Source: Flavobacterium okayamense (lineage in GTDB: Bacteria; Bacteroidota; Bacteroidia; Flavobacteriales; Flavobacteriaceae). Taken from it: a stretch of 64,000 nt of DNA. The notes under the pieces were generated by a model, which had not been told where the DNA came from, searched no databases, and was given only the letters and a program-made list of their open reading frames with translations. The translations under genes were made by a program, and so were the position numbers. The DNA lies in the NCBI RefSeq assembly GCF_019702945.1, contig NZ_AP024749.1, forward strand, positions 992,001-1,056,000, written 5' to 3'. Below are positions 1-64,000 of this stretch, piece by piece (within the stretch, counting starts at the first letter, position 1; each line of letters opens with the position of its first letter).

Positions 1-999
1 GAACTATTACAAGAAATTTATTTAGCCTTTAAAGATTTTTATTCAAGACATGATAATGTAGTAAAAGAAAAAGAGTTTGAAGAAAAGTATAATGAAATTA
101 ATGACAGTATTTTTAATAAAGAAAAATTAAAGATTAAAAATGATTTAGAGAGCAAATATCAATTTAAAGAAAGCCAAAAAGAACTCGAGCTTAAAGAAGA
201 AATTATCCAAAAAGAGAAGAATATTAAGGCTAGCTATTTAATAGGTTTAGTGTTATTAGTAATCTTAATTGTTGTGATTTTAGTTTTTTATGTAATGCGT
301 TTAAAAACACAAAAAAAATTAAGATTTAATCAAAAATTACTTCACGAAGAGCAATTAAAATTGATGCTTGAAAATCAAAGAACAGAGATAATTAAAGAAA
401 AAATTAAGGCTAAAGTTGAAGAAAGAGGAAAATTATCATTAGAACTTCACGATGGAATTGCAAGTGAAATTAGTGCCTTAAAATTATCGTTGGCAACAGA
501 ATCTAATTTAAGCAAATTTGAGATTGATGAATTAGTACAAAAGATAGATAAATTCTACACAGAAATACGAAATCTATCGCATGATTTAGATCCAGATAAC
601 ATCGATTTTGTTGAATTTTCTCAATTTGTAGCTAACTTGTGTAAACAAATTGAAAAAAATGGTTTAAAGACTGCAAAAAACTTATACATAACTAAAAAAG
701 TTGATGATTTAGAAGTTGAAACTTTAGTAAATATTTACAGAATTATTCAGGAAATTATTACAAATATTTTAAAACACGCAAATGCTACTGAAGTTATTTT
801 TGATGTAATTGAAACAGAAGACACATTATATATTCATGTGAAAGACAATGGTGTCGGATTCGATGTAAACGAAACACAAAAAGGAATTGGGTTGAAAAAT
901 ATTCAAAAAAGAGTAGATTCTTTTAAAGGGAAATTTGAAATAGTAGCTAAGAAAGGAGAAGGAACAGAGTTTAAAATTAACTTACCTATTAATAATTAA
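1..999 (+). CDS. Sensor histidine kinase (NarL/DegS type), 5' end beyond window
   Basis: The reading frame is open from base 1, so the gene starts upstream; a GTG at 250 lies inside the membrane segment and is unlikely to be the start. What remains is a charged coiled-coil-like stretch, one transmembrane helix (bases about 235-297), a HisKA_3 dimerisation box with the phospho-accepting His in LSLELHDGIASEIS, and an HATPase_c domain with DNGVGF and GIGLKNI. This architecture is typical of kinases that pair with LuxR-type response regulators, and Bacteroidota members usually carry N-terminal TPR repeats, which would lie outside the window. The probable partner is the regulator at 2472-3098, separated from it by a chitinase gene. 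Confidence 0.9.
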   Translation, partial: ELLQEIYLAFKDFYSRHDNVVKEKEFEEKYNEINDSIFNKEKLKIKNDLESKYQFKESQKELELKEEIIQKEKNIKASYLIGLVLLVILIVVILVFYVMRLKTQKKLRFNQKLLHEEQLKLMLENQRTEIIKEKIKAKVEERGKLSLELHDGIASEISALKLSLATESNLSKFEIDELVQKIDKFYTEIRNLSHDLDPDNIDFVEFSQFVANLCKQIEKNGLKTAKNLYITKKVDDLEVETLVNIYRIIQEIITNILKHANATEVIFDVIETEDTLYIHVKDNGVGFDVNETQKGIGLKNIQKRVDSFKGKFEIVAKKGEGTEFKINLPINN

Positions 1000-1007
1000 T
1001 CATACTA

Positions 1008-1053
1008 CCCCTGAAAACAGTTAGATGATTTATTTAAGTTGTTGTGATTTTTG
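1008..1053 (+). promoter_or_regulatory. Putative activator site and -7 element of the chitinase gene
   Basis: CCCCTGAAAACAGTT starts at 1008. The last base of the weak -7 element GATTTTTG is at 1053, exactly 45 nt later. The same arrangement precedes the two S74 genes at 3109 and 4701. The weak -7 box suggests that the promoter depends on an activator. Confidence 0.55.
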
Positions 1054-1076
1054 TTTTGAATTTAAAAATAGAAATC

Positions 1077-2423
1077 ATGCAACAAAAATTACTAACCTAT
1101 TTAATCGTTTTTTTATCATTTGCGGTTCAAAAATCTTTAGCGCAAAGCAATCAAAATATTGATAATTTAATTACATCTAGTAATTGGAATTCTCTTTTTC
1201 CCCAAAGAGCAGGAACTCAATCAGGACATCCGCAAGGATACACGAGTGACTTTTATTCTTTTAACAATTTTAAACAAGCGGTTGATGAAATGGCAGATTA
1301 TCTCGTTAAAATTAGAAAGAAGCAAGGTGTTTGGGGTGAATTGATTACAGTTACTAAAAAGTCTACTAATACTACTTATGTGTATTCTGATGTGGAATCG
1401 TGGTGGTATTCAAATCCAACGGCAGAAACTGTAATCGATGTAGATTTTCAGGATTTTGCAAATACATCTTCAAACGTTAATAACAAAAGAGAATTAGCTG
1501 CTTTTTTAGCAAATATTTCCAAAGAAACAACGGGCGGTTGGCAATTGCCAGTTGGAGGAGGCTCTTCAGGAGATTATGCGATTTGGGGGTTGTATTTTGT
1601 ACATGAAGTTGGGTATAATAGTTCAAATGGAGCGGGAACGTATTCTCAAGCTCATGCAGATTATCCACCAAATCCAGCGGTGGGATATTATGGAAGAGGG
1701 CCGATACAGTTGTCATGGAATTACAATTATGGAGCCTTTAGTAAATTTTTATATAACGATATAAATGTTTTGTTGAATAATCCAGATTTAGTGCAGCAAG
1801 ATGGTGTTTTGGCTTTTAAATCGGCTATTTGGTTTTGGATGATGCCACAATGTCCTAAACCTTCATGTCATCAAGTTATGCAAGAACTATGGGAAGCGGA
1901 AACAGGAGATTATTCTATGAATAAAATGTATAAAAAGGGATTTGCACATACAAACAATATAATAAATGGCGGATTAGAATGTAGAAATACTTCGTCCTCA
2001 GCTTTTACACAAAAAGTAGTTTTACGTTCAGAATTGTATAAATATTATTTATCAATTTTAGGTTTTTCACCCACAGAAATTGCTTCCGAAGACAGTGGAG
2101 AGTATTCAACGTTGTGCTACGAAAGTTCAACAAATACAATGCAAGATTATGTAAGTTGTAATTTAACAACTTTAACGACACAAGAATTTGATTTGAATAA
2201 AATTAAAGTCTATCCTAATCCTGTAGTTAATAGTTTAACAATTGATTATATTAACAAATTAGATAAAATTGAAGTTTATGATGTTACGGGTAAAAAATAT
2301 ATTGACTTGAAACCAGAAAGTAATAATCTAACTTTAGACTTTTCAAAATTTAATAATGGAATTTACTTTATTAAATTAGTTTTGAATAAAAATACTTTAA
2401 CATATAAAATCGTTAAGTCCTAA
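1077..2423 (+). CDS. Secreted GH19 chitinase with T9SS sorting domain
   Basis: Predicted endochitinase that hydrolyses beta-1,4-GlcNAc polymers outside the cell. The start at 1077 is chosen because it places a signal peptide (MQQKLLTYLIVFLSFAVQKSL, cut near LAQ) at the N-terminus; an in-frame ATG at 1044 would add 11 residues before it. The GH19 core is very clear: AAFLANISKETTGGW with the catalytic-acid Glu at about residue 150, a second Glu in IWGLYFVHE at about 177, YYGRGPIQLSWNYNYG, FWMMPQCPKPSCH and IINGGLEC. The last 80 or so residues hold a type A T9SS sorting domain (VYPNPVVNSLTI ... GIYFIKL). The gene sits between a sensor kinase and its likely response regulator. It could instead act on peptidoglycan or other GlcNAc polymers, but the match to plant-like chitinase motifs is strong. 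Confidence 0.93.
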   Translation: MQQKLLTYLIVFLSFAVQKSLAQSNQNIDNLITSSNWNSLFPQRAGTQSGHPQGYTSDFYSFNNFKQAVDEMADYLVKIRKKQGVWGELITVTKKSTNTTYVYSDVESWWYSNPTAETVIDVDFQDFANTSSNVNNKRELAAFLANISKETTGGWQLPVGGGSSGDYAIWGLYFVHEVGYNSSNGAGTYSQAHADYPPNPAVGYYGRGPIQLSWNYNYGAFSKFLYNDINVLLNNPDLVQQDGVLAFKSAIWFWMMPQCPKPSCHQVMQELWEAETGDYSMNKMYKKGFAHTNNIINGGLECRNTSSSAFTQKVVLRSELYKYYLSILGFSPTEIASEDSGEYSTLCYESSTNTMQDYVSCNLTTLTTQEFDLNKIKVYPNPVVNSLTIDYINKLDKIEVYDVTGKKYIDLKPESNNLTLDFSKFNNGIYFIKLVLNKNTLTYKIVKS

Positions 2424-2471
2424 TTAATTTTTAATAAATTTAGAGTTTACAAAAGCTCATATTACTATTAT

Positions 2472-3098
2472 ATGTCCCTTAAAATTTTAATATTAGACGA
2501 CCATAAAGTTTTTTCCGAAAGTTTAAAATTGGTTTTGGAAACCCATGATTTTGAAGTCATGAATGTTACCAACCCAAAAATGGCGCTCAGTTTAATAAAA
2601 ACCCAAAACATTGATATTTTAATATCAGATATTGAAATGCCAGAAATGAATGGAGTTGATTTTATAAAACTAATCAAAGAAGATTCTCCAAATATTGAAC
2701 ATGAACCTAAAATAATTGTATTAACGACGTACAAAAAAATAAATCTTTTTAAAAAATTAATAGCATTAGGAATTGATGCTTACTTGAGTAAAAATGTAAC
2801 CCACATAGAATTGTTAAGTGTAATTAACAAAGTAATTTCTGGTGAAAAATATTATGAAGCTTCTATTTATAATGAATACTTGAAATCTAATAAGAATAGC
2901 TCAGATATTGAGTTTACAGTAAGAGAATTAGATGTTTTAAAATTAATCATGGAAGAAAAAACTACTGCAGAAATTGCCGAAGAATTGGGGATATCTAATT
3001 ATACCGTTGAAGGACATCGTAAAAATCTTCTACAAAAAACGAATTCAAAAAATGTTGTTGGCTTAATAAAATATACATTAGTAAACAATTTAATTTAA
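2472..3098 (+). CDS. LuxR/NarL-family response regulator
   Basis: DNA-binding response regulator of 208 residues. The receiver domain (about 1-125) has the acidic pocket LDD and the phospho-acceptor Asp53 in ISDIEMPEMNG. The LuxR-type helix-turn-helix (about 148-205) reads FTVRELDVLKLIMEEKTTAEIAEELGISNYTVEGHR in short stretches. It is likely phosphorylated by the kinase whose gene ends at 999. It is flanked by three exported-protein genes that share one promoter-proximal motif, so it is the natural candidate to bind that motif. No copy of the motif precedes this gene itself. Confidence 0.93.
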   Translation: MSLKILILDDHKVFSESLKLVLETHDFEVMNVTNPKMALSLIKTQNIDILISDIEMPEMNGVDFIKLIKEDSPNIEHEPKIIVLTTYKKINLFKKLIALGIDAYLSKNVTHIELLSVINKVISGEKYYEASIYNEYLKSNKNSSDIEFTVRELDVLKLIMEEKTTAEIAEELGISNYTVEGHRKNLLQKTNSKNVVGLIKYTLVNNLI

Positions 3099-3108
3099 AG
3101 AATTCAGC

Positions 3109-3154
3109 CCCCTGAATTCAGTTGGAAGTTTTAATGCAGAAAGATCAATTTTTG
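3109..3154 (+). promoter_or_regulatory. Putative activator site and -7 element of the first S74 gene
   Basis: CCCCTGAATTCAGTT starts at 3109 and contains the perfect palindrome CTGAATTCAG. The weak -7 element AATTTTTG ends at 3154, again 45 nt after the first C. The translation start is 18 nt further on. Confidence 0.55.
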
Positions 3155-3171
3155 CATTAAAACTTTAACAC

Positions 3172-4707
3172 ATGAAAAGATTTAGTATTTCTTTATTAAC
3201 CTTTTTTTCAATCTTCAATCTTTATGCTCAAGTTGGAATTGGAACAACAAGCCCTAATGGTGCTTTAGATATTAACTCAACTACTCAAGGATTAATAATT
3301 CCAAGAGTTTCTTTATCAAACATTACAATTGCGGCTCCAGTTGTTAATCCTATTTCTGGAGGAAACCCATTAACGAGTACTTTAGTTTACAACACCAATA
3401 CATCTTCAGCTGGTATAAATTCTGTATTTCCAGGTTTTTATTATTGGGATGGTTCAAAATGGGTAAGATTAATTGCAGAGCAAAGTTGGTTGCTTAGTGG
3501 AAATTCAAATACAAATCCATCAACTAATTTTTTAGGAACTTTAGATAATAATGATTTAATTTTCAAAAGAAACAATATACAAGCTGGTCGATTATCAGAA
3601 ACCAATACTTCCTTTGGAGTTGAAGCATTACAATCAAATGCTACAGGAAATAACAATACTGCTTTTGGCGCTGGTGCTCTTAAAACAAATACAACCGGAT
3701 TTCAAAATACAGCCATAGGTAAATCGAGTTTGATGCTTAATTCTTCAGGGAATTATAATGTTGCTCTAGGGTATAGTTCTTTAGAAAGAAACACAACAGG
3801 AATTTTAAATACTGCGATTGGACATTCGAGTTTGTATAATAATTTAAACGGAAGAAGTAATGTTGCTGTGGGTAAATCTTCAATGGAAAGAAATATTTCA
3901 GGAATGAATAATACAGCTCTTGGATATAATTCGTTATATAACAATCAAACAGGTAATGATAATATTGCTATAGGAAAAGGAGCAATGGAACGTAATATAA
4001 ATGGAGGAAGAAACATTGCATTAGGTAATTCAAGTTTATATAACAGCCAAACAACTTCAAACTGTTTGTCTATTGGTCACGATTCACAAACTTCAAACCT
4101 ATCAGGGCAATATAATATTTCATTTGGTAATAATAGTTTATTTGCTAATCAAAGTGGAAGCAATAATATAGCTATTGGTCACAATGCATTTAATTTGGGA
4201 AATTTTAATAACTCAATTGCGATAGGTAGTAATTCGGCAATAACTTCAGATAATCAGGTTCGTATTGGTAATAATTCTACAACAAGTATTGGCGGATTTA
4301 CAAGTTGGACTAATGTTTCAGATAAAAGATTTAAAAAGAACATTAATTATGAGAATGTCCCAGGATTAGATTTTATTTTAAAATTAAAACCTGTTAGCTA
4401 TAATCTAAATCAAGAAATAATAGCATCATTTTTAAAAACTGACGTTAAATCGAGCAGTAATTATTTACAAACAGGTTTCATTGCACAAGAAGTTGATGCG
4501 GCAGCTCAAGAAATAAATTTTGATTTTAGTGGAATAGATAGACCAAAAAACGAAGATGACTTTTACGGATTGCGTTATGCTGAGTTTGTAGTTCCATTAA
4601 CTAAATCAATACAAGAACAACAAGAAATGATTGAAGTATTGCAAAATGAAGTCGCTTATTTAAAACAAAAAATAGAAGAAATTTTAAGCAAAAAACAAAC
4701 CCCCTGA
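3172..4707 (+). CDS. Exported beta-roll repeat protein with S74 chaperone domain
   Basis: Surface or secreted fibre-like protein of 511 residues. A signal peptide (1-19, ending NLYAQ) is followed by the QVGIGTTSPxGxLxINSTTxGLIIPR segment common in Bacteroidota. About eleven 17-residue repeats (roughly residues 141-344) follow the scheme tGxxNtAiGxxSLxxNx, as in the beta-roll head of YadA-type trimeric adhesins. The C-terminal 130 residues form a peptidase S74 intramolecular chaperone, with SDKRFKKNI carrying the Ser-Asp-x-Arg-x-Lys signature. In phage tailspikes this domain drives trimerisation and then cleaves itself off. A short coiled coil ends the protein. Its ligand is unknown. It shares motif and promoter layout with the next gene and the chitinase. 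Confidence 0.85.
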   Translation: MKRFSISLLTFFSIFNLYAQVGIGTTSPNGALDINSTTQGLIIPRVSLSNITIAAPVVNPISGGNPLTSTLVYNTNTSSAGINSVFPGFYYWDGSKWVRLIAEQSWLLSGNSNTNPSTNFLGTLDNNDLIFKRNNIQAGRLSETNTSFGVEALQSNATGNNNTAFGAGALKTNTTGFQNTAIGKSSLMLNSSGNYNVALGYSSLERNTTGILNTAIGHSSLYNNLNGRSNVAVGKSSMERNISGMNNTALGYNSLYNNQTGNDNIAIGKGAMERNINGGRNIALGNSSLYNSQTTSNCLSIGHDSQTSNLSGQYNISFGNNSLFANQSGSNNIAIGHNAFNLGNFNNSIAIGSNSAITSDNQVRIGNNSTTSIGGFTSWTNVSDKRFKKNINYENVPGLDFILKLKPVSYNLNQEIIASFLKTDVKSSSNYLQTGFIAQEVDAAAQEINFDFSGIDRPKNEDDFYGLRYAEFVVPLTKSIQEQQEMIEVLQNEVAYLKQKIEEILSKKQTP

Positions 4708-4746
4708 AAACCATTGTGTAAAAGTTTTTTTTCATGTCTTATTTTG
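4701..4746 (+). promoter_or_regulatory. Putative activator site and -7 element of the second S74 gene
   Basis: CCCCTGAAAACCATT starts at 4701 and overlaps the end of the preceding gene. The -7-like element TTATTTTG ends at 4746, 45 nt from the first C as at the other two sites. Confidence 0.55.
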
Positions 4747-4766
4747 AAAAATAAAATTACTTAACC

Positions 4767-5885
4767 ATGAAAATCATAAAATTACTCTTAGTTATTTGCG
4801 TGTTTCAAATCAGTTTTGCACAAGTTGGAATTGGCACAACGAGTCCACATCCAAGTTCAATATTGCATCTTAATAGCACAACGTCAGGTTTATTAATACC
4901 TCGATTAACAGCTAGTCAAAAAGTTGCTGTTGTTTCCCCGGCAACAGGATTGTTAATTTATCAAACAGACGGAGCTGCTGGGTTTTGGTACTTTAATGGC
5001 AGTGTTTGGGTGCCTTTTGGAGGAGGAACTATTTATACATTTAATAATGGGTTAACACTAACTGGGAGTAATGCACAACTTGGAGGTAAACTAGTAAAAA
5101 CAACTACACTAGATCTAGATAACTATGATTTTACCATTCGAACAAACTCTAGTTCAACTTATCCAGGAGAGTTTACCATTGAGGGTGAAAATAGAGAAAT
5201 AATGCAAACTCGTTTTAAAGACAATTATGTAGAGTTTGGTGGTTGGGCTTTTTTAGGTACGAGCGTAGATGGAACTAATTTAACAACTAGTGGTGGAGAT
5301 AATTATACAATTGATGTAGTTGCAGGATTTCAAAGCGATGGAGCAATAGGCGGATCTTCAATTAAAATGGGTTCTGTAGAACATATTATGGATGGAATAA
5401 GTGAGTTGTATATTGATGCGCCAGGCGGTTTTCATCCAAGAAATGATCAAACAAGTTCTTTCGGTAGCTCACTTGGAGCATCTTCAAAAAGATGGGCTTC
5501 GGTTTATGCAAATAATGGAGTTATTCAAACTTCTGATATTAGATTAAAGAAGAATATAAGTCCAATTTCCTATGGTTTAAAAGAAGTTTTAAAGCTTAAT
5601 CCGATTACATACAATTGGAAAGAAAATAAAGTAGGAAATACGGTAATTCCACAAGAACAACAAGAATTAAAGCTTGGTTTTTCTGCTCAAGAGCTTTTAA
5701 ATATTCTTCCAGAAGTAGTACAAACACATAGTTGGGTTCCAGCTGATGAGAAGGGTACTTTTAAACGTGTTGAAAATGAAAAATTAGGAGTTAATTATTC
5801 TGAAATAATTCCTGTTTTAGTCAATGCTATTAAAGAACAACAAAAAGAAATTGACGAATTAAAAGCCCTTATTAAGAAACAATAA
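4767..5885 (+). CDS. Exported protein with S74 chaperone domain
   Basis: Protein of 372 residues with a signal peptide (1-19, ending ISFAQ), the same VGIGTTSP ... LLIPRL N-terminal segment as its upstream neighbour, a Gly/Ser/Thr-rich beta-type middle without the 17-residue repeats, and a C-terminal S74 intramolecular chaperone (from about residue 260) with SDIRLKKNI and NPITYNW. A coiled coil (KEQQKEIDELKALIKK) closes it. It is probably a trimeric surface fibre that processes itself. The pair looks like diverged paralogues sharing a promoter type, not a prophage, since no other phage genes are present. Confidence 0.83.
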   Translation: MKIIKLLLVICVFQISFAQVGIGTTSPHPSSILHLNSTTSGLLIPRLTASQKVAVVSPATGLLIYQTDGAAGFWYFNGSVWVPFGGGTIYTFNNGLTLTGSNAQLGGKLVKTTTLDLDNYDFTIRTNSSSTYPGEFTIEGENREIMQTRFKDNYVEFGGWAFLGTSVDGTNLTTSGGDNYTIDVVAGFQSDGAIGGSSIKMGSVEHIMDGISELYIDAPGGFHPRNDQTSSFGSSLGASSKRWASVYANNGVIQTSDIRLKKNISPISYGLKEVLKLNPITYNWKENKVGNTVIPQEQQELKLGFSAQELLNILPEVVQTHSWVPADEKGTFKRVENEKLGVNYSEIIPVLVNAIKEQQKEIDELKALIKKQ

Positions 5886-5946
5886 TGCCTCTCATTCCTA
5901 ATTCTACTCTTGTTTAATATCGATTTTAATTCTTTGTAGAGGCAAT

Positions 5947-5985
5947 TCGAGCCACAATTTGTGGCTCGATTAATTAATTTTTTTT
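5947..5985 (+). terminator. Intrinsic terminator after the S74 genes
   Basis: A perfect 10-bp stem (TCGAGCCACA / TGTGGCTCGA) with a 3-nt loop is followed by TTAATTAA and eight T. It ends directly at the start of the small gene at 5986. Confidence 0.85.
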
Positions 5986-6162
5986 ATGAAATATTTCCAA
6001 ATAATTAGAGCGGTATTGTTTTTAGGATCTACCGGCTTATTATCAATAATTTTTCTATTACAAGATAATGACTTTATTTTTAAAAGCTTAGTTAAAGCCT
6101 TTATAATTGCAATAGTTATTGTTTATGTTTTGCCTACGCTTTTTAATTCAATTAAAGAATAA
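5986..6162 (+). CDS. Small hypothetical membrane protein (58 aa)
   Basis: An ATG-started frame of 58 codons encodes two hydrophobic segments (about residues 8-25 and 36-52) separated by a short polar loop, ending in SIKE. No family is recognised. The start follows the T-tract of a terminator, and the gene ends 3 nt before the convergent DUF3098 gene. Codon use is consistent with the neighbourhood. It could be a spurious frame, but the two-helix pattern over its whole length favours a real small protein. Confidence 0.5.
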   Translation: MKYFQIIRAVLFLGSTGLLSIIFLLQDNDFIFKSLVKAFIIAIVIVYVLPTLFNSIKE

Positions 6163-6165
6163 TTT

Positions 6166-6402
6166 TTATTTATCTTTTTTAAAAATTGAATAAATTACTA
6201 CACCAAATCCTGCTAAAACAATAGTTGGAGCTAAACGAATTCTTCTAAAATTGAAAATTTCTTCATTAAAAACATTAGGGTCGTCACTTCCACCACCGCT
6301 CATTAAGATAAATCCTAAAGCAATTAATACAATTCCAACAATTAAGATTTTATAGTTGGTTTTTCCGAATAAAAATTCGTTGTTGTTATCGTTGTTTTTC
6401 AT
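6166..6402 (-). CDS. DUF3098 membrane protein
   Basis: Small inner-membrane protein of 78 residues with two transmembrane helices (about 19-37 and 57-72) and the family-typical stretch FGKTNYKILIVGIVLIALGF followed by a Gly-rich loop and FNFRRIRLAPT. Function is unknown. It starts 1 nt after the ftsX stop, so it is almost certainly co-translated with ftsX. This pairing recurs in Bacteroidota and suggests a role linked to FtsEX or envelope division. Confidence 0.88.
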   Translation of the reverse strand: MKNNDNNNEFLFGKTNYKILIVGIVLIALGFILMSGGGSDDPNVFNEEIFNFRRIRLAPTIVLAGFGVVIYSIFKKDK

Positions 6403-6403
6403 A

Positions 6404-7279
6404 TTAATATAAATCGTCAGTTTTTAAATTAAGGAATCGTTGCGTTGCAAAGAACGTACTAATCCAAGTTATTATTATGCCCACAAGTAAAACTCCACCA
6501 AATACAATTCCTAATGAAAGGTAATCTTTAGCGATACCTAAGTTAGGTAGCCATTTATCGGCATAAAAAACCAATCCTAATAATGCAATAATCGCTAAAG
6601 CCGAACCAATTAAACCTAATTTTATGCTTCTCCAAATAAAAGGTTTTCTAATAAATGATTTTGTTGCGCCAACCATTTGCATGGTTTTAATAGTAAATCG
6701 GTGTGAATAAATTGATAAACGTAAAGAGCTGTTAATTAGTAACATTGCAATAACTGCTAAAAAAGCACTTATAATTAAAATCCAAAAGCTAATACGTTTA
6801 ATATTGTTGTTTACTAAATCTACTAAAGCTTTATCGTAGATAATATCTGAAACAAATTCATTCTTCTTAATATCGCGTTCAATTTGTTTGATACTGTCAG
6901 CTACAACATAATCACCTTTTAAATTAATGTCGAAAGAATTTTGAAGCGGATTGAATCCTAAAAATTCCATAAAGTCTTTACCAACAATATCTACATTGTT
7001 TTTAGCAGCGCTATCTTTATGAACAAATGCATATTCTTTAATAAAACGAGCATTTTTCAACTCCGTATCAAAAGCATTCAACACGCTGTCTTTAGCTTCG
7101 TTTTTAAAATAAACCGTCATCGGGATATTTTCTTTAAAATCGTTCGTTATTTTTTTTGAGTTAATTACAAATAATCCCAAAGCACCTAATAAAAAAAGCA
7201 CTAAGAAAATACTCAAAACAACTGAAAAATAAGAAGAAATTAAACGTCTTTTTTGATACTTTTCAAAAGATGAAGCCAT
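6404..7279 (-). CDS. ftsX: Cell division protein FtsX
   Basis: Permease subunit of the FtsEX complex, which couples ATP hydrolysis by FtsE to periplasmic peptidoglycan hydrolase activation at the septum. The 291 residues show a cytoplasmic N-terminus (SSFEKYQKRRLISSYFSVV), TM1, a periplasmic domain (about 40-160) and three C-terminal helices enclosing the FtsX motif TIKTMQMVGATKSFIRKPF. Length is normal. ftsE is not in this window, as is usual in this phylum. The gene diverges from leuS. Confidence 0.93.
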   Translation of the reverse strand: MASSFEKYQKRRLISSYFSVVLSIFLVLFLLGALGLFVINSKKITNDFKENIPMTVYFKNEAKDSVLNAFDTELKNARFIKEYAFVHKDSAAKNNVDIVGKDFMEFLGFNPLQNSFDINLKGDYVVADSIKQIERDIKKNEFVSDIIYDKALVDLVNNNIKRISFWILIISAFLAVIAMLLINSSLRLSIYSHRFTIKTMQMVGATKSFIRKPFIWRSIKLGLIGSALAIIALLGLVFYADKWLPNLGIAKDYLSLGIVFGGVLLVGIIITWISTFFATQRFLNLKTDDLY

Positions 7280-7348
7280 AAATACAATTAAATTATGTGG
7301 TAAAAATAATAAGAATTTCCCTTACTACAGAATATAACGCGTAAAGTT

Positions 7349-7377
7349 TTGGTTTTCGTACAATAAACGTAAATTTG
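7349..7377 (+). promoter_or_regulatory. leuS promoter (Bacteroidota type)
   Basis: TTG at 7349 and TAAATTTG at 7370-7377 are separated by 18 nt, matching the sigma-ABfr consensus of TTG and TAnnTTTG. The leuS start lies about 50 nt downstream. A small hairpin (TCGGTT/AACCGA) follows in the leader. Confidence 0.7.
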
Positions 7378-7430
7378 CACCTTAAATTTTCGGTTAAAAC
7401 CGATAATGAATAATTGAAACTTTTACAGTA

Positions 7431-10427
7431 ATGAAATATTTCCACAACGAAATAGAAGCCAAATGGCAACAATATTGGGCCAAAAACCAAACGTTTAAAG
7501 CTGAAAACAATAGCGAGTTACCTAAATATTATGTGTTAGACATGTTTCCTTATCCTTCTGGAGCAGGATTACACGTTGGGCATCCACTAGGTTACATTGC
7601 TTCAGATATTGTTGCGCGCTATAAACGCCATCAAGGTTTCAATGTGTTACATCCACAAGGTTACGATTCGTTTGGATTACCTGCAGAGCAATATGCGATT
7701 CAAACAGGGCAACATCCTGAAAAAACAACAAAAGAAAATATTGCGCGTTACCGTGAGCAATTAGATAAAATCGGATTTTCATTTGATTGGAGTAGAGAAG
7801 TACGTACTTCAAATCCAGAGTATTACAAATGGACACAATGGATTTTTATTCAATTATTCGAATCTTGGTACAACAACAAATCGAATAAGGCCGAAAGTAT
7901 TTGCACTTTAATTCAAGAGTTTGAAAAAAATGGAAATAGCCAATTAGATGCAGTTTGCGATGATGAGGTAAAATCATTTTCAGCTGAAGAATGGAATGCC
8001 TTTTCGTCTGAAGAACAACAAAGAATTTTATTACAATATAGATTAACTTATTTAGCCGAAACCGAAGTAAACTGGTGTCCGGCTTTGGGTACAGTTTTAG
8101 CGAATGATGAAATCGTAAACGGTGTTTCAGAACGTGGCGGACATCCTGTGATTCGTAAAAAAATGACCCAATGGTCGATGCGAATTTCCGCTTACGCAGA
8201 ACGTTTGTTACAAGGGTTAGAAACGATTGATTGGACTGAATCTTTAAAAGAATCACAACGTAACTGGATTGGAAAATCGGTTGGTGCTTCTGTATCTTTT
8301 AAGGTTAAAGAAAGCAATGCAATTATCGAAGTTTTTACCACACGTCCTGATACTATTTTCGGTGTTACGTTTATGACATTGGCTCCAGAGCACGAATTAG
8401 TTGCTCAAATTACTACTTCTGAACAAAAAGAAGCAGTTGAAGCTTATATTGAAGCAACTGCGAAACGTTCGGAAAGAGAGCGTATGGCCGATGTAAAAAC
8501 TATATCAGGTGTATTTACTGGCGCTTATGCGGAACATCCATTTACTAAAGAACCAATTCCAATTTGGATTGGCGATTACGTTTTGGCAGGTTACGGAACG
8601 GGTGCTGTAATGGCAGTTCCTTGTGGAGATGAACGCGATTATGCGTTTGCGAATTTCTTCAAAGGAACTAACGGAATGCCTGAAATTAAGAATATTTTCA
8701 ATCAAGATATTTCTGAAGAAGCGTTTGCTGGAAAAGAAGGTTTCGAATTAGTAAATTCTGATTTCTTAAATGGTTTAGGTTATAAAGAAGGAACTAAAAA
8801 AGCGATTGAAGCTTTAGAAAATATAGGTGCAGGAAAAGCAAAAGTAAACTATCGTTTACGTGATGCGGTTTTCTCTCGTCAAAGATATTGGGGTGAACCT
8901 TTTCCTGTGTATTACGTAAATGGTTTACCACAAATGATTGACAAAAAACATTTGCCAATTGTTTTGCCAGAAGTGGAAAAATATTTACCAACAGAAGACG
9001 GTCAGCCACCATTAGGAAACGCAACCGTTTGGGCTTGGGATACTAAAACAAATACGGTTGTCAGTTCGAGCGCAGTCGAGAACAAAACCGTGTTTCCACT
9101 TGAACTAAACACTATGCCAGGTTGGGCAGGAAGTTCTTGGTATTGGATGCGTTATATGGATGCTAACAATACGGAAGATTTTGCAAGCGAAGAAGCTTTA
9201 AATTATTGGCAAAATGTAGATTTATATATTGGAGGAAGCGAACACGCAACAGGACATTTATTGTATTCTCGTTTTTGGAACAAATTCTTGAAAGATAGAG
9301 GTATTGCACCAACAGAAGAACCATTCCAAAAATTGATTAATCAAGGGATGATTTTGGGTGAAAGTGCCTTTCTTTTTATTTTACAAACAAGATTTGGTGA
9401 GAAAAGCGGTCAAACTCAAGTCATTATTTCAAAAGAATTATATTCTGAAATAATAAATGGAGGTTCAATAAGTTTATTGCCGAAGCAGTTAGCTGATTTT
9501 CTTGAAGAAAGAATGAATTCACAAGTTGAATTTAACCAAGATTTAAATGGATTACCTTTTAACTTCATTTGTTATAAAACACCAATTGATGTTAACTATG
9601 TTAATTTGAAAAATGAAATTGTTGTTGAAGAATTAGATAAGAATAATAGATATAAAATTGATATTTTAAATTCTTCTTATTATGATGGAAATGTAATTAT
9701 TGAAGGTGATGAAATTAAAGTTCTTTCTGTTTATAGAGAAGTTGAAAAAATGTCAAAATCGAAATACAACGTAGTCAATCCAGATGATATTTGTGAAGAA
9801 TATGGTGCCGATACTTTACGTTTGTATGAAATGTTCTTAGGGCCATTAGAGCAAGCAAAACCTTGGAATACGGCTGGTATTACTGGTGTTTATGGTTTCT
9901 TAAAAAAATTATGGCGTTTGTATTTTGACGATAATGGTTTTATTGTAACCAACGAAGAGCCTACAAAAGACATGTACAAATCGTTACACAAAACAATTAA
10001 GAAAGTAACAGAAGATATCGAGAATTTCTCATTTAACACTTCGGTTTCTCAGTTTATGATTTGTGTGAATGAGTTGGCACAACAAAAATGTCACCACAGA
10101 GCTATTTTAGAACCTTTAGCAATTATTGTTGCTCCTTATGCGCCACATATTGCAGAAGAATTATGGAGTGCTTTAGGTTATGAAGGTTCGATTGCAAAAG
10201 TTCCATTCCCTAAATTTGAAGCCAGTCACTTAGTGGAAAGTGCAAAAGAATATCCGGTTTCATTTAATGGAAAAATGCGTTTTAAAATTGAATTGCCTTT
10301 AGATTTGTCAAAAGAACAAATTGAAGAGATTGTAATGGAAGATGAAAGAACACAAGCACAATTGCAAGGAAGAACTCCTAAAAATGTAATAATTGTACCT
10401 GGAAAGATTATTAATATAGTAGGGTAA
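7431..10427 (+). CDS. leuS: Leucyl-tRNA synthetase
   Basis: Charges tRNA-Leu in the cytoplasm. The 998 residues include the HIGH-type motif HVGHPLGY (48-55), the CP1 editing domain (about 230-430, with TRPDTIFGVTF and GTGAVMAVP), the KMSKS loop (about 773-777) and the anticodon and C-terminal domains. It is longer than the usual 800-960 residues. Most of the excess is an insertion of about 130 residues (641-772) before KMSKS, more AT-rich than the flanks. A dispersed 24-nt repeat lies in frame as codons 544-551. Its own promoter and a strong terminator make it monocistronic. Confidence 0.98.
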   Translation: MKYFHNEIEAKWQQYWAKNQTFKAENNSELPKYYVLDMFPYPSGAGLHVGHPLGYIASDIVARYKRHQGFNVLHPQGYDSFGLPAEQYAIQTGQHPEKTTKENIARYREQLDKIGFSFDWSREVRTSNPEYYKWTQWIFIQLFESWYNNKSNKAESICTLIQEFEKNGNSQLDAVCDDEVKSFSAEEWNAFSSEEQQRILLQYRLTYLAETEVNWCPALGTVLANDEIVNGVSERGGHPVIRKKMTQWSMRISAYAERLLQGLETIDWTESLKESQRNWIGKSVGASVSFKVKESNAIIEVFTTRPDTIFGVTFMTLAPEHELVAQITTSEQKEAVEAYIEATAKRSERERMADVKTISGVFTGAYAEHPFTKEPIPIWIGDYVLAGYGTGAVMAVPCGDERDYAFANFFKGTNGMPEIKNIFNQDISEEAFAGKEGFELVNSDFLNGLGYKEGTKKAIEALENIGAGKAKVNYRLRDAVFSRQRYWGEPFPVYYVNGLPQMIDKKHLPIVLPEVEKYLPTEDGQPPLGNATVWAWDTKTNTVVSSSAVENKTVFPLELNTMPGWAGSSWYWMRYMDANNTEDFASEEALNYWQNVDLYIGGSEHATGHLLYSRFWNKFLKDRGIAPTEEPFQKLINQGMILGESAFLFILQTRFGEKSGQTQVIISKELYSEIINGGSISLLPKQLADFLEERMNSQVEFNQDLNGLPFNFICYKTPIDVNYVNLKNEIVVEELDKNNRYKIDILNSSYYDGNVIIEGDEIKVLSVYREVEKMSKSKYNVVNPDDICEEYGADTLRLYEMFLGPLEQAKPWNTAGITGVYGFLKKLWRLYFDDNGFIVTNEEPTKDMYKSLHKTIKKVTEDIENFSFNTSVSQFMICVNELAQQKCHHRAILEPLAIIVAPYAPHIAEELWSALGYEGSIAKVPFPKFEASHLVESAKEYPVSFNGKMRFKIELPLDLSKEQIEEIVMEDERTQAQLQGRTPKNVIIVPGKIINIVG
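9060..9083 (+). repeat. 24-nt dispersed repeat, copy A (inside leuS)
   Basis: This stretch differs by one base (C for G at its 14th position) from 23587-23610. Here it forms exactly eight leuS codons (VSSSAVEN), in a surface-type region between the editing domain and the core. Its higher G+C stands out from the context. Confidence 0.75.
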
Positions 10428-10447
10428 ATTTTTAAATTACATTATAT

Positions 10448-10482
10448 AAAAGTGTCGATAAGAAATTATCGACACTTTTTTT
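10448..10482 (+). terminator. leuS terminator
   Basis: A perfect 14-bp stem (AAAAGTGTCGATAA / TTATCGACACTTTT) with a GAAA tetraloop and a T-tract begins 21 nt after the leuS stop. Confidence 0.93.
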
Positions 10483-10697
10483 ATTTAACATTTTTCAATT
10501 AAAAGCGAATTTTTACAACATAAAATGACTAGTAATATATAATTTCGTACAGAAAAAATGTATTAAATGTTAATTTTTTAATTTTTATGCAATAAAATTT
10601 GGTAAGTGATTTTAATTATTTATATATTTAAAAATCAATTGGTTACAATTATAAGAAAAATTCTACTAGTTTCATTAATCCCCAAATCAATTAAACT

Positions 10698-11315
10698 ATG
10701 AAGAACAAAACTACAACTTCAGTCTTAGCATTAGTTTTAATGTGTTTTAGCTTTGTTTTTGTGCAAGCACAAAATGGTAACCCAGTTTCTGAACAAAATC
10801 AGAAATTAATGAAAAACTTTTTGGCACTCATGGAAAATTCTTCCTCGTACCAAAATTACAAAGTAATAGACAAAGAAAGGATTAACGGTTTTCAAGAAAA
10901 TTTAGGAAGTTATTTAGTGCAAGAACAGCGTTCTAAACAACAAGTAGTTAGTCAATTGCAACAAAAAGACCAAGCTATTAAATCACTCGAGAACCAACTC
11001 TCTAAGTTACAAACAGCTAATGAAAGTTTGTTAGGGAGTACAGAAAGTATTAGTTTTCTTGGTTTTAAAGTTAATAAAGCAACATATTCAATAATTATGT
11101 GGTTATTAGTTTTAGGTTCAATAGCTTTTTCAGGAATTTTGTTTTTAAAATACCAAAGAGCTAATGAGATTACAACAAGTTCGAAATCCATATTAAAAGA
11201 CCTAGAAGATGAATACGAGTCTTTTAGGAGAGTTTGTATACAACGAGAGCAAGACTTAAAGCGAAAGCTATATGATGAAATGAAAAAGACCGATGGTTTA
11301 AGAAATGCTTCTTAA
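10698..11315 (+). CDS. Membrane-anchored coiled-coil protein, unknown function
   Basis: A 205-residue protein with a signal peptide (1-25, ending VQAQ), a periplasmic part rich in Gln and heptads (about 75-115, QLQQKDQAIKSLENQLSKLQ), one transmembrane helix (about 132-150) and a charged cytoplasmic tail with further heptads (DLEDEYESFRRVCIQREQDLKR). I do not recognise a functional family; the layout is conserved in flavobacterial hypothetical proteins. It has its own terminator, and the 270 nt separating it from leuS hold the leuS terminator and otherwise featureless AT-rich DNA. Confidence 0.75.
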   Translation: MKNKTTTSVLALVLMCFSFVFVQAQNGNPVSEQNQKLMKNFLALMENSSSYQNYKVIDKERINGFQENLGSYLVQEQRSKQQVVSQLQQKDQAIKSLENQLSKLQTANESLLGSTESISFLGFKVNKATYSIIMWLLVLGSIAFSGILFLKYQRANEITTSSKSILKDLEDEYESFRRVCIQREQDLKRKLYDEMKKTDGLRNAS

Positions 11316-11322
11316 AATTGCC

Positions 11323-11349
11323 AAAGCCTTCAAATTGAAGGCTTTTTTT
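11323..11349 (+). terminator. Intrinsic terminator
   Basis: The 10-bp stem AAAGCCTTCA / TGAAGGCTTT, with a 3-nt loop, is followed by a T-run, just after the stop of the coiled-coil protein gene. Confidence 0.88.
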
Positions 11350-11419
11350 ATGTTATTAATTCAAAGTGTAACTTTTTTTAAAAATTGCGTATAATAAATA
11401 AACTAAAAACATATTAAAA

Positions 11420-11836
11420 ATGGAAAAAAGAAACGCTGGAAAACTAATTTTTGGAGTAATGATGTTTGTGGTAGTCCTAATATTTGCTTTAATGTTTGGG
11501 TTACCTAGATATAATGTTTGGCAACAAGAAATGGCAGGAAAAGCTGAAATGGCAAAAGCGGAACAAAATCGTAGAATTTTAGTAGAAGAAGCAAAAGCAA
11601 AATTAGAAGCTGAAAAATTAAATGCACAAGCGGAGATTGAAAGAGCAAAAGGTATGGCTGAAGCTATGAAATTAGAAAACGGAACCTTGACCGAGACCTA
11701 CAATCAATACTTATTCATTAGAACTTTAGAGAAACTTGCCGATAAAGGGGATTTGCCTCAAATTATTTATATACCTTCAAACGGAATGGTACCTGTAATG
11801 GATGTTAGTAAAAAAGCAACAAATTCAGCGCAATAA
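11420..11836 (+). CDS. Prohibitin/SPFH-like membrane protein, minimal form
   Basis: A 138-residue protein with one N-terminal transmembrane helix (about 9-29), an Ala/Glu/Lys-rich coiled coil (about 40-85, with EEAKAKLEAEKLNAQAEIE) and a C-terminal segment YLFIRTLEKLADKGDLPQIIYIPSNG. The last part resembles the end of stomatin/prohibitin proteins (LRTLEKLAE..LPNVIYLP), but the SPFH globular domain is absent. Function is unknown; membrane-scaffold behaviour is an inference. It is followed 2 nt later by a small DUF4177-like gene, implying co-translation. Confidence 0.75.
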   Translation: MEKRNAGKLIFGVMMFVVVLIFALMFGLPRYNVWQQEMAGKAEMAKAEQNRRILVEEAKAKLEAEKLNAQAEIERAKGMAEAMKLENGTLTETYNQYLFIRTLEKLADKGDLPQIIYIPSNGMVPVMDVSKKATNSAQ

Positions 11837-11838
11837 GC

Positions 11839-12024
11839 ATGAAAAAATATGAAATACATACTTTAAAGAAAAGTTCTGGCTTTAAAAGCATGAAAGAAGA
11901 ACTTACTAAGGAAGTCGAGCAATTTCTTAATCGTAAAGCTAACGAAGGATATGAAGTTGTTAGTGTTTCTTTTGCGTATTATGAAAGTATGGAGCTAATT
12001 GCTTTTATTACGCTATGTAGATAA
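11839..12024 (+). CDS. Small DUF4177-like protein (61 aa)
   Basis: A 61-residue soluble protein: KYEIHTLKKSSG, a Lys/Glu-rich helix, then VEQFLNRKANEGYEVVSVSFAYYESM. The pattern of a helix followed by an N-E-G-Y/W-E-V-V-S-V strand is that of DUF4177 proteins, of unknown function. It starts 2 nt after the prohibitin-like gene. The assignment is by pattern only. Confidence 0.6.
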   Translation: MKKYEIHTLKKSSGFKSMKEELTKEVEQFLNRKANEGYEVVSVSFAYYESMELIAFITLCR

Positions 12025-12107
12025 AAAAATGCCAAATTGACATTAACAATTTATAAAGAAACTTTGGTTCAAAATTTGATTATCTTTAAAAAATAAAAGT
12101 AAAAAAT

Positions 12108-12788
12108 ATGGGAATGAGTTATATGATATTAGCAGGAGCTATTATGTTGGCTAGTTGGTTAGTGAGTAATAGGCTTAAATCTAAATTTGAACATTATTCA
12201 AAATTGCATTTACAAAATGGTATGAGTGGCGCAGAAATTGCAGAAAAAATGTTACACGATAATGGAATTTATGATGTAAAAGTGATTTCAACGCCCGGTC
12301 GTTTAACAGATCATTACAATCCTAGTGATAAGACTGTGAATTTGTCAGAGGCAGTTTATAACCAAAGAAACGCTGCTGCTGCTGCTGTAGCGGCGCATGA
12401 GGTTGGGCACGCTGTGCAACATGCACAAGCTTACAGTTGGTTAACTATGCGTTCAAAACTAGTACCAGTTGTGCAGGTAGCTTCTAGTTTTGTGCAATGG
12501 ATTTTGTTAGCAGGAATTTTATTAATTAATACATTTCCTCAATTATTATTAGTTGGAATTGTAGTTTTTTCCGCAACTACATTGTTTTCTATAATTACCT
12601 TACCAGTTGAATATGATGCTAGTAATAGAGCGTTAGCTTGGTTAGAAAACAAAAGAATGTTAACTCAACAGGAGCATAATGGGGCGAAAGATGCGCTAAA
12701 ATGGGCTGCTAGAACATATGTAGTGGCTGCAATTGGTTCTATTGGAACGCTGTTATATTACATTATGATTTATATGAACAGAAGATAA
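12108..12788 (+). CDS. Zinc metallopeptidase, YugP type
   Basis: A 226-residue integral membrane protease of the Zn_peptidase_2 family. A TM helix at the N-terminus precedes the conserved region ISTPGRLTDHYNPSDKTVNLSE and the zinc site AAHEVGHAVQH (HExxH at about residues 98-102). Two further helices (about 125-165) and a C-terminal helix follow, with the downstream Glu of PVEYDAS as a likely third ligand. Its substrates in the envelope are unknown. It stands alone with its own terminator. Confidence 0.92.
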   Translation: MGMSYMILAGAIMLASWLVSNRLKSKFEHYSKLHLQNGMSGAEIAEKMLHDNGIYDVKVISTPGRLTDHYNPSDKTVNLSEAVYNQRNAAAAAVAAHEVGHAVQHAQAYSWLTMRSKLVPVVQVASSFVQWILLAGILLINTFPQLLLVGIVVFSATTLFSIITLPVEYDASNRALAWLENKRMLTQQEHNGAKDALKWAARTYVVAAIGSIGTLLYYIMIYMNRR

Positions 12789-12812
12789 GTAGTAGTTTAT
12801 TTAAAAAATATT

Positions 12813-12847
12813 AAAACCTCAATTTCTTTTGAAATTGGGGGTTTTTG
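12813..12847. terminator. Bidirectional terminator between metallopeptidase and lrp
   Basis: AAAACCTCAATTTC pairs with GAAATTGGGGGTTTT (one G-U pair, one bulge) around a short T loop, with T and A runs on either side. It serves the convergent genes ending at 12788 and 12884. Confidence 0.8.
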
Positions 12848-12883
12848 AAATTTGCACATCTGAATTCTAATCACAATTTCAAT

Positions 12884-13354
12884 TTATAATTGTATCTGTC
12901 TTTCAATTTGTTGGTCTAAGGATATAAATGTTTCAGTTCGGGAAACACCTTCTATTTGTTGGATTTTTTTGTTCAATAATTGCATTAAGTGTTCGTTGTC
13001 TTTACAGATAACTTTTATCAAAATGCTCCAGTTACCTGTGGTATAATGGCATTCTAAAACTTCTGGAATTTTTCTAAGTTCTCGAACTGCCTCAGGATTA
13101 CTCATTGCTTTATCGAGATAAATCCCTACAAATGCCATTGTACTATAACCTAAAACTTTTGTGTCAACTACAAATTTAGAACCTGAAATTACACCAGCTT
13201 GTTCTAGTTTTCGTAATCTTTGATGAATTGCAGCTCCAGAAATCCCAATTTTGTTTGCGATTTGTAAAATAGGCTTTCTAGCGTCTTCCATTAAATCGCG
13301 AAGAATTTCTTTGTCGATACCATCAATTTCTATTTGAAGTTGGTTAATTTTCAT
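12884..13354 (-). CDS. Lrp/AsnC-family transcriptional regulator
   Basis: A 156-residue regulator: an N-terminal helix-turn-helix (about 10-60, DGIDKEILRDLMEDARKPILQIANKIGISGAAIHQRLRKLE in pieces) and a C-terminal RAM ligand-binding domain (about 75-150). It would control amino-acid metabolism genes in response to an amino acid. Its neighbour, upstream on the same strand, is a saccharopine dehydrogenase-like gene, so lysine is a plausible effector, though this is inference. Its start region is duplicated upstream at 13427-13462. Confidence 0.93.
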   Translation of the reverse strand: MKINQLQIEIDGIDKEILRDLMEDARKPILQIANKIGISGAAIHQRLRKLEQAGVISGSKFVVDTKVLGYSTMAFVGIYLDKAMSNPEAVRELRKIPEVLECHYTTGNWSILIKVICKDNEHLMQLLNKKIQQIEGVSRTETFISLDQQIERQIQL

Positions 13355-13392
13355 AAGATTATTATACTGGATTAAAAATGTAAATAATTACC

Positions 13393-13410
13393 GAATGTCC
13401 AGTGGACATT
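13393..13410. promoter_or_regulatory. Dyad upstream of lrp, possible operator
   Basis: GAATGTCC and GGACATTC form a perfect 8-bp inverted repeat with a 3-nt spacer, 38-56 bp upstream of the lrp start. Autoregulation by Lrp-type proteins is common, but the match to any known site is untested. Confidence 0.4.
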
Positions 13411-13426
13411 CTCCTCTTAATATCAA

Positions 13427-13462
13427 ATCATCAATTTCTATTTGAAGTTGGTTTATTTTCAT
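13427..13462 (-). pseudogene. Duplicated 5' fragment of lrp
   Basis: Read on the minus strand this encodes MKINQLQIEIDD, repeating the first eleven residues of the adjacent lrp (MKINQLQIEID) with one base difference over about 33 nt. It then runs into an unrelated 12-codon tail and a stop. It is best read as the remnant of a partial duplication or of a deleted tandem paralogue. Confidence 0.6.
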
Positions 13463-13503
13463 ATGAAAGCAATGTGTTTGATTTTGGTTTAAAATTAAAA
13501 CAA

Positions 13504-13534
13504 AAATTCCCAATTCTATTAAAATTGGGAATTA
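13504..13534 (-). terminator. Terminator of the saccharopine dehydrogenase-like gene
   Basis: The 11-bp stem AATTCCCAATT / AATTGGGAATT has a 7-nt loop. On the minus strand it is followed by TTTTTGTTTT, 24 nt past the stop codon. Confidence 0.8.
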
Positions 13535-13557
13535 AATCTAGTTTTTCTATTAAAAAA

Positions 13558-14925
13558 TTAACTACTTATATTGTTTGGGTTGTAACCCAAGTAGGGAACA
13601 TCAATTTCTTTAAAAATAATTCCGTATTCTTCAAGTTCATTTAAAATAGGAGTATACACTTCTTTCGAAATAGGTAATTGAACTCCTGGAGTTTTAATTT
13701 CACCTTTTAAAATTCGAAGGGTTGCCATTGCTGCTGGTAGACCAACAGTTTTAGACATTGCGGTGTTTACTTGATCATCTCCAATACAAACCATAGTTGA
13801 ATCAATTTGATGTTTTTCTCCATTTAATTCATAACCAAATTTGTGATACATTACAATCATATCTTTGTCATTTGGTTCTAGCTTCCATTTTTCTGAAAGT
13901 ATTTTTTCTAAAATTTGTGCTGGAGTTGCATTTTTCAGTTCAACTTTCTTTTTACTAAATAAATCTAATTCTAAAAGTTTATCCCAAATAATATCGTCCT
14001 GATCTATCTTTTGTGCATGACGTAATTTTATTTCAACAGTATCAGTAGGATGATATGGAAGGAAAGAATTTGTAAACTCTCTGTAAGTCATGTTTTCAGA
14101 ATCTTCAATAGTATACGAATCGTCTGTCATTCCTAATTGAACCAAAATATCCCAAGCGCGTGAATAGCCTACACGTCTTATGGTACCTCGATAAACGGTT
14201 AAAGCATCATCTAAACCATAAACACTTCTATATTTTAAAGAGTCTCGATTGGCATAAGCCTCAAATCGTCCATAATCTTCTACCTCTAAAAATTCAGTTC
14301 TTCTAAATAATTTGTTATAAGGAATATATTTATATGTGCCTTCTTGAATAAATTTTGCAGCCCCACCTTGGCCTGCCAAAACTACATTTCTTGGATTCCA
14401 AGTAAATTTATAATTCCAAAGATTGTTATCGCTCTCAGGTGCAACAAGTCCTCCGCAAAACGATTCGAATAAAAGAACATTTCCACCTTTTGCTCTTATC
14501 TCATCTAAAATTTTCATAGCACTCATGTGGTCAATTCCGGGATCTAATCCAATCTCATTCATTAGAATAACACCTTTTTCTTTAGCTTCTTTATCTAATT
14601 CTTGCATTTGAGAACTTATGTATGAAGCCGTTACCATGTGCTTACCAAAAGTTAAACAGTCTTTTGCGACTTCAATATGCATATGTGCAGGTAACATTGA
14701 TATAACAATGTCTGCTTTTTGTATTTCTTCTTGTCTTTGAAAACTATTAAATATATCGAATGCAATTGGACGAGCATTTGGGTGCTTTTTTGCTTTTTTT
14801 TCTGCTAACTCTAGCGATAAATCACCAATTGTTATAATTAAATTTTCTTGTTCAGATTTGGTTAACAAGTATTGTATTAATGATGAAGCGGAACGACCAG
14901 CTCCAATGACTAAAATGTTTCTCAT
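13558..14925 (-). CDS. Saccharopine dehydrogenase-like protein
   Basis: A 455-residue enzyme with an N-terminal Rossmann fold (NILVIGAGRSASSLIQYL) and the saccharopine dehydrogenase catalytic/C-terminal domain (DPGIDHMSAMKILDEIRAKGG, ESFCGGL, NPRNVVLAGQGGAAKF, RRVGYSRAWDILVQLG). Length and motifs fit the LYS9-type saccharopine reductase half that forms or cleaves saccharopine in lysine metabolism. Several homologues act on other carboxy-imine substrates, so the exact reaction is open. An Lrp regulator sits downstream, and a glutaryl-CoA dehydrogenase-like gene (41.0 kb) could belong to the same lysine-degradation route. Confidence 0.88.
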   Translation of the reverse strand: MRNILVIGAGRSASSLIQYLLTKSEQENLIITIGDLSLELAEKKAKKHPNARPIAFDIFNSFQRQEEIQKADIVISMLPAHMHIEVAKDCLTFGKHMVTASYISSQMQELDKEAKEKGVILMNEIGLDPGIDHMSAMKILDEIRAKGGNVLLFESFCGGLVAPESDNNLWNYKFTWNPRNVVLAGQGGAAKFIQEGTYKYIPYNKLFRRTEFLEVEDYGRFEAYANRDSLKYRSVYGLDDALTVYRGTIRRVGYSRAWDILVQLGMTDDSYTIEDSENMTYREFTNSFLPYHPTDTVEIKLRHAQKIDQDDIIWDKLLELDLFSKKKVELKNATPAQILEKILSEKWKLEPNDKDMIVMYHKFGYELNGEKHQIDSTMVCIGDDQVNTAMSKTVGLPAAMATLRILKGEIKTPGVQLPISKEVYTPILNELEEYGIIFKEIDVPYLGYNPNNISS

Positions 14926-15020
14926 TCTGGCAAATTAAAAATCACACGAAGATAGGTAATTGTTATTTTTAGAAAAAGAAATATCTGATTATTATCATAA
15001 TTTAACATTTCTAAAAATGT

Positions 15021-15028
15021 TATCTTTG
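15021..15028 (+). promoter_or_regulatory. -7 element of the DUF423 gene
   Basis: TATCTTTG lies 17 nt before the start codon. No clear TTG is seen at -33. Confidence 0.55.
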
Positions 15029-15045
15029 CTACAATAAAATAAACT

Positions 15046-15435
15046 ATGGAAAAAAAGATAATTGTTATAGCTCTTATACTAGGAATGATATCAATAATAC
15101 TTGGAGCATTCGGTGCACATGCCTTAAAAAAAGTTTTACAGCCAGAACAATTAACTTCATTTGAAACAGGTGTTCGCTATCAAATGTATCATGCATTATT
15201 TTTATTGTTCGTAGCAAATACTAACATGATTGCATTAAAAGAAAAAGCAATTATATTTTATTTGGCATTAATTGGTGTGGTACTTTTTTCAGGTTCAATA
15301 TACTTTTTAAGCACAAGTACAATAAGCGGTTTAAAATTCCGTTTTCTTGGTCCAATTACACCAATAGGAGGGTTTTTATTGATTGGTTCTTGGGCATATA
15401 TGGTCTATTCACTTTTACTAAAAAACAACAATTAA
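15046..15435 (+). CDS. DUF423 membrane protein (YgdD-like)
   Basis: A 129-residue inner-membrane protein with four predicted helices and the hallmark LGAFGAHALKKVL near residue 20-33, RYQMYHALFLL, LFSGSIYF and GPITPIGG. The family is widespread and of unknown function. The gene has its own -7 box and lies in the divergent gap from the saccharopine dehydrogenase-like gene. Confidence 0.92.
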   Translation: MEKKIIVIALILGMISIILGAFGAHALKKVLQPEQLTSFETGVRYQMYHALFLLFVANTNMIALKEKAIIFYLALIGVVLFSGSIYFLSTSTISGLKFRFLGPITPIGGFLLIGSWAYMVYSLLLKNNN

Positions 15436-15459
15436 GAATACTATCTAAAATATTATTTA

Positions 15460-15467
15460 TACTTTTG
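15460..15467 (+). promoter_or_regulatory. -7 element of pckA
   Basis: TACTTTTG is positioned 35 nt before the pckA start, matching TAnnTTTG. The -33 region lacks TTG. Confidence 0.55.
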
Positions 15468-15502
15468 CATTTTAAATAAAAACAACATAACAATTAAATT
15501 AA

Positions 15503-17128
15503 ATGGAGAACTACACTCAAAATACGAAAACGATTTCGTTAGAAAAATACGGGATTACAAATGTAAGTGAGATTGTCTATAATCCTTCTTATGACGAATT
15601 GTATGATGCAGAGTTAAACTCTAATTTACAAGGTTACGAAAAGGGTCAGTTGTCTGAACTTGGAGCTGTAAATGTAATGACTGGAGAGTTCACGGGACGA
15701 TCGCCTAAAGACAAATATATTGTTAAAGACGAAACTTCGAAAGATACAATTTGGTGGACATCAGAAAAAGCAGCTAATGACAACAAACCAATTTCTACTG
15801 AAACATGGAATGCTTTAAAAGAGGTTTCTGTAAACCAATTATCAGGCAAGAAGTTATATGTAGTAGATGCTTTTTGTGGCGCTAATGAAGATACACGATT
15901 AAAAGTTCGTTTCATTATGGAGGTTGCTTGGCAAGCTCATTTTGTTACAAATATGTTTATTCGTCCAACAGAGCAAGAATTAGAAAATTTTGGTGAGCCA
16001 GATTTTATTGTAATGAATGCTTCTAAAACTTCGTTTAAAGATTATGCTAAGCATGGGTTAAATTCTGAAGTATTTGTAGCATTTAATTTAACTGAAAAAA
16101 TACAATTAATTGGTGGTACTTGGTATGGTGGTGAAATGAAAAAAGGTATGTTCGCAATGATGAACTACTATTTACCTTTGCAAGGTATTGCTTCGATGCA
16201 CTGTTCGGCTAATAAAGGTGCCGCCGGAGATGTTGCTGTTTTCTTTGGATTATCTGGAACAGGAAAAACAACTTTATCTACAGACCCAAAACGTGAATTA
16301 ATTGGAGATGATGAGCATGGATGGGATAATGATGGGGTTTTCAACTTTGAAGGAGGTTGTTATGCAAAAACAATTGATTTAAGTAAGGAAAACGAACCAG
16401 ATATTTATGGTGCTATTAAAAAAGATGCTCTGTTAGAAAATGTTACACTTGATGAAAATGGTAAAATTGATTTTACTGATGGTTCTGTAACTCAAAACAC
16501 AAGGGTTTCATATCCAATTTATCATATTGAAAATATTGTTAGACCTGTTTCAAAAGCAGGACATGCTACTAAAGTAATTTTCTTAACAGCTGATGCTTTT
16601 GGTGTTATGCCGCCAGTTTCAAAATTAACACCTGAACAAACGAAGTACTATTTCTTGTCAGGATTTACGGCTAAATTAGCGGGAACAGAAAGAGGAGTGA
16701 CAGAACCACAACCAACTTTCTCTGCTTGTTTTGGAAAAGCGTTTTTAACTTTACACCCAACCAAATATGGAGAAGAGTTAGTTAAGAAAATGGAAGAGCA
16801 CAATGCAACTGCATATATGGTTAACACAGGTTGGAACGGTACTGGAAAACGTATTTCAATTAAAGATACTCGTGCTATTATTGATAGAATTTTAGACGGT
16901 TCAATTGAAAGAGCTGAAACTAAAGTAATTCCAATCTTTAATTTTGAAGTTCCAACGAGCTTAAGTGAAGTAAATGATGAGATTTTAGATCCAAGAAATA
17001 CTTATACAGACGCTTCAAAATGGAATGAAAAAGCAACGGATTTAGCATCTAAGTTTATTAAAAACTTTGATCAGTATACTGATAATGAAGAAGGTAAGGC
17101 TTTAGTTAAGGCAGGACCTCAATTATAG
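15503..17128 (+). CDS. pckA: Phosphoenolpyruvate carboxykinase (ATP)
   Basis: Converts oxaloacetate and ATP to phosphoenolpyruvate and CO2, the entry step of gluconeogenesis. The 541 residues carry RSPKDKYIV, the active-site region [19 protein letters not shown], the P-loop [11 protein letters not shown], the kinase-2 motif IGDDEHGWD and NTGWNGTG. Length is normal for the ATP-dependent class. The gene has its own promoter and terminator. Confidence 0.98.
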
Positions 17129-17150
17129 ACTTTATTAAAATTTAAACATA

Positions 17151-17181
17151 AAAAAGGGTTTCCAAATGGAAACCCTTTTTG
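17151..17181. terminator. Bidirectional terminator between pckA and hemD
   Basis: AAAAAGGGTTTCC pairs with GGAAACCCTTTTT around a 4-nt loop. A and T runs on both flanks allow use in both directions. Confidence 0.92.
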
Positions 17182-17200
17182 TTATTTATAAATAGAAAAA

Positions 17201-17959
17201 TTATTTTCCTTTATTCGCTTCAACGATATATTTTTCTAAAGCTCCAGTCATTGATGGCGTTTCTGGTGTTGGTGCCATAATATCAACTCGTAAACCTCTA
17301 TCTAATGCTTCTTTTTGAGTTGTAGTTCCAAAAACAGCAATTCTAGTGTTGTTTTGTTGGAAATTAGGAAAGTTTTCAAATAATGAACGAATACCTGTTG
17401 GGCTAAAAAACGCTAAAATATCATAATAAACGTCTTTTAAATCCGATAAATCACTAATTACCGTTTTGTAGAAAATTCCTTGTGTCCAAGCAACGCCAAG
17501 TTTATCTAATGTTTGTGGAACATCAGCATTTAATTGGTCGGTATTAGGTAATAAGAATTTTTCATCCTTGTATTTTTTAATTAAAGGAGCTAAATCTGTA
17601 AACTCTTTTTGTCCAACATATATTTTGCGTTTTCTGTAAACAACATAACGTTGTAGATAAAATGCAACAGCTTCAGATTGACAAAAATACTTTAAATCTT
17701 CTGGCACTTTATAACGCATTTCTTCGGCTACTCTAAAGAAGTGATCAACTGCATTTCTACTGGTTAGTATAATTGCGGTAAACTTACTTAAGTCAATTTT
17801 TTGAGCTCTCACGTCTTTAGCACTTACACCTTCAACGTGTATAAAAGGTCTAAAGTCAACTTTTACTTTAAGTTTGTTTTGTAATTCGAAATATGGCGAA
17901 TTCTCTACTTTAGGCTCTGGTTGTGAAACCAAAATTGTTTTCACTTTCAAGTTTGACAT
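17201..17959 (-). CDS. hemD: Uroporphyrinogen-III synthase
   Basis: A 252-residue two-domain HemD: KVKTILVSQPEPKVENSPY, then TAIILTSRNAVDHFF, LPNTDQLNADVPQTL and LAFFSPTGIRSLFENFPN, plus IAVFGTTTQKEAL. It closes hydroxymethylbilane to uroporphyrinogen III in haem and sirohaem synthesis. Sequence conservation in this family is low, but the order of SRNAV, LP and FFSPTG motifs is characteristic. It forms an operon with the DUF4271 gene just upstream (9-nt gap). Confidence 0.9.
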   Translation of the reverse strand: MSNLKVKTILVSQPEPKVENSPYFELQNKLKVKVDFRPFIHVEGVSAKDVRAQKIDLSKFTAIILTSRNAVDHFFRVAEEMRYKVPEDLKYFCQSEAVAFYLQRYVVYRKRKIYVGQKEFTDLAPLIKKYKDEKFLLPNTDQLNADVPQTLDKLGVAWTQGIFYKTVISDLSDLKDVYYDILAFFSPTGIRSLFENFPNFQQNNTRIAVFGTTTQKEALDRGLRVDIMAPTPETPSMTGALEKYIVEANKGK

Positions 17960-17968
17960 ATATGTAAT

Positions 17969-18631
17969 CTAATTTTTTGTAACCCAATAATATATAAAAT
18001 AATAGGGTGCTATTTCAAGGGTGCAAAGATATAAAATAAAATAAAATATTTTACGAAGAAGTAAATTTTGATAATTTCTTAATGTTATCGAGTATGTAAT
18101 AAGATTTAACGCAAAGAGAATTATAGCTATACTTAAGTAAATCCACTCGTTTACAATATTATTATAATACAGCACCATGTTAATTGGTAATAATATAAAA
18201 CCAAAATAGGTTCTATAACTTACTTTAAAAAGATTAAATTGTTCGGTAAAATCTTCTATGTGAAAGGTGACAGAGATTATTTTTTCAATTAAATATTTGG
18301 ATAGAATAAAAACCGACAAAAACGTAAAAACTTGAATAAATAATATCATTTCTGTTTTATCTCGATTTTGAACCGAACTTATTAGAAGATGGATGAAAAA
18401 AGAGAAAGAAATTAACTGAACAATAAACATAGTAATTGTAAAACTATTCGACATGTTGCTACTGTCTTTGTAAATTTTTACATATTTGTCAGAGAATGCC
18501 AAGTTGCTAAATTCGTAAAAACGAGATGTAAAAATGTTTCGGTTTACAGCTATCAAGATAAAAGCTATGGCAAACAAAATAGTTGCCCAATCTTGGATTA
18601 AAGGAAGTCTTTCTTGAAAATTTAATTCCAT
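17969..18631 (-). CDS. DUF4271 membrane protein
   Basis: A 220-residue integral membrane protein with about six hydrophobic segments, starting ERLPLIQDWATILFAIAF and ending IAPYYFIYYWV. The pattern fits DUF4271, a Bacteroidota family regularly next to hemD; function unknown. The -7 box lies so close to the start that the mRNA may be almost leaderless. Confidence 0.88.
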   Translation of the reverse strand: MELNFQERLPLIQDWATILFAIAFILIAVNRNIFTSRFYEFSNLAFSDKYVKIYKDSSNMSNSFTITMFIVQLISFSFFIHLLISSVQNRDKTEMILFIQVFTFLSVFILSKYLIEKIISVTFHIEDFTEQFNLFKVSYRTYFGFILLPINMVLYYNNIVNEWIYLSIAIILFALNLITYSITLRNYQNLLLRKIFYFILYLCTLEIAPYYFIYYWVTKN

Positions 18632-18639
18632 ACTTACAG

Positions 18640-18647
18640 CAAAAGTA
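18640..18647 (-). promoter_or_regulatory. -7 element of the DUF4271-hemD operon
   Basis: On the minus strand TACTTTTG ends 8 nt before the start codon, so the transcript would begin only a few bases ahead of ATG. Confidence 0.55.
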
Positions 18648-18708
18648 CAAAAAATACCTTCATAAAGATTATTATAACTTTATTAAGAGTTTTTATCTAA
18701 TAATACAT

Positions 18709-18716
18709 TATTTTTG
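18709..18716 (+). promoter_or_regulatory. -7 element of the glycosyltransferase-dihydroorotase operon
   Basis: TATTTTTG lies 20 nt before the GTG start. The -33 region is T-rich without a clear TTG. Confidence 0.5.
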
Positions 18717-18736
18717 CAATTAAATCCATTGTACGA

Positions 18737-19459
18737 GTGGCGAAAAGCATTGTTATTATACCTACTTATAATGAAATCGAAAACATAGAAGATATCATTC
18801 AAACTGTTTTCGCGTTGCCTAAACCATTTAGTATACTTGTGGTAGATGATAATTCTCCTGATGGTACAGCTGATAAAGTTTTAGAATTACAAGCTCAATT
18901 CCCCGATCAATTGTTTTTAGAAATTAGAAAGAAAAAATCAGGTCTTGGAACAGCTTATGTACATGGTTTTAAATGGGCAATAGCTAAAGAGTTTGATTAT
19001 ATTTTTGAAATGGATGCTGATTTTTCACACAATCCAAACGATTTGGTACACTTACAACAAGCCTGCGAAGATGGTGCAGATTTAGCAATTGGTTCACGAT
19101 ATTCAACGGGAGTTAATGTAGTAAATTGGCCTCTTTCAAGAGTTTTGTTGTCATATTTTGCTTCGGTGTATGTAAGGTTAATTACAGGTATGAAAATTCA
19201 TGATGCAACAGCTGGATTTAAATGTTATAAAAGAAAAGTTTTGGAAACAATAAACCTAGACAAAATAAAATTTGTAGGTTATGCGTTTCAAATTGAAATG
19301 AAATATAGAGCCTTTGTAAAACAATTTAACATTGTTGAAGTACCTATTATTTTTACAGATAGAACAAAAGGGCAATCAAAAATGAGTGGAGCAATTATTA
19401 GAGAAGCAGTTTTTGGTGTAATTTTGTTACGAATTAAAAGTCTATTTAACCAACTATAA
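18737..19459 (+). CDS. Polyprenol-phosphate mannosyltransferase-like GT2
   Basis: A 240-residue GT2 enzyme of the dolichyl-phosphate mannose synthase type, lacking the C-terminal membrane anchor. Visible motifs are IPTYNEIENI, the nucleotide-binding VVDDNSPDGTAD, FEMDADFSHNP (metal-binding DAD), GSRY and TAGFKCY, ending GQSKMSGAI. It would move a hexose from a sugar nucleotide to a lipid carrier at the membrane. The start is GTG at 18737, reading VAKSIVIIPTYNE. It forms an operon with dihydroorotase (3-nt gap) and a DUF4296 lipoprotein. Confidence 0.93.
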   Translation: MAKSIVIIPTYNEIENIEDIIQTVFALPKPFSILVVDDNSPDGTADKVLELQAQFPDQLFLEIRKKKSGLGTAYVHGFKWAIAKEFDYIFEMDADFSHNPNDLVHLQQACEDGADLAIGSRYSTGVNVVNWPLSRVLLSYFASVYVRLITGMKIHDATAGFKCYKRKVLETINLDKIKFVGYAFQIEMKYRAFVKQFNIVEVPIIFTDRTKGQSKMSGAIIREAVFGVILLRIKSLFNQL

Positions 19460-19462
19460 GAG

Positions 19463-20803
19463 ATGAGCACTTTTTTAATAAAGAATGCAAAAATTGTAAA
19501 TGAAGGAGAAATTTTTGAAGGAGATGTTTTAATTGAAAACGAATTCATTAAAGAGATTTCTGAAAAAATTAGCCCGAAATCTTCTGATTGTATTATCATT
19601 GATGCAGAAGGAAATTATTTAATTCCGGGAGTAATTGATGATCAAGTGCATTTTAGAGAGCCTGGATTGACTCATAAAGGTAATATTGAAACAGAAAGTA
19701 GAGCAGCAATTGCCGGCGGTATTACTTCGTTTATTGAGCAACCTAATACTGTGCCAAATGCTGTTACTCAGGAACTATTAGAGCAGAAATACGAAATTGC
19801 ATCACAAACATCGTATGCCAATTACTCATTTATGATGGGAGGTACAAACGATAATTTAGAGGAAGTTTTAAAAACAAATCCAAGAAATGTTGCTGGAATT
19901 AAACTGTTTTTAGGTTCTTCAACTGGAAATATGTTGGTTGATGATCAAGACACTTTAGAAAAAATCTTCTCATCAACAAAGATGTTAATAGCAGTTCATT
20001 GTGAAGACGAAGCGACTATAAAAGCTAACTTAGAGAAATATAAAGAAGAATATGGTGATGATATTCCAGTTAAAGTACATCATTTAATTAGAAGTGCTGA
20101 AGCTTGCTATAAATCTTCTTCTAAAGCTATTGAATTAGCAAAGAAGACTGGGGCAAGATTACATGTTTTTCATTTGTCTACTGCTAAAGAAATGGAACTT
20201 TTTACAAATAAAATTCCATTAGAGGAAAAGCAAATCACTGCAGAAGTTTGTATACATCACTTATGGTTTTCTAATGAAGATTATGAAACAAAAGGGAGTT
20301 TAATAAAATGGAATCCAGCGGTAAAAACTGCTGAAGATAGAGAGGCATTGTGGGAGGCTTTATTAGATGATAGAATTGACGTTATAGCAACGGATCATGC
20401 GCCTCATACATTAGAAGAAAAAATGAATTCTTACACTTCATGTCCTTCTGGTGGGCCATTAGTTCAACATGCTTTGGTTGCGATGTTTGAAGCACAATTA
20501 AAAGGTAAAATTTCTGTCGAAAAAATTGTTGAGAAGATGTGTCATAATCCAGCAAAAATTTTTAAAATTGAGAAAAGAGGATTTATAAAAGAAGGTTTTT
20601 ATGCTGATTTGGTAATTGTTAATTCTCACCAACCTTGGGTTGTTAAAAAAGAGAACATTTTGTACAAATGTGGTTGGTCACCTTTTGAAGGAACAAATTT
20701 TAAATCTCGTGTATTACATACTTTTGTTAATGGACATTTAGCTTTTACGAATGGAAAAGTTAAAGATGTAAAAGCTGGAAAAAGATTACTTTTTGAAAGA
20801 TAA
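19463..20803 (+). CDS. pyrC: Dihydroorotase
   Basis: A 446-residue class I dihydroorotase that cyclises carbamoyl-aspartate in de novo pyrimidine synthesis. Metal-site motifs are IDDQVHFREPG (first His of the usual HxH replaced by Gln), IKLFLGSSTGN with the Lys to be carboxylated, AVHCED, HVFHLSTAKE and ATDHAPHT. The Gln substitution is, as I recall, common in Bacteroidota. The allantoinase and hydantoinase relatives are less likely given the context and FREPGLTHKG. It follows the glycosyltransferase by 3 nt. Confidence 0.93.
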   Translation: MSTFLIKNAKIVNEGEIFEGDVLIENEFIKEISEKISPKSSDCIIIDAEGNYLIPGVIDDQVHFREPGLTHKGNIETESRAAIAGGITSFIEQPNTVPNAVTQELLEQKYEIASQTSYANYSFMMGGTNDNLEEVLKTNPRNVAGIKLFLGSSTGNMLVDDQDTLEKIFSSTKMLIAVHCEDEATIKANLEKYKEEYGDDIPVKVHHLIRSAEACYKSSSKAIELAKKTGARLHVFHLSTAKEMELFTNKIPLEEKQITAEVCIHHLWFSNEDYETKGSLIKWNPAVKTAEDREALWEALLDDRIDVIATDHAPHTLEEKMNSYTSCPSGGPLVQHALVAMFEAQLKGKISVEKIVEKMCHNPAKIFKIEKRGFIKEGFYADLVIVNSHQPWVVKKENILYKCGWSPFEGTNFKSRVLHTFVNGHLAFTNGKVKDVKAGKRLLFER

Positions 20804-20806
20804 AAT

Positions 20807-21196
20807 ATGAAAGGTTATATATTTTTGTTATTATCAATTTTTGTTTTGGTTTCTTGTAATGAAAAACCGGTAGAAAAACCAGATCGATTAATTAATAAAG
20901 AAACAATGATTGATATTTTGTACGACATCTCTGTTTTGCAAGCATCAGTTAGTTTTAAACCAGATATTGTTAATCAAAATGTTGAGGTTGAAAAATATAT
21001 TTATGAAAAATATGGAATAGATAGTTTAACACTTCATCAAAATCAACGATTTTATGCATCGGATGTTGAGGATTTCAACAAGATGTACAAAGAGCTTTCA
21101 GAGAAAATTAAGAATGAAGAAACAATTGCAGATTCTCTATCTAAATCAGAAAAAAAAGTTGAGACAAAGGAAACTGAAGTAAAAAGAGCTCCATAA
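20807..21196 (+). CDS. DUF4296 lipoprotein
   Basis: A 129-residue protein with a lipobox (LSIFVLVSC, Cys at about 17), the conserved core MIDILYDISVLQA ... EKYIYEKYGIDSLTLHQNQRFYA and a Lys/Glu-rich tail. This is the pattern of DUF4296, a flavobacterial family of unknown function commonly found behind dihydroorotase. It starts 3 nt after pyrC. Confidence 0.9.
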   Translation: MKGYIFLLLSIFVLVSCNEKPVEKPDRLINKETMIDILYDISVLQASVSFKPDIVNQNVEVEKYIYEKYGIDSLTLHQNQRFYASDVEDFNKMYKELSEKIKNEETIADSLSKSEKKVETKETEVKRAP

Positions 21197-21202
21197 TCGA
21201 TT

Positions 21203-22195
21203 TTAAAAACTCTTCAATAGTTTTTTTAAATAGTCATCTATTTCAATGAAATGATAATTTAAGGTTTCTTTAATTTTAGTATTATCAAATTCTTTTGTTG
21301 AATGTAATGCTTTTGACGTGGCTTTGGTTAGAATTCGTTTTTTTCTCATAATTAAACTCAAAAACCAGTCAAATCGCCAAGCAAAGGATAGAAAACTTTT
21401 ACTAGCATAAATAAATGGTTTTTTAACTTTTAAAGTTTCAGCAACTAAATTTAAAATCTTTTCATAAGTTGGGTTTTCGGCAACTAATGTAAATCGTTCG
21501 CCGTTTATATTGTGTTTCATTAAAGTAATCATACAATTTACTACGTCTTCAACTGCAATAATTCCAAATTTTCCTTTTGTATAAAATGGATTTCCTTTTT
21601 TTATGGCTTTAATAAAGGTACTACTTCCATTATAAGGAAAACCATACCCAAAAATTACTCCAGGATTTACTATTACAACTTTTAAACCTTCTTGAAATCC
21701 ACGCCAAACTTCCATTTCGGCAGCATATTTAGATATTGAGTATTCGCTATGAAGTTTTTCAGGATTATATTCAGTTTCTTCGTTTATAATAATTTGTGTA
21801 TCTAAAGGGTCGCCTAGAGCAGCTACAGAACTAACATAACACAATTTCTCAATGTTAAAGTCTAAACAGCAATTTACAATATTGGCTGTTCCTTCAAGAT
21901 TTACTTTCATTAACTCATCCTCATCTTTTGGATCAAATGAAATAAAAGCGGCACAATGATAAACTTTCGTCACGCCTTTAAAAGCTTCTTCTAAACTTGG
22001 AATATCAGTTATATCGGCTTTTATCCAATTAATTTTTTCAAAAAGATTATCAGCATTATAAAAACGGAATATATTTTCTACGGCAGTAAAACTTTTCTTA
22101 TCACGAAAAATAGCTTTTACCTCCTCTTTTTCTTGAAGCAGTTTAACGATTAAGTGAGAACCAACAAGTCCGGTCGCGCCAGTAACTAAAATCAT
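21203..22195 (-). CDS. NAD-dependent epimerase/dehydratase (extended SDR)
   Basis: A 330-residue extended short-chain dehydrogenase. It has the Rossmann motif TGATGLVGSHLI, VYHCAAFISF, the Ser of YVSSVAALG and YSISKYAAEMEVW with the catalytic Tyr-x-x-x-Lys, followed by VNPGVIFGYG. The overall form resembles dihydroflavonol-4-reductase and 3-beta-hydroxysteroid-type enzymes; the substrate cannot be told. It converges on the DUF4296 gene and diverges from tyrS. Confidence 0.92.
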   Translation of the reverse strand: MILVTGATGLVGSHLIVKLLQEKEEVKAIFRDKKSFTAVENIFRFYNADNLFEKINWIKADITDIPSLEEAFKGVTKVYHCAAFISFDPKDEDELMKVNLEGTANIVNCCLDFNIEKLCYVSSVAALGDPLDTQIIINEETEYNPEKLHSEYSISKYAAEMEVWRGFQEGLKVVIVNPGVIFGYGFPYNGSSTFIKAIKKGNPFYTKGKFGIIAVEDVVNCMITLMKHNINGERFTLVAENPTYEKILNLVAETLKVKKPFIYASKSFLSFAWRFDWFLSLIMRKKRILTKATSKALHSTKEFDNTKIKETLNYHFIEIDDYLKKLLKSF

Positions 22196-22249
22196 AAGGT
22201 AAAAATAGGAAAACTTTTATAGATACTTTCAAACTTTTATTGTAAAAAC

Positions 22250-22257
22250 TATCTTTG
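22250..22257 (+). promoter_or_regulatory. -7 element of tyrS
   Basis: TATCTTTG lies 18 nt before the tyrS start. A near-consensus TTC sits about 20 nt upstream of it. Confidence 0.55.
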
Positions 22258-22275
22258 CGGAAATAATTTAGACAA

Positions 22276-23580
22276 ATGAAAAATTTAGTAGAAGAATTAC
22301 GTTGGAGAGGTTTGTTTCACGATATGATGCCAGGAACTGAAGAGCAATTGGTTAAAGAAGCAACAACAGTCTATATTGGGTTTGACCCAACTGCTGATTC
22401 TTTACATATAGGAAGTATGGTTCAAATTATTTTGTTGATGCATTTACGCAGAGCAGGGCATAAGGCAATTGCTTTGGTTGGAGGTGCAACAGGAATGATT
22501 GGTGACCCTTCTGGAAAATCAGACGAGCGTAATTTATTAGACGAAGCTACTTTAAATAAAAACGTGGAAGGAATTAAACGTGTTTTATCTCGTTTTTTAG
22601 ATTTTGATGCTAAAGATACTAATGCTCCTATTTTAGTAAATAACTACGATTGGATGAAAACCTTTTCTTTTATCGATTTTGCTCGTGATATTGGTAAACG
22701 TATTACGGTAAACTATATGATGAGTAAAGATTCGGTTAAAAAGCGTTTAAGCAGCGATTCTGGAGTTGGAATGAGCTTTACTGAATTTACATACCAATTA
22801 ATTCAAGGGTACGATTTTTACCATTTAAATAAAGAATACAATTGTTTGTTGCAAATGGGTGGAAGCGATCAATGGGGAAACATTACAACAGGAACTGAGT
22901 TAATCAGAAGAATGAATGTTGATAATGAAGAAAGAGGAAAAGCGTTTGCGCTAACAACTCCTTTAATAACAAAAGCAGATGGTTCTAAATTTGGTAAAAC
23001 CGAAGGGGGAAATGTTTGGTTAGATGCTGATAAAACTTCGGTTTATAAGTTTTACCAATTTTGGTTGAACACTACAGATGAAGATGCTGAAAAATACATC
23101 AAAATTTTTACGTTTTTAGATAAAGAAACTATTGATGCTTTAATTGAAGAACATAAACAAGCGCCTCATTTACGCGTATTACAAAAACGTTTGGCAGAAG
23201 AAGTTACTACTTTAGTGCATTCTAAAGAAGAATTAGAAAATGCTATTGCAGCTTCAGAAGCTTTGTTTAGTAACTCAATTGAGGGTTTACAAAAATTGAA
23301 TGAAAAAACATTTTTAGAAGTTTTTGATGGTGTTCCAATGGCAGAATTATCAATGACTGATATTGAAGAAGGCTTAGATATGATTGCGGCTATGGCGGCG
23401 AAAACAAATTTCTTGGCTTCAAATGGAGAAGCTAGACGCGAATTGAAACAAAATGCAATTTCTTTAAACAAAGAAAAGGTAAAAGAAGACAGAATTATTA
23501 CTAAAGAAGATTTAATTAATAATCAGTTTTTATTACTTCAAAAAGGAAAGAAAAATTATTACGTTATTAGAGTAAAGTAA
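22276..23580 (+). CDS. tyrS: Tyrosyl-tRNA synthetase
   Basis: Class I synthetase of 434 residues that charges tRNA-Tyr. It carries the HIGH-type motif [50 protein letters not shown], the KMSKS-type loop SKFGKTEGG and a C-terminal S4-like RNA-binding region ([17 protein letters not shown]). Length is standard. It has its own promoter; no classical terminator follows, but a dispersed repeat lies just past its stop. Confidence 0.97.
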
Positions 23581-23586
23581 TTTTTT

Positions 23587-23610
23587 GTCAGTTCGAGCGG
23601 AGTCGAGAAC
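23587..23610 (+). repeat. 24-nt dispersed repeat, copy B (intergenic)
   Basis: It matches 9060-9083 in leuS at 23 of 24 positions. It lies between the convergent tyrS and acyltransferase genes and overlaps the latter's stop codon by one base. It contains TTCGA and TCGA half-sites that could form a weak hairpin. Confidence 0.75.
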
Positions 23611-24590
23611 TACAAAACCATTAGGTTACATCCTCTAATATCAGAATTATCAAAACGTCCCAACACTTCGAATGAATGGTTGGGATATTTTTTTCCCAAA
23701 TCTTGAGTAGCAATAAAACTACACGAATTAATATTGGCCAAATCAATTACATTAATTCCACCATTTTTACCTTCTGGTAATAATGTTAAAGCATCTTCTG
23801 TATCACGAATTAAGATTTGCATCCAAGGTGGATATTCAAAAATGCCATTTCCTAATGAATACGCTTGCGACAAAAGTTCTGTCATACCATATTCCGAATG
23901 AATGGTTGGAACACCAAAGCCTTTACAAAGAATTTCATGAAGTTCTTCGCGAATCATTTCTTTACGTTTGCCTTTCATGCCGCCTGTTTCCATAATAATG
24001 GTATTTTTTAGATTAAATTGATGTTGTTCAACTAAATCTAACAACGCATAGGTAACGCCAATTAAAAGTACATTTTGTCCTGAATTATCTAATTCTTCTA
24101 ATTTTTGAATTAATGCGTCATAATTATGAAGATAAAATCCTGAATCAGGATGATTACTCGATTCAATTAAATCTTCCACCATATAAATTAAAGAAGAGCC
24201 TTCTCGCTCTAAATAGGAAGGAAGTAAAGCCAAAACACAATAGTTTTCAATAGTTCCATAAAACTCAGAAAAACCTTTTCTATAACTTGTTTCATACATT
24301 GAAACATCCGTTACTAGGTGTTTACTGGTTTGCATACCAGTAGTTCCGCTACTTGTAAATGTTTGTTGAATCGCTTCTGTTGAACTTAAAACATCGTGAC
24401 TTTTGAAAAATTGAATGGGTAAAAAGGGAATATCTAATATAGATTTAACATTTGATGGATTTCGCTTTATAAGGTTACAAAACTCTTGATATACCAAATT
24501 GTTTTCGAATTGGTAACGAAAAACTTTCATGGTAATTTTTTCAAAATCTTTTTTACCAGAAATAGAGAATATGTCTATTGAATCAATCAT
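23610..24590 (-). CDS. LuxE-like acyl transferase/ligase
   Basis: A 326-residue protein of the acyl-protein synthetase (LuxE)/PaaK-like adenylating family: FTSSGTTGMQTSKH (phosphate-binding loop), LALLPSYLEREGSSLIYM, METGGMKGKRKEM and TIHSEYGMTELLSQAY, then a C-terminal domain with IATQDLGK. It likely activates an acyl group, but its substrate and partner are unknown. In Bacteroidota it is a single gene without lux partners, as here. Confidence 0.88.
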   Translation of the reverse strand: MIDSIDIFSISGKKDFEKITMKVFRYQFENNLVYQEFCNLIKRNPSNVKSILDIPFLPIQFFKSHDVLSSTEAIQQTFTSSGTTGMQTSKHLVTDVSMYETSYRKGFSEFYGTIENYCVLALLPSYLEREGSSLIYMVEDLIESSNHPDSGFYLHNYDALIQKLEELDNSGQNVLLIGVTYALLDLVEQHQFNLKNTIIMETGGMKGKRKEMIREELHEILCKGFGVPTIHSEYGMTELLSQAYSLGNGIFEYPPWMQILIRDTEDALTLLPEGKNGGINVIDLANINSCSFIATQDLGKKYPNHSFEVLGRFDNSDIRGCNLMVL

Positions 24591-24634
24591 TTAATAGCTG
24601 TCCCATAGAGTGGACTTTAACGGTGTTCATCTTG

Positions 24635-24642
24635 CAAAGCTA
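24635..24642 (-). promoter_or_regulatory. -7 element of the acyltransferase gene
   Basis: TAGCTTTG on the minus strand, 44 nt before the start codon. Confidence 0.5.
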
Positions 24643-24648
24643 TAAAAT

Positions 24649-24676
24649 AAAAAAGCACCAACAATTGTTGGTGCCT
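24649..24676 (-). terminator. Terminator of the LTD/T9SS protein gene
   Basis: GCACCAACAATTGTTGGTGC is a perfect palindrome. On the minus strand a T6 tract follows it, about 22 nt past the stop codon. Confidence 0.9.
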
Positions 24677-24697
24677 TAATATATTTTAAAGTGTAAA

Positions 24698-26773
24698 TTA
24701 TTTTACAACTAATTTTCTTGTAGCAGTTTTTCCAGCTTCAGTAACTTTAACAACGTAAACCCCAGCATTTAAGCCTGAAACATTTACTTGATTGTTAACA
24801 ACATTAGCTTTAACAACTTCTTTACCTAAGATGTCAAAAATTTGAACATTTATTTCACCATTGTTTGTAGAAGTAAAGTATAAGTTGTTTCCAGAAACTG
24901 GATTTGGATACATTACTAAACCATCAATTGCATTGAAATTATTTGTACCTAAAGTATTAACATAAGTTCCAAGTGGATAAGGAACAGTACAAAGAGCGTT
25001 AGTAGTAGCTCCTTCTAATTGATTGATTCCGCTGAATGTCCAATTGCCAATTACAAAAGTACCGTCAGGGCCAGTGTTTGAAACTCTATAAGCCCAACCA
25101 TCTAAATATTCCCAAGCTGTTCCAGTTCCGTCTGCGTTAACATCTCCAAAAGTATCTATAATAACTCCATTTTCATATAATTCAACAGAGTCATCACCAT
25201 TAATGTTTAAAACACCAGTTGTGTAGTTAGGAGCAAAACCAAAGAAGTTTGTAAATTCAGTAGCTTCAGTAGAAACAAAAATACTTTGACCAGCTGTTAA
25301 AGCATCAGCAGGGAAAGTAAAACCAATAGTTCCTGCAGAAGAACCACCACCATTAGCAACAGAACTAATTCCGTATAACGATAAATCAGCAATATCAGCT
25401 AAAGCGTATAATTCAACACCTTTAGGAACACCTCCTGTATTTGGACCATCATACACACCAATAATAACTAATGAATTTGTAGGCGCACCAAAAACGTTCC
25501 CATTAAGTGCAACCATTTGGTCTGCAGCAGGGGAAGAAGAAACAGTAATGTCTCCAGCATAAGAATTAATAGCTAAACCAGCAGCTAATCTAATAAAAAC
25601 TTCTGTTGAAGCTACAGTGCCACTTGAAGGTACTAAAGAAACTGAACTTGCAAAACCAGAACCGGAAGTTAAAGAAACCTCGAAGTTAGCAGGAGCAGTT
25701 ACAGTAATATTTGAAGTTAAAAATAAACCTTCTACAAAAATTGAATCTTCGTTTGATGGACCAGCACCAAAAACATAATTCATTGCTGCAGGAGTTCCGC
25801 CAGAAACTGTAAATTGTGGAACAGCAGGAGAAACAACTCCAGAAACTGCTAACGTTTGATTTGTAGCGCCAGTTGATGAAGCAGTAATGTCTCCATTATA
25901 CGTATTTGAAGTTAAACCAGCAGCTAATCTAATGTAAACAGTAGTTGTATTTACTGTACCACCAGATTGTGTTAGCATTACAGAAGAACCGAAACCAGCT
26001 CCTGAAGTTAAAGAAACTTCAAAGTTAGTTGGAGCGGCTACTGTAATATCTTGTGTTAAATTAATTCCCGAAACAGAAAAAGTATCTTCAGCAGAAGGAC
26101 CGTTACCTTCAAAATAATCTAAACTTGCTACAGAACCTGCAATTGTAATTGTTGGAGTAGTTGAAGCGGTAGTAGAATATGTTCCGAAAGGCACTAACGT
26201 ACTTAAAGCAGCGCCAGAATTACATAAACCTGTTCCGTCTAATAAATCTTGAGCTCCAAAAGTAAATTGAATCGCATTAAAAGCCCCGCCATTAGCAGGT
26301 GTTCCATCTACTCTATAATAATAAGTATCTACGTGTTCCCATGCCATACCAGTACCATCAACACCATCTTCTCCAAAACGGTCGATAATAGCAGCTAATC
26401 CGTCAATGATTTGAAAAGCGTCATCTCCGTTATCATTAATAGCTGATGATACTACAGTATTAGAAGCAGTTACAGTAATTCCAAATTCATTTGCTAAAGT
26501 AGCAGAATCATTTGTAACATAGACAAAAGCATCGCTTACTGTTCCTAACGAAGCAAGAGAAATGTTAGTAGTATAACCACCACCATTAGATTGTCTAACT
26601 AAGTTCCATCCTGCATCTGATGTAAAGTCTACAGTTCCGTCAACATAGATTTCAACTGTTCTACCTACTACAGATGGACAAGGAGAGTCAACGTAACCTG
26701 TTATTATTGCTTCTTGTGCATTAGCAAAGGTAAATGCAAAAAGCATTGAAAATAAAAAGTAAAGTTTTTTCAT
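24698..26773 (-). CDS. Secreted lamin-tail-domain protein with T9SS sorting domain
   Basis: A 691-residue exported protein. A signal peptide (1-19, ending TFANA) is followed by a lamin-tail-like domain (about 20-210), two about 105-residue repeats (about 215-430; both contain PxNFEVSLTSGxGFxSSV and VxIRLAAGL), a second lamin-tail-like domain (about 435-605, with KGVELYALADIADLSLYGI and NGDDSVELYENG) and a type A T9SS sorting domain (MYPNPVSGNNLYF ... GVYVVKV). Lamin-tail domains often accompany secreted nucleases and phosphoesterases, but no catalytic domain is present. It lies behind the TonB-receptor cluster with its own -7 box and terminator. Confidence 0.88.
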   Translation of the reverse strand: MKKLYFLFSMLFAFTFANAQEAIITGYVDSPCPSVVGRTVEIYVDGTVDFTSDAGWNLVRQSNGGGYTTNISLASLGTVSDAFVYVTNDSATLANEFGITVTASNTVVSSAINDNGDDAFQIIDGLAAIIDRFGEDGVDGTGMAWEHVDTYYYRVDGTPANGGAFNAIQFTFGAQDLLDGTGLCNSGAALSTLVPFGTYSTTASTTPTITIAGSVASLDYFEGNGPSAEDTFSVSGINLTQDITVAAPTNFEVSLTSGAGFGSSVMLTQSGGTVNTTTVYIRLAAGLTSNTYNGDITASSTGATNQTLAVSGVVSPAVPQFTVSGGTPAAMNYVFGAGPSNEDSIFVEGLFLTSNITVTAPANFEVSLTSGSGFASSVSLVPSSGTVASTEVFIRLAAGLAINSYAGDITVSSSPAADQMVALNGNVFGAPTNSLVIIGVYDGPNTGGVPKGVELYALADIADLSLYGISSVANGGGSSAGTIGFTFPADALTAGQSIFVSTEATEFTNFFGFAPNYTTGVLNINGDDSVELYENGVIIDTFGDVNADGTGTAWEYLDGWAYRVSNTGPDGTFVIGNWTFSGINQLEGATTNALCTVPYPLGTYVNTLGTNNFNAIDGLVMYPNPVSGNNLYFTSTNNGEINVQIFDILGKEVVKANVVNNQVNVSGLNAGVYVVKVTEAGKTATRKLVVK

Positions 26774-26797
26774 TTTAATAAGAATTTTAATTCGACA

Positions 26798-26805
26798 GCA
26801 AAGTT
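26798..26805 (-). promoter_or_regulatory. -7 element of the LTD/T9SS protein gene
   Basis: TAACTTTG on the minus strand, about 24 nt before the start codon. Directly upstream lies the inverted repeat GTAACTA / TAGTTAC (26806-26826), a possible operator. Confidence 0.5.
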
Positions 26806-26869
26806 AGTAACTAATTCTTTTAGTTACCTAATTTATAATGTGAAATTATAGTTAACACTTAAAAAAGTG

Positions 26870-27211
26870 TTAATTGATAATCAGCTTTCTAGTAGCAGAA
26901 GCTTCGTTTTCTTTAACTTTAATAATGTACACACCTGGAGATAGAGAACTGATATTAACTTCTTTTCCAGAAGTTACAGTTTCTAAAACTTTTTTACCTA
27001 GTACATCAAAAATTTCGATTTTTTTCTCAGAAGTAGATTTTGAGGAAATATAAACCTTGCCAATACCTGAGGGGTTTGGGTAAATGGTTAGTCCTTCAAT
27101 TGTAGGTGGATCTTGTTTTTTAATACTACCACTCTCTTGTGCAACAATGCTAAGAGAATTAAAAGAAACCATTAAAAGAAAAATATAAAAGTATTTTTTT
27201 ACCATTGGCAT
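26870..27211 (-). CDS. T9SS sorting domain without cargo (113 aa)
   Basis: A protein of 113 residues made only of a signal peptide (about 1-24, ending SIVAQ), a 15-residue linker and a type A T9SS sorting domain: GLTIYPNPSGIGKVYI, KKIEIFDVLGKKVLE and GVYIIKVKENEASATRKLII. There is no room for a functional cargo domain. Start could be Met1 or Met3. It sits in the TonB-receptor cluster with its own -7 box. It is either a remnant of a larger protein or a genuine mini-substrate of the secretion system. Confidence 0.85.
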   Translation of the reverse strand: MPMVKKYFYIFLLMVSFNSLSIVAQESGSIKKQDPPTIEGLTIYPNPSGIGKVYISSKSTSEKKIEIFDVLGKKVLETVTSGKEVNISSLSPGVYIIKVKENEASATRKLIIN

Positions 27212-27248
27212 AATCTATAATTGAGTAAAGTTACAATTTTTTTTAATA

Positions 27249-27256
27249 CAAAAGTA
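27249..27256 (-). promoter_or_regulatory. -7 element of the mini T9SS gene
   Basis: TACTTTTG on the minus strand, 37 nt before the start codon, just downstream of the preceding gene's terminator. Confidence 0.5.
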
Positions 27257-27265
27257 ATGCCAAAT

Positions 27266-27294
27266 AAAAAATCCCTCAATTTGAGGGATTTTTA
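27266..27294. terminator. Terminator after the beta-helix lipoprotein gene
   Basis: AAAAATCCCTCAA pairs with TTGAGGGATTTTT. It lies about 20 nt past the stop of the minus-strand gene that ends at 27314. Confidence 0.9.
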
Positions 27295-27313
27295 ACTTTT
27301 TATTTGAATTTAA

Positions 27314-28465
27314 TTATAAACCTAATGTCCAACCAGCAGCCCATGATGGTGATCCAGCACCATTCCCAGCTCCATTATTTGTACCTTCAGTTAAATAAGT
27401 TGTATTAGTACCAGCATATTCAGATGGTGTAGTAATTGATGCTCCAAAATAAATTGGATTAAAAGTCACGTTACCATTGTCTACATTAGTATTAGCTGCA
27501 GGATCTTCAGCAGCAGTTTTTATTTTTAATCCTTTTGTAAATCCATCAATATAAATGTTTTCACATGTCCATTTACCTGCACCTTCTTTTAAGTACATTC
27601 CGTGTTCAGAACCTGCTAAACTGCCTTTGATTATAGAAAAGTTTTTTAATAAAGCATCTGTTGTAGGGGTAGCAGCACCGTTATCGCCATTATTTGAACC
27701 TTCAACACCAGCTTTCGCTACTTCTTTAATGTAAACATAATCAAGAGAACCTGTAAATCCATCAGCAAAATCTACTGCATCATCTTCACTGTGGTATGCT
27801 ACTAAATATTTAGCATTTACAGTTCCACCAAAGAATTCTATTCCGTCATCACCACTCATGTAAGCTTGAACATATTCAAAAACAGTTCCTGAACCTACAC
27901 CGAAAAGTGAAACGCCATTAAATTCTTTATCTCCATTAAAAGCAGCACCTGTATATTCAACTCTTAAATAGCGAATAACACCTGAACTGTCAGTATTATC
28001 TGTACCACCATAAGTTAAATCACCTACTTCAGAAGTAGCTGTTTGCCCTGTAGAACCACCTTTGTTTGTATTTGCTCTACCACAAATTACTAAACCTCCC
28101 CAGTCTCCAGTTGCTTTAACTGTATTTCCACTTGTCATTACTACAGGGTTTGTAGCAGTTCCATTAACATATAATAAACCATCTTGCGCAATTGCAATAT
28201 ATGAAGCTGTACCACCTGTTGCTTCAATTTTAGTTCCAGCAGGAATCGTTAAAGTTGCTCCTCCTCTTACAATGAAAGAACCAGTTAATTTATAAGTTTG
28301 GCTTGCATCCAAAGTAGCAGACTGACCGCTTAATAATTCTCCTTTGAAATCAGCAGGATTAATAGAAACTGGACCACTACTATTAGTTGAATTGTCGTCA
28401 TCTCTTGAACAAGATGCTAAAGTTAATACAGCAAATGATAAAGCTGATAATAATAATTTTTTCAT
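27314..28465 (-). CDS. Beta-helix surface lipoprotein
   Basis: A 383-residue protein with a lipobox (VLTLASC, Cys at about 19), an Asp/Asn/Ser spacer, then repeating strands typical of a right-handed parallel beta-helix: GATLTIPAGTKIEATG, DGLLYVNGTATNPVVMTSG, GDWGGLVICGRA, GVSLFGVGSGTVFEYVQAY and DGIEFFGGTVNAKYL. Such proteins are sometimes database-labelled multidrug transporter, which nothing here supports. It follows the TonB receptor, from which a terminator separates it, and is likely an outer-membrane partner of that receptor. A weak 11-bp phased array precedes its -7 box. Confidence 0.82.
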   Translation of the reverse strand: MKKLLLSALSFAVLTLASCSRDDDNSTNSSGPVSINPADFKGELLSGQSATLDASQTYKLTGSFIVRGGATLTIPAGTKIEATGGTASYIAIAQDGLLYVNGTATNPVVMTSGNTVKATGDWGGLVICGRANTNKGGSTGQTATSEVGDLTYGGTDNTDSSGVIRYLRVEYTGAAFNGDKEFNGVSLFGVGSGTVFEYVQAYMSGDDGIEFFGGTVNAKYLVAYHSEDDAVDFADGFTGSLDYVYIKEVAKAGVEGSNNGDNGAATPTTDALLKNFSIIKGSLAGSEHGMYLKEGAGKWTCENIYIDGFTKGLKIKTAAEDPAANTNVDNGNVTFNPIYFGASITTPSEYAGTNTTYLTEGTNNGAGNGAGSPSWAAGWTLGL

Positions 28466-28490
28466 TTTTGTGTTATTTAATTTCTTGAAA

Positions 28491-28545
28491 CAAATTTAAT
28501 ACGGAAGTATTTTAATTACTTTATCTAAATGTTATGTGTTTATTA
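28491..28545 (-). promoter_or_regulatory. Promoter of the beta-helix lipoprotein with weak phased repeats
   Basis: The -7 box TAAATTTG occupies 28498-28491. Upstream, the tetramers TTTA, GTTA and ATTA (plus strand) start at 28520, 28531 and 28542, 11 bp apart. The nearest begins 22 bp beyond the -7 box, the same spacing as at the TonB receptor promoter. Confidence 0.45.
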
Positions 28546-28550
28546 AATAA

Positions 28551-28582
28551 AAAAAAGGCAGATTTGTTAAAAATCTGCCAAA
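28551..28582 (-). terminator. Terminator of the TonB receptor gene
   Basis: GGCAGATTT pairs with AAATCTGCC around a 5-nt loop. On the minus strand eight or more T follow, 26 nt past the stop. Confidence 0.92.
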
Positions 28583-28607
28583 AATTAATTTAATGTTAAC
28601 TAAAGAT

Positions 28608-31382
28608 TTAGAAAGTGTATTTCATTGAAATACTGAAGTTTCTACCTTTTTTGTAAGAGTCAACAATTACATTTTGTTTGTCTTGAATTCTTTCAATAGT
28701 TGGATCCGTTAAGTTTTTAGCATTTAAACCAAAACTTATATTTTTATTTACATTAAATTTTAAAATAAAATCTAAAGTAATAACCTCACTATCTACTAAG
28801 TCTCCTTTTCCAGTAACACCAAGAGCATAAATTCTATCTGAAAAATAACCCCCAGAAAGAGTAGCTGTTAAAGATTTTTCTTTACTAAAAGTTTTATTGA
28901 AACTTATGTCTGAATTTATTAATAAATCTGAAGCACCTGTTAGTCTTGACTCTTCATTTGTAAAAGCTACACTAATTCCAGGATTTTCTTCAATTACTTT
29001 TTGAGTGTCTAAATCTTGATTTGTAAATAAATAAGAAATATTTAATCCAAATCCTAAGTTAGTTGTTTGTTCAGAGTTACTGTTTTCAATTGAAAGAATG
29101 TTTTTTCTCCATTCACCTTCAATTCCTAATCCAATTGCTTTTTCTCCAGTGTTTACCCAAGATATGTCATTTGTTGCAGAAGCTACTGTTACTTGGTTAA
29201 TAGGGTTTTGTATAAGCTTTCCAAATCCAGTAAACCCTAAAACCTCACCTTTAGCTGGGAAATATTCCCATTTTAAATCTGCATTATAATCAGTAGAACT
29301 ATATAAGTTTTCGTTACCAAAATAACTTTGTCCAACTTCTTCAAATAAGAAAGGAGCTCTTTCTTTAAATTGAGGTAAAGTATATGTTTTACTAGTAGCA
29401 AATTTTAAATTTTGCTTATCATTAATCTCATATTTTGCAGTTAAAGATGGTAAGTATTCCATTGTGTCGAATAATTTTTTTCCAGTCTTTAATGAAGTGT
29501 CATAAAATATATCTTGAATTATGTATTCTGATCTAAAACCTGCAATTACAAATAATTTAGGTGAAAATTGGTATTCAATAGCTCCGAATCCTGCAGAAAT
29601 TATTTGTTGACCATTATAGTTTTGAGGTTTTAATGCATTAGGAGTATTTAAACCTCCACGGAATGTTTGAATAGAGTAATATCCTAAATCAATACCATTT
29701 TGATTAAAAAATCCATCAATGTTATTCAAATCTATAAAAGGTAAATTTATATTAGGTTGTAATATGTTAAAGTTAAATTGAGTAGCATCAAAATTGATTT
29801 CTTTATATCTTCCACTATACCCAGCTATTAATTTTCCTTTGTAATTATCGTCATCTGTTTTACCAAATTTATAAGTTAGAGTGAAATTTCCGGCAACTTC
29901 ATCATCAGTCATATCTTGAAAAAATCTATGATTGTCAGATTGATTTAAATCAGAGACAATTAAAGGAGAAGTTAAAGGATTATCATTATCAAGTGGAACA
30001 AAAGTATTTTGCATTCTGTCTGGTATAACATTGTTCATCATGTTATAAGAAATACCCCAATCAAAGTTAGTTCTTTCTCCAAAACTATGGTTTCCTAATA
30101 ATTGGTTTATAAATAAAGTTGTTCTTTCAAAAGTTGAACGTGAAAGATAACCGCCGCCATCAGGAGCAGCATCAAAAATATCAATTACTCCAGTAAATTC
30201 TTCAAATTTTTGTGATGAAGAATTTATAAACATTGAATTTAATTTTAAATTGTGGTTGTTGTTGATTTTATAATTAAGATTAGCCATTGCATTCGAACTT
30301 GTTTGATATTCGTAAGCTTTTCTGTAAAAATCTTTTTTTGCAATACCTTGACTAGCTTCAACACCACCTCTTCTAACTCCTTCTTTAAAGTTGTAACTGT
30401 TGTCAAATGAGCCATTTAAAAAGAAGCTAAACTTGCTGCTAGAACCTATACTGTAAGTGTTTCCTCCTCTTAAATATATTGAACTTCCGATTGGAGTTTT
30501 ACCTTGTTTGTCCCAACTAGTAGAAAAGTTATATCCGCCAAGAGGGTCATTAGGGATTGGTTCATTACTAAATCCGTGAAAATTAGGGCCATCTTGTAAA
30601 TAGAACTTACTTAAAGAAATAGCATTAGAGTTTACATTCATTCCGCTTCCAACTTCAATCATGCTAGTTCCTTTGTATGTTTTAGATATGATATCTACAT
30701 TTGCTCCAGCAAAATCTCCATAATTTCTATAGTTATAAGTTTTGTCTATCCCAATATACTCTACAATGTCAGTTGAAAAAATATCCAATGAAATATTTTT
30801 GGTAGAAGGATTGTTTGATGGTAAAGGTAACCCGTTCAATGTTGTAGAGTTGTATCTATCACCTAGTCCTCTAACGAAAATATCACTAGAACCTTCTTGT
30901 TTTGAAATACCAGTTGTTTTAGCTACTGCAGCTGCTACATCACTAATTCCTTTTTTTGAAATTTCTTCTGCGCCAATAGCCTGTTTAATTTCAACTGCTT
31001 TCTGTTGTTCTTGTAATAATGCTTGTTCACTTTCTTTTGAAACAGTATGTGTTAAAACTACATCAGCTAATTGTACTCCACTTGCAGCTAGGGTGTGATT
31101 AATTACTTTTTTCTCGCCTGCTTTTAATGTAAAAGGAATTTCGGCTGTTTCATATCCTAAATAAGCGATTACTAATGTGTAGTTTCCTGGTTTTAAAGTG
31201 ATAGAATATCTACCTTCGTCGTCTGTAGAAGAACCTTGTGTTGATCCTTTAACTGTTATATTTGCAAATGGTAATGGTTCGTCATTAAATTCCTTATCTA
31301 AAATTACTCCCATTACAGTTCCTGTTTGTGCTACAGAAACAAATGCAAAAAATAAAAATCCGATTAAAAACTTTAGTTTCAT
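28608..31382 (-). CDS. TonB-dependent receptor with carboxypeptidase-like N-domain
   Basis: A 924-residue outer-membrane active transporter. A signal peptide (1-18, ending SVAQ) leads to a CarboxypepD_reg-like domain (about 22-105, GVILDKEFNDEPLPFANITVKG), a plug domain (about 130-235, EEISKKGISDVAAAVAKTTG, DIFVRGLGDRYNSTTLNGLPLPS) and a long beta-barrel ending in SISMKYTF with the terminal Phe. No SusD partner is adjacent; a beta-helix lipoprotein and T9SS proteins follow instead. It is transcribed divergently from a PhoB/PhoR-like pair, with an 11-bp phased array between them, so phosphate or an organophosphate is a candidate ligand. That ligand is inference. Confidence 0.93.
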   Translation of the reverse strand: MKLKFLIGFLFFAFVSVAQTGTVMGVILDKEFNDEPLPFANITVKGSTQGSSTDDEGRYSITLKPGNYTLVIAYLGYETAEIPFTLKAGEKKVINHTLAASGVQLADVVLTHTVSKESEQALLQEQQKAVEIKQAIGAEEISKKGISDVAAAVAKTTGISKQEGSSDIFVRGLGDRYNSTTLNGLPLPSNNPSTKNISLDIFSTDIVEYIGIDKTYNYRNYGDFAGANVDIISKTYKGTSMIEVGSGMNVNSNAISLSKFYLQDGPNFHGFSNEPIPNDPLGGYNFSTSWDKQGKTPIGSSIYLRGGNTYSIGSSSKFSFFLNGSFDNSYNFKEGVRRGGVEASQGIAKKDFYRKAYEYQTSSNAMANLNYKINNNHNLKLNSMFINSSSQKFEEFTGVIDIFDAAPDGGGYLSRSTFERTTLFINQLLGNHSFGERTNFDWGISYNMMNNVIPDRMQNTFVPLDNDNPLTSPLIVSDLNQSDNHRFFQDMTDDEVAGNFTLTYKFGKTDDDNYKGKLIAGYSGRYKEINFDATQFNFNILQPNINLPFIDLNNIDGFFNQNGIDLGYYSIQTFRGGLNTPNALKPQNYNGQQIISAGFGAIEYQFSPKLFVIAGFRSEYIIQDIFYDTSLKTGKKLFDTMEYLPSLTAKYEINDKQNLKFATSKTYTLPQFKERAPFLFEEVGQSYFGNENLYSSTDYNADLKWEYFPAKGEVLGFTGFGKLIQNPINQVTVASATNDISWVNTGEKAIGLGIEGEWRKNILSIENSNSEQTTNLGFGLNISYLFTNQDLDTQKVIEENPGISVAFTNEESRLTGASDLLINSDISFNKTFSKEKSLTATLSGGYFSDRIYALGVTGKGDLVDSEVITLDFILKFNVNKNISFGLNAKNLTDPTIERIQDKQNVIVDSYKKGRNFSISMKYTF

Positions 31383-31404
31383 TTTGTGTTGTTAAATTTT
31401 GGTG

Positions 31405-31500
31405 CAAAGGAACTCTTATAAAATTACCACAGTGTTACGGCACCGTTATAATAAAGTTTTTGAAAGGTTACTAAATTGTTAACCGATTAAATAATTGTTA
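31405..31500. promoter_or_regulatory. 11-bp phased direct-repeat array in divergent regulatory region
   Basis: Tetramers GTTA, GTTA, GTTT, GTTA and GTTA start at 31434, 31445, 31456, 31467 and 31478, exactly 11 bp apart; a further GTTA is at 31497. On the minus strand they read as TAAC direct repeats ending 22 bp from the TonB receptor's probable -7 element (TTCCTTTG, 31412-31405). Tandem 11-bp direct repeats are the architecture bound by PhoB/PhoP-type regulators, one of which is encoded next door. Confidence 0.6.
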
Positions 31501-31521
31501 ACCGCTTTGAACTATTTATAT

Positions 31522-31529
31522 TATCTTTA
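31522..31529 (+). promoter_or_regulatory. -7 element of the PhoB-like regulator gene
   Basis: TATCTTTA, one mismatch to TAnnTTTG, lies 33 nt before the start codon. Confidence 0.45.
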
Positions 31530-31562
31530 CCTTTACAATCGCTAACACAACGAAAATTTTAA

Positions 31563-32246
31563 ATGAAAAAAAAGGATATTAAAATTTTATTAGTTGATGA
31601 CGAACAAGATATATTAGAGATTGTTAGTTATAACTTATCACAAGAGGGTTACCAAATCGTAACAGCAACTAATGGTAGAGAAGCAATTAGTAAAGCTAAA
31701 AAGGAGCTCCCGCATTTAATAATTTTAGATGTAATGATGCCTGAAATGGATGGTATCGAAGCTTGTGAAAATATTCGTCGTATTCCGGAATTGGAAAGCA
31801 CAATAATTACTTTTTTAACGGCAAGATCAGAGGACTATTCTCAAGTTGCTGGGTTTGATGCTGGTGCAGATGATTATATTGCAAAACCAATAAAACCAAA
31901 AGTACTAGTAAGTAAAGTTAAGGCATTGTTAAGAAGGCTTAAAGATGAAGATGATTCAAAAGATGTACTTAAAGTAGGCGATATCGAGATTAATAGAGAA
32001 GAATATAAAATTGTTCGCAATAACGAAGAAATTGTTTTACCTAGAAAAGAATTTGAATTATTTTATTTACTAGCTACAAAACCTGGTAAAGTTTTTACTC
32101 GTGAAGAAATTTTAGATAAAGTTTGGGGTAATGAAGTTGTTGTAGGTGGAAGAACAATAGATGTGCATATTAGAAAACTTAGAGAAAAAATAGGGGATGA
32201 TTTTTTCAAAACCATAAAAGGTGTTGGTTATAAAATAGAGTTTTAA
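31563..32246 (+). CDS. OmpR/PhoB-family response regulator
   Basis: A 227-residue regulator. The receiver domain (about 6-122) has VDDE, phospho-acceptor Asp56 in ILDVMMPEMDG, and the conserved Thr and Lys (FLTARS, AKPI). A winged-helix Trans_reg_C domain (about 135-227) ends with VFTREEILDKVWG, GRTIDVHIRKLREKIG and TIKGVGYKIEF. The stop overlaps the partner kinase start by 1 nt (TAATG). PhoB-like identity is supported by similarity of the pair and the 11-bp array upstream; the regulated nutrient is unproven. Confidence 0.93.
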   Translation: MKKKDIKILLVDDEQDILEIVSYNLSQEGYQIVTATNGREAISKAKKELPHLIILDVMMPEMDGIEACENIRRIPELESTIITFLTARSEDYSQVAGFDAGADDYIAKPIKPKVLVSKVKALLRRLKDEDDSKDVLKVGDIEINREEYKIVRNNEEIVLPRKEFELFYLLATKPGKVFTREEILDKVWGNEVVVGGRTIDVHIRKLREKIGDDFFKTIKGVGYKIEF

Positions 32247-33289
32247 TGGAAGTTAACTTTAAGAAGTCATATAAATTTGCTTTTAAATCTTCCTTATATA
32301 TTTCTTTATTTACGGCAGCCGTTTTATTGTTGTTCAATTATTATTTTCATTCCGTAAATAATTGGTTTATTACACTTTTTATTTTCTTTACGTTTGTTTT
32401 TTCATTTTTTGTTATTCAGTTTAGAGTTGAAAGATTTATTTACAAAAGGGTAAAGAAAATTTATGATGATGTTTCTCTTTTAGAGAACGCTTCATTCCGA
32501 AATCAACCTATTACTACTGATATGGCAACTCTTACTAAAGAGGTTAAAAAATTTGCTCGCGATAAAAAGCTAGAGATTGAAACTTTAAAAATTCGTGAAG
32601 AATATCGTAGAGAGTTCTTAGGGAACGTTTCTCATGAATTAAAAACACCTTTATTTACAGTTCAAGGATATTTACTCACACTTTTAGATGGCGCGATGGA
32701 TGATAAAAATATTCGAAAAAAGTATTTACAAAGAGCAGAAAAAGGTGTTGAGCGATTAATTTATATTGTTAAGGACTTAGATATGATTACTAAGCTTGAA
32801 GCTGGTGATATAAATATTGAGCCTTCTGAATTTGATATAGTCGAACTAATACAAAATGTTTTCGAACTTTTAGAAATGCGTGCGGCAAAAAAGAACATAT
32901 CCTTAACTTTTGATTTACATTATAAAAGGCCAATTAAAGTAATTGCTGATCAAGAAAAAATTCAGCAAGTTGTAACAAATTTAATTGTAAACTCAATTAA
33001 ATATGGCAAGCAAGGCGGAACTACAGAAGTTAGCATCGAAGATTTAGTAAATAATAAAGTTATTATTAGAATTACCGATAACGGTGAAGGAATTGAAAAA
33101 CATCATATTCCGAGATTGTTTGAACGTTTTTATCGAGTAGATAAAAGTGGTGCTAGAAGCGAAGGTGGTTCAGGGCTTGGACTTGCAATAGTAAAGCATA
33201 TTATTGAAAGTCATAGCGAGAAAATTTATGTTGAAAGTGAGTTCGGAGTAGGGTCTGAATTTTCATTTACTTTAGAAAAGGCGAAATAA
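32246..33289 (+). CDS. PhoR-like sensor histidine kinase
   Basis: A 347-residue membrane kinase. Two N-terminal helices (about 13-33 and 40-58) enclose almost no periplasmic loop. A linker follows, then HisKA with phospho-acceptor His130 in FLGNVSHELKTPL, and HATPase_c with NLIVNSIKYG, ITDNGEGIEKHHIPRLFERFYRVD and GSGLGLAIVKHI. The lack of a periplasmic sensor domain, as in PhoR, suggests sensing through another membrane component. It overlaps the regulator gene by 1 nt upstream and the convergent glycosyltransferase gene by 18 bp at its 3' end. Confidence 0.93.
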   Translation: MEVNFKKSYKFAFKSSLYISLFTAAVLLLFNYYFHSVNNWFITLFIFFTFVFSFFVIQFRVERFIYKRVKKIYDDVSLLENASFRNQPITTDMATLTKEVKKFARDKKLEIETLKIREEYRREFLGNVSHELKTPLFTVQGYLLTLLDGAMDDKNIRKKYLQRAEKGVERLIYIVKDLDMITKLEAGDINIEPSEFDIVELIQNVFELLEMRAAKKNISLTFDLHYKRPIKVIADQEKIQQVVTNLIVNSIKYGKQGGTTEVSIEDLVNNKVIIRITDNGEGIEKHHIPRLFERFYRVDKSGARSEGGSGLGLAIVKHIIESHSEKIYVESEFGVGSEFSFTLEKAK

Positions 33290-34324
33290 ATCTTTCCATC
33301 TAATTTCAGTTGAGTAGTTCTGTAATCCTCTATATAAATCTATTTTTTCAATTTTAGAAAGCTTAAACTTTTCCTGTTTGCAACTTGGTGCAATTCCTTC
33401 TTGTTTATATTTTTTAGCTAAATATTCTTGTTCATATTGCCCAGGAGTTGGTATAAAAAATGCTTTTTTACCAAGTTGCGCTAAATCCATAACTGTAGTA
33501 TAACCAGAACGACAAATTATTTTATCACTTTCATTAAAAGCAATTTCAAGTTGTTCACTAGTCATGTAATTGTAATAAGTAATTTTGCCTGATTTTTCAA
33601 TTATCTGTTCATTCTCTACAACTCCTTTTACAAATAAAGTAGGTTCTTCATAATTAGAAAACTCACTTGAAAGCTTTTCCTCTAAAAGTGTTCTTTGCGG
33701 TTCTAGTCCAGATAGAATTATCATTATTTCATATCTTTTAGCCAGTGATTTTTTATGTAGTCGACTGAGTGGACCTATATATTTTAAATGTTTTAGTGGA
33801 TCATCGAGATGGCCTAATCTTCCCGTTAAATTAGCACTTCCTTCAGAATCTGGCACCCAACATTCATTAAATTTATTTATAAAAAAATGATGAAGTTTTG
33901 TGGTAATGTAAGAAGTGTTTCCAGTTAATACATTCAATTGATGCGTTATAAAAACAGAAGGGATTTTTTTTGATTGTACACCAAGTCTATTATCAGAAAT
34001 AATTCCGTCTAATTGAAGTTCATCAACTAACTTCGAAATTGCTTTTTTCTCACTTCTTACTGCTGAGATCATGTTTGGAACTTGCTTTAATAATTCCAAT
34101 TTAAAATTTTTCCCTTTTTCAGCGTAGTGAATATTATATGAAGGTAATTCGAAATGTTGTAAATGTGGGAATTCTTTTTTCAATAATGCTAAAGCAACAC
34201 CATCAGAAGCAAGAATAGGTTCAAATTCATGACTTTCTAGTGCTTTAATAATAGGTATACACCTTGTGGCGTGACCTAATCCCCAATTTAAAGGTGCAAC
34301 TAAAATTTTTTTTCTTTTATTCAA
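33272..34324 (-). CDS. Glycosyltransferase, MurG/GT28-like
   Basis: A 350-residue GT-B protein: N-terminal ILVAPLNWGLGHATRCIPII with the Gly/His donor-acceptor loop, SDNRLGVQS, FITHQLN and WVPDSEGSANLTGRLGH, and a C-terminal domain with IIICRSGYTTVMDLAQLGKKAFFIPTPGQYEQEYLAKK in pieces. That C-terminal signature is the UDP-sugar site of GT28 enzymes. The acceptor is unknown; MurG itself is excluded by length and motifs. It converges on the kinase gene with an 18-bp overlap. Confidence 0.88.
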   Translation of the reverse strand: MNKRKKILVAPLNWGLGHATRCIPIIKALESHEFEPILASDGVALALLKKEFPHLQHFELPSYNIHYAEKGKNFKLELLKQVPNMISAVRSEKKAISKLVDELQLDGIISDNRLGVQSKKIPSVFITHQLNVLTGNTSYITTKLHHFFINKFNECWVPDSEGSANLTGRLGHLDDPLKHLKYIGPLSRLHKKSLAKRYEIMIILSGLEPQRTLLEEKLSSEFSNYEEPTLFVKGVVENEQIIEKSGKITYYNYMTSEQLEIAFNESDKIICRSGYTTVMDLAQLGKKAFFIPTPGQYEQEYLAKKYKQEGIAPSCKQEKFKLSKIEKIDLYRGLQNYSTEIRWKDLFRLF

Positions 34325-34421
34325 AAGTTTTGGTTTAATAACTTCAATTTACTAAAATGCAAAATAAATATAATTTATCTTACGGCATATTTCCTTAATT
34401 TTACCAAAAATTTAAATTTAG

Positions 34422-35096
34422 GTGGGAAGTAAAAATAAATTAAAGCGATTTAAAGAAAACGAAACGTTTTTAAATGTTGTTCAACCAACAAGAGAAGAAG
34501 TTGTTTCTGGTGAGTTTTCTATGAAAGGGAAATGGAGCTCAGATTTTTTCAAAAATGACAAACCAATTGTTTTAGAATTAGGATGTGGAAAAGGTGAATA
34601 TACGGTTGGTTTAGCAAAACTTAACCCTGAAAAGAATTTTATTGGAATCGATATAAAAGGAGCTCGTTTTTGGCGTGGTGCTAAAACTGCTGTAGAAAGC
34701 GGCATGAATAATGTTGGGTTTCTTAGAACTCAAATTGAGCTAATTGAATATTGCTTTGCTCAAAATGAAGTTGATGAAATTTGGATTACCTTTCCTGATC
34801 CTCAAATAAAGTACAAAAGAACAAAGCATAGAATGACTAATTCTGAATTTTTACAGAACTATAAAAAGGTTCTTAAGCCTAATGGAATAATGCATTTAAA
34901 GACTGATAGTGAATTTATGCATGGCTATACACTTGGTCTTCTACATGGAGAAGGACATGAGGTGATTTACGCAAACCACAATATTTATAGAAATGAAGGG
35001 GCTCCTGAAGAAGTAACAGGGATTCAAACATTTTATGAAAGTCAATATTTAGAACAAAATAAACCTATAACGTATATTAAATTTAAACTAAAGTAA
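34422..35096 (+). CDS. trmB: tRNA (guanine-N7-)-methyltransferase
   Basis: Methylates G46 in the tRNA variable loop with S-adenosylmethionine. The 224 residues carry LELGCGKGEYTVGLAKLNPEKNFIGIDIKG (SAM site, in pieces), the catalytic region EIWITFPDPQIKYKRTKHRMT and the C-terminal TxYE-like GIQTFYESQYL. The start is GTG at 34422, reading VGSKNKLKRF, as usual for this family in Bacteroidota. A LysE-type gene follows after 3 nt. Confidence 0.95.
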   Translation: MGSKNKLKRFKENETFLNVVQPTREEVVSGEFSMKGKWSSDFFKNDKPIVLELGCGKGEYTVGLAKLNPEKNFIGIDIKGARFWRGAKTAVESGMNNVGFLRTQIELIEYCFAQNEVDEIWITFPDPQIKYKRTKHRMTNSEFLQNYKKVLKPNGIMHLKTDSEFMHGYTLGLLHGEGHEVIYANHNIYRNEGAPEEVTGIQTFYESQYLEQNKPITYIKFKLK

Positions 35097-35099
35097 AAT

Positions 35100-35726
35100 A
35101 TGGATTTTATATTGACTTTTATTCTTGGTTTTTTTATCGCTGCTTTAGGAATTATAGCACCGGGAATGTTAAATATGACAATAGCTAAACTAAGTGTAGA
35201 AGAAAATAAAAGAAATGCTTTACTATTTGCATTTGGAGCTGTAAGTGTTGTCTTAATTCAAAGTTTTGTAGGGGCATATTTTGCAAAGTTTTTAGATGCA
35301 AATCCACATTTTAGTGATAATCTCAAAAAATTTGGCACTGTAATTTTTATATTGTTAACTGTGTTTTTTTTTTACAATGGGATTCGTGCAAAAAAACCAA
35401 AAGTTGAAGTTGATATAAAAGATAAAAGAAACCGCTTTATTTATGGTTTAACACTTTCGTCTTTAAATATGTTTGCAATTCCATATTACGCGTTTGTTAG
35501 TTTAACACTTGCTTCAAAAGATGTTTTCCATTTTAGTCTAATTGGAATAATTATTTTTTCAGTTGCGGCAACTTTAGGAACATTTTGCATTTTTTACCTA
35601 TATGCGGTTTTATTTAAAAAAGTAGAACATAAAGTAGGTTTTATTACAAACAACATCAATTTTTTAATTGCAGCAATAACAGGTTTAGTTGCAGTTTCTT
35701 CTTTGTATCAAATGTTAAATGCATGA
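35100..35726 (+). CDS. LysE-family transporter
   Basis: A 208-residue inner-membrane protein with six predicted helices and the family N-terminal pattern FFIAALGIIAPGMLNMTIAKLSVEENKRNALLFAFGA (in pieces). LysE/RhtB proteins export amino acids; the substrate is not deducible. The gene lies 3 nt after trmB and overlaps the next gene by 4 nt, so the three form one transcription unit. Confidence 0.87.
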   Translation: MDFILTFILGFFIAALGIIAPGMLNMTIAKLSVEENKRNALLFAFGAVSVVLIQSFVGAYFAKFLDANPHFSDNLKKFGTVIFILLTVFFFYNGIRAKKPKVEVDIKDKRNRFIYGLTLSSLNMFAIPYYAFVSLTLASKDVFHFSLIGIIIFSVAATLGTFCIFYLYAVLFKKVEHKVGFITNNINFLIAAITGLVAVSSLYQMLNA

Positions 35727-36058
35727 ATTTAGCTAAAGAAGATAGTTTTTTTGAAAAAGTTTACGAAGTCGTTCGTCAAATCCCTTTAGGAAAAGTAACT
35801 TCTTATGGAGCTATTGCAAAAGCTATTGGATCTCCTCAATCTTCCAGAATGGTTGGATATGCTATGAATGCTTCGCATAATTTGGGAAATTTACCTGCAC
35901 ATAGAGTTGTTAATCGAAATGGAATGTTAACGGGTAAGCACCATTTTGATGGTACTAATTTAATGCAGCAACTTTTAGAATCTGAAGGAATTAAAGTTGT
36001 TGAAAATAAAATTGTTGATTTTGAAAAACATTTTTGGGAACCCAACCCATATAAATAA
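35723..36058 (+). CDS. Alkyltransferase-like protein (MGMT fold, no Cys)
   Basis: A 111-residue MGMT-family DNA-binding domain: VYEVVRQIPLGKVTSYGAIAKAIG, SSRMVGYAMNASH and LPAHRVVNRNGMLTGKHHFDG. The active-site PCHR of methyltransferases is PAHR here, with Ala for Cys. Such alkyltransferase-like proteins bind O6-alkylguanine and flag it for nucleotide excision repair without removing the alkyl group. It overlaps the LysE-type gene by 4 nt (ATGA). Confidence 0.93.
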   Translation: MNLAKEDSFFEKVYEVVRQIPLGKVTSYGAIAKAIGSPQSSRMVGYAMNASHNLGNLPAHRVVNRNGMLTGKHHFDGTNLMQQLLESEGIKVVENKIVDFEKHFWEPNPYK

Positions 36059-36097
36059 AATTTATAATACTATTATTAAACTTTTAACAATTGCTTT

Positions 36098-36127
36098 TTG
36101 CCTTTATGCATTTTCAAGGTATCTTTG
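36098..36127 (+). promoter_or_regulatory. Promoter of the mrp-nifU unit
   Basis: TTG (36098-36100), 19 nt, then TATCTTTG (36120-36127) match the Bacteroidota consensus. This places the upstream in-frame ATG at 36098 inside the promoter and supports the start at 36185. Confidence 0.75.
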
Positions 36128-36184
36128 CAATTAAAATTCAGTCTTAATAAGAATTTAGATAAAAAAATTAAATATTATCTACAT

Positions 36185-37327
36185 ATGAAATTAGATAGAA
36201 AAGAAATTCTAAAAGCTTTAGAAACAATCACGGTTGCAGGAGAAGGTAAAAATATGGTTGAGAGTGGTGCTGTACAAAATGTACTAACTTTTGGAGATGA
36301 AGTTATAGTAGATTTAGTTTTAACTACGCCAGCTTTACATATTAAGAAAAGAGCGGAAGTTGATATAATGAAAGTTATACACGAAAAAGTGTATGAGAAA
36401 GCAAAAGTTAAGGTTAATATTAAAGTTGAAACTCCAGCAAAAGAAGAGAATCCAAATCAAATAAAAGGAAAGGAAATTCCTGGAATTAGCAATATTATTG
36501 CTGTTTCTTCGGGTAAAGGTGGAGTAGGAAAATCAACAATTACTGCAAATTTAGCAGTTGCTTTAGCCAAAATGGGTTTTAAAGTTGGAGTTTTAGATGC
36601 TGATATTTACGGACCATCAATGCCAATAATGTTCGACGTTGAACAAGCAAAACCTGTTTCTGTTGAGGTAGATGGAAAATCGAAAATGCAACCTGTTCAA
36701 AGCTACGGCGTTGAAATTTTATCTATCGGATTCTTTACAAAGCCAGACCAAGCGGTAATTTGGAGAGGACCAATGGCTGCAAAAGCATTAAATCAAATGA
36801 TTTTTGATGCAAATTGGGGAGAGATTGATTTCATGTTAATCGATTTACCACCAGGTACAGGAGATATTCATTTATCTATTATGCAGTCGTTGCCTATAAC
36901 AGGAGCTGTTGTAGTAAGTACTCCTCAAGCTGTTGCTTTAGCCGATGCTAAAAAAGGTGTAGCAATGTTCAATAACGAAAGTATTAATGTTCCTGTTTTA
37001 GGTATTATCGAGAACATGGCATACTTTACACCAGAAGAATTGCCTAATAATAAATACTATATCTTCGGACAAGAAGGAGCAAAAAACTTAGCACAAGATT
37101 TACAAGTTCCATTCTTAGGAGAAGTTCCATTAGTTCAAAGTATCCGTGAGGCAGGAGATTACGGTCGTCCAGCAGCTTTGCAAACAGCAACTCCACTAGA
37201 GAAATCTTTCGAAGAATTAGCGCGTAATGTAGTTGAAGAAACGGTAAAAAGAAATGAAAGCTTACCACCTTCAGAAGCTATTAAAATAACTACTATGGCT
37301 GGTTGTTCAGCAGTTAAAGGAAAGTAA
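36185..37327 (+). CDS. Mrp/NBP35-family Fe-S carrier ATPase
   Basis: A 380-residue protein from ATG 36185. It has an N-terminal DUF59/MIP18 domain (about 1-85, KLDRKEILKALETITVAGEGKNMVESG) and a deviant Walker A P-loop, SSGKGGVGKSTITANLAVAL, then GVLDADIYGPSMPIMF, LIDLPPGTGD and VVSTPQAVALADAKKGV. It binds and transfers Fe-S clusters to apoproteins. The two Cys of the usual CxxC near the C-terminus are not seen as such; one Cys remains in MAGCSAVKGK. It is directly followed by a NifU-type scaffold gene (1-nt gap). Confidence 0.95.
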   Translation: MKLDRKEILKALETITVAGEGKNMVESGAVQNVLTFGDEVIVDLVLTTPALHIKKRAEVDIMKVIHEKVYEKAKVKVNIKVETPAKEENPNQIKGKEIPGISNIIAVSSGKGGVGKSTITANLAVALAKMGFKVGVLDADIYGPSMPIMFDVEQAKPVSVEVDGKSKMQPVQSYGVEILSIGFFTKPDQAVIWRGPMAAKALNQMIFDANWGEIDFMLIDLPPGTGDIHLSIMQSLPITGAVVVSTPQAVALADAKKGVAMFNNESINVPVLGIIENMAYFTPEELPNNKYYIFGQEGAKNLAQDLQVPFLGEVPLVQSIREAGDYGRPAALQTATPLEKSFEELARNVVEETVKRNESLPPSEAIKITTMAGCSAVKGK

Positions 37328-37328
37328 A

Positions 37329-37568
37329 ATGACAACAGTAGAAATAAAAGACAACATCGAAAAAGCATTAAGTGAAATTCGCCCTTTTCTAAATTCAGAT
37401 GGTGGCGACATTACACTTGTTGAAATTATCGACGACAAACATGTAAAAGTACGTTTAGAAGGTGCTTGTACAAGTTGTAGTTTAAGCATTAGTACTATGA
37501 AAGCTGGTGTAGAAACGACGATAAAAAAATATGCACCACAAATAGAAACAGTAGAAAACGTTTCTTAG
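37329..37568 (+). CDS. NifU-domain Fe-S scaffold/carrier protein
   Basis: A 79-residue protein consisting of the NifU C-terminal domain: IEKALSEIRPFLNSDGGDITLVEI and LEGACTSCSLSISTMKAGVE, with the cluster-binding CxxC at Cys47 and Cys50. It would hold and deliver a 4Fe-4S cluster. It is transcribed with the Mrp-family gene 1 nt upstream, a pairing that supports a joint role in Fe-S protein maturation. Confidence 0.95.
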   Translation: MTTVEIKDNIEKALSEIRPFLNSDGGDITLVEIIDDKHVKVRLEGACTSCSLSISTMKAGVETTIKKYAPQIETVENVS

Positions 37569-37687
37569 TTGGGCGTTACCAAGACGAAAAACTACGTTTT
37601 TGTCTCGGTCGGGCTGTTTGCTTTATCTTTTTTGTAAGTTTAAGATTTATTGAAAACAAAAAAGGATATCACTTCCATCCCTAACGC
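37569..37687. repeat. Structured dispersed repeat element, about 119 bp
   Basis: It begins TTGGGCGTTACC and ends CATCCCTAACGC, with GCGTTA and TAACGC as short terminal inverted repeats. Two internal hairpins are visible (AGAC-AAAAAC/GTTTTTGTCT with a bulge, and ATCTTTTTTGT/ACAAAAAAGGAT). I recognise the layout as a repeat common between genes in flavobacteria. A short relative lies at 57936-57978. No coding potential. Confidence 0.65.
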
Positions 37688-37768
37688 AAAACAAAAGGTG
37701 ACAAATGTCACAAAAATAAAGTTTCAAAATACAGAACTTTGTACTGTAACAATTGAAAGCATAATAGA

Positions 37769-38827
37769 ATGATTGAAACAGATATACTAATAATTGGCGC
37801 AGGTCCTACGGGACTTTTCGCTGTTTTTGAAGCGGGTTTATTACAATTAAAATGTCATATCATTGATGCATTACCGCAACCCGGAGGACAATTAGCCGAA
37901 TTATATCCAAAGAAACCTATATTCGATATTCCAGGTTATCCAGAAGTTTTAGCGGGTGATTTGGTAAATAATTTAATGGAACAAATAAAACAGTTCCAGC
38001 CAGGTTTTACTTTAGGAGAAACTGCCGAGACTATAGAAAAACAAGAAGATGGTACCTTTATTGTGACCACAAAAGAAGGGACACAACATAAAGCTAAAGC
38101 TATTGCAATTGCTGGTGGTTTAGGAACTTTTGAACCTCGTAAACCAGTTCTAAAAGATATTGAGTTCTACGAAAAAGAAGACCGTGGAGTAGATTATTTT
38201 GTAAAAGATCCAGAAAAATATCGTGGCAAAAATATTGTAATTGCTGGTGGTGGCGATTCTGCTTTAGATTGGTCAATTTTCTTATCAAATGTTGCAAATA
38301 CTGTAACTCTGGTGCATAGAAGAAACGAATTCCGTGGCGCCTTAGATTCTGTTGAAAAAGTAAAAGAATTAAAAGATGCTGGAAAGATTAAATTGGTTAC
38401 ACCTGCTGAGGTTGTAGGCTTTAATGGAAGCGAGAGAGTTACGGCTGTAGATGTTGAAATTAATGGAGCGCGCCAAAAAGTAGAGTGTGATTATTTTATT
38501 CCTTTATTTGGTTTAACACCAAAATTAGGACCTATTGCAAACTGGGGATTAGAAATTGAAAAAAATGCAATTAAAGTAAATAACGCATTAGATTATCAAA
38601 CAAATATTGACGGTATTTATGCAATTGGTGATGTTAATACTTATCCAGGTAAATTAAAATTAATACTTTGTGGTTTTCACGAAGCAACTTTAATGTGCCA
38701 AAGTGTTTATAACCGAATCAACCCAGGAAAGCGTTATGTATTAAAATACACTACAGTTTCTGGTGTAGATGGATTTGATGGAACTCGTAAAGAAGCAGAA
38801 AAAGCAGTTGTAAAAGCAATCGACTAA
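37769..38827 (+). CDS. Ferredoxin--NADP reductase, thioredoxin-reductase-like type
   Basis: A 352-residue flavoprotein like YumC: FAD motif IIGAGPTGLFAVFEAG, QLAELYPKKPIFDIPGYPEVLAGDLV, the NADPH motif IAGGGDSALDW, and FALGDVNTY-like AIGDVNTYPGKLKL. It lacks the CxxC of thioredoxin reductase. It passes electrons between NADPH and a ferredoxin; the ferredoxin gene begins 1 nt inside its stop codon, which makes that ferredoxin the obvious partner. Confidence 0.94.
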   Translation: MIETDILIIGAGPTGLFAVFEAGLLQLKCHIIDALPQPGGQLAELYPKKPIFDIPGYPEVLAGDLVNNLMEQIKQFQPGFTLGETAETIEKQEDGTFIVTTKEGTQHKAKAIAIAGGLGTFEPRKPVLKDIEFYEKEDRGVDYFVKDPEKYRGKNIVIAGGGDSALDWSIFLSNVANTVTLVHRRNEFRGALDSVEKVKELKDAGKIKLVTPAEVVGFNGSERVTAVDVEINGARQKVECDYFIPLFGLTPKLGPIANWGLEIEKNAIKVNNALDYQTNIDGIYAIGDVNTYPGKLKLILCGFHEATLMCQSVYNRINPGKRYVLKYTTVSGVDGFDGTRKEAEKAVVKAID

Positions 38828-39159
38828 TGGCTCAAGACGTTACTATAAAAATTACTGATCGAAATGGAGTAACTCACGAAGTTTTAGCTCCAACAGATAT
38901 GAATATGAACCTTATGGAGTTGATTCGCTCTTATGAATTAGCCGAAGAAGGAACACTTGGAATTTGTGGCGGAATGGCTATGTGTGCCTCATGTCAAGTT
39001 TATGTTTTAAACGATGTGGTTCCAATTGATAGAAACCCAGATGAAGATGCTATGCTAGACGAAGCCTATCATGTTCAAGAAAATAGTAGATTAGGTTGCC
39101 AAATTCATATTTCTGAAGCATTAGAAGGGTTAGAAGTACAGATAGCGCCAGAACAATAA
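38827..39159 (+). CDS. 2Fe-2S ferredoxin (adrenodoxin type)
   Basis: A 110-residue ferredoxin with the cluster Cys set C-x5-C-x2-C (GICGGMAMCASCQVYV) and the distant Cys of SRLGCQIH. MDEDAMLDEA-like DEDAMLDEAY is typical of adrenodoxin-type proteins. Translational coupling to the reductase (TAATG) and the Fe-S assembly genes upstream suggest an electron supply for Fe-S maturation or for a monooxygenase elsewhere. Confidence 0.94.
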   Translation: MAQDVTIKITDRNGVTHEVLAPTDMNMNLMELIRSYELAEEGTLGICGGMAMCASCQVYVLNDVVPIDRNPDEDAMLDEAYHVQENSRLGCQIHISEALEGLEVQIAPEQ

Positions 39160-39161
39160 TA

Positions 39162-39192
39162 AAAAAAGCGAAGATTATTCTTCGCTTTTTTA
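39162..39192. terminator. Bidirectional terminator after the ferredoxin gene
   Basis: AAAAAAGCGAAGA pairs with TCTTCGCTTTTTT around a TTAT loop, between convergent genes. Confidence 0.92.
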
Positions 39193-40086
39193 TTTATAAT
39201 CTTCAAGTTTAGCCGGACCTTCTAAATAATCTTTTACAATTTGAAGTGTTCCGTCTTCTTTAGTATCGATAAACCATTTTATTAATGAAATAGTTCCGTT
39301 TACAATTTCAATTCCAGTTATACTTCTTGGGTGAACGCAACTTCCATCGTTAAAATAATGCAAAGCATTTTCACTTGGACTTGGAAATCTTGGACGATGG
39401 GTATGACCTGTAATTGTAATTTTGTTTCCGTTGTCAGCTATCCATTTTTTAATTCTTCGCTCAACTTTTATAAGTTCGACATAATTTTTTGCTGGACTTG
39501 TTGGGTCTTTTATGCCCCAAACTTGTAAAGGTTTCCACAAAACCCGAACCATAAATCGGTTTATTTTCCAACCGACATAATTCATAAAATCAGCTTGATG
39601 TCCGTGTGTTAAAAATAATTCTTGCTTGGTTTCGCTATTTTCTAAAACAATTCCTTCGTAATATTTAATATTGGGAAATAATGGTACATCTTTACCTTTT
39701 CTCGCATCAAAATAGGTAGATAGTTTCTTTTTTAAAATGGTTTCATTCCTATAAACCATATCATGATTGCCATAAATCATGTGTAGTCGGTTTTCAAAAT
39801 GAAATTTCTGTAGTAACAAATACACGTTTTTATTAGCCTCAAAAATGGTTTTAAAAAATAAATTTTCCCATAACTCATCGCCATCGCCTAATTCAATGTA
39901 TGAAAAACCTTCTTTAAAGTAATTTTGTAAGGCATGGAAATAAATGTTGCGATTGTTTGCAAAATCATCTGCAAAACTTGCATCACCGCGATGGCAATCA
40001 CTAAATAAAATAAATTTATCTTGATTGCTAAACTGAATTCGCTTGGCTTCTTTATAGGCTTTGTTTAATCTATTTTGAGATGACAT
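39190..40086 (-). CDS. Calcineurin-like metallophosphoesterase
   Basis: A 298-residue phosphoesterase. The metal-site motifs appear in order: FSDCHRGDASFADDF, ELGDGDELWENL, IYGNHDMVYR, LTHGHQADF and ITGHTHRPRFP. The form resembles UDP-2,3-diacylglucosamine hydrolase (LpxH) relatives, but the N-terminal extension and length differ, so a general metallophosphoesterase label is safer. It converges on the ferredoxin gene. Confidence 0.9.
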   Translation of the reverse strand: MSSQNRLNKAYKEAKRIQFSNQDKFILFSDCHRGDASFADDFANNRNIYFHALQNYFKEGFSYIELGDGDELWENLFFKTIFEANKNVYLLLQKFHFENRLHMIYGNHDMVYRNETILKKKLSTYFDARKGKDVPLFPNIKYYEGIVLENSETKQELFLTHGHQADFMNYVGWKINRFMVRVLWKPLQVWGIKDPTSPAKNYVELIKVERRIKKWIADNGNKITITGHTHRPRFPSPSENALHYFNDGSCVHPRSITGIEIVNGTISLIKWFIDTKEDGTLQIVKDYLEGPAKLEDYK

Positions 40087-40114
40087 TTTTATAAATTAAA
40101 ACATAAAGATAAAA

Positions 40115-40136
40115 AAAAGAGCCAAACGGCTCTTTT
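40115..40136 (-). terminator. Terminator of the DUF3050 gene, overlapping its stop codon
   Basis: AAAAGAGCC pairs with GGCTCTTTT around AAAC. On the minus strand the stem starts within the TAA stop and is followed by a T-run. Confidence 0.88.
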
Positions 40137-40917
40137 AACATATTAATTCTTTTTCTTTTATCTGTTCTTCAATTGCATTCCATAATTGAATGCGGTGTTC
40201 AAGTGCTAAGATTGAAATTTCTTCCGCCTCTTGCCATTTTTTATCGTCATTTCCACATAATTCTTCTATCATTTTCATAGCCATTGGTCCATGTTCATCA
40301 GCGTCAAGTTCTATATGTCTTTCGAAGTAATAAACCAATTTTGATAAATCATTATTTGGAAAATTTTGTTCAAATTCTTTTAAAATTTCTGTAAACATAG
40401 CCGGAATTAAATCTTCACGACCAAAGGTAAATGCAGCTGCAATTTGATGTGGTTTACCTTCTTCGATTACTCTAAAAGTGAAATCTAAAAATGCTTTAAC
40501 TTTAGGATGTAAATTGCTTTGTTTGATAGAAACAAATATGTTTTGGGTAGCTTCAACATCGTTTAAAAAATCAATTACTACAGACGTATTTGCACCACAA
40601 GACTGCATTGCTTCGAGATACATTTCGTAATGACTTTTATGTTTGCCATCACTATCTAAATCAGTTTCTTCAGCTAATACAATTTCATTAATTAAATAAC
40701 GAACTTCAGGATTTCCAATAGGCATCCATGGGGTTGTTGTGCATGTTAAAGAGTTTTGCAAAGCTTTTAATAATGACATAAAATCCCATACTGCAAAAAC
40801 GTGATTTTCAGTAAAACAACGTAAATCGTCTACAGTCTTAATTTCATTGTAAAGGCTATGTTGTAAGAGCTGTTGTTTGAATGGCTCTATTTTTTTATGT
40901 ATAATTTGGGTTTTCAT
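40135..40917 (-). CDS. DUF3050 (haem-oxygenase-like fold) protein
   Basis: A 260-residue all-helical protein of the DUF3050 family: EPFKQQLLQHSLYN, FTENHVFAVWDFMSLLKALQ, IVLAEETDLDSDGKHKSHYEMYLEAM, AFTFGREDLIPAMF and YYFERHIELDADEHGPMAMKMI. His and Glu residues in the FENHVF, EET, HYEMY and ERHIELDADEHG stretches resemble a diiron/haem-oxygenase-like fold, where they would bind metal. No enzyme activity is established. A 9-bp inverted repeat precedes it. Confidence 0.88.
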   Translation of the reverse strand: MKTQIIHKKIEPFKQQLLQHSLYNEIKTVDDLRCFTENHVFAVWDFMSLLKALQNSLTCTTTPWMPIGNPEVRYLINEIVLAEETDLDSDGKHKSHYEMYLEAMQSCGANTSVVIDFLNDVEATQNIFVSIKQSNLHPKVKAFLDFTFRVIEEGKPHQIAAAFTFGREDLIPAMFTEILKEFEQNFPNNDLSKLVYYFERHIELDADEHGPMAMKMIEELCGNDDKKWQEAEEISILALEHRIQLWNAIEEQIKEKELIC

Positions 40918-40930
40918 AACAATAATTTTT

Positions 40931-40970
40931 TAGTATTTGCATGTTATTATTTCAAGAATTACAAATACTA
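40931..40970. promoter_or_regulatory. Inverted repeat upstream of the DUF3050 gene
   Basis: TAGTATTTG (40931-40939) and CAAATACTA (40962-40970) are exact 9-bp inverted repeats with 22 nt between them, 14-53 bp upstream of the DUF3050 start. It may be an operator or two outward-facing promoter elements. Confidence 0.4.
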
Positions 40971-40981
40971 TTCCAAAAGTA

Positions 40982-41011
40982 AAAATGCTTCGTCAAATAA
41001 CGAAGCATTTT
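40982..41011 (-). terminator. Terminator of the acyl-CoA dehydrogenase gene
   Basis: AAAATGCTTCGT pairs perfectly with ACGAAGCATTTT around a 6-nt loop, with a T-run on the minus strand. Confidence 0.92.
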
Positions 41012-41035
41012 ATATAAATTTTATCTATTGTTGAA

Positions 41036-42214
41036 TTATTTAAATGCAGGGAAACCAGTAACATCCATACCTGTAATTAGTAAATGTATATCGTGAGTTC
41101 CTTCATAAGTAATTACCGATTCTAAATTCATCATGTGGCGCATGATTGAATATTCTCCAGTAATTCCCATACCTCCAAGCATTTGACGAGCTTCACGAGC
41201 AATATGAATAGCCATATCAACGTTGTTTCTTTTCGCCATTGAAATTTGAGCAGAAGTAGCTCTTCCTTCATTACGTAAAACACCCAAACGCCAAGTTAAT
41301 AATTGCGCCTTAGTAATTTCTGTAATCATTTCAGCTAATTTTTTTTGTTGTAACTGCGTTGCTCCAATTGGTTTGTCAAACTGAATACGTTCTTTTGAAT
41401 AACGTAAAGCCGTATCATAACAATCCATTGCTGCACCTATCGCTCCCCAAGCAATTCCATAACGAGCAGAATCTAAACATCCTAGAGGTGCGCCTAATCC
41501 AGATTTTCCTGGCAATAAATTTTCTTTTGGAACTTTTACGTTATCAAAAATTAACTCACCAGTTGCAGATGCTCTTAACGACCATTTGTTGTGTGTTTCA
41601 GGAGTTGAGAAACCTTCCATTCCTCTTTCAACGATTAAACCGTGAATTCTTCCTTCTTCGTTCTTAGCCCAAACAACTGCAATATCAGCAAAAGGAGCAT
41701 TCGAAATCCACATTTTGGCACCATTTAAAAGATAATGATCTCCCATATCTTTAAAATTTGTCACCATTCCACCAGGGTTTGACCCATGATCTGGCTCAGT
41801 TAAACCAAAACAACCAATGAATTCTCCAGTGGCTAATTTAGGTAAATATTTCATTCTTTGTTCTTCGTTTCCGTATTTCCAAATTGGATACATCACCAAT
41901 GATGATTGAACAGAAGAAGTTGAACGTACGCCTGAATCTCCTCTTTCAATTTCTTGCATAATTAAGCCGTATGAAATTTGGTCTAATCCAGCACCGCCAT
42001 ATTCTACTGGAATATACGGGCCAAAACCACCAATTTCTCCTAAACCTTTTACGATTTGTTTTGGAAATTCTGCTCTTTGAGCATATTCTTCAATAATTGG
42101 AGATACTTCTTTTTTTACCCAAGCACGTGCAGCATCACGTACCATTTTATGTTCGTCTGATAATAAATCGTCTAATTGATAATAATCTGGAGCTTGAAAT
42201 AAATCTGGTTTCAT
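41036..42214 (-). CDS. Acyl-CoA dehydrogenase, glutaryl-CoA dehydrogenase-like
   Basis: A 392-residue FAD enzyme from ATG at 42214. Motifs include FGLTEPDHGSNPGGM, WISNAPFADIAVVWAKNE, RYGIAWGAIGAAMDCYDTALRYSKER, EARQMLGGMGITGEYSIMRHMMNLESVITYEGTHDIH (in pieces). The catalytic Glu lies in TYEGTHDIH. The MNLESVxTYEGTHDIHxLI end and the length are characteristic of glutaryl-CoA dehydrogenase in lysine and tryptophan breakdown, although other short-chain substrates are possible. An upstream ATG at 42238 is rejected because it overlaps the -7 box. Monocistronic. Confidence 0.92.
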   Translation of the reverse strand: MKPDLFQAPDYYQLDDLLSDEHKMVRDAARAWVKKEVSPIIEEYAQRAEFPKQIVKGLGEIGGFGPYIPVEYGGAGLDQISYGLIMQEIERGDSGVRSTSSVQSSLVMYPIWKYGNEEQRMKYLPKLATGEFIGCFGLTEPDHGSNPGGMVTNFKDMGDHYLLNGAKMWISNAPFADIAVVWAKNEEGRIHGLIVERGMEGFSTPETHNKWSLRASATGELIFDNVKVPKENLLPGKSGLGAPLGCLDSARYGIAWGAIGAAMDCYDTALRYSKERIQFDKPIGATQLQQKKLAEMITEITKAQLLTWRLGVLRNEGRATSAQISMAKRNNVDMAIHIAREARQMLGGMGITGEYSIMRHMMNLESVITYEGTHDIHLLITGMDVTGFPAFK

Positions 42215-42235
42215 GTCTGTTTTTATTTGAAAGCA

Positions 42236-42265
42236 CAAATGTAATTAAGATTTCTAACAATTCAA
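42236..42265 (-). promoter_or_regulatory. Promoter of the acyl-CoA dehydrogenase gene
   Basis: On the minus strand TTG (42265-42263), 19 nt, then TACATTTG (42243-42236): a full consensus match, 22 nt before the start codon. Confidence 0.72.
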
Positions 42266-42282
42266 TGATAGGAAGTTATAAA

Positions 42283-43002
42283 TTACATTTTTAAGTAGAA
42301 ATCTTGTGTAAGAATTTTGTATTCTTCAGTGTATTGATGACGAGCAGTTTCAATTACAAGTTCATCAGTATAGGTTTTAGTTTGATTTTTAGAAAAAGCA
42401 ATTAAGCTTCTTTTAATTTCAGATGTTGGTGTGCCTTTTACTCGAGTAATTTTTGAAGGGAATAATTCAAAGTGAGTAGCAATTGAAATAAAGTTTTTCT
42501 CTTCAGAATAAGGGATAATAACACAAAAAACACCATTTTCACTTAATAATAATGAAGAACCATGCAATAAATGATCGAAAGGTAATGCGTCTTCGAAGCG
42601 AGCTAAATCACGTTGTTCATTTTCAGATTTATAATGAGCAGTGTAGAAAGGTGGGTTAGAAACAATTAAATCATATTTTTCTTCTTCATACATTTCTTCT
42701 ACAAATTCTTGAAAAGAGGCATGGTAGCAAAATAAACGATCACTCCAACTTGAATTTTCGAAATTTTCAACACATTGTTCGTATGCATCTTCATCGATTT
42801 CTAAAGCATCGATTTGCTCAGCATAGCTCCTTTGTGCTAACATTAAAGCGATTAATCCTGTGCCAGAACCAACATCTAATATAGAGTAAGGGTTGTTTTC
42901 TAATGTTGCCCATGCACCTAACAATACACCGTCAGTCCCCACTTTCATGGCGCATTTGTCTTGTTCTATAGAAAATTGTTTGAATTGAAATGCCATTGGC
43001 AT
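42283..43002 (-). CDS. trmN: tRNA1(Val) (adenine37-N6)-methyltransferase
   Basis: A 239-residue SAM-dependent N6-adenine methyltransferase: FKQFSIEQDKCAMKVGTDGVLLGAW, ILDVGSGTGLIALMLAQRS (SAM site), and the catalytic NPPF in YDLIVSNPPFYTAHYKSEN. This combination is typical of TrmN6/YfiC, which modifies A37 of tRNA-Val. The start is Met1 (TAATG overlap with rimM) or Met3. Co-transcribed with rpsP and rimM. Confidence 0.92.
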   Translation of the reverse strand: MPMAFQFKQFSIEQDKCAMKVGTDGVLLGAWATLENNPYSILDVGSGTGLIALMLAQRSYAEQIDALEIDEDAYEQCVENFENSSWSDRLFCYHASFQEFVEEMYEEEKYDLIVSNPPFYTAHYKSENEQRDLARFEDALPFDHLLHGSSLLLSENGVFCVIIPYSEEKNFISIATHFELFPSKITRVKGTPTSEIKRSLIAFSKNQTKTYTDELVIETARHQYTEEYKILTQDFYLKM

Positions 43003-43529
43003 TAGTTTATGTAAAGGTCAACTAAACCTTCTGGTGTATTTAGAATTAATTTCTTTTCTTTTCGGTTTACTTCAACAATAAAATTATCAATTACAGGAAC
43101 TAAAATAGTGGCATCTTTAAATTCGATTTCAAAAAGTGGTTGGATTTGACTTTCGTTTACACGAATTAGTTTTCCGATATTTCCTAGACGAATATCTTCT
43201 ACTGAAAAACCTTCAATTTCGTGGTAATAAAATTTATTGCCTTCTAATTTTGGCAACATCGAAAGCGGAAGATAAACTTCACAACCTATTACTTCATCAG
43301 CATCTTGTTCGTTGTCGATGTCTTCAAATTTAGTTCTCAAGAAATCGCCTTTGTGAATTTGGCTTTTTTCAATAAAAAATGGAACCAAGTTTCTGTTTAA
43401 TTCAACAAAAACCGATTCCATATTTTCATAAACTTCAGGTTCGTCAGTATCTAAATAGATAAGTACTTCACCCTTAAAACTGAATTTTTTTGCGATTTTG
43501 CCTAAATAAAAACAATCTTTTTTACGCAT
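43002..43529 (-). CDS. rimM: Ribosome maturation factor RimM
   Basis: A 175-residue 30S maturation factor that binds protein S19. It has an N-terminal RimM domain (about 5-90, CFYLGKIAKKFSFKGEVLIYLDTDEPEVY) and a C-terminal PRC-barrel (about 95-170, YYHEIEGFSVEDIRLGNIGKL ... VPVIDNFIVEVN). It lies 14 nt after rpsP and overlaps trmN by 1 nt. As in other Bacteroidota, trmD and rplS do not follow. Confidence 0.95.
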   Translation of the reverse strand: MRKKDCFYLGKIAKKFSFKGEVLIYLDTDEPEVYENMESVFVELNRNLVPFFIEKSQIHKGDFLRTKFEDIDNEQDADEVIGCEVYLPLSMLPKLEGNKFYYHEIEGFSVEDIRLGNIGKLIRVNESQIQPLFEIEFKDATILVPVIDNFIVEVNRKEKKLILNTPEGLVDLYIN

Positions 43530-43543
43530 TAATCGCTCTTTAA

Positions 43544-44080
43544 TTATGCTTCAGTTTCTTCGTTGTTGTTTTCTTCAACAGCTGGAGCTTCTTCAGTAGC
43601 AGTTTCCTCAGCAACTTCTTCAGCAGCTGGTTCTTCTACTTTTGCAGCAGCACGTTTTTCGTTGTACTCTTTTTCAGCTTTTAAAGCTTTAGCTCTAGCA
43701 TCTTCTTTAGATTTTGCTAAACCATCTTTTTTAGCGTCAACTTTTCCAGCTTTTTCATCTAACCAAGCAGCTAATTTAGCATCAGCTTGTTCTTGAGTTA
43801 AAGCACCTTTACGAACTCCTCCGTCTAAGTGGTGTTTTAATAAAGCACCTTTGTAAGATAAAATTGCTCTTGCAGTGTCAGTAGGTTGAGCACCATTGTG
43901 TAACCATTGTACAGCACCATCTAAATTTAAATCGATAGTTGCAGGGTTAGTGTTTGGATTGTAAGTTCCTAATTTTTCTAAGAATTTACCATCTCTTTTT
44001 GCGCGTGAATCCGCAGCTACAATCCAGAAAAAAGGTTTGCCTTTTTTACCGTGTCTTTGTAATCTAATTTTTACAGGCAT
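43544..44080 (-). CDS. rpsP: 30S ribosomal protein S16 with long acidic tail
   Basis: bS16 of 178 residues. The N-terminal 80 residues are the standard protein (VKIRLQRHGKKGKPFFWIVAADSRAKRDGKFLEKLGTYNPN in pieces, VQWLHNGAQPTDTARAIL). The rest is an extension of about 95 residues: a Lys/Ala-rich helix then a Glu/Ala/Val-rich acidic tail (EEPAAEEVAEETATEEAPAV). Extended S16 is a known Bacteroidota trait; its role is unknown. First gene of rpsP-rimM-trmN. Confidence 0.97.
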   Translation of the reverse strand: MPVKIRLQRHGKKGKPFFWIVAADSRAKRDGKFLEKLGTYNPNTNPATIDLNLDGAVQWLHNGAQPTDTARAILSYKGALLKHHLDGGVRKGALTQEQADAKLAAWLDEKAGKVDAKKDGLAKSKEDARAKALKAEKEYNEKRAAAKVEEPAAEEVAEETATEEAPAVEENNNEETEA

Positions 44081-44098
44081 AATCGTTTGATTAAATTT

Positions 44099-44115
44099 TG
44101 AGGTACCCGACCTCA
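44099..44115 (-). promoter_or_regulatory. Leader hairpin upstream of rpsP
   Basis: TGAGGT and ACCTCA form a 6-bp stem with a 5-nt loop, between the probable transcription start and rpsP. It could be a ribosomal-protein leader element or only an mRNA stabiliser. Confidence 0.4.
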
Positions 44116-44129
44116 GTTAATTAAGGGCG

Positions 44130-44137
44130 CAAATATA
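44130..44137 (-). promoter_or_regulatory. -7 element of the rpsP operon
   Basis: TATATTTG on the minus strand, 49 nt before rpsP. Confidence 0.6.
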
Positions 44138-44189
44138 CAAAACATTGTTTTACAATAAAATAAAAGTTTGAAAATATTTTTTAAAATTA

Positions 44190-44221
44190 TTGTTACAATT
44201 CGATTAAAAAAGTTATTTTTG
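44190..44221 (+). promoter_or_regulatory. Promoter of the DUF6252 lipoprotein gene
   Basis: TTG (44190-44192), 21 nt, then TATTTTTG (44214-44221). It supports the start at 44249 over upstream in-frame ATGs. Confidence 0.6.
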
Positions 44222-44248
44222 TTTTCCGTGAATAAAATTTACAACACA

Positions 44249-45190
44249 ATGAAAAAAATATTTGGCCTACTAAGTTTAGCTTTAATTCTCTCATCTTGTT
44301 CAGAGGAAATTAAGAATAGTACTCCAGGATTTCAAGCAAAAAAAGATAATGTCTTTTGGAGAGCAACAGATGCTAGCGCACATGTTAATGCAGATGGTAG
44401 CTTGACTATTTCTGCATATAATTCATCAACAGCAACTGAAGAATTAATCTTAAATGCATCAAGTGCTAATCCAGGGACATACCGATTAGGGACTACAAAT
44501 TTTAGCAACTTTGCATATTATTATTATGAACTTGCTGGAGAAGGATTTGAATATGAAACAAACACTGTAACTGGTCCAGCAAATGATTTGTCAAATATAC
44601 TTACTCAGGGAACTAATTATGAAAACAATGGTACTGCTAGTGTTACAGGTGGTACAGGTAGCGGGGCGGTTGTCGCTGTTAGTGTAGTTAATGGAAGTGT
44701 GAGTTTTGTGACATTAATGAATAGAGGTGCTGGTTATAATGTTGGAGATGTTTTAACTGTTCATGGTGGTAATGATGATGCAACATTTATGGTTAATACA
44801 ATATATAGTAATGGTGCAATACAAACGGTTGAGCTATTAACTGGAGGTAGTAGTTATGAAAATGTTGGAACTGGAGCTTTAACTGATACAGATGGTAACG
44901 GTTCTGGTTTAAGAGTTGCAATAAATGTAAATAATTTAGGTAGAGTAACTTCTATGTATATGGTCTCTAGAGGAGATGGATATCAAGCGGGAGATTTAGT
45001 TACTATATTAGGTGGTGATAATAATGCTACATTTAGAATTTTAAATGTTCAGCAAAGTAGTGGAGAAATTGTTATTGAATCAGTTGAAAATGGAACTTTT
45101 ACTGGTACATTTATTATAAATGCAGTAGATATGGATGGAAATCCTGTTACTTTTTCAGAAGGAGTTTTTTACAGGATTCCGATACGATAA
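44249..45190 (+). CDS. DUF6252 lipoprotein with tandem beta repeats
   Basis: A 313-residue lipoprotein from ATG 44249 (lipobox LALILSSC, Cys at about 16). The N-terminal part (GFQAKKDNVFWRATDASAHVNADGSLTISAYNS in pieces, NPGTYRLG) and the far C-terminus (GTFTGTFIINAVDMDGNPVTFSEGVFYRIPI) together form a DUF6252 domain. It is interrupted by two about 65-residue repeats containing RGAGYNVGDVLTVHGGNDDATF and RGDGYQAGDLVTILGGDNNATF. Repeats of this GxGYxxGD type occur in virion and surface proteins. The insertion inside a DUF6252 fold is notable. Function unknown; surface exposure is inferred. Confidence 0.75.
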   Translation: MKKIFGLLSLALILSSCSEEIKNSTPGFQAKKDNVFWRATDASAHVNADGSLTISAYNSSTATEELILNASSANPGTYRLGTTNFSNFAYYYYELAGEGFEYETNTVTGPANDLSNILTQGTNYENNGTASVTGGTGSGAVVAVSVVNGSVSFVTLMNRGAGYNVGDVLTVHGGNDDATFMVNTIYSNGAIQTVELLTGGSSYENVGTGALTDTDGNGSGLRVAINVNNLGRVTSMYMVSRGDGYQAGDLVTILGGDNNATFRILNVQQSSGEIVIESVENGTFTGTFIINAVDMDGNPVTFSEGVFYRIPIR

Positions 45191-45212
45191 TTAAATAGTT
45201 TTAAAATAATTT

Positions 45213-45243
45213 AAAGCCATCTCATTGAGGTGGCTTTTTTATT
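45213..45243 (+). terminator. Terminator of the DUF6252 gene
   Basis: AAAGCCATCTC pairs with GAGGTGGCTTT (one G-U pair), followed by six T. Confidence 0.88.
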
Positions 45244-45346
45244 TGTGTTGATAACTTATATTGAATTTAAATTTTATAAAATGTATTTTTGAACAAAATC
45301 TTATTTTCCAAGATTTTTAATTTAACCATTTGGAATTTACTGCGTT

Positions 45347-48300
45347 ATGTATTTGATTTTTGATACCGAAACTACTGGATTACCTAAGAGCTGGTCGGCG
45401 CCTATTACGGATAGCGATAACTGGCCTCGTTGTATACAAATTGCTTGGCAATTGCACGACGAAATGGGAAATCTAATCGAACATCAAGATTATTTAGTAC
45501 AACCAGAAGGCTTTAATATTCCGTATGATGCAGAACGAATTCACGGTATTTCTACCGAATTAGCTCAAGAACAGGGAATTTCTTTAGCAGAAGTTTTAGA
45601 AAAGTTCAACATTGCGTTGTCAAAAGCAAAATATGTTGTTGGACAAAATGTAGGCTTTGATGTCAACATTATGGGTTGTGAATTCCATCGTTTGAATATT
45701 GCAACGGATTTGACGCAATTACCTGTTTTAGATACGTGTACCGAAACTACTGCTGAATTATTGAAATTACCTGGTGGTCGAGGAGGGAAATTTAAACTGC
45801 CTACATTAACCGAATTACATCAGTATCTTTTTAATCAGCCTTTTGCTGAAGCACATAATGCTACAGCCGATGTAGAAGCAACAACACGTTGCTTTTTAGA
45901 ATTAATCAAGCGTGAAGTTTTTACAAAAGAAGAGCTCGATGTTACGCCCGATTATTTTACTCGATTTAGAGAAAATAATCCGAGAGAAATTCAATTAATT
46001 GGTCTTAAGCATATCAATTTAAAAGCAGCTTCTGATGAAATTAGAAGGAAACTTCAAAAAATTGAAGGTGAAAACCAACAAGCCACTGTTTCTGAATCGG
46101 ATAAAAAAGATTTAGAACATGCCAAGTTTGCGCATCTCCACAATCATTCCCAATTTTCGGTTTTACAATCTACGATTTCAATTCCCGATTTAGTTACTGC
46201 AACAGCAAAACAAAAAATGCCAGCAGTTGCATTAACCGATACTGAAAATATGATGGGCGCATTTCACTTTGTAAGTGCGGTGATGAATCATAATAAAGCG
46301 GCAAAAGCTAAAAACGATGCAGCCATTGAGGCGGGTGAAGAACCAACCGAAGTTGAAATTAAGCCAATTGTAGGTTGTGAATTATATGTTTGTGATAATC
46401 ACTTAGACCGAACTAAAAAAGATAATGGTTACCAAATTGTATTTTTAGCGAAGAATAAAAAAGGCTATCACAACTTGGCAAAAATGACTTCAATTGCCTA
46501 TACTGATGGTTTTTATTACGTACCAAGAATAGACAGAGCAATCGTAGAGAAATACAAAGAAGATGTAATGGTTTTATCTGGGAATTTATATGGAGAAGTC
46601 CCAAGTAAAATTTTAAATATTGGCGAAAATCAAGCTGAAGAAGCTTTGCTTTGGTGGAAAGAACAGTTTGGAGAAGACTTCTATTTGGAAATCATGCGAC
46701 ACAACCAAGAAGATGAAAATCGTGTGAATCAAACATTGATTTCGTTTTCACAAAAGCATAATGTCAAATTAATTGCAACAAACAATACATATTACTTAGA
46801 TAAAGAAGATGCTAATGCGCACGATATTTTATTGTGTGTAAAAGATGGTGAAAAACAAGCAACGCCAATTGGTCGTGGAAGAGGATATCGTTACGGTTTA
46901 CCCAACCAAGAATACTATTACAAGTCGGAAGAAGAAATGAAAAAACTTTTTTCTGATTTACCAGATGCAATTATCAATATTCAAGAAATTATTGATAAAG
47001 TAGAAACGTATTCGTTGTATCGTGATGTTTTACTTCCAAAATATGATATTCCGGCCGAATTTGTAAATACTGAAGATGCTGTTGATGGTGGAGTAAGAGG
47101 TGAAAATGCCTATTTACGTCACCTAACAATGGAAGGTGCAAAGAAACGATATGGAGAAATTACGCCAGAAATTCAAGAACGATTAGATTTCGAATTATTG
47201 ACGATTTCAAACTCAGGTTATCCAGGTTATTTCTTAATTGTACAAGATTTTATTGCCGAAGCCCGTAAAATGGATGTTTCGGTTGGTCCAGGACGTGGTT
47301 CTGCGGCAGGTTCTGCTGTGGCGTATTGTTTAGGAATCACGAATATCGACCCAATTAAGTACGATTTGCTTTTTGAGCGTTTCTTAAATCCTGATCGTGT
47401 GTCGATGCCCGATATTGATATCGATTTTGATGATGAAGGTCGAAGCCGAGTAATGGATTATGTAATCAATAAATACGGAGCCAATCAAGTAGCACAAATT
47501 ATTACCTACGGTAAAATGGCTACCAAGTCTGCTATTCGAGATACGGCACGTGTGCTTGATTTACCATTATTTGAAGCCGATAGAATTGCGAAGTTAATTC
47601 CCGGCATGATGCCTTCAAAATGGAATTTAGCTCGATTCTTAAAAGAAGAAGAAGCTGAAGTTAAAAAAGCACTTCGTTCTGAAGAATTTGATAGAGTAAA
47701 AGAATTAATCGAAATTGCAAATACAGAAGATTTAGCTGGTGAAACTATTCAGCAGGCGAAGGTTCTAGAAGGCTCGCTTCGTAATACTGGAATTCACGCT
47801 TGTGGTGTAATTATAACGCCATCTGATATTACCAATTATGTTCCAGTTAGAACAGCAAAAGATTCTGATTTATATGTAACGCAATTTGACAACTCGGTTG
47901 CCGAAAGTGCGGGATTACTAAAAATGGACTTCTTGGGTCTGAAGACTCTAACCTTGATAAAAGATACAGTTAAACTGGTAAAATATCGCACAGGAATTGA
48001 ACTCGATCCTGATAATTTTCCAATTGACGATAAAGAAACGTATGAATTATTCCAGAGAGGTGAAACGGTTGGTATTTTCCAATACGAGTCACCTGGAATG
48101 CAGAAATACATGAAGGAACTAAAGCCTACGGTTTTTGGAGACTTAATTGCGATGAATGCGCTTTATCGACCTGGTCCGTTAGAATATATTCCTTCCTTTA
48201 TTCGCAGAAAAAACGGCGAAGAGCCTATTGCCTACGATTTAGATGCTTGTGAAGAATATTTAGGTGAAACTTACGGAATCACGGTTTATCAAGAGCAAGT

Positions 48301-49855
48301 AATGTTACTTTCTCAAAAATTAGCCGGATTTACAAAAGGTGAAGCTGATGTCTTACGTAAAGCGATGGGTAAAAAGCAAAAAGACGTTTTGGATAAAATG
48401 AAACCAAAATTTGTCGAACAAGCTTCTGCTAAAGGGCATGATGCAACGGTTTTAGAAAAAATTTGGAAAGACTGGGAAGCATTTGCAAGTTACGCTTTTA
48501 ATAAATCGCACTCTACTTGTTATGCTTGGATTGCGTATCAAACAGCTTATTTAAAAGCACATTATCCTGCCGAATATATGGCGGCCGTTCTATCCAATAA
48601 CATGAATGATATTAAGCAAGTTTCATTCTTTATGGAGGAATGTAAACGAATGGGATTAAAAGTTTTGGGTCCAGATGTGAACGAATCGTATTATAAATTT
48701 ACGGTAAATGAGGATTACGCGGTTCGTTTTGGAATGGGAGCGATTAAGGGAGTTGGACAAGGAGCGGTTGATACCATTGTGGAAAACAGAAAAGAGGGTA
48801 AATATAAATCGATTTTTGATTTAGCAAAGCGAATCGATTTACGTGCTGCAAATAAAAAAGCTTTTGAAAACTTAGCATTGGCAGGAGGTTTTGATGGTTT
48901 CGGCGATACGCATCGTGCACAATATTTTCATGATGAAGGAGATGGAATTACCTTCTTAGAAAAAGCCATGCGCTATGGTTCTAAATTTCAAGAAAATGAA
49001 AATTCTGCTCAAGTAAGCTTGTTTGGAGATGCTTCTGAAGTTCAAATTCCAGAACCTGTAGTTCCACCTTGTGATGAGTGGAGTACTATGGAAAAATTGG
49101 CACAAGAGAAAGAAGTTGTAGGAATCTATATTTCGGGTCATCCACTAGATGATTATAAATATGAAATGAAATATTTCTGTAACACCAAATTAGAACATTT
49201 AAACGATTTAAATTCTTTTATTGGAAAGAATGTTTCAGTAGGTGGGATCATAACTAAAGTTGAGCATAGAACCGCTAAAAACGGAAAAGGTTGGGGGATG
49301 TTTACCTTAGAAGGTTATGACGAAAGTTATGAATTCAGAATTTTCGGTGAAGAATATTTAAAGTTCCGTCATTTCTTAATTCAAAATAATTTTACCTTTT
49401 TAAAATTTGTGGTAAAAGAAGGTTGGGTAAATGCCGAAGGAAAACGAAGCGATCCTAAGATTCAGTTTTTACAAGTTCAATATTTACAAGATGTTTTAGC
49501 TTCTTTTGCTAAAAAATTAGTGCTTCAATTTAATATTACTGAATTAAGTGAGAATCTAATTCAATCATTGTTTGATTTGTTCCAAAAAGAAAAAGGTGAC
49601 CATCAAGTTGCTATTGAAGTAATGGAATTAGAAAAAGTAATGAAACAAGTTGTTTCAGAACCTTCGGTTGAAACTATTGAAACAGAAACAGATGAAGAAA
49701 ATATTGAAGTTGAGGTTGAGCCAATGGTGACTGAAGTTGAACAAGTACAAGTAGTAACAAAATTAAGTATGCCAAGTCGTAAAATGAAGATTAAGATTTC
49801 AAACGAGTTGTTACAAGAGCTTGAAAACCGTCAAGTTTCGTTTAAATTGAATTAA
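45347..49855 (+). CDS. dnaE: DNA polymerase III alpha subunit with fused proofreading exonuclease
   Basis: The replicative polymerase, 1502 residues. Residues about 1-190 are a DnaQ-type 3'-5' exonuclease: FDTETTG (ExoI acidic pair), VGQNVGFDVN (ExoII) and HNATADVEAT (ExoIII). A linker is followed by the PHP domain (about 265-500, HLHNHSQFSVL), the C-family palm with PDIDIDFDDEGR, GPGRGSAAGSAV and SVMDYV-type SRVMDYVINKYG, the fingers and helix-hairpin-helix regions, an OB domain (about 1275-1380) and an acidic tail. The epsilon-alpha fusion in one chain is a Bacteroidota feature; a separate dnaQ is not needed for proofreading. No frameshift is seen. Confidence 0.96.
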   Translation: MYLIFDTETTGLPKSWSAPITDSDNWPRCIQIAWQLHDEMGNLIEHQDYLVQPEGFNIPYDAERIHGISTELAQEQGISLAEVLEKFNIALSKAKYVVGQNVGFDVNIMGCEFHRLNIATDLTQLPVLDTCTETTAELLKLPGGRGGKFKLPTLTELHQYLFNQPFAEAHNATADVEATTRCFLELIKREVFTKEELDVTPDYFTRFRENNPREIQLIGLKHINLKAASDEIRRKLQKIEGENQQATVSESDKKDLEHAKFAHLHNHSQFSVLQSTISIPDLVTATAKQKMPAVALTDTENMMGAFHFVSAVMNHNKAAKAKNDAAIEAGEEPTEVEIKPIVGCELYVCDNHLDRTKKDNGYQIVFLAKNKKGYHNLAKMTSIAYTDGFYYVPRIDRAIVEKYKEDVMVLSGNLYGEVPSKILNIGENQAEEALLWWKEQFGEDFYLEIMRHNQEDENRVNQTLISFSQKHNVKLIATNNTYYLDKEDANAHDILLCVKDGEKQATPIGRGRGYRYGLPNQEYYYKSEEEMKKLFSDLPDAIINIQEIIDKVETYSLYRDVLLPKYDIPAEFVNTEDAVDGGVRGENAYLRHLTMEGAKKRYGEITPEIQERLDFELLTISNSGYPGYFLIVQDFIAEARKMDVSVGPGRGSAAGSAVAYCLGITNIDPIKYDLLFERFLNPDRVSMPDIDIDFDDEGRSRVMDYVINKYGANQVAQIITYGKMATKSAIRDTARVLDLPLFEADRIAKLIPGMMPSKWNLARFLKEEEAEVKKALRSEEFDRVKELIEIANTEDLAGETIQQAKVLEGSLRNTGIHACGVIITPSDITNYVPVRTAKDSDLYVTQFDNSVAESAGLLKMDFLGLKTLTLIKDTVKLVKYRTGIELDPDNFPIDDKETYELFQRGETVGIFQYESPGMQKYMKELKPTVFGDLIAMNALYRPGPLEYIPSFIRRKNGEEPIAYDLDACEEYLGETYGITVYQEQVMLLSQKLAGFTKGEADVLRKAMGKKQKDVLDKMKPKFVEQASAKGHDATVLEKIWKDWEAFASYAFNKSHSTCYAWIAYQTAYLKAHYPAEYMAAVLSNNMNDIKQVSFFMEECKRMGLKVLGPDVNESYYKFTVNEDYAVRFGMGAIKGVGQGAVDTIVENRKEGKYKSIFDLAKRIDLRAANKKAFENLALAGGFDGFGDTHRAQYFHDEGDGITFLEKAMRYGSKFQENENSAQVSLFGDASEVQIPEPVVPPCDEWSTMEKLAQEKEVVGIYISGHPLDDYKYEMKYFCNTKLEHLNDLNSFIGKNVSVGGIITKVEHRTAKNGKGWGMFTLEGYDESYEFRIFGEEYLKFRHFLIQNNFTFLKFVVKEGWVNAEGKRSDPKIQFLQVQYLQDVLASFAKKLVLQFNITELSENLIQSLFDLFQKEKGDHQVAIEVMELEKVMKQVVSEPSVETIETETDEENIEVEVEPMVTEVEQVQVVTKLSMPSRKMKIKISNELLQELENRQVSFKLN

Positions 49856-49916
49856 TGTAATCCAGCTAACAGTTTTCTAATCACTTAATTCTGAAATTTG
49901 CTATAAATTAATATTT

Positions 49917-50504
49917 ATGAAGAAGTTTATAGTAATACTTACGTTTTTATTTGTAGGTTTTTTAAATGCTCAAGTGGCTGATAAGCCTAATGATGTTTCT
50001 CCATTACTAATTGGGGAAAAAATTCAAAACACAAAATTGTTTGATGTAGAAGGGAAATTAATTCAAACGGATGATGTGTTGAATCAAAAGACAGTTTTAA
50101 TTGTTTACAGAGGAGGTTGGTGCCCATATTGTAATTCACAATTAGCAGATATTCAAGAAATTGAGTCAGAAATTGTAAAATTAGGTTATACAATAATTGC
50201 AGTTAGTCCTGATGCTCCAGAGTTTTTAAAAGAAACTCAAATCGATAAAAAATTGCATTATAACTTGTATTCAGATAGTGAAGGTTTATTCATGAAAGAA
50301 TTAGGTATAGCTTTTAAAGCACCTGAAAAATATGGTAAAATGCTTGGTAAATATTCTGAAAACAAAAACACTAAGTTTTTACCTGTTCCAACGGTTTATG
50401 TTTTAAATAAAAATAGAGAAATTGAATTTTTATACATTAATCCTGATTATAAGTTCAGACTTAAAGGAGAAGTTTTAATGGGAGTGTTAAAAGCGTTAAA
50501 TTAA
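49917..50504 (+). CDS. Exported peroxiredoxin-like AhpC/TSA protein
   Basis: A 195-residue thioredoxin-fold protein with a signal peptide (1-19, ending FLNAQ). The redox site is VYRGGWCPYCNSQLADIQEIE, a CxxC where classical AhpC has a single peroxidatic Cys, followed by AVSPDAPEFLKETQ, KYSENKNTKFLPVPTVYVLNKN. This resembles the PRX-like2/AhpC-TSA family of extracytoplasmic thiol peroxidases or oxidoreductases. It stands between dnaE and trxA but has its own leader. Confidence 0.85.
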   Translation: MKKFIVILTFLFVGFLNAQVADKPNDVSPLLIGEKIQNTKLFDVEGKLIQTDDVLNQKTVLIVYRGGWCPYCNSQLADIQEIESEIVKLGYTIIAVSPDAPEFLKETQIDKKLHYNLYSDSEGLFMKELGIAFKAPEKYGKMLGKYSENKNTKFLPVPTVYVLNKNREIEFLYINPDYKFRLKGEVLMGVLKALN

Positions 50505-50567
50505 TTTTCGATATATAAGTATAGAGAAAACCAATTTTATTATGGTTACTTTCCAAAAATAAATAGT

Positions 50568-50575
50568 TACTTTTG
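50568..50575 (+). promoter_or_regulatory. -7 element of trxA
   Basis: TACTTTTG, 30 nt before the trxA start codon. Confidence 0.5.
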
Positions 50576-50605
50576 TGTTAGATAAATAAATTAAAAAATA
50601 AAGAT

Positions 50606-50923
50606 ATGGCATTAGCAATAACAGATGCTACTTTTGAAGATGTAGTATTAAAATCAGATAAACCTGTAGTAGTAGATTTTTGGGCAGCTTGGTGTGGTCC
50701 ATGTAGAATGGTTGGTCCAGTTATCGACGAAATTTCTTCAGAATATGAAGGAAAAGCAGTTGTTGGTAAAGTAGACGTAGATGCGAACCAAGAATTTGCT
50801 GCAAAATACGGAGTTCGTAACATTCCTACAGTATTAGTTTTTCAAAACGGAGAAGTAGTAGGACGCCAAGTAGGTGTTGCGCCTAAAAAGACTTATACAG
50901 ATGCAATTGACGCATTATTGTAA
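50606..50923 (+). CDS. trxA: Thioredoxin
   Basis: A 105-residue cytoplasmic thioredoxin with the active site FWAAWCGPCRMVGPV, cis-Pro in RNIPTVLVFQNGE and standard length. It reduces protein disulphides using thioredoxin reductase. It has its own promoter and a strong terminator. Confidence 0.97.
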   Translation: MALAITDATFEDVVLKSDKPVVVDFWAAWCGPCRMVGPVIDEISSEYEGKAVVGKVDVDANQEFAAKYGVRNIPTVLVFQNGEVVGRQVGVAPKKTYTDAIDALL

Positions 50924-50947
50924 TATAATTTTTGAAAAAGAAAGTAC

Positions 50948-50976
50948 AAAGGATAAACGAAAGTTTATCCTTTTTC
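50948..50976 (+). terminator. trxA terminator
   Basis: AAAGGATAAAC pairs with GTTTATCCTTT around a GAAA loop, followed by a T-rich run. Confidence 0.92.
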
Positions 50977-51006
50977 TTTTGTATATTTAGCGTTTAAACT
51001 AAATTC

Positions 51007-51933
51007 ATGAATTTATATTCTCAAATTGAAAAAATATCGAGTTTTCAGCATTTAGAACTTTTGGCAAACCAAATTGTTGAAGGTTTTATTTCGGGAATGC
51101 ACAAATCGCCTTTTCACGGATTTTCTGCCGAATTTGCCGAACATAAAATTTACAATCAAGGAGAAAGTACAAAACATATCGATTGGAAGCTTTTTGCGAA
51201 AACTGATAGATTGTACACGAAACGATTTGAGGAAGAAACCAATTTACGTTGCCATTTAATTATCGATAATTCTTCTTCGATGCATTATCCTGAATTAAAG
51301 ACAGAACAGCAATTTTACGAGAATAAAATAGGTTTTTCAGTATTGGCTTCGGCTTGTTTGATGAATTTGCTTAAAAAACAGCGTGATGCAGTTGGTTTGA
51401 GTTTATACTCCGACGAATACGAATATTATGCTCCTGAAAAAGGTAGTAATCGCCATCATCGCATGATTTTGGACAAGTTGGAAGAAACTCTTCAAAATTA
51501 TAAAAAATCTAAACAAACCGACACAGTAACTTTTCTACATCAAATAGCAGAAAATATTCATCGTCGATCTATGGTGATTTTGTTTACCGATATGTTTCAG
51601 CGCGATAATGAAGATGCTATTTTTAAAGCGTTACAGCATTTAAAACATAACAAGCATAAAGTTGTAGTTTTTCATGTCTATGATAAAAAAACAGAGTTTT
51701 CATTTGATTTTGACGCTTCGCCAAAGAAATTTATCGATGTAGAAACCGGAGAAACTATTAATTTGTTTGCTGAAAACTTAAAAGAAGATTATGAAAAACT
51801 AGTTTCAGCTTATTTTGAAAAGATAAAAACAAAGTGTTTACAATACAGAATTCAATATGTGCCAGTTGAAACGAGTAAAAATTTTGAAAAAATTTTATTG
51901 ACGTATTTGACTGAAAAACAAAAGTTTGGATAA
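51007..51933 (+). CDS. DUF58 (VWA-like) protein
   Basis: A 308-residue protein of the DUF58 family: ANQIVEGFISGMHKSPFHGFSAEFAEHK, GESTKHIDWKLFAKTDRLYTKRFEEETNL, then a von Willebrand A-like core with the metal-site IIDNSSSMHYPE and VILFTDMFQR. Such proteins usually work with a MoxR-type AAA+ ATPase and BatA-like proteins in envelope maturation or stress. No moxR is adjacent in this window, so the partner is elsewhere. Confidence 0.93.
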   Translation: MNLYSQIEKISSFQHLELLANQIVEGFISGMHKSPFHGFSAEFAEHKIYNQGESTKHIDWKLFAKTDRLYTKRFEEETNLRCHLIIDNSSSMHYPELKTEQQFYENKIGFSVLASACLMNLLKKQRDAVGLSLYSDEYEYYAPEKGSNRHHRMILDKLEETLQNYKKSKQTDTVTFLHQIAENIHRRSMVILFTDMFQRDNEDAIFKALQHLKHNKHKVVVFHVYDKKTEFSFDFDASPKKFIDVETGETINLFAENLKEDYEKLVSAYFEKIKTKCLQYRIQYVPVETSKNFEKILLTYLTEKQKFG

Positions 51934-51971
51934 TAGGCTAAAAAATATTTTAATTTTTTTTACAAAAACAT

Positions 51972-52001
51972 TTGGAGAATTGAAAAAGCGTTGTATATTT
52001 G
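51972..52001 (+). promoter_or_regulatory. tRNA-Asp promoter
   Basis: TTG (51972-51974), 19 nt, then TATATTTG (51994-52001). The tRNA begins 19 nt downstream. Confidence 0.75.
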
Positions 52002-52019
52002 CAACCGCAATTAAGCACT

Positions 52020-52093
52020 GGTTTGGTAGTTCAGTTGGTTAGAATACATGCCTGTCACGCATGGGGTCGCGGGTTCGAGTCCCGTCCAGACCG
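52020..52093 (+). tRNA. tRNA-Asp (GTC)
   Basis: A complete cloverleaf: acceptor GGTTTGG/CCAGACC with one G-U pair, the D arm with AGTTCAGTTGGTT, anticodon stem CATGC/GCATG around CTGTCAC (anticodon GTC at 52054-52056), and a T arm with GGGTTCGAGTCCC. The discriminator base is G and CCA is not encoded. Confidence 0.97.
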
Positions 52094-52113
52094 CTAAAAT
52101 TGGGAAATTTTCA

Positions 52114-52143
52114 AAAAGCGTTTCTTTTTAGAAGCGCTTTTTT
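52114..52143 (+). terminator. tRNA-Asp terminator
   Basis: AAAAGCGTTTCT pairs with AGAAGCGCTTTT (one G-U) around a TTTT loop and runs into further T. Confidence 0.88.
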
Positions 52144-52206
52144 GCCCAAAAAAGGTATTGATTTTTACATTTGTTTATGGCAAAATAAAAATCTAAAAAT
52201 AGTTGT

Positions 52207-52291
52207 GTTGTTTATTCCTGAGTAAAATCAGGATAGGTTTAGTAGTTAGACCAATGAAAAGCTGTTCCGTTTCTACGGAAGGGCTTTTTTG
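52207..52291 (+). ncRNA. Candidate small RNA with terminator
   Basis: Three consecutive hairpins are visible: CCTGA/TCAGG, GGTTT/AGACC, and a terminator stem (AAAAGCT.TTCCGT / ACGGAA.GGCTTTT) followed by a T-run. It lies after the tRNA terminator, so the transcript it ends is not explained by the tRNA. The 5' end is uncertain; only a one-mismatch -7 box (TAGTTGTG, 52200-52207) precedes it. Confidence 0.4.
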
Positions 52292-52365
52292 TTTTTATAG
52301 ACTTTATTAAAGTCATGGTTTTTAAAATAAAAACATAAAAACACTCATTACTAAATATTTAAGTG

Positions 52366-52696
52366 TATCTTTGTCAGATATTTATAATAGGTCTCTGCCT
52401 TTGCTTTTCTGATGTAGTCAAGATTTTTCTCAGTTATCGCTTCCCAGTTACCCAATATTTAAAACTTGAATTTTACCAAAGCTTTTAACTTTATAACAGT
52501 AAGTTTCAAGAACATTTTTTGACTGAAATTATTAAAATCATTTTATTAAACCAATTTTATAACCAATAAGGTTTACACTTTAAAGACTAATATTTCTTTT
52601 TAATATGTTATTAATAGCATAAATATAACTGCATTTTTTGATTGTATTCAAAGAATGAATTATTAATGAAATCCGATTATCGGAGCAAAAGAAATT
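52366..52696 (+). promoter_or_regulatory. Promoter and long leader of the cold-shock operon
   Basis: TATCTTTG at 52366-52373 is the only clear -7 box ahead of the helicase gene and implies a 5' leader of about 315 nt. A small hairpin (CCGA/TCGG) sits 12 nt before the start codon. Long leaders that refold with temperature are typical of cspA and deaD mRNAs in other bacteria. Confidence 0.5.
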
Positions 52697-53815
52697 ATGA
52701 AATTTAAAGAATTATGCCTGAGTGCCGAAATACTCAGAGCAATCGATGTCATGGGACATTCTCAAGCAACGCAAATTCAACAACAAGCCATTCCTTTTAT
52801 TGTACAAGGATTTGATGTTATTGGTTGTGCACAAACAGGCACAGGTAAAACGGGTGCCTTCTCTATTCCAATCTTAGAACTATTAAGTAAATCCAATAAA
52901 TCTTCAAGAAATGTGATTAAAGCTTTGGTTTTAGCACCAACTCGCGAACTGGCTATTCAAATTGATGAAAGTTTTAAAATGTATGGCAAGTTTATGCCGA
53001 TAAAGCATACGGCCATTTTTGGAGGAGTTTCTCAAACCAATCAATTAAAAGTTTTAAAAAATGGTGTTGAAGTTTTAATAGCGACTCCTGGTCGATTATT
53101 GGATCTTATTCATCAAGGTTTTGTTGACCTATCGAAAATTGAAATTTTAGTGTTAGATGAAGCAGATCATATGTTAGATATGGGCTTTATAAATGATATT
53201 AAAAAAATCCTAAAATTTTTACCTATAAAAAAACAAGCGTTGCTATTTTCTGCAACCATGCCTACAGAAATTAAAAAATTTGCTAGTAGTATTTTACATC
53301 AGCCAAAAGAAATTTCGGTTGCGCCGGTATCTTCAACTGCAGATACGGTAAAGCAAGAATTATACATGGTAGATAAAATAGATAAATCGAAACTGCTAAT
53401 AGAGCTTTTAAATAAGAAAAAACATAATCAGTCACTTGTTTTTACACGTACAAAACATGGCGCTGATAAATTAGTTAAAAAGCTTCTAAAAGTTGGTATA
53501 AAAGCCTCAGCGATTCACGGTAATAAATCCCAAGGCAACAGACAACGTGTTTTAAGTGATTTTAAGCGAAATAATATTTCAGTCTTAATTGCAACGGATA
53601 TTGCTGCAAGAGGTATTGATATAAATGAATTGCCTTACGTAATTAATTATGAATTACCTAGTGTTCCAGAGACATATGTTCATAGAATAGGCAGAACAGG
53701 AAGGGCTGGCAATAATGGCGTTGCAGTATCATTCTGTGATAAAGACGAGAGAAAAGATTTAATAGGAATTCAAAAATTATTAGGATTTACTATTCCTGTT
53801 ATTATAAACAATTAA
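52697..53815 (+). CDS. DEAD-box ATP-dependent RNA helicase
   Basis: A 372-residue RhlE-like helicase core with a Q motif (ATQIQQQAIP), Walker A AQTGTGKTGAF, PTRELAIQ, TPGRLLDL, the Walker B LDEADHMLDMGF, SAT, and helicase C motifs ARGIDIN and HRIGRTGRAG. There is almost no C-terminal extension. It unwinds RNA, most likely to assist translation or ribosome assembly at low temperature, because two cold-shock-domain genes follow within 12 and 24 nt. Confidence 0.95.
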   Translation: MKFKELCLSAEILRAIDVMGHSQATQIQQQAIPFIVQGFDVIGCAQTGTGKTGAFSIPILELLSKSNKSSRNVIKALVLAPTRELAIQIDESFKMYGKFMPIKHTAIFGGVSQTNQLKVLKNGVEVLIATPGRLLDLIHQGFVDLSKIEILVLDEADHMLDMGFINDIKKILKFLPIKKQALLFSATMPTEIKKFASSILHQPKEISVAPVSSTADTVKQELYMVDKIDKSKLLIELLNKKKHNQSLVFTRTKHGADKLVKKLLKVGIKASAIHGNKSQGNRQRVLSDFKRNNISVLIATDIAARGIDINELPYVINYELPSVPETYVHRIGRTGRAGNNGVAVSFCDKDERKDLIGIQKLLGFTIPVIINN

Positions 53816-53827
53816 AAACATTATGAG

Positions 53828-54259
53828 ATGGGTGATTCATTTTTCAAAAAAGAAAACAATAAGAAGAAAGTAAAAAAAAGACAGGATAAAGTTCAAAAAA
53901 GAGAAGATAGAAAGGTAAATAATAACAAAGGGAAAACCTTAGAAGAAATGATTATTTATGTTGATGTAAATGGAAACTTCACAGAAATTCCACCACATCT
54001 TCAAAAAAAAGAAGACGATTTTTCAAATTTTGACAACTCAATTAAAAATTCAGGACAAAAAGAAAATTTTGATTATACCGGAATTATTAAATTCTTAAGT
54101 GATAAAGGCTATGGTTTTATAACGGAAGACAAAACTCAAGAAAACGTATTTTTTCATAGTAATCAATTAGCCCAAACGGTTGTTAAAAATGATAAGGTAA
54201 AATTTAGAAAGGAAGATTCTTTAAAAGGATTTAGAGCAGTAAGTATTAAAAAAATATAA
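53828..54259 (+). CDS. Cold-shock-domain protein with basic N-terminal extension
   Basis: A 143-residue protein. The first 40 residues are highly basic (KKENNKKKVKKRQDKVQKR), a linker follows, and residues about 78-142 form a cold-shock domain (GIIKFLSDKGYGFITEDKTQENVFFHSNQL). The RNP1-like KGYGFI and RNP2-like VFFHS motifs are present. The basic part probably binds RNA or ribosomes. Second gene of the cold-shock operon. Confidence 0.9.
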   Translation: MGDSFFKKENNKKKVKKRQDKVQKREDRKVNNNKGKTLEEMIIYVDVNGNFTEIPPHLQKKEDDFSNFDNSIKNSGQKENFDYTGIIKFLSDKGYGFITEDKTQENVFFHSNQLAQTVVKNDKVKFRKEDSLKGFRAVSIKKI

Positions 54260-54283
54260 AGTAATTAATTTAAATAAATAAGA

Positions 54284-54478
54284 ATGCAAGAAGGTAAAGT
54301 AAAGTTTTACAACGAGAGTAAAGGTTTTGGTTTTATAGCCATAAACGAAGGTAGTGATGATGTTTTTGTACATAGTACAGGATTATTAGACAATATTAAA
54401 GAAAACGACAATGTTTCGTTTGAAGTACAACGAGGACCAAAAGGACTTAACGCAATCAATGTTAAGCGTTTAAAGTAA
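54284..54478 (+). CDS. Cold-shock protein (CspA family)
   Basis: A 64-residue single-domain RNA chaperone: GKVKFYNESKGFGFIAINEGSDDVFVHSTGL with RNP1 KGFGFI and RNP2 VFVHS, ending GLNAINVKRL. It would melt mRNA secondary structure in the cold. Last gene of the operon, 24 nt after the previous one. Confidence 0.95.
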   Translation: MQEGKVKFYNESKGFGFIAINEGSDDVFVHSTGLLDNIKENDNVSFEVQRGPKGLNAINVKRLK

Positions 54479-54486
54479 ATTATATT

Positions 54487-54503
54487 AAAAGCATTATGCT
54501 TTT
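54487..54503 (+). terminator. Weak hairpin after the cold-shock operon
   Basis: AAAAGCA pairs with TGCTTTT around TTA. The T-tract is short, so it may be only a 3' stabiliser ahead of the stronger terminator at 54533. Confidence 0.45.
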
Positions 54504-54532
54504 GTAAACTTAGTTAGGTTTGGTTAAAAAAG

Positions 54533-54564
54533 AAACCACTTCATTAATTTGAAGTGGTTTTTTT
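54533..54564 (+). terminator. Main terminator of the cold-shock operon
   Basis: AAACCACTTCA pairs with TGAAGTGGTTT around a 6-nt loop, followed by a T-run. Confidence 0.92.
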
Positions 54565-54580
54565 GTTGTATAGGGTTTTG

Positions 54581-54588
54581 TATATTTG
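54581..54588 (+). promoter_or_regulatory. -7 element of the small lipoprotein gene
   Basis: TATATTTG, 17 nt before the ATG at 54606. It lies within the frame that would result from an earlier ATG at 54549, arguing against that start. Confidence 0.55.
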
Positions 54589-54605
54589 AAATCATAGAAA
54601 AACAA

Positions 54606-55208
54606 ATGAAATATATATTTTCCATATTACTTTTACTAACGTTGATTTCTTGTTATATTAACAAGAATATAAATGATCAAATCTTTGGAAAATATCAGAC
54701 AAATTTTGATGGATTATTTGGAGAAATTATCCTTAAAAAGGATTACACTTTTGAATATCAATATCATGCAGGTTTAATTAATACCAAAAGTAAAGGGGTT
54801 TGGAAGATGTCAAATAATGAGGTAGTTTTGAATAGCTATAAAGATTATTTAAACAATGCAATTGAAGTAAAAGAAGGATTAGATAAAGGAGAAATTATTA
54901 TTTCAGATTCATATGGAAGTCCTATTTTAGGAGCTTTTGTTGTTTTAGATAATAATGAAATTTTTGAAACCAACCAGAATGGTAAAATTAGTTTTTATCA
55001 AAATAGAGATTTTAAATATTTCGAAGTTCATTATTTAGGAGAAACTTACAGGTATGATATTAAAAATAAAGAAACAAACAGTTATCAAGTTACAATTTAC
55101 CTAGATGATTTAAGTAAAACGTATTTTAAAAGTCAAAAATTTAAATTTAAGAATAATACTATCAGTGATAATAAACTGTATAAGTATTTCAAAGTTGTTT
55201 CTCAATAA
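54606..55208 (+). CDS. Hypothetical lipoprotein with carboxypeptidase-regulatory-like segment
   Basis: A 200-residue protein from ATG 54606 with a lipobox (LTLISC, Cys at about 16). Residues 20-95 look like a beta-barrel-type domain (FGKYQTNFDGLFGEIILKKDYTFEYQYH, SKGVWKMSNNEVVLNSY), followed by GEIIISDSYGSPILGAFVVLDNNEIFETNQNGKISF, which resembles a CarboxypepD_reg-like beta-sandwich. No specific function is recognised. It stands alone. Confidence 0.78.
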   Translation: MKYIFSILLLLTLISCYINKNINDQIFGKYQTNFDGLFGEIILKKDYTFEYQYHAGLINTKSKGVWKMSNNEVVLNSYKDYLNNAIEVKEGLDKGEIIISDSYGSPILGAFVVLDNNEIFETNQNGKISFYQNRDFKYFEVHYLGETYRYDIKNKETNSYQVTIYLDDLSKTYFKSQKFKFKNNTISDNKLYKYFKVVSQ

Positions 55209-55307
55209 AACAAAACAGCTTTTTTATTTCTTTTTAAAGAGTGAGAATTAGAAAAATTAAAAATTTATTTTAAAAAAAAGTATTTAAAAAATATATAAAA
55301 TAAAGTC

Positions 55308-55868
55308 ATGCAAACAAAAAACCGTTGTGCTTGGTGCGAAAAAGACGATTTGTATCGTGATTATCACGATAACGAATGGGGAAAACCTATTTATGACGAT
55401 GCGACTATTTTTGAGTTTTTGATTTTAGAAACATTTCAAGCGGGCTTAAGTTGGTACACCGTTTTAGCTAAAAGAGAGAATTTCCGAAATGCATTTGAAG
55501 GGTTTGATGTGCAAAAAGTTGCCAATTTCTCTGAAAGTAAGATTGCATCACTTTGTGAAGATGCCGGAATTATTCGCAACAAATTAAAAATTAAAGCCGC
55601 AGTTACCAATGCACAAGCATTTATTAAAGTTAAAGAAGAGTTTGGAAGTTTTTCAAAATACATTTGGGATTTTGTTGACGGAAAACCAATAGACAATAAA
55701 CCAAAAAGCTTAGCAAATGTTCCCGCCACAACTGAAATATCAGACAAACTAAGCAAGGATTTAAAAAAAAGAGGCTTTAAGTTTGTAGGTTCAACTGTAG
55801 TTTACGCACACATGCAAGCAACTGGAATGGTAAATGATCATGTAATGGATTGTTGGACGAGAAAGTAA
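55308..55868 (+). CDS. tag: DNA-3-methyladenine glycosylase I
   Basis: A 186-residue base-excision repair enzyme removing 3-methyladenine. It has RCAWCEKDDLYRDYHDNEWGKP, FEFLILETFQAGLSWYTVLAKRENFR, and the zinc-binding HxxDC end MVNDHVMDCW; Cys and His at the N-terminus and His/Cys at the C-terminus match the Tag zinc snap. The gene ends 1 nt from the convergent aat gene. Confidence 0.95.
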   Translation: MQTKNRCAWCEKDDLYRDYHDNEWGKPIYDDATIFEFLILETFQAGLSWYTVLAKRENFRNAFEGFDVQKVANFSESKIASLCEDAGIIRNKLKIKAAVTNAQAFIKVKEEFGSFSKYIWDFVDGKPIDNKPKSLANVPATTEISDKLSKDLKKRGFKFVGSTVVYAHMQATGMVNDHVMDCWTRK

Positions 55869-55869
55869 A

Positions 55870-56505
55870 TTATTGATTTAAAATGATCATAAAATCTTCG
55901 CGTTCAATTTCTACACAACCTAAAGAGGCTAAATGTTCATTATAAACTTGGCAATCTAACAATTTGTAATTAGCAAGTTCTAATTGCTTTGCTAAATGAA
56001 TAAAGGCAACTTTACTAGCATTTGAAACTTTAGAAAACATACTTTCCCCACAAAAAATATGACCTAAATCTATTCCGTATAAACCACCAACAAGTTCTTC
56101 GTTTTCCCAAACTTCAACACTTTTTGCGAATCCTAATTTGTTTAGTTGGCAATAGGCTTCAACCATCTCATCAGTAATCCAAGTATCGGGTTGGTCTTTG
56201 CGCTTTATTTTTTTACAGTTGGTTATTACTTCACGAAATGCAGTGTTGAAAGTCACTTTAAATTTATTTTGATTTAATACATTTCGCATACTTTTCGAAA
56301 TCTTTAAATCTTCAAAAAATAAAACCATTCGTTCTGGTGGTGCCCACCATAAAATGGGTTCGTCGTCATTAAACCAAGGGAAAATCCCGCTTCTGTATGC
56401 TAAGATTAATCGTTCTGAAGATAAATCACCACCAATAGCTATTACGCCTTCTGGTGAAGCTTCTTCAACGGGTGGAAAAAATAATTCTTGGCTAAGGAAA
56501 TACAT
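55870..56505 (-). CDS. aat: Leucyl/phenylalanyl-tRNA--protein transferase
   Basis: A 211-residue transferase that adds Leu or Phe to N-terminal Arg or Lys, creating N-degrons for ClpAPS. Motifs: FPPVEEASPEGVIAIGGDLSSERLILAYRSGIFPWF, ILWWAPPERMVL, TWITDEMVEAYCQLNKLGFAKSVEVWE, and GGLYGIDLGHIFCGESMFS. Length is normal. It is separated from the DUF3127 gene by a purine-rich stretch and a terminator. Confidence 0.96.
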   Translation of the reverse strand: MYFLSQELFFPPVEEASPEGVIAIGGDLSSERLILAYRSGIFPWFNDDEPILWWAPPERMVLFFEDLKISKSMRNVLNQNKFKVTFNTAFREVITNCKKIKRKDQPDTWITDEMVEAYCQLNKLGFAKSVEVWENEELVGGLYGIDLGHIFCGESMFSKVSNASKVAFIHLAKQLELANYKLLDCQVYNEHLASLGCVEIEREDFMIILNQ

Positions 56506-56544
56506 GTATTGAGAGAAAAGATGAAAGAAAAAAGAGAAAAGAAA

Positions 56545-56574
56545 AAACCATTCTTACTATATTCTGAATGGTTT
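56545..56574 (-). terminator. Terminator of the DUF3127 gene
   Basis: AAACCATTC pairs with GAATGGTTT around a 12-nt loop. The flanks are long purine and pyrimidine tracts that extend the pairing imperfectly. Confidence 0.7.
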
Positions 56575-56605
56575 CTTTCTTCTTGTCTCTTTCTTCTATT
56601 TTCTA

Positions 56606-56980
56606 TTAAAAAGGTAAATCGTCGTGCTCTTCCTCATTAAAATTAGTTGCTGGTTCAAAAGCATCAGCAGCTGGCATTTGAGGCATTTGATTTGAAGGAG
56701 CTTCAGCTTGAATTCTTTCAATTCTCCAGCCCTGAATAGAATTGAAATATTTTGTTTCACCTTGTGGGTTTGTCCATTCTCTACCTCTTAAATTGATTGA
56801 AACACGAACTTGTTCCCCAACATTGTATTGGTTTAACAAGTCAGTTTTGTCTTGTGTAAATTCAATCATAATATGTTGTGGATATTGCTCTTCCGTAGTT
56901 ACTACCATTTCTCTTTTTTTGAATGTAGCACTTACTTGTTGCACATTTCCAATCATTTTAACTCTTCCTAAAACTTCCAT
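56606..56980 (-). CDS. DUF3127 protein with SSB-like acidic tip
   Basis: A 124-residue protein. Residues about 1-90 are a DUF3127 domain (VLGRVKMIGNVQQVSATFKKREMVVTTEEQYPQHIMIEFTQDK in pieces, VRVSINLRGREWTNPQGETKYFNSIQGW) with an OB-fold-like pattern. A flexible Gln/Pro/Met linker leads to the acidic end EEEHDDLPF, very like the DDxPF tip of single-stranded DNA-binding protein. The family is unstudied; a role on single-stranded nucleic acid is inference. Confidence 0.88.
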   Translation of the reverse strand: MEVLGRVKMIGNVQQVSATFKKREMVVTTEEQYPQHIMIEFTQDKTDLLNQYNVGEQVRVSINLRGREWTNPQGETKYFNSIQGWRIERIQAEAPSNQMPQMPAADAFEPATNFNEEEHDDLPF

Positions 56981-56991
56981 CTTCTATTTTT

Positions 56992-57867
56992 TTATTGTTT
57001 TGCTAATAATACTTTCCACGCTTTAAGCGTTTCGTTTTTATCTAAAAAATCTTTTGCCAATTGCATTTTCTTTTGCTCATCATCTGAACTTAAAACTGCT
57101 TTAACTGCAAAATTTTCTGCTACAAATATAGCAATTTCTTCTTCTGTTGGAATAGCTTCGATGTTTCCTAATTTGCCTAAATCATTTCCATTAAAAATGG
57201 TACTTTCTTTTACAAATTCTGGAACATTGTCAACACCAATTCCTAATGTTGTTAATGGTTTTTCAACTTCAAATAATGCTAAGTTGGAACGGCTGTACCA
57301 ATTGCCACCACATCGAGCAACTAAATCAATTTTATGTTGATCAATAGCTCCATTTTCATCTAATACAGCTTCGTTTATATGGATTTTAACCACTTCGCAA
57401 ATCACTAAATTACCTGCGCCACCTTTATCGCCAAGTGCTACTACATCATTTATTTTGCATTCAAACTGAACCGGACTTTCAGCGACACGAAACGGTTTTA
57501 CGATATCTGATTTTACCATTGTTAAACCTGCTTTTTCAAACTCGTTTACGCCATCAGGATATTCTGTACTTGATAAAGACATTTGTTGCACAATATCATA
57601 ATTCACAACGTTAATAACAACTTCACGCGTGTTTTTCGAATTTATTAAAGTGTGTTTTATGGTATTATCACGAACTCTTCTCGCTGGAGAAAAAATTAAT
57701 ATGGGCGGATTTGAACTAAATACATTGAAAAAACTAAATGGCGATAAATTCGGATTTCCATTTTCGTCTAAAGTACTTGCAAAAGCTATAGGTCTTGGCG
57801 CAACTGCACTTTGTAAATACCCTTGAAGTTTTGCTGGTGCAATTTCTTTTGGATCTATTGTTAACAT
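56992..57867 (-). CDS. Flavin reductase-like FMN-binding protein
   Basis: A 291-residue protein from ATG 57867 with an FMN-binding split-barrel domain: AVAPRPIAFASTLDENGNPNLSPFSFFNVFSSNPPILIFSPARR, DTIKHTLINSKNTREVVINVV, plus a C-terminal extension of about 100 residues. An earlier in-frame ATG at 57951 is rejected because the frame before 57867 crosses a -7 box (TATCTTTG, minus strand, 57892-57885) and a dispersed repeat. It may reduce free flavin or act as an oxidoreductase; the substrate is unknown. Confidence 0.88.
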   Translation of the reverse strand: MLTIDPKEIAPAKLQGYLQSAVAPRPIAFASTLDENGNPNLSPFSFFNVFSSNPPILIFSPARRVRDNTIKHTLINSKNTREVVINVVNYDIVQQMSLSSTEYPDGVNEFEKAGLTMVKSDIVKPFRVAESPVQFECKINDVVALGDKGGAGNLVICEVVKIHINEAVLDENGAIDQHKIDLVARCGGNWYSRSNLALFEVEKPLTTLGIGVDNVPEFVKESTIFNGNDLGKLGNIEAIPTEEEIAIFVAENFAVKAVLSSDDEQKKMQLAKDFLDKNETLKAWKVLLAKQ

Positions 57868-57884
57868 GTGTTGTAGTATTTTCA

Positions 57885-57892
57885 CAAAGATA
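57885..57892 (-). promoter_or_regulatory. -7 element of the flavin reductase gene
   Basis: TATCTTTG on the minus strand, 17 nt before the start codon. Confidence 0.55.
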
Positions 57893-57935
57893 AAAATTTG
57901 AAGCGAATCGAATAGTAACTTTTGTATTCCTTTTT

Positions 57936-57978
57936 CCCGCTGTCCGTGCAACAGGGTTGCTAACTACCATCGGGGCTA
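57936..57978. repeat. Short dispersed repeat element, related to 37569-37687
   Basis: On the minus strand it begins TAGCCCCGATGGTAGTTAGC, has a central hairpin GCAAC/GTTGC and ends GGACAGCGGG. The outer blocks match the reverse complement of 37569-37687 (GATGGAAGT ... ACAGCCCGA). It lies in the divergent gap between the flavin reductase and kinase genes. Confidence 0.6.
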
Positions 57979-58058
57979 TTTTTTAGTGTTTAGTAACTTT
58001 TGCCTTTTTACTTTTAGCTTATTACTTAAATTATTATTTTTACTAACAAATCTTGTTT

Positions 58059-59210
58059 ATGCAGTTTTCAGATAAGCGAACTTTAACGCGATGGTTAATC
58101 ATACTTACTTCATTTTTAATAGTTGTTCTTATTGTTTGGAATACCTATAATTTTTTCCAAATTTTTAAAAATGAAGAGCGTGTTAAAATGGAGTTGTGGT
58201 CTACAGCACAAACAACAATTAATAATGCGAATGAATTTACCGATTTAGAATTGGCTTTAAAAATTATGGGAAATAATACTTCAATTCCCATGATTTTAAC
58301 AATGCCAAATGATTCCATTATCAATCATAATAATATTGAGGAAGAAGTTGCTTCAAATTCTAAATTACTTCAAAAAGAACTAAACCGATTAAAGTCGGAA
58401 AATACTCCCATAAAAATGGAACTTTCCCAATCTGATTATCGATTGGTTTATTACGGAAATTCACCTTTGCTAAATAAACTGAAATATTATCCAATTGCTC
58501 TTTTACTAATCATTATTTTGTTTGCAGCGGTTGTATATAATTTTTATCGCGCAACAAAGATGGCTACTCAAAATAAATTGTGGGCTGGTATGGCCAAGGA
58601 AACAGCTCATCAAATTGGCACGCCATTGTCGTCATTAATTGGTTGGTTAGAATTGCTAAAAATTGAAAATGTAGATGAAGTCACATTGTCAGAAATTGAA
58701 AAAGATATAAACCGATTACAAACAATTGCGGATAGATTTTCAAAAATAGGAAGTGAACCAGTTCTTGAAAAAATGAATATAATTGATGAAACTAGGAATG
58801 CTTACGAATATTTAAAAAGCAGAAGTTCTAAGCAAGTTCATTTTAGTTTTACGGCACCAGATCATCCAATTTTTGTAGAAATTAATCCTGCTTTACATAG
58901 TTGGACTATTGAGAACTTGGTAAAAAATGCAATTGATGCGATGAAAGGAAAGGGCGAATTAAAAGTTGTGGTTGAAGAAATTGAAAATACTGTAAAAATT
59001 AAAGTTTCAGATACTGGAAAAGGAATTGCAAAAAAAGAATTTAGTAAAGTTTTTGAACCAGGTTTTACAACAAAAAAGCGAGGTTGGGGCTTAGGTTTAT
59101 CTTTAACAAAGCGTATTGTTGAAGATTATCATAAAGGAAAAATAAAAGTTTTAAATTCTGAAATAGGAAAAGGAACCACTTTTCAATTGATGTTTCAAAA
59201 GTATTTTTAA
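58059..59210 (+). CDS. Orphan sensor histidine kinase
   Basis: A 383-residue membrane kinase from ATG 58059. Two transmembrane helices (about 12-32 and 145-163) enclose a periplasmic sensor region of about 110 residues. HisKA has the phospho-acceptor His184 in AKETAHQIGTPLSSLIGWLELLK, and HATPase_c has NLVKNAIDAMKGKG, VSDTGKGIAKKEFSKVFEPGFTTKKRGWGLGLSLTKRI. No response regulator is adjacent. The signal is unknown. Confidence 0.92.
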   Translation: MQFSDKRTLTRWLIILTSFLIVVLIVWNTYNFFQIFKNEERVKMELWSTAQTTINNANEFTDLELALKIMGNNTSIPMILTMPNDSIINHNNIEEEVASNSKLLQKELNRLKSENTPIKMELSQSDYRLVYYGNSPLLNKLKYYPIALLLIIILFAAVVYNFYRATKMATQNKLWAGMAKETAHQIGTPLSSLIGWLELLKIENVDEVTLSEIEKDINRLQTIADRFSKIGSEPVLEKMNIIDETRNAYEYLKSRSSKQVHFSFTAPDHPIFVEINPALHSWTIENLVKNAIDAMKGKGELKVVVEEIENTVKIKVSDTGKGIAKKEFSKVFEPGFTTKKRGWGLGLSLTKRIVEDYHKGKIKVLNSEIGKGTTFQLMFQKYF

Positions 59211-59213
59211 ATT

Positions 59214-59244
59214 AAAAAAACCGACTTTCAAAGTCGGTTTTTTA
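59214..59244. terminator. Bidirectional terminator between the kinase and HIT genes
   Basis: AAAAAAACCGACTT pairs with AAGTCGGTTTTTT around a 3-nt loop. Confidence 0.92.
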
Positions 59245-59634
59245 TTATATGTTTTCAGAAATTTGTTTGGCTAAACTTTCGAATTCTTCCTTGGTTAAAG
59301 AAGTCTTTCGTTGAAAACGCATGTCATCCATATCATGTAATGGAATTAAATGTACGTGAACGTGAGGAACTTCAAGTCCTACAACTGCAACGCCTACGCG
59401 TTTACAAGGAACAACTTTTTCGACAGCTTTAGCGACTTTTCTAGAGAATTTCATCAATCCTAAATAATGCTCTTCTTCCATGTCGAAGATTTTATTAATT
59501 TCTTGCTTAGGAATACATAATGTATGGCCTTTAGCATTCGGATTAATATCTAAAAAAGCGAAGTAATTTTCATCTTCAGCAATTTTGTAACAAGGAATTT
59601 CTCCGTTAATTATTTTTGTGAAAATACTAGCCAT
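59245..59634 (-). CDS. HIT-family nucleotide hydrolase
   Basis: A 129-residue histidine-triad protein: SIFTKIINGEIPCYKIAEDENYFAFLDINPNAKGHTLCIPKQE in pieces and the catalytic HVHVHLIPL. HIT proteins hydrolyse adenosine phosphoramidates or dinucleotides. It is transcribed 12 nt after greA. Confidence 0.94.
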   Translation of the reverse strand: MASIFTKIINGEIPCYKIAEDENYFAFLDINPNAKGHTLCIPKQEINKIFDMEEEHYLGLMKFSRKVAKAVEKVVPCKRVGVAVVGLEVPHVHVHLIPLHDMDDMRFQRKTSLTKEEFESLAKQISENI

Positions 59635-59646
59635 AACAATGTGTTT

Positions 59647-60123
59647 TTAGTCTCTTGTGATTTCTAAAATTTCAAAATTCATAGTTCCGTTTGGAACTTT
59701 AACTTCAGCAATTTCGCCAACCTTCTTTCCTAATAAACCTTTTCCAATTGGAGATGTAACTGATATTTTTCCTGTTTTTAAATCGGCTTCACTTTCAGCT
59801 ACTAAAGTATATTTCATTTCCATACCGTTAGTTTGATTTTTAATCTTAACAGTAGAAAGTACTAATACTTTTGAAACATCTAATTGAGATTCGTCTATTA
59901 ATCGTGCGTTAGCAACAACTTCTTCCATTTTGGCAATTTTCATTTCTAAAAGACCTTGCGCTTCTTTTGCAGCGTCATATTCAGCATTTTCAGACAAATC
60001 TCCTTTATCACGAGCGTCAGCAATAGCTTGAGAGGCTTTTGGGCGCTCAACAGCTTTTAAATGATCTAATTCGTCTTTTAATTTTTTTAAACCTTCTGCG
60101 GTGTAATAAGATACGTTACTCAT
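59647..60123 (-). CDS. greA: Transcription elongation factor GreA
   Basis: Rescues backtracked RNA polymerase by stimulating RNA cleavage. The 158 residues have the N-terminal coiled coil (LKKLKDELDHLKAVERPKASQAIADARDKGDLSENAEYDAAKE in pieces, with the catalytic acidic tip DLSENAEYD) and the C-terminal FKBP-like domain (SVTSPIGKGLLGKKVGEIAEVKVPNG). Length is standard. A probable intrinsic terminator lies in its leader. Confidence 0.97.
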   Translation of the reverse strand: MSNVSYYTAEGLKKLKDELDHLKAVERPKASQAIADARDKGDLSENAEYDAAKEAQGLLEMKIAKMEEVVANARLIDESQLDVSKVLVLSTVKIKNQTNGMEMKYTLVAESEADLKTGKISVTSPIGKGLLGKKVGEIAEVKVPNGTMNFEILEITRD

Positions 60124-60146
60124 AACTTCATCGTTTATATAAATAG

Positions 60147-60188
60147 AAAAAATCCCATAGCTTCATGGGATTCTTTCCAACAAATATA
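60147..60188 (-). promoter_or_regulatory. greA promoter followed by a leader terminator/attenuator
   Basis: On the minus strand the -7 element TATATTTG (60188-60181) is followed within about 10 nt by the hairpin AATCCCAT / ATGGGATT (60172-60151) and then by six T. The greA start is 24 nt further on. Transcripts could stop after about 35 nt. Confidence 0.65.
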
Positions 60189-60241
60189 CTAATTTTTTGA
60201 ACATTTATATAATTTTTTTAGTTCTTAAAACATAAATAATT

Positions 60242-60249
60242 TAATTTTG
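60242..60249 (+). promoter_or_regulatory. -7 element of the Rieske-like lipoprotein gene
   Basis: TAATTTTG, 17 nt before the start codon. Confidence 0.45.
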
Positions 60250-60266
60250 AAGAATAATATGATGTT

Positions 60267-60695
60267 ATGAAAAAAGTATTTTCAATAGTTTTATTACTAT
60301 TAATATCGCTAAGTTGTACTAAAGATTCTGTTTCAAATAATAATCCTTATTTACCCACTTATAGGTTTAGTACTGTTGTTGATTTAACTTTGCCTTTAAA
60401 CATTCAACTTCAGTTTCCAGGAAATGCAATTGAATACAATCAAGTGGGTGTTGGTATTTTAAATAAGATTTTTATTATAAATACAGGTACAGGTTTTTTT
60501 GCTTTTGATGCAGCGTGTCCAAATCAAGGGGTGAGTAGTTGTTCTGAAATGAGTTTAGTTGGTATAAAAGCAGTATGCCCTTGTGATGGAGCTCAATATA
60601 GTCTTTATAATGGGCAAGCACAAGATAAAGAGTATCCAATGCTCCAATATAGAGTTGAAATTTTAAGTCAAACCTCAATAAGAGTTTATAATTAA
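60267..60695 (+). CDS. Rieske-like lipoprotein lacking cluster histidines
   Basis: A 142-residue lipoprotein (lipobox LLISLSC, Cys at about 17) with a Rieske-type fold: AFDAACPNQGVSSC and AVCPCDGAQYSLYNGQ align with CPHxG and CPCHGSxF of Rieske proteins. Both His ligands of a 2Fe-2S Rieske centre are replaced (Asn and Asp), while Cys residues remain. It may bind a different centre or none. Surface or periplasmic location follows from the lipobox. A terminator follows at once. Confidence 0.82.
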   Translation: MKKVFSIVLLLLISLSCTKDSVSNNNPYLPTYRFSTVVDLTLPLNIQLQFPGNAIEYNQVGVGILNKIFIINTGTGFFAFDAACPNQGVSSCSEMSLVGIKAVCPCDGAQYSLYNGQAQDKEYPMLQYRVEILSQTSIRVYN

Positions 60696-60727
60696 AAAAA
60701 GCTATCCAAAATCGGATAGCTTTTTTA
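60696..60727. terminator. Bidirectional terminator between the lipoprotein and TonB receptor genes
   Basis: AAAAAAGCTATCC pairs with GGATAGCTTTTTT around a 5-nt loop (AAAAT C), between convergent genes. Confidence 0.88.
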
Positions 60728-60751
60728 CTTTAAAAATATTAATAAACGTAA

Positions 60752-62911
60752 TTAAAATTTCAATGTTGCGCCTAACAAGAAGTTGATTCCAGCTTGGGGA
60801 TAATAACCGGCACCTTCAATAGTTGTTGTATTTGGACCTGACCAAGTATCGTCGTAAGTATAAAAATATCCATTTGATTCATATTCTAGATTTAAAATAT
60901 TATTTACTAATCCACTGAATACAATTGATTTTATTCCCTTATTAATTTTCCATTCATAATTTGCATTGAAATCTAAAATGCCATAAGCTTCTAAAACTGA
61001 ATTTTCTGAATCAATATTTCCCATATATTGTTTCCCAACATACTTGCCTAAAAGTGATAATTGTAAATCTTTTACAGGGTAAAAATTTAATGAAGTGGCA
61101 CCAATGAAATTAGGAGAGTAGGCTATATTTGTGTTACCTAAATTTTGTAATTCTCCGTCTCGTTGAAAGTAAAAATCTTTATTTTTGTTTTGACTTAACG
61201 TTGCATTGGCTTGGATATTAAATATTTCACTTAATTTAATAACTGATTCAACTTCAAGTCCTACTCGATAGCTCTTTCCAGAATTTGTAAACACTGGTGC
61301 TCCAACATCATTTAAAGCTCCTGTTAATACTAATTGATCATTGTAAAGCATATAAAAAGCGTTAGCATTAATTCTGAAATTTGACGAATTATACTTCCAA
61401 CCCCCTTCAAAATCATATAGTCTTTCTGGTTTATTTGCGCCACTTTCATAATCGTCTCTTCTAGGTTCTTTATTAGCTACTCCTGCAAATCCATAAAAAG
61501 CATTTTTTGAATTTAATTGATAGTTAAAACCTACTTTAGGATTGAAAAATCTAAAAGTATCATTAACATCATCAAATTTGGTACTGTTTGCTTTATAGAA
61601 AACCATTCTGTATTGTAAATCAGCAAAAACATTTAGTTTTCCAATTTTATGACTAGCTTTTATATAGGCGTTAATATCATCTTTATTTCCAAAGTTGTCA
61701 TAATACAAGTTGTCTTCAGGGATATAATTTGTAGTCCAAATAACTTCTCCATAATGTAACCCTAAATATCTATTGGCAGCACCTCCGAATAAAATATCAG
61801 TTTTTGAGGTTTTGTAATTTAATGCGAAAGTTGTTCCAAAGAAATCATTATCTAGCCATCTTTTTCTAACTAAATCTGAAATAAAATTTCCTTGAAAACT
61901 AGGCAAATTGTATTCGGATAAATCTTCATCTTCTTTATATTGTTCAAAATAACCTTTACCTATTGTATAGTGTAAGGCTACATTTGAATTCCATTTTTTA
62001 GACCATTTTTCAGACCAATGCAATTGAAAATGATTTTGCCAATAGTTATCGGTCTCATTACCATAAAATTGTTCGTTTCCGAATTCATCATAATATAATC
62101 CTGCATAATTATAGGTTCTATCATTTTCTAATTTATCTAAATCTTCAAGTCCATACCAAGCTTGATATGTTTTTTCTTTTCCTCCAAATGCCAAGAATTT
62201 AATTAGAGTAGATTCTTTTACATAGTTTACATTAAATAAATAACCAAACATATCAGAAGTAGCTCTATCAATAAATCCATCAGAATGAATTTGAGAAACA
62301 CGACCATTTATTTCAAAATTGTTATGTAACCCCGTCCCAAATGATAGGGTGTGCTTTCGAGTGCCAAAACTACCAAATGAATTAGAAACTTCTGCATGAG
62401 CTTTTTCTTCATATGATTTCGTTTGCATGTTTAAACTAGCCCCAAAAGCACCTGCACCATTGGTTGAAGAGCCAACACCTCTTTGTAGTTGAATACTTTG
62501 TAATGAAGAAGCAAAATCGGGTAAGTTTACAAAAAAAGTACCTTGACTTTCACTATCATTAAATGGAATTCCATTTAAAGTTACGTTTATTCTTGATCCG
62601 TCTGAACCTCTAACTCGCATATACGTGTAACCAACGCCATTTCCAGCATCAGTAGTTGTAACAACTGAAGGTAAATAGTTTAACAAAACCGGAATGTCTT
62701 GCCCCAAATTTCTTGGCGCAATTTCTTCAGCTTTAACATTAGTAAATGTAATAGGATCTTTTTCTTTTGCTCTAACAGCAGAAACAGTTACTTCTTTTAA
62801 TTCGGTAACTTTAGTAGTGTCTTGCACAATTTCTTGTGCATTTGAAGTTAATGAAAAAGCAATAATTGCAAATAGTAATGCAACTTTACTTTTTTTGAAT
62901 AATAATTTCAT
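60752..62911 (-). CDS. TonB-dependent receptor under TPP riboswitch, putative thiamin-type transporter
   Basis: A 719-residue outer-membrane receptor. A signal peptide (1-25, ending TSNAQ) is followed by a TonB-box-like segment (LKEVTVSAVRA), a plug domain (about 55-160, QDIPVLLNYLPSVVTTTDAG, MRVRGSDGSRINVTLNGIPFNDSESQGTFFVNLPDF) and a beta-barrel ending in LLGATLKF with terminal Phe. Alone, the sequence would suggest a siderophore or cobalamin receptor. The TPP riboswitch in its leader points instead to thiamin or a thiamin precursor. No inner-membrane thiamin transporter gene is adjacent. Confidence 0.93.
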   Translation of the reverse strand: MKLLFKKSKVALLFAIIAFSLTSNAQEIVQDTTKVTELKEVTVSAVRAKEKDPITFTNVKAEEIAPRNLGQDIPVLLNYLPSVVTTTDAGNGVGYTYMRVRGSDGSRINVTLNGIPFNDSESQGTFFVNLPDFASSLQSIQLQRGVGSSTNGAGAFGASLNMQTKSYEEKAHAEVSNSFGSFGTRKHTLSFGTGLHNNFEINGRVSQIHSDGFIDRATSDMFGYLFNVNYVKESTLIKFLAFGGKEKTYQAWYGLEDLDKLENDRTYNYAGLYYDEFGNEQFYGNETDNYWQNHFQLHWSEKWSKKWNSNVALHYTIGKGYFEQYKEDEDLSEYNLPSFQGNFISDLVRKRWLDNDFFGTTFALNYKTSKTDILFGGAANRYLGLHYGEVIWTTNYIPEDNLYYDNFGNKDDINAYIKASHKIGKLNVFADLQYRMVFYKANSTKFDDVNDTFRFFNPKVGFNYQLNSKNAFYGFAGVANKEPRRDDYESGANKPERLYDFEGGWKYNSSNFRINANAFYMLYNDQLVLTGALNDVGAPVFTNSGKSYRVGLEVESVIKLSEIFNIQANATLSQNKNKDFYFQRDGELQNLGNTNIAYSPNFIGATSLNFYPVKDLQLSLLGKYVGKQYMGNIDSENSVLEAYGILDFNANYEWKINKGIKSIVFSGLVNNILNLEYESNGYFYTYDDTWSGPNTTTIEGAGYYPQAGINFLLGATLKF

Positions 62912-62981
62912 TCGTAAAATAATTTGTACGAATAAAAGGGGTAATTATTCTTATTAATAAAAAATTTGATTAGCTCGACTC

Positions 62982-62999
62982 GCTAAAGTGCACTTTAGC
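62982..62999 (-). promoter_or_regulatory. Palindromic hairpin of the riboswitch expression platform
   Basis: GCTAAAGTGCACTTTAGC is a perfect 18-bp palindrome immediately after the TPP aptamer on the minus strand. No T-tract follows directly, so how it controls expression is unclear. Confidence 0.5.
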
Positions 63000-63001
63000 T
63001 T

Positions 63002-63081
63002 GTCTTGTTCCTTGGCAGCATTACCTGCCCAGGTTCTACGGGTATAATCTCAGCTCGTTATTTAGAGCACCCCTTTGAGAC
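63002..63081 (-). ncRNA. TPP riboswitch (THI element)
   Basis: On the minus strand the aptamer shows, in order, closing stem GTCT, GGGGTGC, the conserved GCTGAGA, ACCCGTAGAACCTG, the P4/P5 stem GGCAGGTAATGCTGCC, GGAA and the closing AGAC. These are the diagnostic thi-box blocks. The -7 element TATCTTTG (63093-63086) lies just upstream, so the RNA starts with the aptamer. Confidence 0.95.
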
Positions 63082-63085
63082 GGCG

Positions 63086-63093
63086 CAAAGATA
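63086..63093 (-). promoter_or_regulatory. -7 element of the riboswitch-controlled receptor gene
   Basis: TATCTTTG on the minus strand, about 5 nt before the aptamer's closing stem. Confidence 0.65.
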
Positions 63094-63134
63094 AAATAAA
63101 GTTAGAATTTAGAAATCAGATTTTCAAAGTTTTT

Positions 63135-63536
63135 TTAAAACTTTGGTTTTTTTCTGCTCTCTTTCATTTCAGAAGACTTCTTTTTCTCCTGAAGCCTTTT
63201 TTCTTTAACCTTTTTTGGAATTTTTGTTTCTTTTCTAATTTTTGGTTTTTTTAAACTTTTAGAAAGTAGTTCAAAAAATCGCTTAGTGACAATTTCTTTG
63301 TTTTTAAGCTGACTTCTATCTTCGTCTGAAGAAAGTTGTAGTATTCCTTCTTGTGAAATTCTATTAGCTAATTTTTCAAGCAGTAACATTTTTTCTTCCT
63401 CACTCAAACCAGATGAGTTTGCAATATTAAATGATAAAATAACCTTTGAAGAAACTTTATTTACATTTTGTCCACCAGCGCCAGAACTTCTGACTGCTTT
63501 AAATTGCAATTCGGAAACAATAGTATCTTTATTCAT
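63135..63536 (-). CDS. arfB: Alternative ribosome-rescue peptidyl-tRNA hydrolase ArfB
   Basis: A 133-residue RF1/2-like hydrolase: the GGQ catalytic loop in AVRSSGAGGQNVNKVSSKV and the basic C-terminal tail (KVKEKRLQEKKKSSEMKESRKKPKF) that inserts into the empty mRNA channel of stalled ribosomes. It releases nascent chains on non-stop mRNA without tmRNA. It overlaps the upstream DUF4301 gene by 8 nt, so the two are co-translated. Confidence 0.95.
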   Translation of the reverse strand: MNKDTIVSELQFKAVRSSGAGGQNVNKVSSKVILSFNIANSSGLSEEEKMLLLEKLANRISQEGILQLSSDEDRSQLKNKEIVTKRFFELLSKSLKKPKIRKETKIPKKVKEKRLQEKKKSSEMKESRKKPKF

Positions 63537-64000
63537 TATTAGGTTGGTGAGACGGTTTTAATAAATCATTTACAGTTTTTACTGGATTAAATGTTATTAA
63601 TGGAACTTCAACGAAAATAGTATTCCAATGTGCCATAGCACCATTCCATAAACCAGGTAATTCAAATGCTTTTATTGGTTTTCCGTTTTTTGTTTTTTCA
63701 ACAATGAATCCAGAATTATGATCAACAAAATCTAATAAATTAAACTTTTCTCTTCTGTGGTTTTTGATACCACAAACGATGTCTACAGGATTAAAGTGTG
63801 TAGCATTTTTAAAGATTTCTTTTTGTTGAGGGTTTTCAATATTTATTTGTGAACTTTCTACAATTTGAAGCGAAATTTGTCCATTAGAATCTTTTACCCA
63901 AAAAGGTCCGCCACCAGGCTCTCCTTCATTTTTAACCATTCCACAAATGCGAATAGGACGATCAAGAAGTTTTACCAGGTATTCTATTTTGAAATCGTCT
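63529..64000 (-). CDS. DUF4301 protein, 5' end beyond window
   Basis: The frame is open to the window edge, so only the C-terminal 156 or so residues are seen. RPIRICGMVKNEGEPGGGPFWVKDSNGQISLQIVESSQI (in pieces), THFNPVDIVCGIKNHRREKFNL and FVEVPLITFNPVKTVNDLLKP match the DUF4301 family, a Bacteroidota group of unknown function with nucleotidyltransferase-like features. Met at 63939 is internal to the conserved GMVKNEGEPGGG block and is not the start. Overlaps arfB by 8 nt. Confidence 0.88.
   Translation of the reverse strand, partial: DDFKIEYLVKLLDRPIRICGMVKNEGEPGGGPFWVKDSNGQISLQIVESSQINIENPQQKEIFKNATHFNPVDIVCGIKNHRREKFNLLDFVDHNSGFIVEKTKNGKPIKAFELPGLWNGAMAHWNTIFVEVPLITFNPVKTVNDLLKPSHQPNNE

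What the first reader, a model, noticed from the sequence alone, without database searches (positions are those of the whole stretch)
1008..4746. Three promoters share CCCCTGAA at exactly 45 nt from the same base of the -7 box
CCCCTGAAnnC starts at 1008, 3109 and 4701, upstream of the GH19 chitinase and both S74 fibre genes. In each case the last G of the TTTG in the -7 element lies exactly 45 nt later (1053, 3154, 4746). The -7 boxes are weak and no TTG is present at -33, as expected of activator-dependent promoters. One copy is a full palindrome (CTGAATTCAG). A LuxR/NarL regulator gene sits in the middle of the three targets and its probable kinase at the edge. I infer a dedicated surface-protein regulon with this motif as operator.
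Basis: partly seen in the sequence, partly recalled or inferred. Interest (0 to 1): 0.78.

Follow-up and report, generated by a model that had tools for sequence, protein, structure and literature searches.

The report
Small Flavobacterium surface-gene regulon with operator
A short DNA word placed at one fixed distance from the promoter box marks four genes in this Flavobacterium genome, and comparison with relatives suggests that it is the docking site of the neighbouring two-component regulator, which would control a chitinase and surface-fibre genes together.

Summary
CCCCTGAA lies at 1008, 3109 and 4701, each followed by TTTG whose G is exactly 45 nt downstream. In the 2.78-Mb genome the full pattern occurs four times: these three and one before an unlinked helix-turn-helix gene. 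No place has one mismatch. The motif is 16 bp, CCCCTGAAWWCMRTTR. Four other Flavobacterium genomes encode a regulator 60-62% identical to that at 2472-3098, and each carries the motif beside that gene cluster. One of them, first seen late in the work, has three sites, all at exactly 45 nt. In genomes where no such regulator is known, strict matches are scattered and mostly coding, and none checked has TTTG at 45 nt. The spacer is not conserved. Four recognition-helix residues are nearly constant in 120 homologues and mostly differ in cousins that lack the motif. Best reading: the NarL/FixJ-type regulator binds at about -50 to -35, overlapping the -33 element, as a class II activator. Binding and activation are unproven.

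The parts
1..999 (+). 3' part of the TPR sensor histidine kinase (whole gene 631 aa, L007:8105-10000, starts outside the window)
   Evidence: HATPase_c above cut-off; HisKA_3 and TPR just below their cut-offs; gene
1008..1023 (+). operator 1, CCCCTGAAAACAGTTA
1046..1053 (+). -7 box GATTTTTG (5 of 6 to TAnnTTTG); predicted start 1058
1077..2423 (+). GH19 chitinase with type IX secretion C-terminal sorting domain
   Evidence: Glyco_hydro_19 1.4e-48, Por_Secre_tail 6.9e-12
2472..3098 (+). response regulator, receiver plus LuxR-type (GerE) HTH; proposed to bind the operators; 48 nt behind the chitinase
   Evidence: linkage, co-occurrence and HTH residues
3109..3124 (+). operator 2, CCCCTGAATTCAGTTG; contains palindrome CTGAATTCAG 3112-3121
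3147..3154 (+). -7 box AATTTTTG (5 of 6); predicted start 3159
3172..4707 (+). exported S74 (chaperone of endosialidase) surface protein, S74a
   Evidence: Peptidase_S74 4.4e-10
4701..4716 (+). operator 3, CCCCTGAAAACCATTG, overlapping the S74a stop codon
4739..4746 (+). -7 box TTATTTTG (5 of 6); predicted start 4751
4767..5885 (+). exported S74 surface protein, S74b
   Evidence: Peptidase_S74 2.1e-14
5947..5985 (+). hairpin followed by a T run after S74b, terminator-like
   Evidence: sequence and predicted fold; not listed by the consensus scan

Best explanation
The 16-bp word CCCCTGAAWWCMRTTR is the operator of the NarL/FixJ-type response regulator encoded at 2472-3098. The TPR sensor kinase just upstream probably phosphorylates that regulator (inferred from linkage). 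The active regulator binds at about -50 to -35, centred near -42.5 and overlapping the TTR of the -33 element, and helps the housekeeping sigma factor at a -7 box kept at a fixed distance, as a class II activator. Targets here: the GH19 chitinase with the regulator behind it (so probably autoregulation), two S74 surface-protein genes, and an unlinked HTH gene. Shown: motif, fixed spacing, four sites in this genome, conservation together with the regulator in five genomes. Inferred: binding, phosphorylation, activation rather than repression, signal.
For: Four exact spaced sites in 2.78 Mb, none with one mismatch. Held-out fourth site at G000:C1:550887 with a 6-of-6 -7 box. Five genomes with a regulator 60-62% identical have 18 strict matches: 10 of 18 with TTTG at 43-46 and 15 of 18 with G at 46. 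G894, first seen, has 3 of 3 at 45 nt. Nine non-window sites: 0 of 2000 shuffles reach the observed -7 alignment at any offset. Strict matches in genomes without a known regulator: 0 of 33 with TTTG at 45 nt, 28 of 33 inside ORFs of 100 aa or more. Spacer identity 0.357 against 0.339 expected. H182, Q188, N191, K193 in 118, 119, 120 and 120 of 120 homologues; Y, Y/L, G, T/S in four cousins, whose genomes have no strict match. sigma-A box at -12 to -5 in F. psychrophilum (passages of PMC9723704).
Against: No binding, expression or start-site data. Not all sites are perfect: in G421 the box is TTCG or TTAG and one S74 site is off by one base, in G336 one is TTTA. Unspaced strict matches also outnumber the reversed control in genomes with no known regulator (39 of the 48 places against 10 control matches by my count). 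Only five regulator genomes, and the four G421 repeats are near copies. The kinase is not next to the cluster in the G894 stretch (a different TPR-kinase-like ORF lies about 6 kb away).
Confidence: 0.72

Rival explanations
1. The motif is the operator of the same regulator, but the regulator represses: binding over -50 to -35 blocks RNA polymerase until the signal releases it.
For: The word overlaps the -33 TTR element and the -7 boxes are near consensus (5 of 6 here, 6 of 6 at the HTH gene), so the promoters might work without help.
Against: The exact 45-nt spacing over five genomes is expected of activator-polymerase contact; repressor sites usually tolerate more positions (recalled). No start or expression data.
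Confidence: 0.13
2. The motif is a real activator site, but another regulator, one that co-occurs with this cluster, binds it.
For: No binding data link this regulator to the site; LuxR-type paralogues are numerous (35 first-look candidates in the own genome).
Against: Regulator gene flanked by its sites; of 299 genomes searched for both, the 2 with a full-length homologue of 60% or more have two or more spaced sites and of the other 297 one has a single off-consensus hit; recognition-helix differences in motif-less cousins.
Confidence: 0.1
3. An alternative sigma factor reads an unusual extended promoter; no activator is involved.
For: Two conserved blocks at a fixed distance are also what a promoter looks like.
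Against: The -7 block is the housekeeping TAnnTTTG type, and CCCC at about -50 is far upstream of a -35/-33 contact (recalled). The sigma-ECF motif SM6 of F. psychrophilum has a CGT box (passages of PMC9723704).
Confidence: 0.03
4. Chance, or remnants of CCCCTGAA-containing terminators.
For: The 8-mer alone is only mildly enriched in the window; CCCCTGAAAAA-GGGG hairpins occur in cousins and once here (L026).
Against: Spaced pattern: one reversed-control match in 299 genomes; G894 3 of 3; shuffles.
Confidence: 0.02

Closest known systems
FimS/FimR of Porphyromonas gingivalis
   Same: Bacteroidota two-component system that activates a surface-fibre gene directly: FimR binds the mfa1 promoter region and is an activator (passages of PMC1974823). 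That FimR is LuxR-type and FimS a TPR kinase is recalled.
   Different: Our kinase scores 26.4 bits against the FimS model cut-off of 600. The passages give no operator word or fixed spacing. Different targets; GH19 chitinase and S74 proteins here.
NarL/FixJ response regulators acting from class II sites (recalled)
   Same: Receiver plus GerE HTH; site centre near -42.5, close to the recalled class II position of about -41.5.
   Different: Operator word not the recalled NarL heptamer; neither a simple inverted nor a simple direct repeat; Bacteroidota -33/-7 promoter.
PorY-PorX-SigP of P. gingivalis
   Same: Bacteroidota two-component control touching type IX secretion (start of abstract of PMC4800418 in the listing); our chitinase carries a type IX sorting tail.
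   Different: Works through an ECF sigma factor; here the -7 box is of the housekeeping type.
MctR/MctS (NCBIfam)
   Same: Best NCBIfam models for regulator (122.8 bits) and kinase (112 bits).
   Different: Far below the cut-offs of 300 and 700, so general family likeness only.

Membership tests
NarL/FixJ-type response regulator | Receiver domain plus C-terminal LuxR (GerE) HTH | tested here: met
   Response_reg 1.3e-24 and GerE 1.4e-14, both above cut-off
NarL/FixJ-type response regulator | Phosphorylated by a cognate histidine kinase | not testable with these tools
   Kinase gene linked; transfer not testable
Two-component histidine kinase (HisKA_3 type) | HisKA_3 and HATPase_c domains | tested here: inconclusive
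   HATPase_c 45.6 bits (cut-off 26.4); HisKA_3 22 bits, under its cut-off of 24, but 24.9 in the F. urocaniciphilum orthologue
Class II activator-dependent promoter | Regulator site overlapping the upstream promoter element at one fixed distance | tested here: met
   start position borrowed from F. psychrophilum
Class II activator-dependent promoter | Transcription depends on the bound regulator | not testable with these tools
   Needs expression data
FimS/FimR | Kinase matches the FimS family model | tested here: not met
   26.4 bits against a cut-off of 600
ECF sigma-factor (SigP-like) regulon | CGT-type box instead of TAnnTTTG | tested here: not met
   Boxes are TAnnTTTG-like; CGT box described in passages of PMC9723704

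The most novel reading that the evidence does not exclude
One regulator and one 16-bp class II operator form a constant core switch whose targets are exchanged between species: chitinase and surface proteins in most, an HTH gene here, a stretch with two small peptide ORFs and an M50-like gene in F. indicum, and in the MAG G421 four copies of a ~200-nt hairpin element. In G421 the operator would drive a multi-copy regulatory RNA under a two-component system, comparable to Qrr or Rsm RNAs (recalled analogy), which I do not know from Bacteroidota.
Probability: 0.28. Interest if true: 0.7.

Novelty: new member of a known kind. Interest (0 to 1): 0.55.

Why it matters
Operators and activator positions are, to my knowledge, poorly known in Bacteroidota, whose core promoter differs from that of E. 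coli. Here a four-site regulon with a precise operator, a fixed geometry and a candidate regulator can be read from sequence and tested with one footprint and one deletion. It also offers a natural specificity experiment: cousins at the same locus with altered recognition-helix residues and no such motif. It would tie a secreted chitinase and S74 surface proteins to one signal.

Tried and rejected
Strict TAnnTTTG in the spaced pattern found only the HTH-gene site in 60 genomes because the window's three boxes have one mismatch each; it was replaced by TTTG. Inverted and 10-bp direct repeats were both examined as the inner logic of the word: positions 6/11 are complementary in 14 of 14, 4/13 in 10, 5/12 in 6, but 2/15 and 3/14 in 0 of 14; direct repeats agree at 1/11 and 5/15 in 14 of 14 but at 3/13 and 4/14 in 0. 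Undecided. The outer asymmetry (CCC against TTR) would fit an overlapping -33 element. G144 and G241 carry CCCCTGAAAACCATTG in a gpsA-like promoter with TTTG ending at 55 nt; neither is among the 91 regulator-positive genomes; taken as chance. G131's single spaced hit breaks the MR consensus and faces the 3' end of a gene; taken as chance. Rfam gave nothing for the G421 element. The terminator-like inverted repeat on the minus strand at 3119-3100 is one of 2 found against 2.4 expected. Literature: CCCCTGAA with Flavobacterium, 0 papers; CCCCTGAAAAC, 9 papers, none with Flavobacterium in its listed title or abstract start; other searches. 'Not in print' holds only for these searches of the open library.

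Limits: regulator presence was tested in the 299 genomes, in 397 family genomes and in 80 handles (G421 and 79 of the 99 genus genomes that were new), not in the genomes new except G888 (= G421) and G894. Of 42 distinct strict matches in genomes without a known regulator (39, 3 more), 33 were examined and one (G332); 7 of the other 8 lie in genomes covered by the spaced search, which did not return them; one (G395) was not examined. One in-ORF match (G113 C15) and three of the four near-identical G421 repeats were dropped from the 11-site logo and the 14-site table; all are in the 18-site counts. The nine non-window sites include the in-ORF match.
Full report
WHAT IS THERE. The window's first 6 kb hold, in order, the 3' part of a TPR sensor kinase (whole gene L007:8105-10000), a GH19 chitinase with a type IX secretion tail (1077-2423), a receiver-LuxR response regulator (2472-3098) and two proteins with S74 domains (3172-4707, 4767-5885). 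CCCCTGAA lies at 1008, 3109 and 4701, each with TTTG ending 45 nt later. If starts lie 5 nt after the box, the leaders are 19, 13 and 16 nt.

IS IT CHANCE? The 8-mer alone would not impress: 5 of 100 shuffles of the window have three. The fixed spacing does: at the stated offset 0 of 2000 shuffles of the three downstream stretches match the -7 consensus as well, 6 of 2000 at any offset. Genome-wide the pattern CCCCTGAANNCNRTT with TTTG at 45 nt has 4 exact places, none with one mismatch, 3 with two and 39 with three (15 of those 39 belong to one dispersed repeat); the reversed control has 27. Of 19 CCCCTGAA in the genome, 16 were printed and one of these has TTTG at 45 nt; the other three are the window's. 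The fifth CCCCTGAANNC lies inside an ORF.

A FOURTH SITE. G000:C1:550887 reads CCCCTGAATTCAGTTG, with TAATTTTG (6 of 6) at the same offset and an ATG 13 nt after the predicted start, before a 112-aa HTH protein.

RELATIVES. A third strict match there lies inside an ORF. In G336 the cluster is kinase, site, chitinase, regulator, site, an exported-looking protein with no Pfam hit; the first site has TTTG, the second TTTA. In G421 (L029; a MAG titled Limnohabitans, but the same contig numbers and coordinates appear in the Flavobacterium genus draw as G888) the regulator is followed by a motif and a 1177-aa GEVED/fn3 protein, and an S74 gene on another contig has a motif with the G one base early. 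G894 surfaced only; its contig length, 2,993,089, equals that listed for F. indicum GPTSA100-9. It has three strict matches: before the chitinase (regulator 33 nt behind it), before an S74 pair, and 334 nt before the first of two small peptide ORFs; 3 of 3 have TTTG ending at 45 nt. Over the five genomes there are 18 strict matches, 17 not inside a gene body (one overlaps the S74a stop); 10 of 18 have TTTG at 43-46 and 15 of 18 have G at 46.

CO-OCCURRENCE. In 299 genomes searched for both, full-length regulators of 60% identity or more are in 2 (own, G113; G172 has a fragment at 61%). The spaced pattern is in those 2 and once, off consensus, in G131. The unspaced word is in 40 of 398 genomes (48 places, 10 reversed-control matches by my count) and, with a final R, in 19 of 396 (33 places, 8 control). 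So unspaced matches exceed the control even without the regulator genomes, but 0 of 33 examined ones have TTTG at 45 nt and 28 of 33 are inside ORFs. Among 397 family genomes two have a regulator at 1e-45 or better: own and G783, the latter at 50% and 44%; the strict motif is absent from its two fetched stretches.

KEY AND LOCK. At the same locus (uppP-truB on one side, ftsX-leuS on the other) G084, G301 and G255 have an adjacent kinase and regulator at 48-51% and no strict motif anywhere. Between the 120 listed homologues of the window's regulator and four such cousins (with G338), four HTH positions differ: H182 (118 of 120), Q188 (119), N191 (120), K193 (120) against Y, Y/L, G, T/S. G172's fragment has Y182 and G191 but Q188. 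This is correlation in a few lineages, not proof of contact.

ANATOMY OF THE SITE. Information is concentrated at positions 1-16 and 40-46 (11 sites). The 22-nt spacer is at chance identity, 0.357 against 0.339 (14 sites), so selection rather than recent copying keeps the blocks; the four G421 repeats are the exception. With the sigma-A box at -12 to -5 (F. psychrophilum start-site map, passages of PMC9723704) the word covers -50 to -35, centre -42.5. Its end (TTG 9, TTA 5 of 14) sits 22 nt before the -7 box, inside the N17-23 range that I recall for Flavobacterium TTG/TAnnTTTG promoters. Hence 'no TTG at -33' fails for two of three promoters, and I take the word to be an operator fused to the -33 element.

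MECHANISM. Signal, TPR kinase, regulator, class II activation of chitinase-regulator, S74a, S74b and the HTH gene. The regulator lies 48 nt behind the chitinase here and 23, 59 and 33 nt behind it in G113, G336 and G894, so its own synthesis is probably under operator 1. Shown: sequence, spacing, conservation. Inferred: phosphorylation, binding, sign of regulation, signal.

WHAT IT IS NOT. It does not look like an ECF (SigP-type) promoter, because the core is TAnnTTTG. The kinase is not FimS by model score, though a Bacteroidota system in which a response regulator directly activates a surface-fibre gene is known: FimR at mfa1 (passages of PMC1974823).

A SIDE RESULT. G421 has four copies of a ~200-nt element, each behind CCCCTGAAAACCGTTR with TTAG at 43-46, without a long ORF (47 aa at most in the unmasked copies near the start) and with a long predicted hairpin (-36.1 and -33.3 kcal/mol; for one copy z = -2.1, 6 of 200 shuffles fold as well). 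A whole-genome search finds those four only (one split by masked bases), none in own, G113, G336, G894 or G084, and a weak 51-nt match in G255. It may be a regulon-driven small RNA; this is a guess.

VERDICT. A real, small, well-defined candidate regulon; the operator was not found in print by my searches; the kind of system is known.

Noticed in passing
L203:7558 and 7143 (-); L206:13379 and 12866 (-) (genome G421): Four copies of a ~200-nt hairpin-forming element, each directly behind the operator-promoter, no Rfam match; possible multi-copy small RNA.
   Followed up: partly
L029:33-410, 1156-3069, 3173-5095 (genome G421): Two whole TPR sensor kinases and a kinase C-terminal fragment in tandem upstream of the regulator.
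   Followed up: partly
L270:8112-9894 (genome G894): Third operator lies upstream of two small similar peptide ORFs (41 and up to 53 aa) and a gene with a sub-threshold M50 peptidase match; looks like a secreted-peptide locus.
   Followed up: partly
window 37603-37692 (-): Rfam Flavo-1 small RNA.
   Followed up: no
L248 and L262 (genomes G144, G241): CCCCTGAAAACCATTG in a gpsA-like promoter with TTTG ending at 55 nt, ten more than 45; taken as chance.
   Followed up: partly
G000:C1:1628161 and 14 further places: A dispersed repeat beginning CTGCTAAACGCAGTTCTATGATTTT makes up 15 of the 39 three-mismatch matches.
   Followed up: no
L237 and L145-L148 (genomes G338, G084, G301, G255, G172): Cousin regulators, in three of these genomes seen beside a kinase at the same locus, with altered recognition-helix residues and no strict motif; their operator is unknown.
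   Followed up: partly
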